A stretch of DNA of 45,497 nucleotides. Origin: Deltaproteobacteria bacterium (GTDB lineage: Bacteria; Myxococcota_A; Polyangia; Polyangiales; JADJMO01). The position numbers were made by a program, and so were the translations under genes. Location: assembly GCA_022843175.1 (NCBI GenBank), contig JALHOE010000046.1, forward strand, positions 1 through 45,497, given 5' to 3'. Shown one piece after another: positions 1 to 45,497 of the stretch. Numbering within the stretch: position 1 is the stretch's first letter; each line of letters begins with the position of its first letter. The notes under the pieces were generated by a model that was not told the DNA's origin, made no database searches, and saw nothing but the letters and a program-made list of their open reading frames with translations.

Positions 1-816
1 CAGCTTCTGCTCGTCGATCGGCGCCGCCGGCTCCGGCGCGACGCTCGCGGGCTTGACCTCGATGGGGGGCGGCGGCGGCGGCTCGGGCTCCGGCTCGGGC
101 TCGGGCTCCTCGTAGGTCTCCTCGCCCGCGAGGTAGGCCTCGAACGCACGCGTTCGGTCGCGATCGACGAGATAGGTGTCGTACTCGGCGCGGCGCGTCT
201 TGTTGGCGAGCGTGTCGTGCGCGAGCGTGATGCGGCCGAAGATCGCCTCCATCTTCGCCTTGAAGGGGCCGAGCTGCTTGCCGAAGTAGCGGTCGGTGTG
301 GAACGTGGAGGCGAGCTGGTAGTAGGCGTTCTTGATCTGTTTGCGCTCGGCGTCGCGCGGCACCGCCAGCAGCTCGTAGTAGTCCATGTCCTCGAGCCAG
401 CCGTGGAGGTCGAGGATTCTGCCCTTGAGCTCGCGCTCGAGATCCGCGGGCTCGTCGAGATCGGACGGGCCCCACTTGCGCGAGCGCGAGCGGGTGAGCG
501 TGCGCGGAGAGCGCGCGGGCGCCGGCTTGCTCACGGCGATGTTGACCGACGAGCTCGGATCCTTGCTGGTGTCCGGCGGCGGCACGCTCCACGGCGGCTT
601 GTCGCCGAAGAACGCAGCGCGCAGCTCGACGAGGCGCGCGAGCAAGCGCTCGGTCTCGTCGTACGGGAAGCCGCACAGCGTCGCGAGCTCGCCGAGCGAC
701 GTGCGGCCGTCGATTCGCGACAGGACAAAACCCTCCCGCGCGCCGAGCGGCAGCTTGGTGAAATCTGTCCCTGGCGCGAGCTTCGGGACGCTGCTCTTTT
801 CGCGCGTGACGGACAA
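1..816 (-). CDS. J-domain-like protein with N-terminal winged-helix-like region (3' end beyond window)
   Basis: Only the first 272 residues are in the window; the gene runs off the left edge. Residues about 1-70 resemble the small N-terminal domain common in myxobacterial regulators (GFVLSRIDGRTSLGELATL). A Ser/Pro-rich linker follows, then a J-like domain at about 143-205 (DYYELLAVPRDAERKQIKNA). The canonical HPD loop reads HTD (H173-T174-D175), so Hsp70 stimulation may be lost. The visible C-terminus is a Glu-Pro repeat and polyproline stretch. I chose the TTG start at 816 because AAGGGGAG lies 9 nt upstream; a GTG at 858 is possible but has no ribosome site. It is last in the visible barrel/cytochrome operon. 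Confidence 0.75.
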   Translation of the reverse strand, partial: MSVTREKSSVPKLAPGTDFTKLPLGAREGFVLSRIDGRTSLGELATLCGFPYDETERLLARLVELRAAFFGDKPPWSVPPPDTSKDPSSSVNIAVSKPAPARSPRTLTRSRSRKWGPSDLDEPADLERELKGRILDLHGWLEDMDYYELLAVPRDAERKQIKNAYYQLASTFHTDRYFGKQLGPFKAKMEAIFGRITLAHDTLANKTRRAEYDTYLVDRDRTRAFEAYLAGEETYEEPEPEPEPEPPPPPPIEVKPASVAPEPAAPIDEQKL

Positions 817-825
817 CCGGGCGTA

Positions 826-833
826 CTCCCCTT
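826..833 (-). promoter_or_regulatory. Ribosome binding site (AAGGGGAG) deciding the TTG start at 816
   Basis: On the minus strand AAGGGGAG lies 9 nt before TTG 816. The longer alternative beginning at GTG 858 has no comparable site. Confidence 0.55.
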
Positions 834-871
834 CGGGAAATATAGCTGCTCGGCGCACGTGTAGTGAGCGG

Positions 872-2044
872 TTACCCGCCGTCCGGTGCGTCTCCGATCG
901 AGTCGGTCACCGCGTCGGAGCCGACATCGCCGGACGCATCGGCCGTCGCGTCGACCCCGGCGTCACCCCCGGCGATCGAGCTCTTGTCGCAGGGGGCCGC
1001 CCCCTCGTCCATCCAGCGGCGCAGCAAGCGCACAGACGCGAGCGGCAGCGGCGCGAAGATGCTCGAGCTCTGGTCCGGCGCCAGCGCGTCGTGCGGCATC
1101 GGGGCGCCGGGTATGCGCTTGCGCAACTCCGCGAAGGCCCTGTTCATGGCGGCCACCTCGGCGGCGCACGCCGCGTCGCCTGCGGGGCACTCGGCGTCGG
1201 CCCGCGCGCGGTAATCCATAAGGATCTTATAGAGAAGGAACGAGCGGGCCGAGCCGTCGCCGTTGGAGGGGCTCGGGATGAGCGGGAGGCCGGTGGGGAA
1301 ATCGGACGTGGTGCGCCCGCCGCCGCTCGGATCGTCGGGCGACTGCACGAGGACCGCGCCGCGGCCGAACGCGGTCTCGCAGATCGCGGTGTTGTTGATC
1401 AGCGAGAGGCCCATCGCGGGTGGGCTGTTGTTGTTGTCGCCGTGGCACCTCGCGCCCGCGCACGAGGCGCTGAGGGTGCCGAGGGCCGCGCGGGCGCGCT
1501 CCTCGCGCGTGGGGAGCTCTCCCGGGACGAGCGGATCGATCTCCGGCTCGAGCTTCGGGTTCATGGAGACGACGAAGCGCACGAGCGCCTCGCCCTCGAA
1601 CCGCGTGCCGTCGAACGCGGCGAGGCGGTTGGCCGGATCGTCGACGCTCTTGATGCGGAGGAGGTACTCGGTGCCGGCGATCAGCTTCTGGTCGTCGCGC
1701 AGCGTGAACACGATCGCGCGCTCGATCGGATCGACCCGGACCTGCTTGAAGTTGAGGTTGCCGCTCGAGCCGCTGACGATGCGGTAGTTGTCGCGGAAGA
1801 TGCTCGACGGCGCCATCACGCGGTCGAACTTGAGGACGACCCGCGGCTGCGGCGACACGTTGGTGAAGCAGAACGCGTCGCCCGCCCGGGGCGTGCACGG
1901 GGCCGCATCGGCGCCCATACGGACGGACAGGAGCTTGGGCGAAGGCCCCGGCGCTCTGGCGTAGGAACCCTCGCCCTTGTCGCAGCCGAGCGCCGCGCCG
2001 AACAGCGAGGCCAGAAGCGGGGCTAGAAGCGAAACCGAGCTCAG
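872..2044 (-). CDS. Lipoprotein with SbsA-type Ig-like domain and CX4CH heme-like motif
   Basis: About 390 residues. The N-terminus is a hydrophobic signal ending in a lipobox (GAALGC), so the product is probably a lipid-anchored envelope protein. Residues about 60-160 look like an SbsA/Big-type Ig-like domain (VVLKFDRVMAPSSI, then AGTEYLLRI). C195-x4-C200-H201-G resembles a widened c-type heme site. The tail is rich in Asp, Ala and Gly. No ATG, GTG or TTG precedes the signal peptide in frame. The best start is CTG at 2044, which overlaps the upstream stop (CTGA). ATG at 1915 would remove the signal peptide. Sitting behind a 13-heme cytochrome and a barrel, it may be an accessory redox or surface subunit; that role is inferred. 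Confidence 0.7.
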   Translation of the reverse strand: MSSVSLLAPLLASLFGAALGCDKGEGSYARAPGPSPKLLSVRMGADAAPCTPRAGDAFCFTNVSPQPRVVLKFDRVMAPSSIFRDNYRIVSGSSGNLNFKQVRVDPIERAIVFTLRDDQKLIAGTEYLLRIKSVDDPANRLAAFDGTRFEGEALVRFVVSMNPKLEPEIDPLVPGELPTREERARAALGTLSASCAGARCHGDNNNSPPAMGLSLINNTAICETAFGRGAVLVQSPDDPSGGGRTTSDFPTGLPLIPSPSNGDGSARSFLLYKILMDYRARADAECPAGDAACAAEVAAMNRAFAELRKRIPGAPMPHDALAPDQSSSIFAPLPLASVRLLRRWMDEGAAPCDKSSIAGGDAGVDATADASGDVGSDAVTDSIGDAPDGG

Positions 2045-2295
2045 GACTCTGCGTAGAGCTGGAGCTGCTCGCGAATCGTCTCGTTGTTGATGCCGTTCTG
2101 AAGGTAGTCCTTCAGCGTGTCGGCGAGCGTGATCAACATCTCGTCGATCCCGTTCTCCTGCGTGAGCTTCTCGAGCAGACTGCGCGCCTCGCGGCTGCCG
2201 TCGTCCCGCAGCATCGCGCGAACCTGCTCGAGGGAGATCTCGCCCTGGAAGTCCAGGTACATGTTCTCGAGAAGGTAGCGGACGAGCTCGTTCAC
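2041..2295 (-). CDS. Small acidic helical protein, function unknown
   Basis: 84 residues with no signal peptide, mostly predicted helix and rich in Glu, Leu and Asp (VRYLLENMYLDFQGEI near the start). I do not recognise the family. The GTG start at 2295 is firmly supported by AAGGAGG 6 nt upstream. The stop overlaps the CTG start of the next gene, implying translational coupling. It lies between the 13-heme cytochrome gene and the Ig-like lipoprotein, so it may be a cytoplasmic assembly or regulatory partner, which is only a guess from context. Confidence 0.8.
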   Translation of the reverse strand: MNELVRYLLENMYLDFQGEISLEQVRAMLRDDGSREARSLLEKLTQENGIDEMLITLADTLKDYLQNGINNETIREQLQLYAES

Positions 2296-2301
2296 GGACG
2301 G

Positions 2302-2308
2302 CCTCCTT
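2302..2308 (-). promoter_or_regulatory. Perfect Shine-Dalgarno AAGGAGG before GTG 2295
   Basis: AAGGAGG on the minus strand with a 6-nt spacer to GTG. It is the clearest ribosome site in this operon and fixes the start of the 84-residue protein. The rest of the 2296-2409 gap holds a run of eight C and a short GC hairpin; I see no convincing promoter there. Confidence 0.75.
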
Positions 2309-2409
2309 AGCGGGCGGGTCTACGGGATCTACGGAGAAGGACGAATGGCTATACCCCCCCCGCAAGGGGATGGGCAACAACCTTTTTCCACAATCCTTCT
2401 GGGCAGGTT

Positions 2410-3780
2410 TCATTGGCACTGCTTGAGCTTCTGGTCGCCGACGTCGTGGCAGACGAAGCAGGGGCGCGGGTTCTTCGCGAACATGGAATCGCACTTGTTT
2501 GTGAAGCTCGGCCCGTGCGGGCTGGCGCCGGCGCCGCCGACCCCCTGCGTACCGTGACAGACGACGCAGTCGCGCTCCACGTGGCAGCTGACGCAGGCGC
2601 TGATGTTCTTCTGGGCCTCGTAGGAGTGGTGGCCGGGAACGCGCTTGGGCGCCGACCACACGGTCGGGTCGGGATGGAACCGCACGGTGGCCGCGACCCC
2701 GCTCGGGCTCGACTGGGCGACGCCGACGCGGGTGTGGCAGGGCAGGCAGAAGTTCTGCTGCGAGTGACATGAGCTGCACTTCGGGTTGTCGAACCGCGAA
2801 GCGACGGCGTGCATGTTGAGCCAGTCGTTGGGGTGCACGCTCCGCGGCTTCACCTTGCCGTCGTGACACGCGACGCAATAGGCCTCGGTGTGGCAGCTGC
2901 CGCAGTACCCGCTGTCCTGGCCGGCCACCTTCTTGTGGCGTTCGATCCAGTCGGCGCTGTGGTTGCTGTTCTTGAGCCACTTCGGCGGCATGAGGATGCC
3001 GGTCGCGAACATCTGCTTGAGGGTGCCGTCCTTCTCGGTGAGGTGGCACGTCTTGCACTCGCTCTTCGCGCCCGCCGTCGTCTTGGCGAGGCCGCCCGCG
3101 TCGCCGTTCTGGTGGCACGAGAAGCAGCCCTTCATGCGCGGGAGCTGGTCGCGCGTGGCGAGCTCGAGCTGCGAGACGTCGCCGTGGCACTCGGCGCACT
3201 TGATGCCCTTGGCGAAGTGAACCTTGTGGTTCATCTTCAGGTTCGCCGTCGGGATCGACAGCTTCTGCACCACCACCGCGCCCTTGTCGTTGGTCTTGGT
3301 GTTGAGGTGACAGGCGTTGCAGGCGGCGGGCGGCGAGTCGACCTTGTTGGGCTCGGCCTCGTCGATGGAGTGGCAGTCGGTGCAGAGGTCGTGCTTCTTC
3401 GGGAGCAGGTCGTCCGAGGCCGCGACGCTCTTCTCGCCGCCGGGGTGGCAGTAGTTGCAGGCGAGCTTCTCGTTGATGACGTGTCGCTTGTGGTTGAAGC
3501 GGACGGTGAGCTTCTGGTTCGGATAGATCGCCGCCGCCGGGCCGTTGTCCGGGTAGTCCGCCCCCGGCGGGAGCCACTTCTTGGGGACCGCGCCGCCGCC
3601 CGAGACCGGCGCGAAGCCGGTCGTATAGGTGGGTGCCGCGGCCGGCGTGGCGCTGGCGCTGCCGCCCGAAGCCGAAGCCGAAGACGAAGCCGCGGGCGCC
3701 GGCTTGGTGTCCGGCGCGGCGACCGCGAGCGCCGCGCCGAGCAGCGTGGCGCACGCAACGAGGAGTGCCCCGTGCTTCAC
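2410..3780 (-). CDS. 13-heme c-type cytochrome, secreted
   Basis: 456 residues. It has an N-terminal signal peptide (MKHGALLVACATLLGAALAVA) and an Ala/Ser/Pro-rich linker. Thirteen CXXCH heme-binding motifs run from C108 to about residue 445 (CNYCH, CTDCH, CNACH, CAECH, CFSCH, CKTCH, CGSCH, CVACH, CSSCH, CLPCH, CVSCH, CVVCH, CFVCH). Many additional His residues could be distal ligands. Such proteins carry electrons through the periplasm or across the outer membrane. The GTG start overlaps the stop of the barrel gene (GTGA), so the two are coupled. The arrangement resembles porin-cytochrome conduits of metal-reducing bacteria. I cannot say which conduit family it belongs to. Confidence 0.92.
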   Translation of the reverse strand: MKHGALLVACATLLGAALAVAAPDTKPAPAASSSASASGGSASATPAAAPTYTTGFAPVSGGGAVPKKWLPPGADYPDNGPAAAIYPNQKLTVRFNHKRHVINEKLACNYCHPGGEKSVAASDDLLPKKHDLCTDCHSIDEAEPNKVDSPPAACNACHLNTKTNDKGAVVVQKLSIPTANLKMNHKVHFAKGIKCAECHGDVSQLELATRDQLPRMKGCFSCHQNGDAGGLAKTTAGAKSECKTCHLTEKDGTLKQMFATGILMPPKWLKNSNHSADWIERHKKVAGQDSGYCGSCHTEAYCVACHDGKVKPRSVHPNDWLNMHAVASRFDNPKCSSCHSQQNFCLPCHTRVGVAQSSPSGVAATVRFHPDPTVWSAPKRVPGHHSYEAQKNISACVSCHVERDCVVCHGTQGVGGAGASPHGPSFTNKCDSMFAKNPRPCFVCHDVGDQKLKQCQ

Positions 3781-5306
3781 AGCCAGACCCTCACGTTGAG
3801 CACCGCGAGCACGCGATACCGCATGCCGACCAGGCGGTTCATGTCGTGCTCGAACTGCAGCATCGCGTTGGCGTCGGGGGTGAGCTTGTACCCGGCGCCG
3901 ACGACGTAGCCCACGCTGGTGGCGTCACGGGTGTTGCCGAGGCCGTCGGTGCGGAGCTTGTCCTTGAAGTTCCACATGCTGAGGCGGCCGTCGATGAGGT
4001 ACCGCTCGAACAGCGTCTTGTCGTAGGAGAGATCGGCGCCGACGCGCTGCCCCTGATCGCCGGTGAGGCCGCTGCCCCGCAGCATGAGGCGCGCGGTCGG
4101 CCACTTGTAGCGGAGGCGCAGGCCACCACCGGGAGCAGAGGAGCTCGCGACCTGGCGCGCGCCCGGCTTCGCGTTGGGATCGTCGCTCCGGTAGCGGCGC
4201 ACCATCGCGTCGGCGGCGACGTTCATGCGGTCGCTGACGTCGACCTCGACGCGCGCGGAGAAGTCGTCCATCGGCTCGTAGCCGAAGATGTTGAAGATCG
4301 AGTCGGCGTCGAAGATCGGCTTCCAGTAGGTGTAGTCGAGGCTCGTGGTGACGCGCTTGTGGACGAAGAGATCGGTCCCGACCTCCACGTTGCTGAACTG
4401 CTTGCCGTACAGGTCGTAGACGAGGTTGCCGCGCACGCCGGCGAGCTCGCCGAGCGTGAGGTTGAGCCCGTAGCCGAGCCGCTCGCTCGAGGTGCGGGTC
4501 TTGTCGTAGATGCCCATCTCCTGCGGGGTCGCGCCGAGGAGCGCGCCGCTGCCGGCGACGAACGACTGGCCGGTGTTGAAGGCCTTGCGGTAGCTCAAGC
4601 GGCCGCTGATCCAGGTGGGGCCGGCGGTGAGGAGCGACACGCCGTACACCGGCGCGAGCGCCGGCTGCTGGATCGAGGGGTACGCGCCGCTGGGGAGATC
4701 GGTGCGGTCCCAGCGCACCACGCCGTTCATCTCGAAGCGGCCGATCTGCGGGTTGGTCGTGAGCGGGAGCCCGCCGCGCACCTCCCAGCCGCCGTACGCC
4801 TCGACCGCGAAATACGCGGGCGTCGTGATGCGGAAGAGCGCGCCGTCGAACGCGTACCAACCGAGCGGATCGACCTGGTACTGGCGGCCGACCTTGAACG
4901 AGAGGTAGCCGCCGGCGAAGCGGCGCCCCTCGAGGTAGCCGTACATCAGCTCGACGGGCGCCGGCTGGAGCAGCGGCACGTAGCGCGCGGGGCTGCCGCG
5001 CTCGAGGGAGTATTCCTCGCGCGACATGCCGAAGTCCGCGTCGAGGCGCATGCGCGCCTTGAAGGTGACCTGCGGCGCGCCCTCGCGGGTGGTGTCGCCG
5101 ATGTTGTAGACGCCGAGCTGCAGCGTCTGCGTCACGCGGCGACGCGAGAGCACCGGATCGCCCGTGAGGCCGCGCAGCTGGTAGGCCTGACCGATCGTGG
5201 AGGCGTCGACCTCGGCGTCGTAGGCGCGCGCGCGGGGTGCAGCCGTGATCGAAGCCGTCAGCAGCGGGATCGCGAATGCGAGCGCAAGGCTGTGGAAGCG
5301 CGCCAC
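3777..5306 (-). CDS. Outer-membrane beta-barrel protein partnered with the multiheme cytochrome
   Basis: About 509 residues from GTG 5306, which gives a clean signal peptide (ALAFAIPLLTASITAAPRARA). An in-frame TTG at 5345 would add 13 residues before it. The mature part alternates polar and aromatic/hydrophobic residues typical of outer-membrane strands (RLGYGLNLTLGELAGVRGNL, VTTSLDYTYWKPIF), and the chain ends VRVWL with an aromatic near the terminus. There are no heme motifs. It is the first gene of the apparent operon and is coupled by GTGA to the cytochrome. By analogy with porin-cytochrome complexes it could be the sheath that lets the cytochrome span the outer membrane. Confidence 0.82.
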   Translation of the reverse strand: MARFHSLALAFAIPLLTASITAAPRARAYDAEVDASTIGQAYQLRGLTGDPVLSRRRVTQTLQLGVYNIGDTTREGAPQVTFKARMRLDADFGMSREEYSLERGSPARYVPLLQPAPVELMYGYLEGRRFAGGYLSFKVGRQYQVDPLGWYAFDGALFRITTPAYFAVEAYGGWEVRGGLPLTTNPQIGRFEMNGVVRWDRTDLPSGAYPSIQQPALAPVYGVSLLTAGPTWISGRLSYRKAFNTGQSFVAGSGALLGATPQEMGIYDKTRTSSERLGYGLNLTLGELAGVRGNLVYDLYGKQFSNVEVGTDLFVHKRVTTSLDYTYWKPIFDADSIFNIFGYEPMDDFSARVEVDVSDRMNVAADAMVRRYRSDDPNAKPGARQVASSSAPGGGLRLRYKWPTARLMLRGSGLTGDQGQRVGADLSYDKTLFERYLIDGRLSMWNFKDKLRTDGLGNTRDATSVGYVVGAGYKLTPDANAMLQFEHDMNRLVGMRYRVLAVLNVRVWL

Positions 5307-5381
5307 GGCGGGCGAGTGTAAACGCCAACCCCCGCGATCGGGCAACGGAATGTTGCCGGGATCCGCCGAGTAGCCGGCGAT

Positions 5382-5855
5382 TTACTTCTCGTCGGAGAGG
5401 GCCGAGGCGAGCGCGAGGCCGCGCGGCCCCTCCCCGACCACCTTCGCGACGCGCGGGTGGGTGTCGATCGAGAGCCGCACGCCATCGCCGCCGAGGGCCC
5501 GATACGCGTCCTCGCCCCACTCCACGATCAGCGCCCACCCCTCGCCGCGGCGGGCCCGCAGCCCGAGCTCGGACAGCTCCTCGTCGAGATCGCCCCCGAG
5601 CAGGCGGTAGAGATCCGCGTGAACGATCGGCACCCGCGCGCCGGTGTCGCGCCCGTACTCGTTCATCAACGTGAAGGTGGGACTCGGCACCGCGATCTCC
5701 GCCGGCACGCCGAGGGCGCGGAGCAACGCGCGCACGAGGAACGTCTTGCCCGCCCCGAGCCCGCCGGTGAGGACGATGAGATCTCCCGGCTGGAGCTCCC
5801 GCGCGAGCGTGTGTGCGAGGCGGACCGTCGCGCGGCGCGTGGGGAGCGCGATCAT
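5382..5855 (-). CDS. tsaE: TsaE, ATPase of tRNA threonylcarbamoyladenosine synthesis
   Basis: 157 residues, normal for the family. Walker A is GGLGAGKTF with K37 and T38, followed by the characteristic [17 protein letters not shown] and IVEWGE motifs. In known bacteria TsaE works with TsaB and TsaD to make t6A at position 37 of ANN-decoding tRNAs; no tsaB or tsaD lies nearby. Its ATG shares one base with the stop of the upstream gene (TGATG), so it is last in the DUF2330 operon. Confidence 0.93.
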
Positions 5856-6847
5856 CAGAACCGCGCGAGGATCGCGAGCTCGGCAGAGGTGAACAACAGC
5901 GGCGTGTCGGACGGCACGTAGCGGTTCTTCCACGCGAGCTCGAGCTGCACCGGCTTCGCGACGGCGAGCGACAGCGTGGGGTCGAGGCCGAGCGAGACGC
6001 CGGCGATGCCCGAGCCGAGCGCGCCGAAGCCGCCGATGTTGGCGCCGAGGCCGAACGCGAAGGACGACGCGGCGATCATGTAGCGCGCGCCGACGTCGCC
6101 GCCGAGACCGCTGCCCGGGCCGTGCGTGCCGCCGAAGCGCAGGGTGAGCTCGAGCCCCTTCACGGTGGGGAGCGCGTAGTTGGCGTGGAGTGTCCACGCG
6201 AAGAAGCGCGGCGACTTCGTGGCCCGTTCGTCGCGGACCGCGAGGCTGCCGATGCCGCCCGCGGCGCCCACGGAGAGCTTGCCGTGCTCGCCCCAGACCA
6301 GCGGCGGCGCGACCGGCGCGGGCTTCGGCTTCGGCAGCACCACGTCCGGGGGGGGCTTGGGCTTGTCGTCCTTCTTCTTGCTCCACGGCAGCGGATCGTC
6401 GCCGAGCCCCTGGGGCCGGAGCATGAGCAGCAGCATCTCGGTGACCTGCGTCGTCGCGTCGACCTTCGGGTCGAGGTCACGCGCGAGCGTCTCGATGCGG
6501 CCGCTCGCGACCTGACAGACCTTGAGCTCGACGTGGGTGCCGTACTCGTTGCTCGCGACGGTGGGCTCGACGACCCAATCGGCACCGGTGGTCTTGCCGA
6601 TCGCGATCATGCCCTCGCTCGTGCCCGCCTTGTCGCCGGCGGCGGCCTCGCCCTGCACGATGTCCTGCTCGCTGACGGTGGCGTGCCCGAGCGCCTTGGA
6701 GGCCGTCTCGCTGGCGGCGCGGATGTTCGCGCGCTCGTTGATCGGCGCGGGCCCGCGTGCGGGCAGCGTGGCCACCTTGTCGGCGAGCGCGGCGCACGAC
6801 CACACGATCGCCGCCACCGCGCCCATACTGGCCGCATACCGTCGCAT
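5855..6847 (-). CDS. Secreted or outer-membrane protein of unknown function
   Basis: 330 residues from ATG 6847, which begins a signal peptide ([16 protein letters not shown]). A TTG at 6886 is also in frame. Residues about 20-140 contain a periplasmic region with conserved-looking [20 protein letters not shown], reminiscent of envelope proteins that compute a per-pathway score. A Lys/Pro-rich linker follows (about 160-185). The last 145 residues are Gly-rich alternating strands, suggesting a small outer-membrane barrel. I do not recognise a named family. It lies downstream of two DUF2330 genes and overlaps tsaE by one base. Confidence 0.72.
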
Positions 6848-6886
6848 CACGGGCGGACTGTAGCGGGCTCGATCGCGAACCGCCAA

Positions 6887-8143
6887 CTAGCGCCGACGAC
6901 GCGCCGCCACCGACATCGCGAGGGCCGAGCCGATCACCACGAACCAGGTGAGCGAGCTCCCCGAGCCGGTCGCGTTGCAGCCGAACACCGAGCCGCCCTC
7001 CGAGGAGCCGGGGCACGGGTGGTTGGTCGTCTTGGTGACGTTGCGCGTGCGCGAGAGCTTGCCGAGGGTCGAGGCCTGCAGCTCGAGGTCCTGCCCGAGC
7101 GCCGACTGCGGGAGCTCGGCGAACAGGCGGGTGACGTGCACGTTGGCCTTGCCGGGGAACGCGCGCTCGATGTCGGTCTCGTCGGTGTCCTTGGCGAACA
7201 CCGTGGCGCCGGCGTCGTTCTCGGTCGTGCCCGCGGGCAGCCCCGCGAACAGCCGCGCGCGCGGGATCTCGTCGCTCATCTCGGTGACCCAGGTGCGGCC
7301 GCCGTTCTCCCCGAGCTTGCCGATGAACACCGGGTTGTAGTTCGAGCCCATCGCGGCGAAGTCCCACGTGAGGTCGTCGTTGGCGATCTGCGCGTTGGGG
7401 AAGTTCTTGGCCTCCCAGCGGCCGTCGCCGAGGACGAACAGCTTGAGGCCGACCTTCGCGCCGGTGCCCGCGGCGATCATCCGCAGCGGCAACGAGGGGG
7501 ACGAGCCCTCGAACGAGATGCGGATCGGCTCCATCTTCGTCACCTCGCGCTGCGGCACGAGCTTGACGACGAGGAAGCCGAAGCCCTCCTTGATGTACTG
7601 ATCGATCACCGGCGCGACCGCGGGCGGCAGCACGTAGGCGTGATCGGTGAGCCAGGTGGTGAGCGCGGTGCCGTCGGTGGCCGAGAGCTGCGTCGCCTCG
7701 TAGGGGCCGACGACCTTCTGGTCCCACACGCTCACCCCGGAGTCGGCGGCGCTGCCGGCGGAGGTGGGGGCGGACTCGTCGTCGCTCGAGGCGAAGAGGC
7801 CGCGGTTGCTGCTGCGCGGGCACACCGGCTGCGGCGGGCCGACGATCTGCACGGTGGTCTCGCCCTCGAGGCGCTGGAACAGCTGATCGCTCGAGACGCC
7901 GACGTCGACCTTGCCGCGGATCGGCAGCACCCAGCCGAACTCCTCGGGGCTGCCGGTGTACTGGATCTGATCCCACAGGATCGTGCGCGTGGCCGAGATG
8001 GCGAAGGCCATGCGGTGGGCGGTGACCTGCGTGCTCGGCCCGGGCGGCACGAAGCACCCGCCGCACGCGCGCGCGTCGCGCTCGGTGGCGACGCCGGCGA
8101 GGGCCGCGATGGCGAGGGAAACGAGGAGCGTCTTCTTCAGCAT
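6887..8143 (-). CDS. DUF2330 secreted protein with MYXO-CTERM-like tail (copy 2)
   Basis: 418 residues. A signal peptide ends near RDARA, followed immediately by CGGCFVPPGPSTQVTAHRMA, the signature N-terminus of DUF2330. The conserved core includes FGWVLPIRGKVDVGVS and SLPLRMIAAGTGAKVG. The C-terminus has GCNATG, a hydrophobic helix and RRRR, resembling the MYXO-CTERM signal that is processed for surface anchoring. It is closely related along its length to the protein encoded 10 bp upstream, a tandem duplication. Function is unknown. AGAGGGA precedes the ATG. Confidence 0.88.
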   Translation of the reverse strand: MLKKTLLVSLAIAALAGVATERDARACGGCFVPPGPSTQVTAHRMAFAISATRTILWDQIQYTGSPEEFGWVLPIRGKVDVGVSSDQLFQRLEGETTVQIVGPPQPVCPRSSNRGLFASSDDESAPTSAGSAADSGVSVWDQKVVGPYEATQLSATDGTALTTWLTDHAYVLPPAVAPVIDQYIKEGFGFLVVKLVPQREVTKMEPIRISFEGSSPSLPLRMIAAGTGAKVGLKLFVLGDGRWEAKNFPNAQIANDDLTWDFAAMGSNYNPVFIGKLGENGGRTWVTEMSDEIPRARLFAGLPAGTTENDAGATVFAKDTDETDIERAFPGKANVHVTRLFAELPQSALGQDLELQASTLGKLSRTRNVTKTTNHPCPGSSEGGSVFGCNATGSGSSLTWFVVIGSALAMSVAARRRR

Positions 8144-8153
8144 GGGATCCCTC

Positions 8154-9524
8154 TCAGCGTGACTTGCGACGGACGGCGCTCGCGATGGCGAGCCCGGCGA
8201 TGGTGGCGAGCGCCCACGTCATGGTGGCGGGCGAGGAGGACGAGGCCGCGCAGCCGAACTCGCCGCTCGACGAGGGCTCGGCGCCGGCGCCCGGTCCGGG
8301 CGAGGGGCCGGTGCCGCCGTCCCACGCGCCGCCGCACTCCGGCGAGATGCCGGGGCAGTCGATCTCCACGAACTCCTGGCAGCGGAAGTTGACGCTCTTG
8401 GGGGCCTGACGCGTGCGCGGCACGACCCCACCGAGCGACGCCTGCAGATCGAGATCGGTCGCGAGCGCAGCCGAGGGCAGCTCGGCGAACAGGCGCGTGA
8501 CGCGCATCGCCGGCTTCGCCGGGAACGCCGTGTCGAGCTCGGTCGCGTCGGTGATCGTCGAGAAGGTGGTGCCGGCCTCGGTCGTGACGGTCCCCGGCGG
8601 CAACCCGGAGACGAGCGTGCTCTTGGTGACGTCGTCGCTGGTCTCGGTGACGAAGACGTTGCCCTTGTGCTTCTCGATCAGACCGATCTCGAGCGGACCG
8701 AGGTTGCTGGCCATCGCCTGCCAATCCCACACGAGGTCCGCGGTCTTCACCTCTTCGTTGGCGAAGTTCTTCGCCTCCCAGCGGCCGTCGCCGAGGACGA
8801 ACAGCTTGATGCCGACCTTGGCGCCGGTGCCCGCGGCGATCATGCGCAGCGGCAGCGTGGGCGACGAGCCGTCGAAGCCGATGCGGATCGGCACCATGCG
8901 GTCGGCGCTCGTCTTGTTGGGCACGAGCTTGATGACGAGGAAGCCGAAGCCCTCGGCGATGTATTTGTCGATCACCGGGCCGATCGCGGGGGGAAGCACG
9001 TAGGCGTGATCGGTGAGCCAGTTGCGGAGCGCGGTGCCGTCGCTCGCCGAGAGCTGGGTGGCCTCGTAGGGGCCGACCACGTCGGTGCTCCACACGTCGA
9101 CCGAGCCGGTATCGCTCGCGGAGGACGCGGCGTCGGCCCCGTCGAACGCGCCGCCGCGCTCGGCGCACGACGTGCGGCAGCGCTTGTCGGGCGGCGGACA
9201 CGTGGGCGGCGGCGGCGCGGTGACCTGCGGCGCCGTGGCGCTCTCGAGGCGGTCGAACAGCTCATCGCTCGAGACGCCGACGTCGACCTTGCCGCGGATC
9301 GGGAGCACCCAGCCGAAGTCGGTGGGATCGCCCACGTACTGAATCTGATCCCACAACACCGTGCGCTTGGCCGACACGGCGAACGCCATGCGGTGCGCGG
9401 TCACCTGGGTGCTCGGGCCGGGCGGCACGAAGCAGCCGCCGCACGCTCGAGCGTCGCGCTCCGCGACGACACCGGCCGCGAGGGTGAGCGCCAGCGCTGC
9501 GATCAGGCGATGGGACTTGAACAT
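8154..9524 (-). CDS. DUF2330 secreted protein with MYXO-CTERM-like tail (copy 1)
   Basis: 456 residues from ATG 9524, which opens a good signal peptide (LIAALALTLAAGVVAERDARA) followed by the same CGGCFVPPGPSTQ block as its neighbour. It differs by a Cys-rich insert (about 105-135, TCPPPDKRCRTSC) and a longer Gly/Ser/Pro-rich region before the C-terminal Cys, hydrophobic helix and basic residues (VRRKSR). First gene of the minus-strand group ending with tsaE. It shares the 9525-9658 upstream region with the divergent MoxR gene; I see no clear promoter boxes there. Confidence 0.88.
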   Translation of the reverse strand: MFKSHRLIAALALTLAAGVVAERDARACGGCFVPPGPSTQVTAHRMAFAVSAKRTVLWDQIQYVGDPTDFGWVLPIRGKVDVGVSSDELFDRLESATAPQVTAPPPPTCPPPDKRCRTSCAERGGAFDGADAASSASDTGSVDVWSTDVVGPYEATQLSASDGTALRNWLTDHAYVLPPAIGPVIDKYIAEGFGFLVIKLVPNKTSADRMVPIRIGFDGSSPTLPLRMIAAGTGAKVGIKLFVLGDGRWEAKNFANEEVKTADLVWDWQAMASNLGPLEIGLIEKHKGNVFVTETSDDVTKSTLVSGLPPGTVTTEAGTTFSTITDATELDTAFPAKPAMRVTRLFAELPSAALATDLDLQASLGGVVPRTRQAPKSVNFRCQEFVEIDCPGISPECGGAWDGGTGPSPGPGAGAEPSSSGEFGCAASSSSPATMTWALATIAGLAIASAVRRKSR

Positions 9525-9658
9525 GGGCGGTACGCCAGAGCTAGGAACGTGCCAGGGTCGCCGCACGGAAACAGCGACGATTTCGCGATCGAGGGTGAGC
9601 CAACGAGTGCCAACGTGGACGCGACCGGGACCCGGCCCTAGAAACCTCTCCCCCCAGC

Positions 9659-10501
<843 letters not shown>

Positions 10502-10518
10502 TAGCCTGATCCCCCTCG

Positions 10519-13266
10519 ATGGCTGCCTGCCCGCAGTGCCAGTCGGCATACGATGCAGAGACGCATCGGTTCTGCCCGACGTGCGGCTTCCCGGTCGGTG
10601 AGGTCTCCCAGCGGTCCGACGATCCGCTCATCGGCAAGACCTTCCCCGGCGGCTATGTCCTGCTCGAGCTGATCGGCGTCGGCGGCATGGGCCGCGTCTA
10701 TCGCGCCGAGCAGAAGGCGCTCGGGCGCACGGTGGCGGTCAAGGTCATCCACCAGCACCTCCACGGCGAGGAGGGCGCGGCGGCGCGCTTCATCACCGAG
10801 GCGCGCGCGGCGTCGCGGCTCAATCACCCGAACGTCGTCGGCGTCATCGACTTCGGCCGCACCGGCGCGGCGGACGGCAACCTCCTCTACCTCGTCATGG
10901 AGTACCTCCGCGGGCGCGATCTCTCGCGCATCGCCTACGAAGAGGGCCCCCTCGCCTTTCCGCGCATCGTCGACATCCTCAAGCAAACGCTCAACGCGCT
11001 CGACGAAGCCCACCACCTCGGGATCATCCACCGCGACGTCAAGCCCGAGAACATCGTCCTCGAGCCCACCCGCGGCGGCGCCGACTTCGTGAAGGTCGTG
11101 GACTTCGGCCTCGCCAAGCTCCGGCCCGACATGCTCACCGGCATCGTCAGCGGCGGCACCGGCATCACCTCGCCCGGCATCGTCTGCGGCACGCCCGATT
11201 ACATGTCGCCCGAGCAGGGCCGCGGCGATCCGCTCGACCCGCGGAGCGACCTCTACGCCCTCGGCGTGATCATGTTCCAGCTGCTCACCGGGCAGCTGCC
11301 GTTCGAGGCCGCGTCGCCCACGCAGGTCGTGCTGATGCACCTCCAGCAGCCGCCGCCCGACCCGCGCAAGCTCGTTCCCGAGCGGAGGATCCCCGACCCG
11401 CTCGCCGAGGTGTGCCTCACCGCGCTCGCGAAGGACCGCAACAAGCGGTATCCGGACTCCACCGCGTTCATCAAGGCGCTCGACGCCGCGCTCGGCTCGA
11501 ACTCGCTGCAGCGCACCACGCCGAAGAGCACGGTCACCTGCGGCCAGTGCAAGAGCGACGTGCCCATGGGGCAGAAGTTCTGCGGCGAGTGCGGCGCGCG
11601 GGTCCTCACCTCGCAGCCGGCGCCCACGCGCGCGAGCGTTCCGCCCCCGGCCCCCGCGGCCGTGGCGCACACCCAGCCCGCGCCCGCCAACCGGGTGAGC
11701 GGCGCGCGCCTGTCGCTCCCGTTGCCGCTCCTCGGTCGCGACGAAGATCTGCAGTGGCTCGAGGACCGCCGTCGAGAGGCCGACAGCGGGCCCCGCGGCG
11801 CCCGCATCGTCGGCGACGTCGGCGTCGGCAAGACCCGCTTGCTCAGCGAGTTCTACGCGCGCGCGCGCACCGAGGGCGACCGCGTGATCGAGGTCTCTCC
11901 CGACCCGGCGCACGCCGAAATTGGATACTTCGGGCTCGCGGACGCGATCGAGAAGCTCACGGGCATCACGGCTTCGACCGATCTCTCGCGCATCCCGATC
12001 AACGACCCCCAGCGCGACGAGGTCATCCGCGGCCTCCACGAGGTCGTCCTCAAGCCGCTCGGCATCAAGCTCCCCTCCGACGTCCGACGGTTCGCGGCGG
12101 CGGTCGCGCTCAAGTGGGCGATCAAGCGGGCCTCGGCCGACGCGGACGGCCGCCGGCTGATCCTCGGCTTCGACGATCTCACCCGGTTCGACGGCGCCAC
12201 GCGCCACGCCATCAGCGACGTCCTCGGCGAGCCGCCGATGGTGCCGGTGCTCATCGTCGCCTCCCACCCCTCGGGGTTCGACGCGGGATGGCCCGCCGGT
12301 CGCGCCCACGCGCGGGTCATCAACGGCCTGCCCACGTCGGTCGCCGTCACCGCGCTCCGCGGCCTCGCCCCGCAGACGGCGGCGAGCGCCGCCGAGCGCC
12401 TGCAGGAGTCGCAGAACCGCGGCGTCGCCCCGCTCTACCTCGACCAGCTCGTTCGCTTCGCGCACGACGGCGGCGGAGTGGCGCCGTCCCGCGTGGCCGA
12501 CGTGATCGTCCTGCGCGTCGAGCGCCTCGGCGCCGACGCCCGTCGCGTGCTGCAGGCGGCCGCCATCCTCGGCGACGACGTCCACAACGACACGATCGCG
12601 CAGCTCCTCCCCGCCGGCGCGCCGGTCGCCGCGTCGCTCGAGAAGTGCGTGAAGTCCGGGATCCTCGAGGAGTCGATGGGCGGCTACCGCTTCGCCCACC
12701 CGCTGTTCCGCGAGGTGGCCGCCGCCACCATTCCCGCCGGCGCGCGCCGCGATCTCCACGCCCGTGCCGGCGAGATCGCGCAGGACGCCGGCGCCGCGAT
12801 CGAGGTCCGCGCGCTCCACGCGTTCTACGCACAGAACGCGCTCGAAGCCCTGTTGATGCTCGAGCAGGTCGCCGACCGCTGCACCCAGCGCGGCGACGAC
12901 GAGGGCGCGATCATCGCGCTCCGCCGCAGCCTCGAGCTCGCGCGCCGCGCGCTGTTCCGCGGCGACCTCGACGATCCCGATCGCGCGGTCGTCATCTTCA
13001 GCCGCAAGCTGGGCGACGCGCTGGCGCGCGCCGGCTACCTCACCGACGCCGAGGGCATCCTGCGCGAGGCGCTCGACCTCGCCGGCCCCGCCGACAGCGA
13101 TCGCGCCAAGGTGCTCGAGGGCCTCGCCCGCGTCGCCCGCGCCCGCGAGCGCTACCCCGAGGCGACCGCGCTGCTCAAAGAGGCGATCGCCACCGCCAAC
13201 CGCAGCGGCGCCCGCGAGCTCAAATCCACGCTCGAGCTCCTCGAGCAATCCTGGCGCGCGGCCTGA
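10519..13266 (+). CDS. Ser/Thr protein kinase with two zinc ribbons and C-terminal signalling ATPase region
   Basis: 915 residues. An N-terminal zinc ribbon has C4, C7, C19 and C22. A Hanks-type kinase domain follows: glycine loop GVGGMGRV at 53-60, K75, catalytic D173 in HRDVKPEN, and DFG at D195. A second zinc ribbon has C341, C344, C355 and C358. After a Pro/Ala linker comes an AAA/NTPase with Walker A GDVGVGKTR (K438). The remaining helical region looks like the TPR-type tail of large ATPase regulators. No transmembrane helix is apparent, so it is probably cytosolic. The active-site residues are intact. It is probably cotranscribed with the MoxR gene. Confidence 0.93.
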   Translation: MAACPQCQSAYDAETHRFCPTCGFPVGEVSQRSDDPLIGKTFPGGYVLLELIGVGGMGRVYRAEQKALGRTVAVKVIHQHLHGEEGAAARFITEARAASRLNHPNVVGVIDFGRTGAADGNLLYLVMEYLRGRDLSRIAYEEGPLAFPRIVDILKQTLNALDEAHHLGIIHRDVKPENIVLEPTRGGADFVKVVDFGLAKLRPDMLTGIVSGGTGITSPGIVCGTPDYMSPEQGRGDPLDPRSDLYALGVIMFQLLTGQLPFEAASPTQVVLMHLQQPPPDPRKLVPERRIPDPLAEVCLTALAKDRNKRYPDSTAFIKALDAALGSNSLQRTTPKSTVTCGQCKSDVPMGQKFCGECGARVLTSQPAPTRASVPPPAPAAVAHTQPAPANRVSGARLSLPLPLLGRDEDLQWLEDRRREADSGPRGARIVGDVGVGKTRLLSEFYARARTEGDRVIEVSPDPAHAEIGYFGLADAIEKLTGITASTDLSRIPINDPQRDEVIRGLHEVVLKPLGIKLPSDVRRFAAAVALKWAIKRASADADGRRLILGFDDLTRFDGATRHAISDVLGEPPMVPVLIVASHPSGFDAGWPAGRAHARVINGLPTSVAVTALRGLAPQTAASAAERLQESQNRGVAPLYLDQLVRFAHDGGGVAPSRVADVIVLRVERLGADARRVLQAAAILGDDVHNDTIAQLLPAGAPVAASLEKCVKSGILEESMGGYRFAHPLFREVAAATIPAGARRDLHARAGEIAQDAGAAIEVRALHAFYAQNALEALLMLEQVADRCTQRGDDEGAIIALRRSLELARRALFRGDLDDPDRAVVIFSRKLGDALARAGYLTDAEGILREALDLAGPADSDRAKVLEGLARVARARERYPEATALLKEAIATANRSGARELKSTLELLEQSWRAA

Positions 13267-13268
13267 AT

Positions 13269-13293
13269 AGCCCGTGATGGATATTCACGGGCT
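13269..13293. terminator. Perfect 9-bp hairpin between converging genes
   Basis: AGCCCGTGA and TCACGGGCT pair around a 7-nt loop. It sits between the kinase stop (13266) and the stop of the opposing HD-like gene (13299). No T-tract follows on either strand, so it may be a weak bidirectional terminator or an mRNA 3'-end stabiliser. Confidence 0.45.
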
Positions 13294-13298
13294 CGCGG

Positions 13299-14690
13299 TC
13301 ACAGCAAGAAGCAGTGCGCGACGTTGATCTGTTGGGTCTCGGGCGGGACGGTGCCGGTGATCTGAACGCCGGCGTTCATGCTCAGGTCCACGAGGCGGCC
13401 GCCCGCGCCCTGCAGCACGCGCACGACCGGGGCGCTGCGCTTGCGTGGGTCCTTCGGGGCCTGGATCACGACGGCGATCGTGCCGTCCGACAGCCGCACG
13501 GTGGAACCGACCGGGTAGACGCCGACGACCTCGGACAGGAGCGCGACGACGTCCGCGTCGAGCGCGCCGCCCCGCGCCTGCGCGACCACGCGGCGCAGGG
13601 CCTCGTCCGGCAGCGCGTCCTGCATGGCCAGGTTGTACGCGGCGGCGACCGCGATCACGCGTGAGAAGAGGTGCGGCTTCATGCCGAGGCGATACGCCTG
13701 CGCGGTCGGATCGCGCGACAAGCCCGACTCGTAGACGATCGCGCTCCGCACGAGCGACGGCCGCGCGACGGCGCCGTAGCGGCGCATCATGGAGACCGCC
13801 GCCGAGACGCGCGCCGAGGCGTCGTGTCCGGCGGCCTGCGCCTCGGGCGTGGCGGTGACCGCCTCGTTCCCCCGCCCCGACACGCCGAGCGGCGCGAGCA
13901 TGGCGTTGAGCGCGAGCTCGCCGTAGATGCGGCGCGGCAGGCTCAGCGAGCGCGAGAGCAGGAGCGAATACGCCGCGGTGTTGACCATGTGGCCGGCGGC
14001 GGTGCCGCGGAGACGGGTGAGCTGGGTGAGCCCGACGAGCAGGTCGGGGTACTTGATCGCGGTGGTGACGAGCTCCTGGCCCGCGCGCTTGAGCCGCACC
14101 AGGCTCGGGTTGCCGCCCGCGAGGAACAGGCCACGGAACTCGGCGCACGACGCCGCCGCGTTCGCGTACGCGTTCACCGCGGCGAGCTTGGGGTCGAGCT
14201 TGTCCTGGTCCTGGTCCTTCTTCTCCTTCTCGACGCGCTGGAGAAAGCGCACGCCGGGGATCACGTGGGTGACCAACGGATCGCTGTTGCGCGCGCGGAT
14301 GGCGTCGCGGAAGGACACCACCAGCGGGCGCAGATCGTCGACCCCGAGCGGCGCGAGGAACGCGATCTCCTCGAGGCCGAGCTGCTCGAACGCGCGCGAG
14401 ACGAAGCGCATCGCGCCGTAGGAGCTCGCGTCGAGGCGGACCAGCGTGCCGTTGAGGAACAGCGCCTTCTCGATGGTCGCGAGGGCGAGCGGCTTGCCGA
14501 CGCCGTCGCCGAAGTGCCACTTGATGACCTCCTCGAGCGAGGACAGCGGGCGCTCCCAGAAGCGGTTGTTGATGTCGTAGAGGAGCGCGCTCTTGAGGAG
14601 CACGTAGACGCCGAGGGCGAGCTTGCGACCGGCGGCCGCGAGCTCCTCGTTCTTCGCCTGGTTCTCGAGAACGCCCCCGAGGTTGCTCAC
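13299..14690 (-). CDS. HD-GYP-like protein with degenerate active site
   Basis: 463 residues. The middle resembles HD-GYP/HDOD signalling domains (GTAAGHMVNTAAYSLLLSRS), but where the family has the HD pair and GYP loop this sequence has NAMLAPLG and a stretch without HxxxDGxGYP. It is therefore probably not an active cyclic-di-GMP phosphodiesterase and may work as a binding or scaffold protein. There is no signal peptide. A C-terminal beta-rich segment (STVRLSDGTIAVVIQAP) resembles the short barrel found after some HD-GYP domains. The GTG start overlaps the HEAT gene stop (GTGA). Confidence 0.78.
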   Translation of the reverse strand: MSNLGGVLENQAKNEELAAAGRKLALGVYVLLKSALLYDINNRFWERPLSSLEEVIKWHFGDGVGKPLALATIEKALFLNGTLVRLDASSYGAMRFVSRAFEQLGLEEIAFLAPLGVDDLRPLVVSFRDAIRARNSDPLVTHVIPGVRFLQRVEKEKKDQDQDKLDPKLAAVNAYANAAASCAEFRGLFLAGGNPSLVRLKRAGQELVTTAIKYPDLLVGLTQLTRLRGTAAGHMVNTAAYSLLLSRSLSLPRRIYGELALNAMLAPLGVSGRGNEAVTATPEAQAAGHDASARVSAAVSMMRRYGAVARPSLVRSAIVYESGLSRDPTAQAYRLGMKPHLFSRVIAVAAAYNLAMQDALPDEALRRVVAQARGGALDADVVALLSEVVGVYPVGSTVRLSDGTIAVVIQAPKDPRKRSAPVVRVLQGAGGRLVDLSMNAGVQITGTVPPETQQINVAHCFLL

Positions 14691-16669
14691 GGGCCCCTCC
14701 GCGGCGCGACGGAGACCCCGCGCTGATTGACCGCGGTCGCGGCGATCGAGAGCTCGTCCCAGATCGGCTTCGGCAGGTGCGCGGTGGCGATCACCTCGAT
14801 GTCTTCCTCGACCGCGAGCGACACGGGGGCGGCCTCTTGCTCGACCGGGCGCTTGAACTTGAGGATCGACATCGCGGCCTCGCAGGCCTCTTTGATCCGC
14901 TTGCTGCCGAACATGCGCTTGGCCTCGGCCTCGAGCGTGGCCATGTGTTGGTCGTCGCCGAGCGCGGCGATCGCGAAGGCGGCCGAGCAACGGCGATCGT
15001 CGAGGTCGTCGCTGGTGAACATCGCGCGGGTGGCGAGGACCTCGACCAGCTCCTTGGCCGCGCGCCGGCCCGCGGCGGACGCGTAGGCGAGGAAGGCCCG
15101 ACGCTTGTCCGAGTAGTCCCACGCATCGAACGCCTCGCGGCTGATCACGGTGCGGAGACGCCGCGCGATCTCGGTGTCGAGCACCCGCGGCAGCGAGAGC
15201 AGCCCGACGCGGCGCAGCTCGGGATCGCTGTCCTCGACCGCGAGGAGAGACGCGCCGATCAGCGTGGGATCGGTGTTCGGCGCCGCGGCGCGGATTGCCT
15301 CGAAGGCCGCGCGGCGAACGAGCGGCGAGAGGTGATCGAGCGCGACCAGCATCTCGACCCGCGCGCGAACCGACGGCGACGACTTGAGCAGGTAAATCAG
15401 ATCGAGCGCCAGCCCCTCGTCGGCGTCCCGGATCTGCTCGCCGATCTGCGCGAGATCGTCGCCGAGTCGATCGGCGAGGAGCTGGCACACCGCGCGGCGC
15501 CGGGACGACAGCCCGATCACGCCCAGCTGTTTGACCAGGGCGCGCGACTCCTTCGCCGGAATGAGGGCGAGGAACGTGAGCAGCTGCTCGGTGCCGGTGT
15601 CGTCGGCGATCGCCAGCTGGTTCATCACCTCGGCGAGGAACTCCGGGGTGGCGATGGCGCCAAGGATCTCCTGCGCGACGCGCTTGCCCTCGATGCCGGC
15701 CATCCGCGCGAGATCGCCGAGCGCCTTGAGCACGCCGATCGCCTCGGCGAGGCGGTCGCGGCGCGAGGCCTCGACCGCGAAGTCGCGCACCAGCTTGACG
15801 AGGTCTCCGCGGACCTTGGGATCGCGTTGGGTGAGGATCTCGAGGAAGACGATCTCGAGGAACTTGCGGAGCAGCGTCTCGTCGGTGTCGACCTGGGCGA
15901 TCAGCGCCTGGCGCGCGCTGTCGTCGTTCGCGATCTCGTTGCCCCGCTCCCACGCCGTCGACACCTCGAGATCGCGCTGCGCGCGGTCGAGCTCGCGCTC
16001 CTTGGGGGGACGGACGAAGCGCGCCGAGAGGTCGGGCGCGAGGTTGGGCGAGAGGGCGTCCTCGCGGATTTGCGCGGTGAGCTGGGCGCGCTTCTCGTCC
16101 TGCTCCGGATCGGTGTCGTCGGTCTTGAACGACTCGCTGACGACGTAGCGGAGGTGGCGCAGATCGGCGTCCCACAGCATGGTGACGAGGTCGTCCTCCA
16201 GCGCCATGTTGGAGCCGAGGAGGCTCTGATCGCGGAGGATCATGCACAGCGCCGCGACCTCGTCGGCCTCGACGCCCGGCTCGAAGATCACGCGCTGCAC
16301 GCCGTCGCGGAACAGGAGGAACGGGTACGACGTGCGGAGCTCCTGATCGCTGTAGATCGACTCGCCCTCGAACAGGGCGTCGCTCCCGATGAACGAGAGC
16401 GCGAGCTCACCGTAGGTGTCGGCGAACAGGCCGAGGCGCTTGACGGTCTCGTCGACGAACCCGCGCGAGGTCTTGTGCCGGATGCCGAATTGGCGGAACG
16501 ACTTGAGCGTGCGCTCGATGGCGATCGCGACGTCGGTCGCGGCCTTGGCGCGCGCCTGGTGCGCCTTGCGAGTGTTCTCGTCCTCCTCGACCAGCCACTC
16601 GCCCTGCTGGGCGGGCGCGCCCGGCGGTGCGAGCGAGCGCTTGGGCGGGCCGAGCGAGCCTTCGGACAT
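14687..16669 (-). CDS. HEAT-repeat protein
   Basis: 660 residues with no signal peptide. After an N-terminal Pro/Gly-rich leader, a helical domain (about 40-160; FRQFGIRHKTSRGFVDETVK) precedes a long alpha-helical solenoid of HEAT-like units (for example SPLVRRAAFEAIRAAAPNTD and DPELRRVGLLSLPRVLD). HEAT solenoids usually bind proteins. Its stop overlaps the start of the degenerate HD-GYP gene, so the two are probably made together and may form a complex. I do not recognise a more specific family. Confidence 0.8.
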   Translation of the reverse strand: MSEGSLGPPKRSLAPPGAPAQQGEWLVEEDENTRKAHQARAKAATDVAIAIERTLKSFRQFGIRHKTSRGFVDETVKRLGLFADTYGELALSFIGSDALFEGESIYSDQELRTSYPFLLFRDGVQRVIFEPGVEADEVAALCMILRDQSLLGSNMALEDDLVTMLWDADLRHLRYVVSESFKTDDTDPEQDEKRAQLTAQIREDALSPNLAPDLSARFVRPPKERELDRAQRDLEVSTAWERGNEIANDDSARQALIAQVDTDETLLRKFLEIVFLEILTQRDPKVRGDLVKLVRDFAVEASRRDRLAEAIGVLKALGDLARMAGIEGKRVAQEILGAIATPEFLAEVMNQLAIADDTGTEQLLTFLALIPAKESRALVKQLGVIGLSSRRRAVCQLLADRLGDDLAQIGEQIRDADEGLALDLIYLLKSSPSVRARVEMLVALDHLSPLVRRAAFEAIRAAAPNTDPTLIGASLLAVEDSDPELRRVGLLSLPRVLDTEIARRLRTVISREAFDAWDYSDKRRAFLAYASAAGRRAAKELVEVLATRAMFTSDDLDDRRCSAAFAIAALGDDQHMATLEAEAKRMFGSKRIKEACEAAMSILKFKRPVEQEAAPVSLAVEEDIEVIATAHLPKPIWDELSIAATAVNQRGVSVAPRRGP

Positions 16670-16711
16670 CGAATCCCCGGAAGGAGCCTATCAGAACGCG
16701 ACCACAGGGGC

Positions 16712-17353
16712 CTACCGAGTGCGACGCGCCTTCTCCTCGAGACCGCTCACCCCGCGCCGCGCCGCGAGCGCTCCGAGGACGGCGCGCAACGGCACGCCGC
16801 GCGAGGCGAGGCCGACCATCAGGTGATAGAGGACGTCGGCGGCCTCGGAGGCCACGCGCTCGTCGGACTCGGACGCGATCGCCCGCGAGAGCTCGTCGGC
16901 CTCCTCGCGGAGCTTGTCTCCGATGCGACCCGCGCCGGCGTCGAGCAGGGACTTCGTGTAGCTCTTGCCGGCGTCGCTCGCGCGCCGCGACTCGATCTCG
17001 CGCGCGAGCTCGTCGAGCGCGGGGACGGCGGGCGCGACCTTGTCGTCGTCGGTGGTGGAGAAGAAGCAGGTCTCCTCGCCGGTGTGGCACGAGGGGCCGG
17101 CCGGGTCGACGAGCACGAGGATCGAGTCGCCGTCGCAGTCGAGCAGCACGTCGTGCACCGCGAGGTGGTTGCCGCTCTCCTCGCCCTTCGTCCACAGCCG
17201 GCCGCGCGAGCGCGAGAAGAACGTGGCGCACCGCGTATCGAGCGTCTTCTGCAGCGCCTCGGCGTTCATCCACGCGACCATGCGGATGGCCCCGCCGAGG
17301 CGGTCCTGCGCGATCGCGACGCAGAGTCCGCGCTCGTCCCACTTCACCGGCAT
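16712..17353 (-). CDS. hisIE: Phosphoribosyl-AMP cyclohydrolase / phosphoribosyl-ATP pyrophosphatase (HisIE)
   Basis: 213 residues, the normal size of the bifunctional fusion. The N-terminal HisI half has the metal-binding DCDGDSILVLVD and CHTGEETCFFS motifs. The C-terminal HisE half has KSLLDAGAGRIGDKLREEAD and AADVLYHLMVGL. Together they catalyse steps 2 and 3 of histidine synthesis. The ATG lies inside the end of the aminotransferase gene (10-bp overlap). No other his gene is in the window, so it is separated from the rest of the pathway. Confidence 0.95.
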   Translation of the reverse strand: MPVKWDERGLCVAIAQDRLGGAIRMVAWMNAEALQKTLDTRCATFFSRSRGRLWTKGEESGNHLAVHDVLLDCDGDSILVLVDPAGPSCHTGEETCFFSTTDDDKVAPAVPALDELAREIESRRASDAGKSYTKSLLDAGAGRIGDKLREEADELSRAIASESDERVASEAADVLYHLMVGLASRGVPLRAVLGALAARRGVSGLEEKARRTR

Positions 17354-18453
17354 TTCAGGAATACCTCGACGGCCCGATCGACCTCGCCGTCGGTGAGACC
17401 GCCGCCGCTCGGGAGGCACACGCCGCGCGCGGCGAGGCGCTCGGTGCGCGGGAGCGGCGAGGTATCGGTGAAATAGGGGAAGGTGTGGAGCGGCACGAAG
17501 AAGGGACGGGTCTCGACGCCCTGTTCGAGCATGCGCGCGAGGAGCTCGTCGCGCGCGGCCTCGCTCGGCAGCCGGTCGTCGATCACCGCGTGCAGCCACG
17601 GGACCACGTTCTGGTTCTTCGGCCGCTCGGCGAAGCGGACGCCCTCGACGCCCGCGAGCGCGCTCCGATAGCGCTCGCCGATGCGCTGCTTGCGCGCGCA
17701 GAGGTCCGCCGCGGCCTCGACCTGCGCGCAGCCCACCGCCGCCTGCAGGTTGGTCATGCGGTAGTTGAAGCCGAGCTCGGGGTGGTAGTAGCGGCGCTTG
17801 CTGTCCATCCCGTGGTTCTTGAGGAACTTCAGGCGCGCGCCGAGCTCGACGTCGTCGGTCGTGATCGCGCCGCCCTCGCCGGTGGTCAGCGTCTTGTTGC
17901 CGAAGAACGAGAAGATCGCGGCGTCGGCGAGCGAGCCGGTGGGGCGACCGTCGACCGTCGAGCCGGCGGCCTCGGCGGCGTCCTCGATGAGCTTGATGTC
18001 GCTGCGGCCGATCGCGGCCAGGCGCGCGCGCAGCGCCGCGTAGTCGGCCACGACGCCGAACAGATCGACGCCGATGATCGCCTTCGTCTTCGGGGTGACG
18101 CGGGCGAGCGCGTCGTCGACGTCGAGCACCCACGAGCGCTCGTCGATCTCGCAGAACACCGGCTTGGCGCCGCAGTAGAGGACCGCGTTGGCCGTGGCGA
18201 CGAACGTCTCCGACGGGACGATGACCTCGTCGCCCGGACCGACGCCCCAGGCGTGGAGCAGCAGGTGGAGCGCCACCGTGCCGTTGGCGCACGACTCGGC
18301 GTGGCGAACCCGACACAGCGCCGCGAACGCGCGCTCGAAGCGGCCGATGAACTCGCCGGCCGACGAGATCCACCCGCTGTCGACCGCCTCGAGGACGTAT
18401 TGGCGCTCTTTGCCGGTGAAGAACGGCGCACAGACCGGGATCCGAGAGCTCAT
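17344..18453 (-). CDS. DegT/DnrJ/EryC1/StrS-family PLP aminotransferase
   Basis: 369 residues. The fold type I signature is complete: substrate loop GWISSAGEFIGRFE, PLP-phosphate region ANGTVALH, DLFGV, EDAAEAAGS, and the Schiff-base lysine K187 in SFFGNKTLTTGEGG. The closest family I recognise is the perosamine synthase group, which transaminates nucleotide-linked 4-keto sugars for O-antigen or antibiotic synthesis. No sugar dehydratase or glycosyltransferase lies nearby, so the actual substrate is unknown. It overlaps hisIE by 10 bp, suggesting cotranscription only. Confidence 0.9.
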   Translation of the reverse strand: MSSRIPVCAPFFTGKERQYVLEAVDSGWISSAGEFIGRFERAFAALCRVRHAESCANGTVALHLLLHAWGVGPGDEVIVPSETFVATANAVLYCGAKPVFCEIDERSWVLDVDDALARVTPKTKAIIGVDLFGVVADYAALRARLAAIGRSDIKLIEDAAEAAGSTVDGRPTGSLADAAIFSFFGNKTLTTGEGGAITTDDVELGARLKFLKNHGMDSKRRYYHPELGFNYRMTNLQAAVGCAQVEAAADLCARKQRIGERYRSALAGVEGVRFAERPKNQNVVPWLHAVIDDRLPSEAARDELLARMLEQGVETRPFFVPLHTFPYFTDTSPLPRTERLAARGVCLPSGGGLTDGEVDRAVEVFLKCR

Positions 18454-18489
18454 GGAGCGCCCGGATTAGCACGAACCGCGCCCGCGGAC

Positions 18490-19710
18490 CTAGCCGCCGC
18501 CTCCGGTCTCCTTCTCCAGCGCTTCCTGCTTCTTCTGCGCGACCTTGTCGCTCGCGATCTGCGCGAGGCGCTCGCGCACCGGCGGCAGCACGTCGAAGAT
18601 CGACGCCGGCATCGTGCCCGGGGGCCGCGGGGGCGCGGTCTCCTCGACCAGGTGCGAGCGGACCACCTCGTCGCCGGCGAGGAAGGCCTCGGCCCAGGTC
18701 TTGTTGATCGGCGTCTGCACGTAGCCGTCGTCGCTCAGCATGAACTCGTCGCGGAGCGCGCCGGTGCGGAGCGCCTTGCGCGTGCCGAAGCCCCACCACC
18801 CCGGCTCGTGTTGGTGGCCGACGACGAAGAGATCCGCGCTCCCGTCCTCCTCGAGCTTCTTCGCGAAGGTGTCCTCCATCGACACGTCGACATCGAGCGA
18901 CACCATGCGGCGGACGACCTCTTTGATCATCGTCCAGGTCACGCGCTTGACCGGGTTCTCGCCGCCCCACCAGTCCTGCCAGTACGCCCTGGTCCAGTAG
19001 GTCCAGGCGAGGCCCGTGAGGAGCTCCTTCACCTCGGGCATCAGCGAGAGGACCATGCGCTTGGGCTTGAGCCGGTCGAGGTGGTGGAGCAGCGGCTGGA
19101 GCGGCATCGCGATGTCGAGGAGCGCGACCGACGTCCAGCTGAGGTTGAGGATGCGCTTGCCGTTGTGCTCGAGGAACGGCGTCTCGGGCTCCACGCGAAA
19201 CAGCGGGTCGAGCTGGGACCCGTGCTCGAACCGCACGCGCCCGAGATCGAAGCCGTGGCCGTGGAACCGCACCCGCTCGTCGCGCGCGGTGAGGTCGCGG
19301 ATGGCGTCCTGCACCTCGGGGAAGAACAGCTCGAGGTCGTGGTTGCCCGCGACGAAGTGCACGGTGACGTGCGGCCCGCGGTGCGCGAGCAGGTCGCGGA
19401 TGGCGGCGAAGAACCGCGGGTGGGCGTCGGCGATGCGCTCGAGCTTGCCGACCGCGATCTCGCTCGTGACGTGGTGGCTGTAGACGTCGCGGTAGCTCGT
19501 CTTCAGGAGGTCGAGCGTGTCGCCGTTGAAGACAAGGTCGAGGTGGAGATCGCTGTACGGACCAGCCAGGTAGCGGCGGAGCACGTCTCCGAGCCACGGC
19601 GAGTTGGGGAAATCGTCGACCGCGCCGCCGGCGCCCATCTCGATGTCGCTCATGACGACGACCAGACGGTCGGGGCGACCCCGGCTGCGTACCCGCGCGG
19701 TGCGCGACAT
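18490..19710 (-). CDS. Calcineurin-like metallophosphoesterase
   Basis: 406 residues from ATG 19710 (TTG 19737 is in frame). Motifs in order: VVVMSDIEMG (variant of D-x-H), LVFNGDTLDLL (GD), VAGNHDLE (GNHD), then FEHGSQLD and VVGHQHEPGWW (GHxH). These form the usual two-metal site. The C-terminus is a Lys/Glu-rich helix and Gly tail. No signal peptide is seen. Substrate unknown. The start region is divergent from hsp20, and the two promoters must lie within a very short gap. Confidence 0.85.
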   Translation of the reverse strand: MSRTARVRSRGRPDRLVVVMSDIEMGAGGAVDDFPNSPWLGDVLRRYLAGPYSDLHLDLVFNGDTLDLLKTSYRDVYSHHVTSEIAVGKLERIADAHPRFFAAIRDLLAHRGPHVTVHFVAGNHDLELFFPEVQDAIRDLTARDERVRFHGHGFDLGRVRFEHGSQLDPLFRVEPETPFLEHNGKRILNLSWTSVALLDIAMPLQPLLHHLDRLKPKRMVLSLMPEVKELLTGLAWTYWTRAYWQDWWGGENPVKRVTWTMIKEVVRRMVSLDVDVSMEDTFAKKLEEDGSADLFVVGHQHEPGWWGFGTRKALRTGALRDEFMLSDDGYVQTPINKTWAEAFLAGDEVVRSHLVEETAPPRPPGTMPASIFDVLPPVRERLAQIASDKVAQKKQEALEKETGGGG

Positions 19711-19757
19711 TCCGGCAAGGATAGTTGACAGCGCCAAACGAAGATTATTTTTCCGGT

Positions 19758-20189
19758 ATGCGTCGGCGCTCGTGGATGGACGATTTCATGGGTGCGGCGT
19801 TCGGCGGCTCCACCGCGGTGCGCGGCTTTCGCCCGGCGATCGACGTGCGGAGCGACGAATCGGCGATCCGCTTCGAGCTCGACGTGCCCGGCGTCCGCCT
19901 CGCAGACCTCAACATCGTCCTCGCCGGAGGCGTGCTCACCATCGAGGGCGAGCGGCGGTTCCGCGCGTCGGAGTCGCGCGAGCAGGTGCTCCTCGGCCGC
20001 GCCTACGGGCGCTTCTCCCAGGCGCTCGTGGTGCCCGAGTGGGCCGACGCAGACCAGCTCACGGCCAAGCTCGAGGACGGCGTGCTCACCATCGAGATCC
20101 CCAAGCGCGAGAGCGCGCGCCTGCGCAAGGTCGAGGTGCTCGCCGCCGGCAGCGCTGCCAAGCAGCTCGGCGAGGGAGAGGATGAGTGA
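19758..20189 (+). CDS. Hsp20 / alpha-crystallin small heat-shock protein
   Basis: 143 residues from ATG 19758; TTG 19725 would add 11. The alpha-crystallin domain covers about 25-125, with RPAIDVRSDE, FELDVPGVRLADLNIVL, GVLTIEGERR and the C-terminal LEDGVLTIEIPKR. Small heat-shock proteins hold unfolded clients for ATP-dependent chaperones. It is divergent from the phosphoesterase and converges with the HD-domain gene. No heat-shock promoter or CIRCE element is visible in the short upstream gap. Confidence 0.9.
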   Translation: MRRRSWMDDFMGAAFGGSTAVRGFRPAIDVRSDESAIRFELDVPGVRLADLNIVLAGGVLTIEGERRFRASESREQVLLGRAYGRFSQALVVPEWADADQLTAKLEDGVLTIEIPKRESARLRKVEVLAAGSAAKQLGEGEDE

Positions 20190-20210
20190 GGGCTACTTCG
20201 ACAGGAGCGG

Positions 20211-21137
<927 letters not shown>

Positions 21138-21159
21138 GAGGGGGGCGGCGTACTAGCAG

Positions 21160-21765
21160 TTACCTGCCCAGCAGGCCACCCAATGCTTTCTGCCGCGCCG
21201 GCGCGTGATGGATCAGGAACCGGAGGTTGACGCCGTTGATCAGCGCGTGCGCCACGATCGGACCGAGGAGCGAGCCGGTGACGCGGAAGAGCGACGCGAG
21301 GAGCGCGCCGACCACGACGGCGAAGGCCACCCAGCTCAGCCGGGAGCGACCGCGCATCTGGTGGAGCAGGCCGAAGAGCACGCTCGAGGCGATGATGCCG
21401 AGCCACGGGGTGAGCGCGCCGCGGAAGAGGATTTCCTCGCCGACGGAGGAGGCGAGCGCGATGGGCACGATCGCCCCCTCGCCGAGCGCGCGGGCCATCG
21501 GGCGGAGGTCTTCGTGCAGGGCCGCAGCCCACGCCGTGGTGCGCACGAAGTAGCGGGTGGCCGCGATGATGATCACCGCGAGGCAGACGCCGCCCGCGAG
21601 GCTCGCCACGTGTCCCATCACCGGGTCGTCACCGAGCCGGAGCGACTGGCACACGAAGACGTTGGGCTGGCCGCGCAGGGCCGCGATGCCGAGGCCGACC
21701 GCGCCGACGACCGCATAGGCGCCCACGATCAGCGGCACGGCGCGGGCTTCCCGGGTCTCACGCAT
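21160..21765 (-). CDS. CPBP-family intramembrane metalloprotease (CAAX protease-like)
   Basis: 201 residues with several hydrophobic helices. The family motifs are present: EE-x3-R (E110, E111, R115 in [11 protein letters not shown]), FGLLHQM (H135), and HALINGVN. These residues bind zinc and hydrolyse peptide bonds within the membrane. In bacteria the family includes bacteriocin-immunity and prenyl-protease-like proteins. The substrate here is unknown. The ATG at 21765 gives a short basic N-terminus before the first helix. Confidence 0.85.
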
Positions 21766-21849
21766 CGCAGGAGGGCACGCTGACCCACGTCCGGGGCGGC
21801 GGCAACCGGGTCCGCGCGAACACCGAGAAAACGTGGTACGGACGAGGCC

Positions 21850-22407
21850 GTGAAGAGCTTCGCGATCCTGCTCTGCTCGGCCTCGCCGCGCCGCAAACAG
21901 TTGCTCGAGGCGCTCGGCCATCGCGTCACGGTGTCGCCGGTGAACGTCGACGAGACCGAGCGCCCCGGCGAGGGCGCCGCCGCCTACATCGAGCGGATCG
22001 TCGCGAGCAAGCTCGCCGCCGCCCCTCCCCTCGGCGCCCACGACGCGCTGCTCGTCGCCGACACGGTCGTCGATCTCGACGGCGCGATCCTGCACAAGCC
22101 CGCCGGCGACGGCGATCGCCTGCTCCGCGCGCTGTCCGGCCGCGCCCACGTGGTCACCACGCGCTTCGCGCTCGCGACGCCGCGGGGCGCGCACGTCGAG
22201 AGCGTCGCCACCCGGGTCGTGTTTCGCGCGCTCGACGAGCAGGAGATCGCCGACTACGTCGCCACCGGCGAGGGCGAGGACAAAGCGGGCGGCTACGCGA
22301 TCCAGGGCCGCGGCGCGGCGTTCGTGTCGCGCATCGAGGGGAGCTACGGCGCCGTCGTCGGCCTGCCGTCGTGCGAGGTGTCGGTGGCGCTGTCGCGGCT
22401 CCCATGA
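21850..22407 (+). CDS. maf: Maf-like nucleotide pyrophosphatase
   Basis: 185 residues from GTG 21850. Motifs: [14 protein letters not shown] at 10-23, catalytic aspartate D71 in [10 protein letters not shown], and [13 protein letters not shown] at 144-157. Maf proteins hydrolyse non-canonical or UTP/dTTP nucleotides to monophosphates. The E-x-D/E metal pattern appears intact. The stop overlaps the transporter start (ATGA), so translation is coupled. Confidence 0.93.
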
Positions 22408-23675
22408 AGAGCCATCGCCTCTATTTGCAGGTGCTCGCGGCGATCGCGATCGGCATCGCGGTCGGCCACTTCTTCCCGCACGTCGGCGAGAAGTGCAAGC
22501 CGCTCGGCGACATCTTCATCCGCCTGATCAAGATGGTGATCGCGCCGATCGTGTTCGCCACGGTCGCCGTCGGGATCGCGGCGATGGGCGATCTCAAGAA
22601 GGTCGGCCGCGTCGGCGGGAAGGCGCTCCTCTACTTCGAGGCGCTCAGCACGTTGGCGTTGATCGTCGGGCTCGCGGTGGTCGTGCTGGTGAAGCCGGGC
22701 GCGGGGATCCACGCCGACGTGCGCACGCTCGACGCCAAGTCGATCCCCGGCGCCGACGCGGTCAAGCAGGGGCACGGCGTGCTCGCGTTCCTCCTCGAGA
22801 CGATCCCCAACACCGTCGTCGACGCCTTCGCCAAGGGCGACATCCTCCAGGTGCTGGTCTTCGCCGTGTTGTTCGGCCTCGCCGTCGCGAAGATGGGCGA
22901 GAAGGGCAAGCCGCTCCTCGACGTGCTCGAGCGGTTCGGCCACGCGCTGTTCGGGATCGTCGGGCTCGTGATGAAGCTCGCGCCGATCGGCGCGTTCGGG
23001 GCGATGGCGTTCACCATCGGCAAGTACGGCGTCCACACCATGGTCAGCCTCGGCAAGCTGATGGCCTGCTTCTACGGCACCTGCTTCCTGTTCGTGTTCG
23101 GCGTGCTCGGGGTGGTCTCGTTCGCGTGCGGGTTCTCGGTGTGGCGGCTCATCAAATACCTCCGCGACGAGCTCGTGATCGTGCTCGGCACCTCGTCCTC
23201 GGAGTCGGTGCTGCCGCGCCTGATGGACAAGCTCGAGGCCGCCGGCTGCAGCCGGAGCGTCGTCGGGTTGGTCGTGCCCGCCGGGTACTCGTTCAACCTC
23301 GACGGCACGTCGATCTACCTGACGATGGCCGCGATCTTCGTCGCGCAGGCGACCGACACGGCGCTCTCGATGGGCGACATGCTGGGCGTGCTCGGCGTGT
23401 TGCTCCTCACCTCCAAGGGCGCGGCGGGCGTCACCGGGAGCGGCTTCGTCACGCTCGCGGCGACGCTGGCGAGCGTCGGGAAGATCCCGGTCGCGGGCCT
23501 GGCGCTGATCCTCGGGATCGATCGCTTCATGAGCGAGGCGCGGGCGCTCACGAACCTGGTCGGCAACGCCGTGGCGACGATCGTGGTGGCGCGGTGGGAG
23601 GGGGAGCTCGATCGGGTGAAGCTCCAAGAGGTGCTCTCGCGCGAGGTCGCACCGGCGGTAGACTCGGCGGCGTGA
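22404..23675 (+). CDS. dctA: Dicarboxylate:cation symporter of the DctA/GltP (SDF) family
   Basis: 423 residues with about eight membrane segments and two re-entrant loops. Signature: the serine-rich [15 protein letters not shown], then [20 protein letters not shown] and [20 protein letters not shown], and the C-terminal Asp/Asn-rich [18 protein letters not shown]. DctA imports C4-dicarboxylates with protons or sodium; GltP-type relatives take glutamate, so the exact substrate is uncertain. It is coupled to maf (ATGA) and to the following lipoprotein (GTGA). Confidence 0.9.
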
Positions 23676-24121
23676 GACCGCTGCTCGTCGCGATCGTTGC
23701 CCTCGCCGGGTGCCGCGCAGATCGGCCGACCCCGGCCCAACCCGCGCCGGTGGACGCCGCCGCGCCGCTCGTCGTCGTGGTCGTCGACGCGCCGCCCGAG
23801 GTCGCCCCGGCCTACGTCGCCGAGGACGCCGGCCCCACGGTGGTCGACGCGCGGGTCGACGCGCTGACCGAGGCCGACATCCGCACGTTCATCGAGTCGC
23901 GCGTCGGTTACCTCATCGAGGCGTGCGCCGCGCGGGCGGCCATCGCGGGGATCCACCGCTACGAGGTCACCGTCACGGTCGGCCCCGACGGCCGCCCCAC
24001 CAAGTTCCTCACCAAGCAGTTCGGCGAGCTCGCGCTCTGCGTGCAGAACAAGGTGGGGGTCTGGCGACTGCCGCGCTCGCCGAGCGGCGGCGAGGCGCTC
24101 GTCACGCTAACCTTCCCCTGA
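23672..24121 (+). CDS. Lipoprotein with TonB/AgmX-like C-terminal domain
   Basis: 149 residues. The signal peptide has lipobox LAGC. After an Asp/Pro/Val-rich linker, the last 85 residues resemble the TonB C-terminal/AgmX-PglI fold ([20 protein letters not shown], then [17 protein letters not shown]). It overlaps the transporter stop as GTGA, and its own stop shares one base with the next ATG (TGATG). Likely an envelope protein of unknown function. Confidence 0.8.
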
Positions 24122-24504
24122 TGCGGGGGGCGCTCGCGCTGCTGTGGATCGCGGGCTGCTCCGCGGCCCGGCCGCCGTTCACCGGCGCCGCCGACCAGCA
24201 CTGGACGCTCCTCGAGACCACCGACTTCGAGGTGCCGCCGACCGACGTCATCATCGCGTTCGTGCGCCGCGCGAGGGAGCGCGGGTGCAACGTGCAGCGC
24301 ATCGAGGAGCCGGTGCGCACCTGGTCGAAGTGGGGCACGGTGGCGAGGGGCGGCGGCAACGATCAGTGGCAGGGCGCCCTCGCCTACTGCGAGGGCTTCG
24401 ACCTCGCGGCGCAGATCGTCGGCGACAAGGTCGCGATCGGGTGCGGCCGCCCGCTGCCCGACGACGTGTGCCGCGCGACGTTCTACTCGATGATCGAGGA
24501 GTGA
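24121..24504 (+). CDS. Small lipoprotein of unknown function
   Basis: 127 residues. The signal peptide has lipobox IAGC after a short hydrophobic stretch. Distinctive segments are HWTLLETTDFEVPPTD, RRARERGCNVQRIEEP and GFDLAAQIVGDKVAIGCGR. Four Cys in the mature part could form disulfides. I do not recognise the family. It is coupled to the preceding lipoprotein (TGATG) and ends 3 bp before the opposing TPR gene stop. Confidence 0.75.
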   Translation: MRGALALLWIAGCSAARPPFTGAADQHWTLLETTDFEVPPTDVIIAFVRRARERGCNVQRIEEPVRTWSKWGTVARGGGNDQWQGALAYCEGFDLAAQIVGDKVAIGCGRPLPDDVCRATFYSMIEE

Positions 24505-24507
24505 CGC

Positions 24508-25440
24508 TCAGGGCTTGGGCGGCTTGAGCTTGAGGAGCTTCTCGAGGCGGGCGATGTCCTCGAGGCAACGCGCGCGGTACCGGTCCGCGGGCTCCGAGAG
24601 GTCGAGCCATTTGCGGTACGCGACCAGCGCGGCGAGCAGGTGGTTGACCCGTTCGCTGCCGACCGTCAGCTCGGCGAGCGCGAGGTCGCGCAGCGCGTAG
24701 TACCAATACTTCTCGTAGGCCGGCTCGAAGAACACGCCCTCGCCGTCGAGGTACTCGCCCTCGGGGTCGAGCTGCACGGCCTGCTTGGCGGCGTCGAGCG
24801 CGCCGAACGGCTCGCCGGCGCGGTCCTTGAGGATCGCGAGGTTGTAGCGCGCGGAGGCGAAGTCGGGCTCGAGCGCGATCGCCTCTTCGACGGCGTCGAT
24901 GCCCTCGTCGAGCTTGCCCTGCGCCATGCGCGACTCGGCGAGGTTCGAATAGATAATCGACTTATGGGTCGGTCGATCGCTGAGGTCGAGCGCGACGAGA
25001 TAGGCGCGCTCCTCGTCGGCGTGCTTGCCGAGGAGCGAGTAACAGATGGCGAGCTCGAACGCGCCGTCCTGCGCGAAGGGGTGCTCGCTTCCGAGCTTCA
25101 GCGCGCCCTCGAGGGCGACGGTGGCCTGGCTGCACTTGCGGAGGCGAGCGAGGATGAAGCCGTAGTCGAAGCGGATGCGCGGGTCCTTGCTGGTCGCGGC
25201 GTCGTGACGCACCAGCGTGTCGAGCACGGGCACGAGCGGCGCGGTGGCCTGCGCGCCCGCGATCGGATCGGTCGCCTTCGACATGCGCGCGGCGTGGAGC
25301 TGACCGGCGACGTAGCGGTGGAGCTCGTCGTTGGTCAGCATGCCCTTGGCGACCGGCGGCGCCTTGGCCTTCTCCCAGATCGAATCGGCCCGCGCCGGGA
25401 GCGCGAACAAGAGAAGCAGCGCGGCGACCGCGCGCCTCAT
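24508..25440 (-). CDS. Secreted TPR-repeat protein
   Basis: 310 residues with a short signal peptide (VAALLLLFALPARA). The mature protein is a TPR-like helical solenoid (SIIYSNLAESRMAQGKLDEG, PDFASARYNLAILKDRAGEP). Such proteins act as periplasmic scaffolds. The ATG overlaps the stop of the upstream TPR gene (ATGA). The two are probably one operon transcribed away from prfB. Confidence 0.82.
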   Translation of the reverse strand: MRRAVAALLLLFALPARADSIWEKAKAPPVAKGMLTNDELHRYVAGQLHAARMSKATDPIAGAQATAPLVPVLDTLVRHDAATSKDPRIRFDYGFILARLRKCSQATVALEGALKLGSEHPFAQDGAFELAICYSLLGKHADEERAYLVALDLSDRPTHKSIIYSNLAESRMAQGKLDEGIDAVEEAIALEPDFASARYNLAILKDRAGEPFGALDAAKQAVQLDPEGEYLDGEGVFFEPAYEKYWYYALRDLALAELTVGSERVNHLLAALVAYRKWLDLSEPADRYRARCLEDIARLEKLLKLKPPKP

Positions 25441-26438
25441 TTTGCCTTCGGTTTGGCGCCCGGCTTCTCGAGCTTCCCGAGCTTGGTCTTGGCGTGCGCC
25501 GCCCACGCGCGCTTGTCTCCGCCGCCCGCGAGGTATTGCTTCCACGCCTCGATGGCGGCGGGCACGTCGGTCGTCTCGAGGCCGATCGCGCGGATCGCGT
25601 ACGCCTCCTCGAGGCCGGGGAAGCGCACGGTGATCTCGGGCGGGATCTCGGCGGGGACGCCGCGCGCCTTCGCCATGTCCGACGCGATCTCGCGCGCCTG
25701 ATCGGCGTCGCCGCGGCGGTCGAGCGCGAGGGCGAGCGCGAAGGTGGCGACGCGCTTGAGCTCTCCGTCGCTCTTGCTCCGCGCCTCGCGGAGGATCGCG
25801 ATCGACTCCTCGAGGCCCGTCGTGCCCTCGTCCATCGCGACGACGCCCGCGGTGAGGTACGCGAGCGACGCGGCCGCGCACTGCGTCTGCACGCCGCACA
25901 TGCCGGTGGGGCCGGTGACGCGCGGGAGGAGCGCGCGATACGCGCGGCGCGCCTCGTCGAGCTTGCCGAGGCGGACGAGCGACGCGCCGTAGTCGTCGAG
26001 CACGGTGGCGTCGTCGAGCGCGCGCGGGTGGAGCGACTTGGCCTTGTCGAACGCCGCCGCCGCGTCCTTCGGCTTGCCCCACCGCGAGTAGGCGAGCCCG
26101 CGGAGCACGAACGGCCCCGGCTGTCCGGGTGTGAGGTCGTCGGCCTTCTGCGCGTGGTCGAGCGCGGCGACGAAGTTGCCGGCGTCGACCCGCTCGAGCG
26201 CCACCTGGAGGTGCTCGCAGTGTTTGTGGAGCGCCGGCTGCTTGGCGGCCTCCCACAGGTTGGGCTTGTTCTTGTCGCCGGCCTTGGTGAAGAGGGCCGA
26301 GCACTCGGGGGCCTTGGGCACGATCGCGCGGGTGACGTTGACGACCTGGCCCGGGCCGGCGTGCGCGGTCGCTCCCGGGGTCACTCCCATGGGCAAGGCC
26401 ACCGACGAGGCGAGCAGGAACGCAGAGAGCCGGCGCAT
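25437..26438 (-). CDS. Secreted TPR-repeat protein
   Basis: 333 residues with a signal peptide (SAFLLASSVALPMG through the ATAHA cleavage region). TPR-like units begin at about residue 85 (NFVAALDHAQKADDLTPGQP) and continue to about 300. C-terminal Lys/Pro/Gly-rich tail. It overlaps the next TPR gene by four bases. Divergent from prfB, with 41 bp between starts. Confidence 0.82.
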   Translation of the reverse strand: MRRLSAFLLASSVALPMGVTPGATAHAGPGQVVNVTRAIVPKAPECSALFTKAGDKNKPNLWEAAKQPALHKHCEHLQVALERVDAGNFVAALDHAQKADDLTPGQPGPFVLRGLAYSRWGKPKDAAAAFDKAKSLHPRALDDATVLDDYGASLVRLGKLDEARRAYRALLPRVTGPTGMCGVQTQCAAASLAYLTAGVVAMDEGTTGLEESIAILREARSKSDGELKRVATFALALALDRRGDADQAREIASDMAKARGVPAEIPPEITVRFPGLEEAYAIRAIGLETTDVPAAIEAWKQYLAGGGDKRAWAAHAKTKLGKLEKPGAKPKAK

Positions 26439-26479
26439 CGGCTTTGAATGGTAGCTCGCCCGCGTGCTAGAAGTCCCGC

Positions 26480-27626
26480 ATGCTCGCCGAAACGCGCGCC
26501 AAGCTGCAGGACCTCCAAGGGCGTCTTATGACGCTAAGGGGGCATCTTTGACGTCCCTACCCTCAAGCGGAAGCTAGACCAGCTCAACGACCGCGCGGGC
26601 GCCCCCGGCTTCTGGGACGACCAGGCCAAGGCCCAGTCCCTGCTCCGCGAGCGCGCCGACGTCGAGGACAAGATCACGAGCTACGAGGCGCTCGACAAGC
26701 TCGTCAACGACGACCTCGAGCTGCTCGAGATCGCCGGCATGGAGCCCGGCGCCGAGGCCGACAAGGTCGAGGCCGAGGTCGCTGCCCGCATCGCCGCGCA
26801 CGACACGCGCCTCCGGCAGCTCGAGCTCGGCCGCATGCTGAGCGGCCGCGCCGACCGCAACAACGCGATCGTCAACGTCCACCCCGGCACCGGCGGCACC
26901 GACGCGAAGGACTGGGCCGAGATGGTCCTGCGCATGCTCCTTCGCTACTGCGAGAAGCGCGGCTGGAAGACCGAGGTGATGGACTTCCAGGCCGGCGACG
27001 ACGCCGGCATCGACGGCGCGTCGTTCAGCGTCACCGGTCCCTACGCCTACGGATTCCTCCGCAGCGAGCACGGCGTCCACCGGCTCGTGCGCATCTCGCC
27101 GTTCGACGCGCAGGCGCGCCGGCAAACGGCGTTCGCCGCCGTCGAGGTCCTCCCCGAGGTCGACGACGACATCAAGATCGAGATCAAGGACGAGGATCTC
27201 GAGACCACGACGATGCGCGCCGGCGGCAAGGGCGGGCAGAACGTCAACAAGGTCGAGACGGCGGTGCGCATGAAGCACCTCCCGTCGGGCATCGTCGTCG
27301 TGTGTCGCGCCGAGCGCTCGCAGCTCCAGAACCGCCTGCTCGCGAAGAAGATGCTGCAGGCGAAGCTCTACGACATGGAGCTCCAGCGCCGCGAGCAGGA
27401 GACCGCGGCCTACAACGCGACCAAATCGCAGATCGCGTGGGGCTCGCAGATCCGCAGCTACGTGCTCGCGCCCTACCGCATGGTCAAGGACCACCGCACC
27501 GGCGAGGAGTCGGGCAACCCGGACGCCGCGCTCGACGGCGATCTCGACAAGTTCATCGAGGCCTATCTGCTGGCGGCCGCGGGCGGTACGCTCGGCAAGG
27601 GTGGCTCGTCGAACGATGACGTCTAG
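26480..27626 (+). CDS. prfB: Peptide chain release factor 2 with programmed +1 frameshift
   Basis: The gene begins at ATG 26480 and reads 23 codons to an in-frame TGA at 26549. A +1 shift at CTT-TGA-C continues to TAG at 27626, giving about 381 residues. AAGGGGG lies 3 nt before CTTTGAC, the same architecture as in Escherichia coli prfB, where RF2 shortage promotes the shift and autoregulates the factor. In the product, the SPF peptide-anticodon motif ([13 protein letters not shown]) and GGQ at 251-253 ([15 protein letters not shown]) are intact. RF2 releases peptides at UGA and UAA. Confidence 0.96.
26536..26552 (+). promoter_or_regulatory. prfB recoding site (AGGGGG plus CTTTGAC)
   Basis: An internal Shine-Dalgarno-like AAGGGGG at 26536-26542 is followed after CAT by the slippery CTTTGAC (26546-26552). 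The zero frame stops at the TGA inside it; the +1 frame reads GAC onward into the rest of RF2. Confidence 0.95.
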
Positions 27627-28935
27627 GGTCCTCACGGGGGCGTCCGTCGCGGCGCTCCTCGGGCTCTTCGCGTTCTCGCTCACGTCGTCCCGCGCGGAGC
27701 TCGTCGACCCGACGGTCGCGGTGTCCGCGTATGGCTCCGCGAGCGCGCGGTGGCCGAGCGATCGCGGCGGCGGCCCGCGGCGCGGCGCGGTCAAGTCGCT
27801 CCCGCTCGCGCCGCAGCTCAAGTGGTCGCGCAACGTCGCCGGTCGCATCGACTGGCCGATCGCGGTCGACGGCGACGGCAACGTCATCGCCGCGGTCGCG
27901 CCGTCCGCCGGCGGCGAGGGGCAGCTCGTCGAGCTCGGAGCGCAGACCGGCGCGCCCAAGTCGGTCACCAAGCTGCGCACCCCGGCCGGCGATCTCGACG
28001 GCCTCGGCGCGCTCAACCAGGACGCCGCGGCCGGCGCGCCGATCATCCTCGCGAGCGGCCTCCGCGTCATCGTCACCATCCGCGGCTTCGCGATCGGCGT
28101 CGCCCCCGGCGGCGCGATCATGTTCCGCACCCGGCTCGCCAACGAGCTCGCGTCGGTGCCCCGCGTCGGCCTCGCGCCCCTGCCCGGCGGCGGGTTCGCG
28201 GTGTCGCGCCGCCCCGAGCTGATCGAGCTCGACGCCAAGGGCACGGTCGTCGACCGCGTGCGCCTCGACGTCGCACCGTTCATCGCCGCCCGCGACAACG
28301 GCGAGGTGCTCGCGGTCGCCAACAGCGGCGATCTCTACTCCTGGCGCGCGCACCGCGTGCCGCGCGTGATCGGCACTTTCGGCGAGAAGGTCACCTCCAA
28401 CGACGGCATCTGCCGCGGCGGCCTCGCGATCGACGGCTCGTCGGAGCCCGGCGGCCGCAAGGAGCGCGCGCTCTGCGTCTCCGAAACGCTCGTCGAGCAG
28501 ATGGACCTCGTCACCGGCGCCCGCAAGGCGCTGCTCCCGAAGCTGCCGGTCCCCTACCGCACGGCCCCCGGCGTGAGCGCGCGCGGCGATCTCGCGGTCG
28601 CGATCGCCGGCGGCACGCTGCTCGGCACCTCGGCGCTCGGCGCCGACCTCGGCCCGTTCGACATACCCGGCTCCGCGCCCCTGTCGTTCGGCAAGGACGG
28701 CGGCGTCGCCTACGTCCCCTCGCTCGGCGAGGTCGCCCCGCTCATGGCGGAGGACGGCGCGATCGCCTGGGGCTCGAGCGACGGCATCGCCATCGCCCGC
28801 ACCGGCGTCGTGACCCGCTTCGCCCGCTGCGGCGGCGCGTTCGGCGGCGGCACCACCGCCCTCGCGAGCGCGGGCCCCGGCACCGTCGTGCTCGCGTGCT
28901 CCGACGGCAAAGTCGAGCTCTACGCCGACAAGTAA
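27616..28935 (+). CDS. Secreted PQQ/BamB-like beta-propeller protein
   Basis: 439 residues from ATG 27616 (GTG 27601 is in frame). Signal peptide [20 protein letters not shown]. The remainder is repeating beta-propeller blades resembling PQQ/BamB repeats ([60 protein letters not shown]). Start overlaps the prfB stop by 11 bp. A functional link to RF2 is unlikely; the overlap is probably compaction only. Confidence 0.8.
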
Positions 28936-28943
28936 TCGCCTTC

Positions 28944-28971
28944 TTGACAGCGCGCCGCCGGCGAATAGAGT
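28944..28971 (+). promoter_or_regulatory. Sigma-70-type promoter of the tRNA unit
   Basis: TTGACA at 28944-28949, 16-nt spacer, TAGAGT at 28966-28971. The first box is perfect and the second matches the consensus at four of six positions. The predicted start is about 60 bp before tRNA-Gln. Confidence 0.75.
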
Positions 28972-29035
28972 GCGCAGCCCGTCTCGCTTCGGCGAGCGGA
29001 CACGGGGTTCCGTGGACCACCCCGCGCAGTTGTCT

Positions 29036-29109
29036 TGGGGGATCGTCTAACGGCAGGACGACGGATTCTGGCTCCGTCTATCTAGGTTCGAATCCTAGTC
29101 CCCCAGCCA
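29036..29109 (+). tRNA. tRNA-Gln (anticodon CTG)
   Basis: Acceptor arms TGGGGGA and TCCCCCA pair. The anticodon stem is ACGGA/TCCGT with loop TTCTGGC giving CTG. The T arm is CTAGGTTCGAATCCTAG. CCA is encoded. Decodes CAG. Confidence 0.97.
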
Positions 29110-29160
29110 GCCGGCCCTAACCGCCGGTGCAGTGAAGTGCAGTACGTGAGAGTAGAGGCT

Positions 29161-29235
29161 GGCCCCATCGTCTAGTGGTTAGGACATCGGCCTCTCACGC
29201 CGGTAACACGGGTTCAACTCCCGTTGGGGTCACCA
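29161..29235 (+). tRNA. tRNA-Glu (anticodon CTC)
   Basis: Acceptor arm GGCCCCA pairs with TGGGGTC (one G-T pair). The anticodon loop CTCTCAC gives CTC, decoding GAG. T arm ACGGGTTCAACTCCCGT; encoded CCA. It lies 51 bp after tRNA-Gln and probably shares its transcript. Confidence 0.97.
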
Positions 29236-29237
29236 AC

Positions 29238-29275
29238 CAGAAGCCCGAAGGAGACTTCGGGCTTCTGACTTTTTG
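29238..29275 (+). terminator. Strong intrinsic terminator after tRNA-Glu
   Basis: Perfect 13-bp stem CAGAAGCCCGAAG/CTTCGGGCTTCTG with GAGA loop, then ACTTTTTG. Ends the tRNA transcript. Confidence 0.95.
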
Positions 29276-29305
29276 CGGACGTCGGCGGCTATGTATGGTC
29301 GTCGG

Positions 29306-29803
29306 ATGACCATCGACGACAGCGGCGAATGGTGGCGCGGGACCGAGTTCGTCGACCTGCTCGAGTACTTGGATGCGCTCGAGCCGGAGGGCTACCCGAT
29401 CCAGAAAGTCGTGGAGGCGCGCTGCACCTGTGGCGACGGGGTCTTCCACGTGCATCTGCAGCCCGATGACGAGCTGGCGCAGACCGAGTGTGTCGCGTGC
29501 GGAGCGCTGACCTTCGTCGCCGACAGCGAGCAACACTGGGATGTCGCGGACGACATCGAAGATGTGGCGTGCCCATGCGGTGGAACGACGTTCGAGGTCG
29601 GTCTCGGACTCGCGATCCGAGGCGACGCGGGCGAGGAGTGGGTCCGCTGGGCGTCCCTCGGCCACCGCTGCGTCTCGTGCGGAGTCCTCGGGAGCGCGCT
29701 GAACTGGAAGAGCGATCTCTCGCTCTCGGACGACGCTTCCACGCGCGTGTCGCCGCAAACGCCGCCGAAGGTGTGGGACGTCGCCGCGGCGCTGGACGAC
29801 TGA
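29306..29803 (+). CDS. Protein with two repeated zinc-ribbon-like modules, function unknown
   Basis: 165 residues from ATG 29306 (ATG 29291 also in frame). Four cysteine pairs form two similar modules: C40xC42 with C62xxC65, and C89xC91 with C122xxC125, each beginning CxCG. This suggests an internal duplication of a rubredoxin/zinc-ribbon-like fold. There is no signal peptide. I recognise no family. It is the first gene after the tRNA terminator, so it needs its own promoter, which I cannot see. Confidence 0.72.
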   Translation: MTIDDSGEWWRGTEFVDLLEYLDALEPEGYPIQKVVEARCTCGDGVFHVHLQPDDELAQTECVACGALTFVADSEQHWDVADDIEDVACPCGGTTFEVGLGLAIRGDAGEEWVRWASLGHRCVSCGVLGSALNWKSDLSLSDDASTRVSPQTPPKVWDVAAALDD

Positions 29804-30016
29804 ACCGCCTCAACCTCACTCCCAACGGAAGCTGCGCCGAAACCAGCCACGCAGCGGGCCGCGGATCCTCAAACCCCCGAGCGCTCACGCGACACGTGGA
29901 GGCGACCCGGTAGCACCTGCCATTGGGTCCCCACTCAACCCCGACGAACTCTGGTCCTCCGCGCTTTCGACTTTTGTTCGCTCGCGCATCCGCAGGCGGT
30001 GCGCTCTCCTGGCGGC

Positions 30017-30799
30017 GTGATCCGTGGACGTTCGCCCAGAACGACCTTCCTCGCAGTGGCGATCGCAGCGCTCGTCGCTCGCTCTCTACTGCGGCGCGCG
30101 CGCGGCGAGCGGGTGTGGGTCGTGCTCGATCTCTCCGCTGGGGCGCTCCACCTGCGTGGGCAGTCGGTGGTCCACCTCGTCGCCGAGCTCGCGATCCTTC
30201 TCGCCGTCGGGCTCGTCGCGATCCGCCGAGCGAGGGACGCTGGGCTGCTGCCCGTGATCGGCGCCCTACTCCTCGTGCCGAGCGGCACCGCGTTCGTCCC
30301 GGCGTTGCTCCTGCCCTCCGAGGTTCCCGAGAGCGCACCCAATCTCGGCCCCTACCGAAGCGAGAACAGCAAGCCGACCTTGCACCTCGTCGTGCGCTTG
30401 CTCGGCGGCCCCCAGCGCGCGGCGACCGTCGGCATCGGCTTCGTGGGACTCTCGACGGCCCTGGTCGCTCTTCCGCTCATGTTGGTCCCCGGCACCGCCG
30501 CTCTCTTCTGCGCGCCCCTCGGTGCAGGCGCCGCTGCAGGCGCGATCACCTGCGTGATCGATCCCCGTCGCGGCGCCCCATTCCTCGGGCGAGCCTGGAC
30601 GATCACATTCCTCGCGTTCCTTCTGTACTTCGGCGCCTCGATGACCCCGTTCCTGCTCCCCGCGCAAGGGCTTGGCATGACGGTCTTCATGGTCGCGATG
30701 TCGATCGCGATGGGGGCCGTCATCTCACTCGGCGCGCTGGTCACGGCGTGGATCGGGCGGCGCGCGATGCACCGAATCGCTTACACAGAGAGGCCGTGA
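30017..30799 (+). CDS. Multi-pass membrane protein of unknown function
   Basis: About 260 residues from GTG 30017 (GTG 29999 possible). Hydrophobic segments include LAVAIAALVARSLL, LAELAILLAVGLVAI, VIGALLLVPSGTAFVPALLL, VGIGFVGLSTALVALPLMLV, LAFLLYFGASMTPFLLPA and VAMSIAMGAVISLGALV, so about six to seven membrane helices. No enzymatic motif is evident. The 29804-30016 stretch upstream holds no recognisable feature. Confidence 0.62.
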   Translation: MIRGRSPRTTFLAVAIAALVARSLLRRARGERVWVVLDLSAGALHLRGQSVVHLVAELAILLAVGLVAIRRARDAGLLPVIGALLLVPSGTAFVPALLLPSEVPESAPNLGPYRSENSKPTLHLVVRLLGGPQRAATVGIGFVGLSTALVALPLMLVPGTAALFCAPLGAGAAAGAITCVIDPRRGAPFLGRAWTITFLAFLLYFGASMTPFLLPAQGLGMTVFMVAMSIAMGAVISLGALVTAWIGRRAMHRIAYTERP

Positions 30800-31182
30800 C
30801 GCACTCGCCCCCTGGCGGGACGGCAGGGCGCACGCCGCAGAAGTCGGCCTGCCGGCGGCATCTCGGGCGAAGCAGTCGCGCTCCGACTCGCCGTGGATGC
30901 GCGCGCCGCGGTCTCGCTCCCCCAGGTAACTGGAGAGATGAGGCGAGGCATGCGCCGCTTCGAGCAGCGACAGCGGTGCTGCGCGCTTCGCCGGCGAGGC
31001 CGCCGGCAGGCCGAACCGTTGACAATGCACTGCGCAGCCCGGCGCCGTGAGCCCGTGGGGGCACCACCAAAGCCTTCGAACCGAACGCTGCGAGAGCTTC
31101 TCGAACTATGGTCCGCGTGAACCGTGGGCGTTTTTCTTCGCTCGACGCGCAACCGAGGGTCGGCAGCGGTCGACTCCGGTGC
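30800..31182. other. Non-coding stretch holding element copy A
   Basis: Between the membrane-protein stop and the next lipoprotein start I find no credible gene. Most of it is the 165-bp inverted-repeat element described separately, followed by CGAACCGTTGACAAT, which recurs after copy C. Confidence 0.6.
30847..31011. repeat. MITE/BIME-like inverted-repeat element, copy A
   Basis: 165 bp. Left arm 30847-30873 and right arm 30985-31011 are 27-bp inverted repeats with 24 matches. The 111-bp interior shares its left half with copies B and C (CGACTCGCCGTGGATGCG and neighbours). The 15 bases after the right arm (CGAACCGTTGACAAT) are identical to those after copy C. No target-site duplication is obvious. 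Confidence 0.8.
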
Positions 31183-31521
31183 ATGCTCAAGGAACTCATT
31201 CGCGCGCTGATGGTCGCAACCGCGTGCTCGATCCTGTCCGGATGTGGAGCCGCCGATCCCGCCGAGGTGGCCGAGCGCTGCGGAAACGACGGCGCAGCGA
31301 CACCTGCCACCGAGTCGATCGAGTGCGAGGAGCTCGGGAGCAGCTCGTCGTGCCCCGCGAACTTCGGCGGGCGCTACTACGTTCGCTGCCGGCAACACTC
31401 CACGCTCTGGGCTGACTTCAAGAGCAAGCAGCCCCGCTCCGACTGCCAGCTCAGCGAGCTCGACGAGGACACCGCGAAAGGCGTCGCCGACGGGTACTAC
31501 TGCTGTCGCACGCAGCCCTGA
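31183..31521 (+). CDS. Small Cys-rich lipoprotein
   Basis: 112 residues from ATG 31183. Signal peptide with lipobox LSGC, then a mature part with nine Cys including a CC pair at the end (YYCCRTQP). Several disulfides are likely, so it probably folds in the envelope or at the surface. No family recognised. Flanked on both sides by copies of the inverted-repeat element. Confidence 0.68.
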   Translation: MLKELIRALMVATACSILSGCGAADPAEVAERCGNDGAATPATESIECEELGSSSSCPANFGGRYYVRCRQHSTLWADFKSKQPRSDCQLSELDEDTAKGVADGYYCCRTQP

Positions 31522-31918
31522 TCCGCGCCGTCGTGTCCATCACGCATCGAACCACGTCGATGCGGCGATGGTGCTCGTCGGCGATGCCCGGGAGCGCCGC
31601 CGCCCCGCTCCATTGCGCGGCAGTTCGATACGAACATGCGCCGAGGCGCGAAGGCGTTCGGAACAGGGCCCAGGTCGGCCTGCCGGCGGCCTCTCGGGCG
31701 AAGCAGGCGCGCCGCGACTCGCCGTGGATGCACGTAGCCGCCGGCTCGCGTTCCCCAATGAAGCTCGGAGCCGGGTGGGTCGCGGTCGGGAGACAGCCGC
31801 GCGCCCGCCCTTCTCGCCGCAACAGTCGGTTTCACTCTGCTCCGGCGCGACACCTGGCGATGCCGATACCGCTGCTCCAGGCAACGGAGAGCATCCGCGC
31901 GCGATAACCTCGGTAGTG
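31522..31918. other. Non-coding stretch holding element copy B
   Basis: No credible gene. It contains the B copy of the repeat. Just before it is a short sequence that still encodes EARRRSEQG-like residues matching the end of the small protein at 32602-32799, so a remnant of that gene may be present. Confidence 0.5.
31678..31840. repeat. MITE/BIME-like inverted-repeat element, copy B (right end degenerate)
   Basis: The left arm 31678-31704 is identical to that of copy C, and the first half of the interior matches A and C. The right arm cannot be recognised, so the end coordinate is set by length analogy. The 25 bases before it resemble the 3' end of the 65-residue gene before copy C. Confidence 0.65.
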
Positions 31919-32401
31919 GTGAAGCTCGTCGTCGCGATGTCCCTCGTCGTGCTCGCCGCCTCGTGCAAGCGAGAGCGGGCGGACGTGGCGATCCGGCCCG
32001 ACCCGGCGCGCGACGCCTCGATACCCGACGTCACCGAGCAGGATGCCGCGGCCCCGGACACCTCGCCGCCGCTGACCCGGGTGGACGTGGGCGCGGCGTA
32101 CAACGCGATCCTCGCACACGTTCCAACACCACCGCCTGGCATGGTGCCGCGGATCCATATGAGCCACCACGCCCCGTCCCGGTGCTGGCCGGGTGATCCT
32201 GTTTGCGTGCACGCATTCGAGTATGGCGCGGTAGCACCCGGCGCAACGGCGGCGGAGGTCGGCGCACTGCCACCGCTTGTCGGGCGGTGCGAGATCGACG
32301 CGCACACGGGCCGGATCATGTGCGCCGACTTCGGCAAGTTACTGCGGCACGTCGGCAGCGTGGGCGCCGTGGTCTGGACCTTCGACGCCGGCACCGACTG
32401 A
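31919..32401 (+). CDS. Lipoprotein of unknown function
   Basis: 160 residues from GTG 31919 (GTG 31916 adjacent). Signal peptide with lipobox LAASC. An Asp/Pro/Ala-rich linker is followed by a domain with HMSHHAPSRCWPGDPVCVHAFEYG and a further Cys pair near the end (RCEIDAHTGRIMCADFG). Two disulfides are plausible. No family recognised. Confidence 0.65.
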   Translation: MKLVVAMSLVVLAASCKRERADVAIRPDPARDASIPDVTEQDAAAPDTSPPLTRVDVGAAYNAILAHVPTPPPGMVPRIHMSHHAPSRCWPGDPVCVHAFEYGAVAPGATAAEVGALPPLVGRCEIDAHTGRIMCADFGKLLRHVGSVGAVVWTFDAGTD

Positions 32402-32425
32402 GCGCGCGCGGTGCGCTGCTCAGGC

Positions 32426-32527
32426 GTGAGATCGGTCGCCCTGGCCGTCGCGCTCATCGGAGTCGCGTGCAACGCGAGAACGCCTCGGTCACCAACGGCG
32501 ACACGGCACGCGGTGCGGAGACTCTAA
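32426..32527 (+). pseudogene. Possible truncated lipoprotein remnant
   Basis: A 33-codon frame from GTG encodes a signal-like stretch with lipobox-like GVAC (SVALAVALIGVAC) and then stops after 18 residues. It may be the decayed start of another lipoprotein, or chance. No ribosome site is visible. Confidence 0.25.
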
Positions 32528-32601
32528 GCGCGCAACCAAGATTGGTTGGCTGCCTCTCCCGGCTCTCGACCCCCGCGCGCATCCCGGCGCAGATCGTTCG
32601 C

Positions 32602-32799
32602 ATGGCCCGCAAGCGAGATCAGAAGGTCGCCCCGCCGGAGTGGGGACATGAGCGCCTCATGCGCGCCGCGGCCGCCGCGCTGCTCGACGCCGACGACGCG
32701 GCGATCAAGGCGCGCGCCGCGGAGCTGCGCTGCGACTCGCGTCGCCTGCGAGAGCTCGTGGTCGAAGCACGCGCGCGAAGGCGCTCGGAGCAGGGCTAG
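32602..32799 (+). CDS. Small basic protein, paralogue of the protein at 34256-34447
   Basis: 65 residues, rich in Arg and Ala, with no signal peptide. Conserved pattern with its paralogue: RKRD, APPxWG, ADDAxIxARAxEL, CDxxRLR. About half the residues are identical by eye. The C-terminal helix and basic charge suggest a nucleic-acid-binding or structural role, but no known domain is recognised. The coding end (RRRSEQG) abuts element copy C, and a decayed copy of the same end precedes copy B. Confidence 0.6.
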   Translation: MARKRDQKVAPPEWGHERLMRAAAAALLDADDAAIKARAAELRCDSRRLRELVVEARARRRSEQG

Positions 32800-32803
32800 A
32801 AGA

Positions 32804-32967
32804 GCCTGCCGGCGGCCTCTCGGGCGAAGCAGGCGTACCACGACTCGCTGCGTATGCGCGCAGCCGCCGTCTCGCCTCCCCGAGATCATTCGAATGCGCG
32901 AGGTCGCCCGCCGCCGCGAGCGACGACCACGCTGCTGCCCGCTTCGCCCGAGAGGCCGCCGGCAGGC
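32804..32967. repeat. MITE/BIME-like inverted-repeat element, copy C
   Basis: 164 bp with perfect 27-bp terminal inverted repeats: 32804-32830 and 32941-32967. The arm reads GCCTGCCGGCGGCCTCTCGG and then GCGAAGC. Its right end lies 44 bp before the REP-type transposase gene. CGAACCGTTGACAAT follows the right arm, as in copy A. This position and the paired ends resemble BIMEs moved by REP-associated transposases, though the perfect inverted ends also fit a MITE. Confidence 0.88.
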
Positions 32968-32974
32968 CGAACCG

Positions 32975-33002
32975 TTGACAATCATACAATCGCCATTATT
33001 CA
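32975..33002 (+). promoter_or_regulatory. Possible element-borne promoter for the transposase gene
   Basis: TTGACA at 32975-32980 is conserved in the right flank of copies A and C. A weak TATTCA follows after 16 nt at 32997-33002, just before the transposase start. Transcription would begin near or at the start codon. The -10 box matches poorly. Confidence 0.35.
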
Positions 33003-33011
33003 AGTGTGACG

Positions 33012-33617
33012 ATGCCGCGTGCCGAGCAGCAGGAGCTCGCCTTCCCCAACACCTGGGGCGGCCGCCGCGCGGGCGCGGGCAGGCCCAAGGGCTCGCGCAG
33101 GAGCGATCGCATCTCGCACGTGCGCCGTCCCTCGGTGTCGCGGCACCGCCCGCACCACATCACCGTCCGCACCACACACGGCACCTGGAACCTTCGCAGC
33201 CAGCGCTGTTACCGCCCCATCGCCGACGCGCTCGCCGAGGTCCGCGGGCGCGAGGGCTTTCGCGTGGTGCACTTTTCGGTGCAGCACAACCACGTGCACC
33301 TCATCGTCGAGGCGGACGACCGTCGGCGCATGAGCAACGGCCTGCGCGCGCTCTTCATTCGCGTCGCCCGCGGCCTCAACCGCGTCATGGGGGCGCGCGG
33401 GCCGCGTCTCGCGGACCGCTACCACGAGCACGTGCTCCGCAGCCCGAGCGAGACGCGCAACGCGCTCCTCTACGTCCTCGGCAACCGCGCGGTGCACCTC
33501 GCGCGTTGGGGCAAGCGTCCGCGCGTCGACGTCGATGGGTTCTCGTCGCTCGCCTGCAAGGAGCTCGTCCACGGGCCGGGCTCGTGGTTACTGCGCGAGG
33601 GGTGGATCCCGCCCTGA
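33012..33617 (+). CDS. REP-associated tyrosine (Y1/HUH) transposase
   Basis: 201 residues from ATG 33012 (GTG 33006 in frame). The N-terminal GGRRAGAGRPKGSRR motif is characteristic of this group. The HUH pair is in HFSVQHNHVHLIVEA. The candidate catalytic tyrosine is in RNALLYVLGNRAVHL. RAYT proteins cut single-stranded REP palindromes and are not themselves usually mobile. The gene lies directly right of element copy C, and three copies occur within 2.2 kb upstream, supporting a functional link. The reading frame is intact. Confidence 0.87.
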   Translation: MPRAEQQELAFPNTWGGRRAGAGRPKGSRRSDRISHVRRPSVSRHRPHHITVRTTHGTWNLRSQRCYRPIADALAEVRGREGFRVVHFSVQHNHVHLIVEADDRRRMSNGLRALFIRVARGLNRVMGARGPRLADRYHEHVLRSPSETRNALLYVLGNRAVHLARWGKRPRVDVDGFSSLACKELVHGPGSWLLREGWIPP

Positions 33618-33648
33618 GCCACGCGCCGCGCTTCCTTGCTCCTCCGCC

Positions 33649-34251
33649 ATGAATCCAGCGACCATTCGCCTCATGTCCGTCGCCAAGCTCGCCCTCTCGG
33701 TCATCCTCACCTCCCTCGTCTCGGTCGGCTGCGGCAGCGACAGCGACACCGGCACGCCGTCCGTCACCGACACCGGCACGGCGCCGTCCGACAGCGCGCC
33801 GCAGGACTCGACCGCCTCGGACTCGGCATCGCCCACCGACACCGGCTCGATGACGACGCCGACCGACCTCACGTTCGACGCCGACTTCATCGGCAAGGGC
33901 GGTCCGCACGTCATCACCGGCACCGTCACGCTCCCCGCCGGCGCAGCCGCGGGGCGGCCGATCCAGTTCGAGGTGATCCGCAAGGGCGGAGGGAACCAGG
34001 TCGGTCCCGCGGGCACCACCTCCGCGAGCGGCACGATGACCTACAAGATCACCGGCCTCGAGGCCGCGGATTACCAGATCGGCGTTCGCGTCGATCAGAC
34101 CAACAACGGCAAGGTCAACGATCCCGGCGACTACATCGGCTTCGCGCGCGGCACCGTCGCTGCACCGAAGCTCACGTCTGCCATGGCCGATACCATCACC
34201 GTGGCGGGCGCCGTCAGCGGCGTCGACTTCGGCCTCGGCGTGCAGCCCTAA
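33649..34251 (+). CDS. Lipoprotein with Ser/Thr/Asp-rich linker
   Basis: 200 residues from ATG 33649 (ATG 33673 is an alternative). Signal peptide with lipobox SVGC, a long Ser/Thr/Asp/Pro linker (about 29-75), and a beta-rich domain with FDADFIGKGGPHVITGTVTL, YKITGLEAADYQIGVRVDQT and NNGKVNDPGDYIGFARG. The pattern resembles carboxypeptidase-regulatory or transthyretin-like domains. Function unknown. It ends 4 bp before the opposing small-protein gene. Confidence 0.75.
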   Translation: MNPATIRLMSVAKLALSVILTSLVSVGCGSDSDTGTPSVTDTGTAPSDSAPQDSTASDSASPTDTGSMTTPTDLTFDADFIGKGGPHVITGTVTLPAGAAAGRPIQFEVIRKGGGNQVGPAGTTSASGTMTYKITGLEAADYQIGVRVDQTNNGKVNDPGDYIGFARGTVAAPKLTSAMADTITVAGAVSGVDFGLGVQP

Positions 34252-34255
34252 TCGG

Positions 34256-34447
34256 TCAACTTCGGGTCGCGCGGCGGCGCGCGTCGTTCACGTACGCCCG
34301 GAGCCGCGCGGGATCGCACCCGAGCTCTCGCGCGCGCGCCTCGATCGACGCGTCGTCGGCGCCCACCAGCGAGGGCGCCTCGCTGCGCATGGCTCGATCG
34401 AGGCCCCACTGCGGCGGCGCGGCCCCGTCGTCTCGCTTGCGGCTCAT
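34256..34447 (-). CDS. Small basic protein, paralogue of the protein at 32602-32799
   Basis: 63 residues from ATG 34447: SRKRDDGAAPPQWGLDRAM, then ADDASIEARARELGCDPARL. About half its residues match the paralogue 1.5 kb away on the opposite strand. No signal peptide or known domain. The two bracket the transposase and a lipoprotein gene, with coding strands facing each other. Confidence 0.6.
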   Translation of the reverse strand: MSRKRDDGAAPPQWGLDRAMRSEAPSLVGADDASIEARARELGCDPARLRAYVNDARRRATRS

Positions 34448-34584
34448 CGACCGATCTGGAGGTCGCGCCGCGCGGGGATCGAGGGCTCCGGTTGGCACGC
34501 TGACCATCAATGTCCGCTTGTCGCGCTCCCGGGCCCGCGGGACGCTGCGGCGATGCAGCACGGGGCGGCGGGGCGGGTCGGGTA

Positions 34585-35031
34585 GTGCGCTTCGAGCCCG
34601 ACCTACGGAACGCGCGTCGCGAGGCCATCCTCGCGGCCGCCGCGTCGTTCCTGGTCGCGCCGGTGTACTTCTGGTGGAAGGGCGTCCGCGACATCGTGGC
34701 CGGCGTCCTCATCACCCTGTTCGCGTTCGCGGTGCTCACCGCGCGCGCCCTGTGGACGCTCTTCGGACGCGGCCTCGACACGGTGGTGCTCAACGACGAG
34801 GGCGTGCACCTCGCGCGCCGGCGCACCGCGATGTCGTTCCCGTGGCAGGACATCCACCGCGTCTACCGCTTCGGCGACACCCTCGTGTTCGAGTCGCAAG
34901 CGCCGCACCGCCGCTACGTGTTCCTGCTCGAGGGCCACGAGCAGCACACGCGCGAGCTCGTCGCGGCGCTCGCCGAGCGGGCGCGCACGATGGACTTGCG
35001 CTGGGTCGACGCGCTCGGCGAGCTCGGGTGA
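34585..35031 (+). CDS. Membrane protein with PH-like cytoplasmic domain
   Basis: 148 residues from GTG 34585. Two hydrophobic helices (ILAAAASFLVAPVYFWW, IVAGVLITLFAFAVLTARAL) precede a beta-rich domain (VVLNDEGVHLARRRTAMSFP, WQDIHRVYRF). This is the layout of DUF6585/PH-domain-like membrane proteins, and the protein at 39539-40324 has the same order. Function unknown. It ends 3 bp before the DUF434 gene start. Confidence 0.75.
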   Translation: MRFEPDLRNARREAILAAAASFLVAPVYFWWKGVRDIVAGVLITLFAFAVLTARALWTLFGRGLDTVVLNDEGVHLARRRTAMSFPWQDIHRVYRFGDTLVFESQAPHRRYVFLLEGHEQHTRELVAALAERARTMDLRWVDALGELG

Positions 35032-35034
35032 GCC

Positions 35035-35733
35035 GTGACGACCCACCGCGGCCGAGCCCCCGAGGACGAGGCGCTCTTCGCCGAGCCGATGCGCCCTCGC
35101 CTGCGCGCCGCGGCCGACGAGGCGATCTGGCTGCTCGGCCGAAAGTACTCGCTCGATAGCGCCGTCGCGTTCGTCGGCGGGCACCACCAGCTCGCCACGC
35201 GCCAGCGGCTGTTCCTCAAGCGCGCCGTCTGCTCCGAGGAGCAGCGGCGAGCCCGCGCCGAGCGCCGCCGCGACGCGCTCTCGGGCACCGTCGTGCGGGT
35301 CGACGGCTTCAACCTGCTCATCACCCTCGAGGTGGCGCTCTCGGGCGGACTCGTGTTCACCGGCTACGACGGCGCGCTCCGCGATCTCGCCGGTCTCCGC
35401 GGCAGCTATCACCTCGTCGACGCGACCGATCGCGCGATCGACCTCGCGCTCGACGCCCTCGAAGCCCTCTCGCCGCAGCGGGTGGAGCTCTACCTCGACG
35501 AGCCGGTGAGCAACTCCGGCCGCCTCCGGGCGCGCATCGAGGAGCGCGCAGCGGGGCGACCGTTCGAGACCATGGCGGCGCTCGACCCGAACCCCGACGC
35601 GCGGCTCGACGGCGCGGAGGACGTGGTGAGCGCAGACGCCCTGGTGCTCGATCGCTGCCGGAGCTGGCTGCCGATCGCGAGCGCCGTGGTGCGCACGCTC
35701 GACGCGTTCCACCTCGCGCTATGGGGGGCGTGA
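35035..35733 (+). CDS. DUF434 domain protein
   Basis: 232 residues from GTG 35035. The start THRGRAPEDEALFAEPMRPR and the following YLLSRGY-like block (IWLLGRKYSLDSAVAFVGGH) are typical of DUF434, and VDGFNLLITLEVALSGG and YLDEPVSNSGRLRARIEE match conserved parts. The family has a predicted nuclease or nucleotide-binding fold, but no function is established. The 3' end overlaps the opposing secreted-protein gene by 15 bp. Confidence 0.88.
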   Translation: MTTHRGRAPEDEALFAEPMRPRLRAAADEAIWLLGRKYSLDSAVAFVGGHHQLATRQRLFLKRAVCSEEQRRARAERRRDALSGTVVRVDGFNLLITLEVALSGGLVFTGYDGALRDLAGLRGSYHLVDATDRAIDLALDALEALSPQRVELYLDEPVSNSGRLRARIEERAAGRPFETMAALDPNPDARLDGAEDVVSADALVLDRCRSWLPIASAVVRTLDAFHLALWGA

Positions 35734-36378
35734 GGCGAGAGCGAGCGTAAACGGCGCCGTGAGGCTGATTTTGCAGTACTTACCGCCGAGGCAGGGCCGG
35801 CAGCGAATCGACGCCCCCGTAAACCCCGTGGTGGTGAACGGCGCGAAGGTCTGCTCGAAGCAGACGCACGCGGCCTCGGTGACGAACGCGCGCGGCACAT
35901 CGGGCTCGAGCACGCCAGAGAACAGCGGCGTGTTGACCGACGCGTCGCACGGGGCGGTGGTGCCGGCGGAGATGCGGACGCCGATGCGCTCCTTGCCCTC
36001 GACCACGACGGTGAGGGGCGTGGCGAGCGCCGTCGGCCCCGGCGGCGGGCGCGAGCGAAGCATGAGGTGCACGGGCAGCGCACCGCGAACCACCAGCAGG
36101 GGCGCGCCGAAGCCGGCCTTGGTGTTGGGCGCGCTCGTCTGCGAGATGCACAGCCGGTAGGCGTCGCTCGCGACCGAGATCGGCTTGCCCTTCTCGAGGA
36201 CACCCTCGAAGAGCACCGTGGCGAACGCGCAGGTGACGCCCGTGTAGGCGAGGTTGATCGCCGCGACGCGCACGCCGATCGGCTCGGCGTCGACCAGCTC
36301 GAGCACCACCGCCGGCGCGGGCGCCGCCGAAGCGTGCCCGGCGACGAGCGCCACCCCCAACCCCAACCACGCGCGCAC
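35719..36378 (-). CDS. Secreted protein with an internal duplication
   Basis: 219 residues from GTG 36378. Signal peptide WLGLGVALVAGHASA. Two similar halves: PIGVRVAAINLAYTGVTCAF at about residue 34 and RIGVRISAGTTAPCDASVNT at about 131, each leading to a GVLE step and a Cys-containing T-x-A-P-x-T segment. Eight Cys in the mature chain suggest disulfides. No family recognised. It overlaps the DUF434 stop tail-to-tail. Confidence 0.72.
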   Translation of the reverse strand: MRAWLGLGVALVAGHASAAPAPAVVLELVDAEPIGVRVAAINLAYTGVTCAFATVLFEGVLEKGKPISVASDAYRLCISQTSAPNTKAGFGAPLLVVRGALPVHLMLRSRPPPGPTALATPLTVVVEGKERIGVRISAGTTAPCDASVNTPLFSGVLEPDVPRAFVTEAACVCFEQTFAPFTTTGFTGASIRCRPCLGGKYCKISLTAPFTLALASRPP

Positions 36379-36488
36379 GCCCCTTCCCTAGCAACCGCCG
36401 CACCCGCGCGTTTGCCCGCGTTTTCCGTGCGCTCCCTGCGACATCGCGCCCCACGCGATCCGCGCTGCCGCAGGCTACCCTCCCCTCG

Positions 36489-37337
36489 ATGCGCGCCGCG
36501 CTCCTCGCCCTTACGCTGATCTCCTGCGGCGCCCCCGAGGAGCGCGACGACATCTCGTACGACGATCGCTTCGAGGCCACCAAGCTCGACCTCTACCTCC
36601 CGAGCGGAGAGGGACGGCGGCCCGCGGTCATGCTCGTCCACGGCGGCGCGTGGGCGTACGGCGGGCGCTGGATGATGGCCGCCACCGCGCGCAGGCTCGC
36701 GGGCAGCGGCTACGTCGCGGCGAGCATCGGCTACCGCCTGGTGCCCGACGCGCGGTTCCCGAGCTCCATTCAGGACGCCGCGTGCGCCCTCTCCTTCCTC
36801 CGCGCCCGGGCCAGCGAGTACCGCATCGATCCCGATCGGATCGCCGCGCTCGGCTACTCCGCCGGCGGTCACACCGTCGCGACCCTCGGCGTGTCGCCCA
36901 ACGATCGCTCCCTCGATCCCGACTGCGCCTCCGGCCGCACCGCCCCGCCGCGCGCGGTGATCGCCGGCGCACCCGTCGTCGACATGCACAACTTCGCCGA
37001 CTCCTCGTACATCACCGACTACATGGGCGGCGACGTCGCCGCGCGCCCGGCCGCCTACGATCTCGCGTCCCCCATCCGCCACGTGCGGAGCGGCCTGCCC
37101 CCGTTCCTCTTCGTGGTCGGCGGCGGCGACTGGTGGGTCGGCCACGACGACAGCGAGGCCATGCGCGACGCGCTCCGCTCCGCCGGCAACGACGCGCGCC
37201 TCCTCGAGATCGGCGGCGGCGGCCACGTGCTCTCGCCGGTCGCGGGCGGCACCTACGTGTGGACGCAGGCCACCGAGACGCCGGAGTCGTGGCTCGCGAT
37301 TCAGGACTTCCTCGCGCGCACGATCGGCAAGCCGTGA
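36489..37337 (+). CDS. Lipid-anchored alpha/beta hydrolase (HSL/carboxylesterase-like)
   Basis: 282 residues. Short signal with lipobox LISC. Oxyanion-hole motif HGGAW at 51-55, nucleophile S124 in GYSAGGH, candidate acid near D214, and H246 in GGGGHVL complete a likely catalytic triad. The family hydrolyses esters, often of xylan or short acyl groups; the true substrate is unknown. Its stop overlaps the next start (GTGA). Confidence 0.87.
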   Translation: MRAALLALTLISCGAPEERDDISYDDRFEATKLDLYLPSGEGRRPAVMLVHGGAWAYGGRWMMAATARRLAGSGYVAASIGYRLVPDARFPSSIQDAACALSFLRARASEYRIDPDRIAALGYSAGGHTVATLGVSPNDRSLDPDCASGRTAPPRAVIAGAPVVDMHNFADSSYITDYMGGDVAARPAAYDLASPIRHVRSGLPPFLFVVGGGDWWVGHDDSEAMRDALRSAGNDARLLEIGGGGHVLSPVAGGTYVWTQATETPESWLAIQDFLARTIGKP

Positions 37338-37879
37338 GAGCGCTGATCGTCCTCGCGATCGTGTGCGCGCCGAGCGTCGCCGCGGCCTGCTTCGAGCCCC
37401 GCCTCGGCCCGCGCAACGCGCTCTCCACGCGGCTTCCCGCGTTCTTCGCCCACGGCGCCGCCGTCCAATACGAGCGCTTCCTCCCGCTCGAGGGCAGCGT
37501 CGCGTTCGGGCTCGCGGTGCGCAAGACCGCCGGCGGCGACTTCTCGTCGACCACCGTCACCACCACCAGCGAGGCTCGCTGGTGGCCGTTCGGCGAGGGG
37601 CCGTTCGGCTGCCGCGGTCGCTACGAGATGATCGGCCTCTACGTCGGCGCGCGCCTCGACATCGGCGCCACCATGGTCCGCGACCGCCTCGACGACCGCT
37701 CGCTCGGCACCGCGTGGACGCTCGCCGGCTCGTCGTGGCTCGGCTGGCGATTCGCGATCGGCCGCGTCGAGATCACCCCGGCCGCCGCGACGATGATCCG
37801 CACCGAGCTCGGCGGCGGGCTCGATCGCTACACGACCGTCACCGCGGCCTACGACCTCACCGTCGGTTGGATGTTCTGA
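37334..37879 (+). CDS. Small secreted beta-rich protein, possible outer-membrane barrel
   Basis: 181 residues from GTG 37334. Signal peptide ends near SVAAAC. The mature part alternates hydrophobic and polar residues with aromatics and ends in Phe (TAAYDLTVGWMF), which fits a small outer-membrane barrel. It is translationally coupled to the hydrolase. Confidence 0.7.
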   Translation: MRALIVLAIVCAPSVAAACFEPRLGPRNALSTRLPAFFAHGAAVQYERFLPLEGSVAFGLAVRKTAGGDFSSTTVTTTSEARWWPFGEGPFGCRGRYEMIGLYVGARLDIGATMVRDRLDDRSLGTAWTLAGSSWLGWRFAIGRVEITPAAATMIRTELGGGLDRYTTVTAAYDLTVGWMF

Positions 37880-37974
37880 AGCCCCGATGTGGGTTGATCG
37901 TGCGCGATGCCGGCGCCCCTCGATCCGAGGACAACGCATCGCGGCCTCGACGCGACGATCCAGCGCAACCCGAT

Positions 37975-38196
37975 CTAGAACGAGCTCGCGCGCAGCACCT
38001 GGTCGTTGACCGCGAGGGAAGCGTTCGCACGCTTCGCGAGCGACGTGGCGAGCTGCAGCGCGTGCTCCTCGCGATCGTGGAGCGCGAGGGGCCAGAGCTT
38101 GTCGTCGCAGAACACCGCCCACCCGCGTCGATACGGGCGCACGTGGAAGATGTGGGGTTCGCGTTGCGCGCTGGGGAATTTGCCTGAGCGGGACAC
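37975..38196 (-). CDS. DUF2188-like small protein
   Basis: 73 residues from GTG 38196. The core IFHVRPYRRGWAVFCDDK and the following helix resemble DUF2188 (HVVP-x-GW pattern). The family function is unknown. The frame upstream remains open to 38340, but that part looks like compositional noise. Confidence 0.5.
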   Translation of the reverse strand: MSRSGKFPSAQREPHIFHVRPYRRGWAVFCDDKLWPLALHDREEHALQLATSLAKRANASLAVNDQVLRASSF

Positions 38197-38354
38197 GCAG
38201 CGGTGCTCAGCACGCCCCGTGCCCCGCTCGCGCCGCCACGCACGAGGTCGTCGCGAGCGTGCGCGGAGAGCACGGGGGGACTGTTCCGAGCCAATAATTC
38301 CAGGCGATTTCTTCGGGGCTTTACCGCCAACCAAAAGCACCCAAGGCTTCGCTC

Positions 38355-39311
38355 ATGGCCCAAACGCTCCTCGATCAGCTCTCCGCGATGACGGTCGTCG
38401 TCGCCGACACCGGTGACATCAAGTCGATCGAGAAGTTCAAGCCGCGCGACGCGACCACCAACCCGTCGCTGATCACCACCGCGGCGCAGATGCCGGAGTA
38501 TCAAGACCTCGTCGACGGCGCGCTCCGCTTCGCCGGAGACCGCGGCGTCTCGGTCGCCATCGATCGCCTGGCCGTCGACTTCGGCCTCCGCATTCAGCAG
38601 ATCATCGCCGGCCGCGTCTCCACCGAGGTCGACGCGCGCCTGTCGTTCGACACCGCGGCGACGATCGAGAAGGCGCGCTGGATCATCGCGCAGTACGAGG
38701 CCGCGGGCTCCTCGCGCGATCGCGTCCTCATCAAGATCGCGTCGACGTGGGAGGGAATCCGCGCCGCCGAGCAGCTCGAGAAGGAGGGCATCCACTGCAA
38801 CCTCACGCTGCTCTTCGGGATGCACCAGGCCGTCGCGTGCGCGGAGGCCAAGGTCACGCTCATCTCGCCGTTCGTGGGCCGCATCCTCGATTGGTACAAG
38901 AAGGACACCGGCAAGACCGAGTACGCGCCGAGCGAGGATCCGGGCGTGCAGTCCGTCACGCGGATCTACAACTACTACAAGAAGCACGGCCACAAGACCG
39001 AGGTCATGGGCGCGAGCTTCCGCAACCTCGGCGAGATCACCGAGCTCGCCGGCTGCGATCTCCTCACCATCGCGCCGAACTTCCTCGGCGAGCTCCGCGA
39101 CAAGACGGGCGAGCTGCCCCGCAAGCTCGATCCGGAGCGGGCGCGCGCATCGACCGAGCCGCGCATCGCGATGGACGAAGCCACGTTCCGCGCGATGCAC
39201 GAAGCCGATCGCATGGCGAGGGACAAGCTCGCAGAAGGGATCGACGGCTTCTCCAAGGCGCTCGTCGCGCTCGAAAAGCTGATGACCGAGCGCGCGCGCG
39301 GGGCGAAATAA
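38355..39311 (+). CDS. tal: Transaldolase
   Basis: 318 residues, normal for the TalB class. Schiff-base lysine K127 in [20 protein letters not shown]. Other conserved parts: [43 protein letters not shown] and ASFRNLGEI. It transfers dihydroxyacetone between sedoheptulose 7-phosphate and erythrose 4-phosphate in the pentose phosphate pathway. It stands alone here, without other pentose-phosphate genes. Confidence 0.96.
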
Positions 39312-39436
39312 ATAACGCCCCCCTGGGTCGGCACCATGCCGATTCGGGAGGCGTGGTCCCCTTGAGGAGATTGCGGCCCAGTGTGGCAGCGCGCCCCGAA
39401 GCCGCAAGAGGGGATCTCGCTCGCGGTGTGCGATCC

Positions 39437-39455
39437 ATCACCCTCCAGGGGTGAT
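39437..39455 (+). terminator. Short hairpin downstream of tal
   Basis: ATCACCC pairs with GGGTGAT around a 5-nt loop, within the 227-bp gap after tal. There is no T-tract, so termination is uncertain. Nothing else in 39312-39538 is recognisable. Confidence 0.3.
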
Positions 39456-39538
39456 CCCGGGCTTCCCGCCACCTGGCTGTCTCAACCGAGTGAATCAATC
39501 GTCACCCCCGGGCGTCCAAGCGCGCCCGCACCGCGAAG

Positions 39539-40324
39539 ATGCCCGACACGTACCGCGCGCTCGACCGCACCGAGGCCTCCCTCGGCAGGCAGGTCAGCAC
39601 GCACAGCCGACTCCCGCGCGTGGGCCCGCTGCCTGCGCTGCTGTGCACGCTCGCCGCCGCGCTCTTGTGGTGGAAGGCGTCGTCGCATCCGCGCCTCGGA
39701 CTCGCCGCGTGGTTGATGACGGCGCTCGCGGTGGCCGCCGGCGTCGGACTCGCGTTCGACGTCGCGCGCAGACGCCTGTGGTCGGCCGTCAGCGTGTTCG
39801 AGCACGGCCTCCTGCTCCATCGCGCGACCGGCGCGCGCGTGCTCGCGTGGTCCGAGATCGATTCGCTGCAGCTTCGCCGCGAGAAGCGGCTGCGTCCGGG
39901 AGCCCTTGGCGTCCTGCCCGGGCTCGTCGTCCTCTCCGCCGAGACGGAGTGGCAGTGGGTTTGTCGCGTGCGGGCCGGCGGGCGGGTGGTCTTCGAGCTC
40001 GGTGAGCAGCTCGCCGAGAGCAGCGCTCTGCTCGAGACGCTCAAGCGGGAGACGGCGAGCCTCGCGGTCCCACGCATCTACGAGGAGATCCGCGACGGCG
40101 GCCGGGTGGTGCTCGGCCCGCTCGCTATCACCGAGGCTCACCTCGAGGTCGGCTCCGTCCTCGTGCCGTGGGTCGAGATCGCGGAGGTCTTCGTCGCCGG
40201 CGCGTCACTCCGCGTGCGCGACCACGACGACGTCGAGCGCGCGCGCGCTTTGGTCGAGGACATCCCCAACGTGCACGTGGTGCTGGCCCTCGCCGAGGAG
40301 CTAACGCTGCAGCATCGCGCGTAG
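39539..40324 (+). CDS. Membrane protein with PH-like domains, related to the protein at 34585-35031
   Basis: 261 residues from ATG 39539. Two hydrophobic helices near the N-terminus (LLCTLAAALLWWKASS, MTALAVAAGVGLAFDVA), then a beta-rich domain (VSVFEHGLLLHRATGARVLA, WSEIDSLQLRREKRLRPG) with a second related region after about 180 (HLEVGSVLVPWVEIAEVFVA). Likely DUF6585-like. Function unknown. Its last 24 bases overlap the opposing gene. Confidence 0.75.
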   Translation: MPDTYRALDRTEASLGRQVSTHSRLPRVGPLPALLCTLAAALLWWKASSHPRLGLAAWLMTALAVAAGVGLAFDVARRRLWSAVSVFEHGLLLHRATGARVLAWSEIDSLQLRREKRLRPGALGVLPGLVVLSAETEWQWVCRVRAGGRVVFELGEQLAESSALLETLKRETASLAVPRIYEEIRDGGRVVLGPLAITEAHLEVGSVLVPWVEIAEVFVAGASLRVRDHDDVERARALVEDIPNVHVVLALAEELTLQHRA

Positions 40325-41086
40325 CCCGTCGTACTGATAGCTGCCGACCATGACGAACCCACGGCCGGCGAACAGCGAGCGCACGTCGTCGCTCGTCGTG
40401 GGCGAGGAGGCGACGGCGATGAGCGCCTCGGTGATCAGCTCCGGCTCGGCGAGCCCGCGCGAGACCACGATGACGTCGGGCGGGATCGGCCCGGCGGTGA
40501 CGAGGATGCGCACGTCGCGCTCGGACGCCACGCGGGACCAGCCCGCGCTCTCGATGTTGCCGCGGACGGGCGCGAACGACACGTGCGTGGCGCCGGCGTC
40601 GGCGCGGCCGGAGAGCACGGCGTCGACGACCGCCTCGTGCGAGCCGGCGAAGAGCTCGCGATACGACTCCGGTCGGATGCCGAGCGAGGTCAGCTTGAGG
40701 CGCGGCAGGAGGTAGCCCGCCGCGCTCTCGCGGTCGACCCACGCAATCGTCTTGCCACGCAGATCGTCGACGTGACGCAGGGGCGATGCTGCGCCGGTGA
40801 ACACCGCGGCCGAGTAGCTCGACCCGCCCTCGCGCCAGACGCCGACCGCGATGACCACCCGCTCGGCGAGCTCGAGCTGCACCGCCGCGATGGGCGGCGC
40901 CCAGGCGACGTCGACCTCGGCCGCCACGAGCCGCTCGCGGAGCTCGGCGAACGTCGGGTACACGAACGGCGCAATCGGACGACGCATCTGGCCGCGCAAC
41001 GCGTCGCACACGCGCTGCAGCCTCGACGGCGCGGCGGGATCGCCGGAGACGATTCCGAAGCGCAGCGGCTCGCGCTCTTGCGACAT
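40301..41086 (-). CDS. PhnD/SsuA-like substrate-binding protein lacking a signal peptide
   Basis: 261 residues from ATG 41086. It resembles phosphate/phosphonate ABC-transporter binding proteins (FGIVSGDPAAPSRLQRV, VDVAWAPPIAAVQLELAERV, LRHVDDLRGKTIAWVDRESA, GSHEAVVDAVLSGRADAGAT). No signal peptide or lipobox is present, and no permease or ATPase gene is adjacent. It may be a cytoplasmic ligand sensor rather than a transport protein. Confidence 0.82.
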   Translation of the reverse strand: MSQEREPLRFGIVSGDPAAPSRLQRVCDALRGQMRRPIAPFVYPTFAELRERLVAAEVDVAWAPPIAAVQLELAERVVIAVGVWREGGSSYSAAVFTGAASPLRHVDDLRGKTIAWVDRESAAGYLLPRLKLTSLGIRPESYRELFAGSHEAVVDAVLSGRADAGATHVSFAPVRGNIESAGWSRVASERDVRILVTAGPIPPDVIVVSRGLAEPELITEALIAVASSPTTSDDVRSLFAGRGFVMVGSYQYDGLRAMLQR

Positions 41087-41135
41087 GCTCGAGCATCGCA
41101 ACACCAGCGGGCGTCGGGTGCAACGACGGTCTGAC

Positions 41136-41187
41136 AAAAAGCACCGAGCCCCGAGGACCTTGCGGTCGACTCGGGGCCCGAGGCGGT
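41136..41187 (-). terminator. Intrinsic terminator of the large mono-heme lipoprotein gene
   Basis: On the minus strand GCCCCGAG and CTCGGGGC pair, with outer CGGTG/CACCG pairs, then a T5 tract (plus-strand AAAAA at 41136-41140). It directly follows the stop at 41199. Confidence 0.75.
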
Positions 41188-41198
41188 GTGGGTTCCGA

Positions 41199-42773
41199 TC
41201 AGCTCTCGTAGTGGCCCGCGCAGACCTTACGGCCCTTGAACGGGACAACGCTGGAGGGGTTGGCGAGGAGGTTGGTCAGGTCGTTGTAGCGCGGGCCACC
41301 AACCTGAATCTCCTTCTTCACGAAGTCCGAGAGGCCCGTCTCGCGTCCACCAGCGGCCGCGGCGATCGCCGCCTGGTCGTTGGCTTCGGCCGGGTCGAGC
41401 GCGCGCGGATCGTAGACGTGGAGGAAGGTCGTGGTCGGGGCCGAGCCGGTGGCCGGCGAGACCTCGTTACGGTGGCAGCCGCCACAGGTCTGGAGCGCGA
41501 AGCCCGCACGAACGGCCTCCGGGACAACCGTCGAGGTGGTGCCGTCGTTGTAGACGAACTGCTTCACCGTGCTGGAGACGGTGCCCCACGCGGGGACGCC
41601 GCTGCCGATGTACGACGAGTTCGCGAGCCAGGCGCTCGGGATGGTGTGCGTGCCCGCCTCGACGGCGGCCGCGTTGTCGAGCATGAACTTCGCCAGCTCG
41701 TTGGAGCGGGTGCCAGTGCCGATGACCGTCGTGCCGTCCTTGCGGACGGCGACGTCGAAGTCACGGCTCGGGTCCTGCGCCATCGCGTGCTGCGCGAGCT
41801 TGCCCGCGGCGTTGATGCGGAACTCACGGAGCTCCCACAGCTTCTGCGTCGGGAAGGTCGTCCCGTCGGCCGGCTTGCACAGCCCGGTCGCGAGGATCGT
41901 GCCGTCCGGATGACAACCGGCCGCGTGCTTGAACACGACCTCGTTGGTGCGGAGCTGGTTGAGCGCGTTGCCGTTGGGACGGCGGGGATCGGCGCCGGGA
42001 CCGGCGAAGCCGTTGGTGATCAGCGCGAGGACGTTGTTGTAGCCCGCGCCGAAGGGGATCGAGCCGAGGAGGTGGAAGCGATACGCCCAGGTGAGGACGC
42101 CAAAGCTGCTCCAGATCGGCAGCGAGTACTCGAAGATCACCGTCTCCTTGACCGGCTTGCCAGCCGCGTCGAGGAGGTTGAACACGAACCGACCCTCGCC
42201 GCCGAAGCCGGGGTCGCCGGCGCTCGGGAGCTTGCGGAGGTCGGGGCGGTAGACGATGGCGACGAGGCGGAACGGCGCCTTCGCCATGTCCAGCTCGCAG
42301 CTCGCGTCCGACGCCACGCAGCCACTGGCAACACGCCACGGCTCGAGGACGAGGGTGCGAACCTTGTCACGCGACAGCGACGTGGTGACGAGGGAGTTGG
42401 GCGACTGGTCGGCAGCCCACTGCCCGAGCCACTCCGTCACGAACTGCGATGCAGCCGCTTTGCTGTCCCGCGAACCAGCGGGGAGCATGTTGTGAATCAG
42501 CCGGCCGAACGACCACGCTCCCTTGAGGTACCAACCGCTCGGGTGCTCGGGGTCGAACTGCGTCTGCGCCGGCGACTCGATAACGCTCAGATCCGTGATC
42601 ATGAGCTCCTTCTCCGTCACGACTGCGCGGAGGAGGTTCTCCTTGGACTGAGCGAGACGGTCGATCTCCGAGAAATCGGTGACCGACTCGTCCATCGTGC
42701 CCGTGCAGGCCACCGTGGCGGCCGCAAGAACACCCATAAACACACTGGACCATACGGACTTGAAACCAACCAT
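41199..42773 (-). CDS. Large lipoprotein with one c-type heme motif
   Basis: 524 residues. Signal peptide with lipobox TVAC. A single CXXCH, CGGCH at C430-H434, sits in a C-terminal domain (RAGFALQTCGGCHRNEVSPA). An isolated CH (AAGCHPDG) occurs earlier but lacks the first Cys. The middle is globular with many aromatics (FEYSLPIWSSFGVLTWAYRF). No family recognised. GGGAGG precedes the ATG. It is separated by 269 bp from the barrel gene upstream, so it probably has its own promoter, which I cannot place. Confidence 0.82.
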   Translation of the reverse strand: MVGFKSVWSSVFMGVLAAATVACTGTMDESVTDFSEIDRLAQSKENLLRAVVTEKELMITDLSVIESPAQTQFDPEHPSGWYLKGAWSFGRLIHNMLPAGSRDSKAAASQFVTEWLGQWAADQSPNSLVTTSLSRDKVRTLVLEPWRVASGCVASDASCELDMAKAPFRLVAIVYRPDLRKLPSAGDPGFGGEGRFVFNLLDAAGKPVKETVIFEYSLPIWSSFGVLTWAYRFHLLGSIPFGAGYNNVLALITNGFAGPGADPRRPNGNALNQLRTNEVVFKHAAGCHPDGTILATGLCKPADGTTFPTQKLWELREFRINAAGKLAQHAMAQDPSRDFDVAVRKDGTTVIGTGTRSNELAKFMLDNAAAVEAGTHTIPSAWLANSSYIGSGVPAWGTVSSTVKQFVYNDGTTSTVVPEAVRAGFALQTCGGCHRNEVSPATGSAPTTTFLHVYDPRALDPAEANDQAAIAAAAGGRETGLSDFVKKEIQVGGPRYNDLTNLLANPSSVVPFKGRKVCAGHYES

Positions 42774-43020
42774 GGGAGCCTCCCGAAGGGGCGAGTTGAG
42801 GTGGTCTCAGCCTTCGCAAGATGTGGTCCACGGAAGAGTTCACCCGCAGGTTCGTCCGCTCGAGCTCGCATGCCGAGGTGGGTGTCGAACCTCACGGGGC
42901 AAAGCGTGCAGTTTCTGAACTGCGCTCGATGTACGCCATTTCCGCTGCGTTCATCCACTCGCGCACCGCGGGTCTGATGATTTTTCTCAGCGGCTATGAC
43001 AGCTCGGTCACGGAGATGGG

Positions 43021-43036
43021 GTGCGCGAATGCGCAC
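43021..43036 (-). terminator. Small hairpin after the barrel gene
   Basis: GTGCGC pairs with GCGCAC around a 4-nt loop, 7 bp past the barrel stop. No T-tract, so only a possible terminator. The rest of 42774-43020 is A/T-richer but shows no recognisable promoter. Confidence 0.35.
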
Positions 43037-43042
43037 GCGCTC

Positions 43043-44206
43043 TCAGTACGTGCCGACAAGACCGAGATGCATTCCGAGATCGGTGTGCCGACCATTGGGG
43101 CCGGCGTCGGAGAAGTCCCACATCTCGCCGGACACCTTCACGCGGTAGCCGGGAGCGAGGAGGAACGACATTCCGAGCGTGAGCCGCGACACCGCCGACT
43201 GGCGACGCAGCGGGCTCGCCACGACCACGTTGCCCTTGCGATAGAGCCCGTCGACGCGCGCGAGGAGATCGATCTTCGGCGTGAGCGGTTGCTCGATCTC
43301 GACGTAGGCGCCGTGCTTCACGAAGAAGTCTCCGCCGCTCGAAGGCAAGCGGTAGCGGAAGATCGTGGGATCGCTGGTGTCGAACTCCTGCCGACGCGCG
43401 AGCCACTCGGCGCGGATGTTCGTGCGATTGAGCCGCAGCGCGAAGTCGGCCCCGACGATCGTGTACGTGAGCGTGTTGGTGGGGTCGAACGTGCCGTGCA
43501 TCCCGCTGGCGCCGATCGTGAGATCGCTGGTGCTCGAGAGCTTGAGCGTGAGCGCCGCGCGGCCGCCGAGCGTGGGACGCCCGTTGTTGTCGGTGTAGTA
43601 GCTGTCGCGCGAACGGTTCGCCTGCCAGTCGAGGTCCTGCGCCGACGTGTCGCTGCGGAAGCCGTTGACCGCATAGATTGCGTAGTCGAGCTGCGCGCTC
43701 AGACCGAACCAGTGAGTGCCGTTGATCTCGAGGCCGTTGTCGGGGAACGGGCTCGGGAGCACGCCCATGTTCCACTCGCGCATCCGCAGCATGCGGCCCA
43801 TGTCGTAGGGCAGCGGCTTGCTGCTCAGGCGATGGTTGGCCGGGTCGTGGCGGAGGTTGAAGTTGCCGAACGCGGGCGAGAACCGGCCGACGCGGAAGTT
43901 CAGCTCGTCGGCGATGCGGTAGTCGAAGTGGGCCATCGGCAGCTCGAAGCCGTGGCAGCCGAAGCACATCTTCACGTTGGCCGAGAACTTGTCGCTGATG
44001 TCGATCGCGGCCTTGAGCGACGCCTCGGTCGTGAACCCGTCGAGCGGGACCTGCCGCTCGGTCGACATGGTGTTGGCCTTCGGGACGAAGTGGTAGTCGA
44101 ACTGCGCGGAGCCCGCGAAGTTGCGCTCGACCGCCGCCGCGCGACCGCCGAACAGCGCCACCGCGGCGCTCGCCACCATCGCTGCACCAAGGAGCTTGCG
44201 GCTCAC
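43043..44206 (-). CDS. Outer-membrane beta-barrel carrying a CXXCH heme motif
   Basis: 387 residues from GTG 44206, which overlaps the upstream stop (GTGA). Signal peptide GAAMVASAAVALFGGRAAA. The body is a porin-like barrel (LNFRVGRFSPAFGNFNLRHD, DLTIGASGMHGTFDPTNTLT, RLTLGMSFLLAPGYRVKVSG). A single heme motif, CFGCH at C81-H85, lies in what looks like a periplasmic turn next to the first strands. A porin-like protein with its own c-type heme is unusual. It follows two mono-heme lipoproteins and is probably cotranscribed with them. Confidence 0.82.
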   Translation of the reverse strand: MSRKLLGAAMVASAAVALFGGRAAAVERNFAGSAQFDYHFVPKANTMSTERQVPLDGFTTEASLKAAIDISDKFSANVKMCFGCHGFELPMAHFDYRIADELNFRVGRFSPAFGNFNLRHDPANHRLSSKPLPYDMGRMLRMREWNMGVLPSPFPDNGLEINGTHWFGLSAQLDYAIYAVNGFRSDTSAQDLDWQANRSRDSYYTDNNGRPTLGGRAALTLKLSSTSDLTIGASGMHGTFDPTNTLTYTIVGADFALRLNRTNIRAEWLARRQEFDTSDPTIFRYRLPSSGGDFFVKHGAYVEIEQPLTPKIDLLARVDGLYRKGNVVVASPLRRQSAVSRLTLGMSFLLAPGYRVKVSGEMWDFSDAGPNGRHTDLGMHLGLVGTY

Positions 44207-44556
44207 AGCGCGCCCTCCGAGCTCGTGTTGGCCATGCCGGCGCGCTTCTTCCGCTGCTCGGCGGAGTAGTACTTGAGGAACCTGAGGATCTGCTTCTCGT
44301 CGGCGGGCGAGATGCCGCTGCCGGGCATGCGCCGCATGCGCGCGACGTAGTACTCCCAGAAGAGATCGTCCTCGATGCCGCTCTGGAGCGGGCGGGCGAG
44401 CGAGTGGCACTTGGAGCACCGCTGCGCGAAGACGCCGTAGTCGTCACGGATCTCGCTCGGGACCTTCGAGGGGTCGAGCCCCTCTGCCTGCCCCGACGAT
44501 CCGGGGCAGCCGATGGAACCAACGGCGAGTAGGAACAGCGCGAAGAGGCGCTTCAT
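44203..44556 (-). CDS. Mono-heme cytochrome c lipoprotein
   Basis: 117 residues from ATG 44556. Lipobox SIGC. Heme motif C47-SKC-H51 and a likely axial Met at about 77 in RRMPGSG, the class I pattern. The ATG overlaps the upstream stop (ATGA), and its stop overlaps the barrel start (GTGA). Likely an electron shuttle lipid-anchored in the envelope. Confidence 0.92.
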   Translation of the reverse strand: MKRLFALFLLAVGSIGCPGSSGQAEGLDPSKVPSEIRDDYGVFAQRCSKCHSLARPLQSGIEDDLFWEYYVARMRRMPGSGISPADEKQILRFLKYYSAEQRKKRAGMANTSSEGAL

Positions 44557-45074
44557 TCGTCGTCGTCCCCTTGTGCTCCCTCGGCGATCCACTGCTCCAC
44601 GATGGCTATCTCGCCATCACCCCAAAACGGCGGCCCACTCTTCGGCATGCGGGTGCCGAACGGATAGGTGCCCTTCAGCTTCTGCACGAGCGCCGACCCG
44701 CCCGGATCTCCCGGCTTGACGATGTTCTTGCCGCTCGTTCCCCCGCCCTCGCGCAGCTTGCCGAGCGTGGAGAGGTCGAGCCCGCCGAGGTCGACGCCGA
44801 CGTGCTTGGCGGCCTTGCCGTCGTGGCACGGGTAGCAGCCCTTGGAGTCGGGATCGCTCGCCGACCGCTTGATCATCGGACGGATGTCGCGGGCGAAGCT
44901 CACCGTCGCCGCGACGCCATCGGACGCCGAGTCCGACACGCCGGTGCCGGTGTCCTTCAGGGCCGTGCGTTCGGCCTCGTTCATCGGACGTTGGTCGACG
45001 ACGGGGCTGAGGTCGAGGCATGCCGCGAGGACGAGCGGCGCGGCGAGCACGCAGGAGGCGCGAAAGACGTTCAT
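44553..45074 (-). CDS. Cytochrome c-like mono-heme lipoprotein
   Basis: 173 residues. Lipobox LAAC. Heme motif C80-YPC-H84 in KGCYPCHDGKAAKHVGVDLG, then GGSALVQKLKGTYPFGTRMP with a possible Met ligand near 142. The arrangement resembles the planctomycete-type cytochrome c domain found in many myxobacterial secreted proteins. First of three coupled genes ending with the barrel. Confidence 0.88.
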   Translation of the reverse strand: MNVFRASCVLAAPLVLAACLDLSPVVDQRPMNEAERTALKDTGTGVSDSASDGVAATVSFARDIRPMIKRSASDPDSKGCYPCHDGKAAKHVGVDLGGLDLSTLGKLREGGGTSGKNIVKPGDPGGSALVQKLKGTYPFGTRMPKSGPPFWGDGEIAIVEQWIAEGAQGDDDE

Positions 45075-45093
45075 TCGATCCTGGATGAGCAGA

Positions 45094-45497
45094 CTACTTG
45101 TGCGTGAACGACAAGGTCACGTTTGCCGTGGCTTCTCCGGTATCGACGTTCTTGACAGAGACCGCGCGCGCCGCGGCCTCGACGCAGCCCTTCATCGAAG
45201 CGGGGAACGCGCCGCTGAAGCTCGCCCCCACGATGTGGCCGGTCTCGGAGATCGAGACGCGCAGCGTGCCCGTCCCCTGCAGAGGGCCCGCGCTCGCAGC
45301 GACGGCGTCGCGGTAGCACTTCTGAAAGGGCGCGTGGCCGAGCGCGTTGCGAACGCTCGACGACGAGAGACCGTTGGTGGCGTTGACGCCGCCGATACCC
45401 ACCGCCGCCGTCGCGGGATCGGGCTTGGCGACCGTCGGCGCGACGGCGACCGCGGTGGGCGTGGGCGTGGGCGCGGCGGTGACCGTGGGCGTGGGCG
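45094..45497 (-). CDS. TonB/AgmX-like C-terminal domain protein (5' end beyond window)
   Basis: The last 133 residues of a protein whose start lies outside the window. A Pro-Thr-Val-Ala repeat linker is followed by a compact domain (FQKCYRDAVAASAGPL, GTLRVSISETGHIVGASFSG, CVEAAARAVSVKNVDTGEAT) like AgmX/PglI or TonB C-terminal domains. The plus-strand GTGGGCGTGGGCG repeats at the edge encode the linker. It ends 19 bp before the mono-heme lipoprotein gene and may belong to the same operon. Confidence 0.8.
   Translation of the reverse strand, partial: PTPTVTAAPTPTPTAVAVAPTVAKPDPATAAVGIGGVNATNGLSSSSVRNALGHAPFQKCYRDAVAASAGPLQGTGTLRVSISETGHIVGASFSGAFPASMKGCVEAAARAVSVKNVDTGEATANVTLSFTHK

Follow-up and report, generated by a model that had tools for sequence, protein, structure and literature searches.

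Inverted-repeat elements beside a RAYT-like Y1 HUH transposase gene in a myxobacterial genome: probable paired ends of a small, lineage-specific gene group

The stretch of DNA analysed here (the window, 45,497 nucleotides from a Deltaproteobacteria bacterium of the order Polyangiales) contains a gene for a RAYT-like HUH/Y1 transposase, which is preceded by three copies, A to C, of an inverted-repeat element (Table 1). As the initial annotation had described, copies A and C have 27-bp inverted ends, which differ at 3 of 27 positions in copy A (165 bp as a whole) and at none in copy C (164 bp as a whole; 1 mismatch in 31). Its two further statements on the layout are confirmed as well: copy B keeps the left arm alone, as only its left half is present (87% identity to copy A over 81 nt), and copy C ends 44 bp before the intact RAYT gene, counted to the ATG at 33012. 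Two related small ORFs, inverted relative to each other, flank the RAYT gene at 32602-32799 (+) and 34256-34561 (-); they have only three homologues in the genome, and three relatives belonging to the same genus or family lack them. Synteny with a congener ends right at a tRNA-Glu gene (29161-29235), with none past 29231. The RAYT gene therefore lies in DNA specific to the lineage, which may be an island linked to the tRNA gene.

Table 1. Coordinates of the element copies, shared flanking segments and transposase gene in the window.
Feature	Position	Strand	Description
Element copy A	30844..31014	n/a	Inverted arms 30844-30873 / 30985-31014 (30 nt, 3 mismatches; 27-nt arms 30847-30873 / 30985-31011), interior 111 nt
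12 nt after copy A (ACCGTTGACAAT)	31015..31026	+	Same 12 nt follow copy C, where they open the RAYT upstream region
24-nt segment a little ahead of copy B	31645..31668	+	Recurs with 2 mismatches a little ahead of copy C
Element copy B	31675..31757	n/a	Left half only; left arm 31675-31704 (27-nt core 31678-31704)
Element copy C	32801..32970	n/a	Inverted arms 32804-32830 / 32941-32967 (27/27), long hairpin
RAYT upstream region	32971..33005	+	TTGACA and leader motif GCCATTATTCAA at 32992-33003
RAYT-like HUH/Y1 transposase	33006..33617	+	203 aa from GTG 33006 (201 from ATG 33012); stop at 33617

The window transposase carries its HUH motif as NHVH and its catalytic tyrosine (Y156) within YVLGNR; it thus combines an HUH motif with a single catalytic tyrosine in a Y1 fold, as is characteristic of RAYT/TnpA-REP (class 2 Y1) proteins. 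The HUH motif is conserved across 24 aligned homologues except one, which has NPIH, and Tyr156 is invariant. Matches to family models are weak for Pfam Y1_Tnp (3.7e-4, below the cut-off) and below the curated cut-off of 80 for NCBIfam REP_Tyr_transpos (38 bits, E 1.4e-9). The predicted structure has a mean pLDDT of 73.6, with most of the core above 80, and its best structural match is 4er8_A (E 1.7e-6), the E. coli RAYT (TnpA-REP) bound to a REP hairpin, followed by the TnpA proteins of ISDra2 and IS608. The tyrosine motif reads YVxxN[R/H] in the aligned genus group; more remote relatives show YVxxN[A/Y/W], and NP occurs in none of them. The published signatures are Y---NP for class 2 Y1 enzymes and Y----Q for class 3 (PMC6006769), and the former is absent from the window protein and its aligned relatives. 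A Pfam search detected no C-terminal HTH domain, a feature of subclass 2.1, and no plasmid match of the protein was found. Judged by the published tyrosine signatures, the enzyme is RAYT-like yet lies outside the subclasses described so far.

When folded as single-stranded DNA, copy C is predicted to form one long hairpin (-68.9 kcal/mol; z = -8.1 against dinucleotide shuffles), and copy A does so as well (z = -6.0 against the same type of control). These folds and the consensus fold of the four complete copies in the genome indicate paired inverted ends able to form a single hairpin, a defining feature of REPIN/BIME elements. Both sides have changed in some copy with pairing kept at 9 of the 47 pairs of the consensus fold, a covariation that is weak evidence, being computed on four sequences only. 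Arm identity between copies is 78-93%, and interior identity is 44-69%, namely 65-69% for copies within one locus and 44-48% between loci.

The genome is available as a fragmented assembly of 9.75 Mb in 470 contigs and is 95% complete. The arm pattern gives eight matches in it at up to 2 mismatches and none in the control, so that the matches are not due to chance. A genome-wide search with the arm and the full element, which the initial annotation had suggested, added three loci with arm-like sequence (C15, C407/C367 and C190) to the window (C46), and it yielded no complete copy outside the RAYT loci; the four complete copies in this 95% complete genome all lie at RAYT genes. Five RAYTs are present, at C46, C15, C187, C139 and C367, and three of these five loci (C46, C15 and C407/C367) carry elements, those at C187 and C139 having no recognisable one. 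In the window, elements occur upstream of the RAYT only; at C15, both sides of the gene are occupied, by one element that starts a few nucleotides past the RAYT stop and by a second one upstream. The end of C407 and the start of C367 carry a (CCCCTCGCAACGTCCG)n array in the same orientation with a 48-nt overlap, and the array is found nowhere else in the genome. On the basis of this repeat array we infer that the two belong to a single locus with a left arm, the RAYT and a right arm in succession, so that inverted arms would enclose the C367 RAYT. C190 holds a lone right half-element, and the 2.5 kb read beside it contain no RAYT. As the RAYT neighbourhoods (5 x 3.5 kb) make up ~0.18% of the genome, the probability that at least three of four element loci would lie at RAYTs by chance is ~2e-8. 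Even without the window locus, from which the link between element and RAYT had originally been proposed, two of the three remaining loci (C15 and C407/C367) lie at a RAYT (P ~1e-5 by simple arithmetic with the same proportion), and the link is therefore real.

Outside this genome, arms at up to 3 mismatches are absent from all 56 relatives searched, one of which is a congener with 28 RAYT-like matches, and exact arm matches in viral contigs number zero. Nor did a search of 318 genomes of the class show the full-length element in any genome but this one. A wider distribution in the class was considered and dropped: 99 of the 318 genomes gave weak matches, but these cover short pieces, for the most part GC-rich and from the element centre, include no full-length match or arm pair, and were treated as chance. 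The 28 congener matches, most of which share 45-70% identity with the window protein, represent, judging from their sequences, an old IS-like amplification of the RAYT-like gene. No comparable pair of long flanking arms was found at 20 congener RAYT loci or at four more distant loci with an ungapped test, which also misses the imperfect C15 arms and could therefore miss imperfect arms at other loci too. Since RAYTs free of the element occur at C187, C139 and these 20 congener loci, the gene spreads without the element, which is not needed for this process. (GCGRAC)n hexanucleotide arrays are enriched near the congener RAYTs, with 13 pattern matches within 1.5 kb against 1.9 expected from the genome rate, and are also common elsewhere.

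A short leader just ahead of the RAYT start codon shows stronger conservation within the genus than the 165-bp element does. The leader motif in the form GCYATTATTCAA has four genomic occurrences, all of which stand directly before a RAYT (window, C15, C139 and C187), and all 12 occurrences of TRTGCCRTATTCAA in the congener stand immediately ahead of a RAYT match or fragment. TTGAC is often found ~20-35 nt upstream of the motif. The leader may be a promoter sequence, an operator or an end site.

Several element copies share sequence beyond their arms, namely the 12 nt that follow copies A and C, the 24 nt that precede copies B and C, and, at C15, ~60 nt including the RAYT 3' end that precede both copies, so that the upstream C15 copy carries a remnant of the RAYT 3' end. 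No RAYT remnant was found between copies A and C of the window, and the assemblies compared showed neither a target-site footprint nor an empty site or excision product of the element. These common flanks fit local duplication better than precise jumping, since a 165-bp unit that transposed precisely would leave its flanks behind, whereas local duplication, one-ended events or recombination would take them along.

Among known systems, three offer a comparison. The initial annotation had noted that RAYTs normally act on short REP palindromes and their BIME pairs; this view is incomplete, as long terminal inverted repeats (TIRs) that flank RAYT-like tyrosine transposase genes, and TIR dimers too, have been described under the name TIRYT/TIRtron (Di Nocera et al. 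2013, PMC3733652). The present loci resemble TIRtrons in that a RAYT-like gene adjoins long inverted repeats unrelated to GTAG REPs, and these repeats, which occur single and as dimers, have partly self-complementary arms and form small gene-specific families. The resemblance in flanking is uneven, with repeats on both sides at C15, an enclosed gene at C407/C367 if joined, one-sided repeats in the window and none at C187 and C139. Unlike in TIRYTs, the tyrosine motif is YVxxN[R/H] instead of Y---NP and a C-terminal HTH was not detected. The GGGGWSAS motif found in many, although not all, TIRtrons (PMC3733652) is absent from copies A to C and has one match in the C15 stretch. REPINs and BIMEs with their RAYTs (REPtrons; PMC3116915, PMC6006769) likewise consist of two inverted palindromic ends and a spacer that form one long hairpin beside a TnpA-REP-like RAYT. 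The present elements differ in their arms of 27-31 nt and spacer of ~110 nt, in their four complete copies instead of tens to thousands, and in their lack of dispersal away from RAYTs. Canonical REP hairpins tagged with GT[AG]G (stems of at least 7 bp, loops of 2-5) were not found within 1 kb of the five RAYTs, two raw matches being artefacts of the N linker. The IS200/IS605 elements IS608 and ISDra2 share the Y1 HUH single-strand transposase fold and hairpin ends, and differ in that the ends here are inverted-repeat dimers, the protein is of RAYT type and the transposition unit is putative. TIRtron/TIRYT and REPIN/REPtron systems are therefore the closest known, and the unit is not a member of one named subclass, given the absence of GTAG REPs, of GGGGWSAS in copies A to C and of an HTH, as well as the different tyrosine motif.

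We consider it probable that the 165-bp elements are the paired inverted-dimer ends of a small set of RAYT-like Y1 HUH genes specific to this lineage, together forming a TIRtron/REPtron-like unit, and that they are kept by the gene instead of dispersing independently as a MITE. By analogy with the RAYT family, the conserved arms are likely single-stranded recognition hairpins of the transposase, which would bind the folded arms and nick there with its tyrosine, in the manner of E. coli TnpA-REP, which processes single-stranded REPs (PMC8266576). We further infer that the transposase mobilises the element: recombination between copies, or events that are one-ended or imprecise, would duplicate the element plus bits of neighbouring DNA, yielding copies A and B and the upstream C15 copy with its RAYT 3'-end remnant. 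Interiors would drift while the arms stay, and extra copies would arise locally. Alternatively, the elements could be passive relics, left as hairpin pieces by segmental duplication and decay after a RAYT and its flanks had arrived by IS-like duplication, and would then not be substrates of the transposase. We regard this as rather unlikely, despite the flanking DNA shared beyond the arms, the RAYT remnant at C15, the greater similarity of interiors within a locus than between loci and the existence of RAYTs without elements, as the arms are far better kept than the interiors between loci, where interior identity is near noise level, and decay alone would not spare both arms of copy C over 27 nt. 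A bolder version, which we hold to be doubtful, is that the YVxxN[R/H] enzymes form a distinct myxobacterial Y1 HUH group with lineage-specific inverted-dimer ends and a private leader, in which the leader is possibly the enzyme's own recognition or autoregulation site and the dimers are a second substrate, spreading through one-ended events that take flanks along.

The initial annotation had read the elements as a MITE/BIME family possibly mobilised by the RAYT. In its present form, a non-autonomous MITE/REPIN family mobilised in trans and caught at very low copy number, this explanation could draw on the conserved, inverted, hairpin-forming ends, on the C190 half-copy without a RAYT in the sequence read and on the restriction of the arms, genome-wide, to this species; nevertheless, the lack of any complete copy away from a RAYT leaves a dispersed MITE unsupported, and the flanks common to several copies and the congener with its many RAYT matches and no arms also speak against it, making this reading improbable. 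Slimmer still is the chance that the hairpins act mainly on transcription or RNA, those upstream by insulating or attenuating the RAYT promoter and those downstream by shielding the RAYT mRNA. An influence of REP hairpins on termination and mRNA stability is known (PMC6006769), copy C ends shortly before the RAYT TTGACA box, and the downstream C15 hairpin starts close behind the stop codon; such a role would, however, make three window copies and partial copies unnecessary, most RAYTs of the genus have no such hairpin, and it is the arm sequence that is conserved, not pairing alone.

Should the arms be genuine substrates, the locus would represent a low-copy case, early-stage or decaying, of a single-strand transposase gaining private inverted-dimer ends, with paralogues that have such ends and paralogues that lack them in one genome. 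The locus also widens the range of RAYT-like systems to a Y1 group that the published motif classes do not cover.
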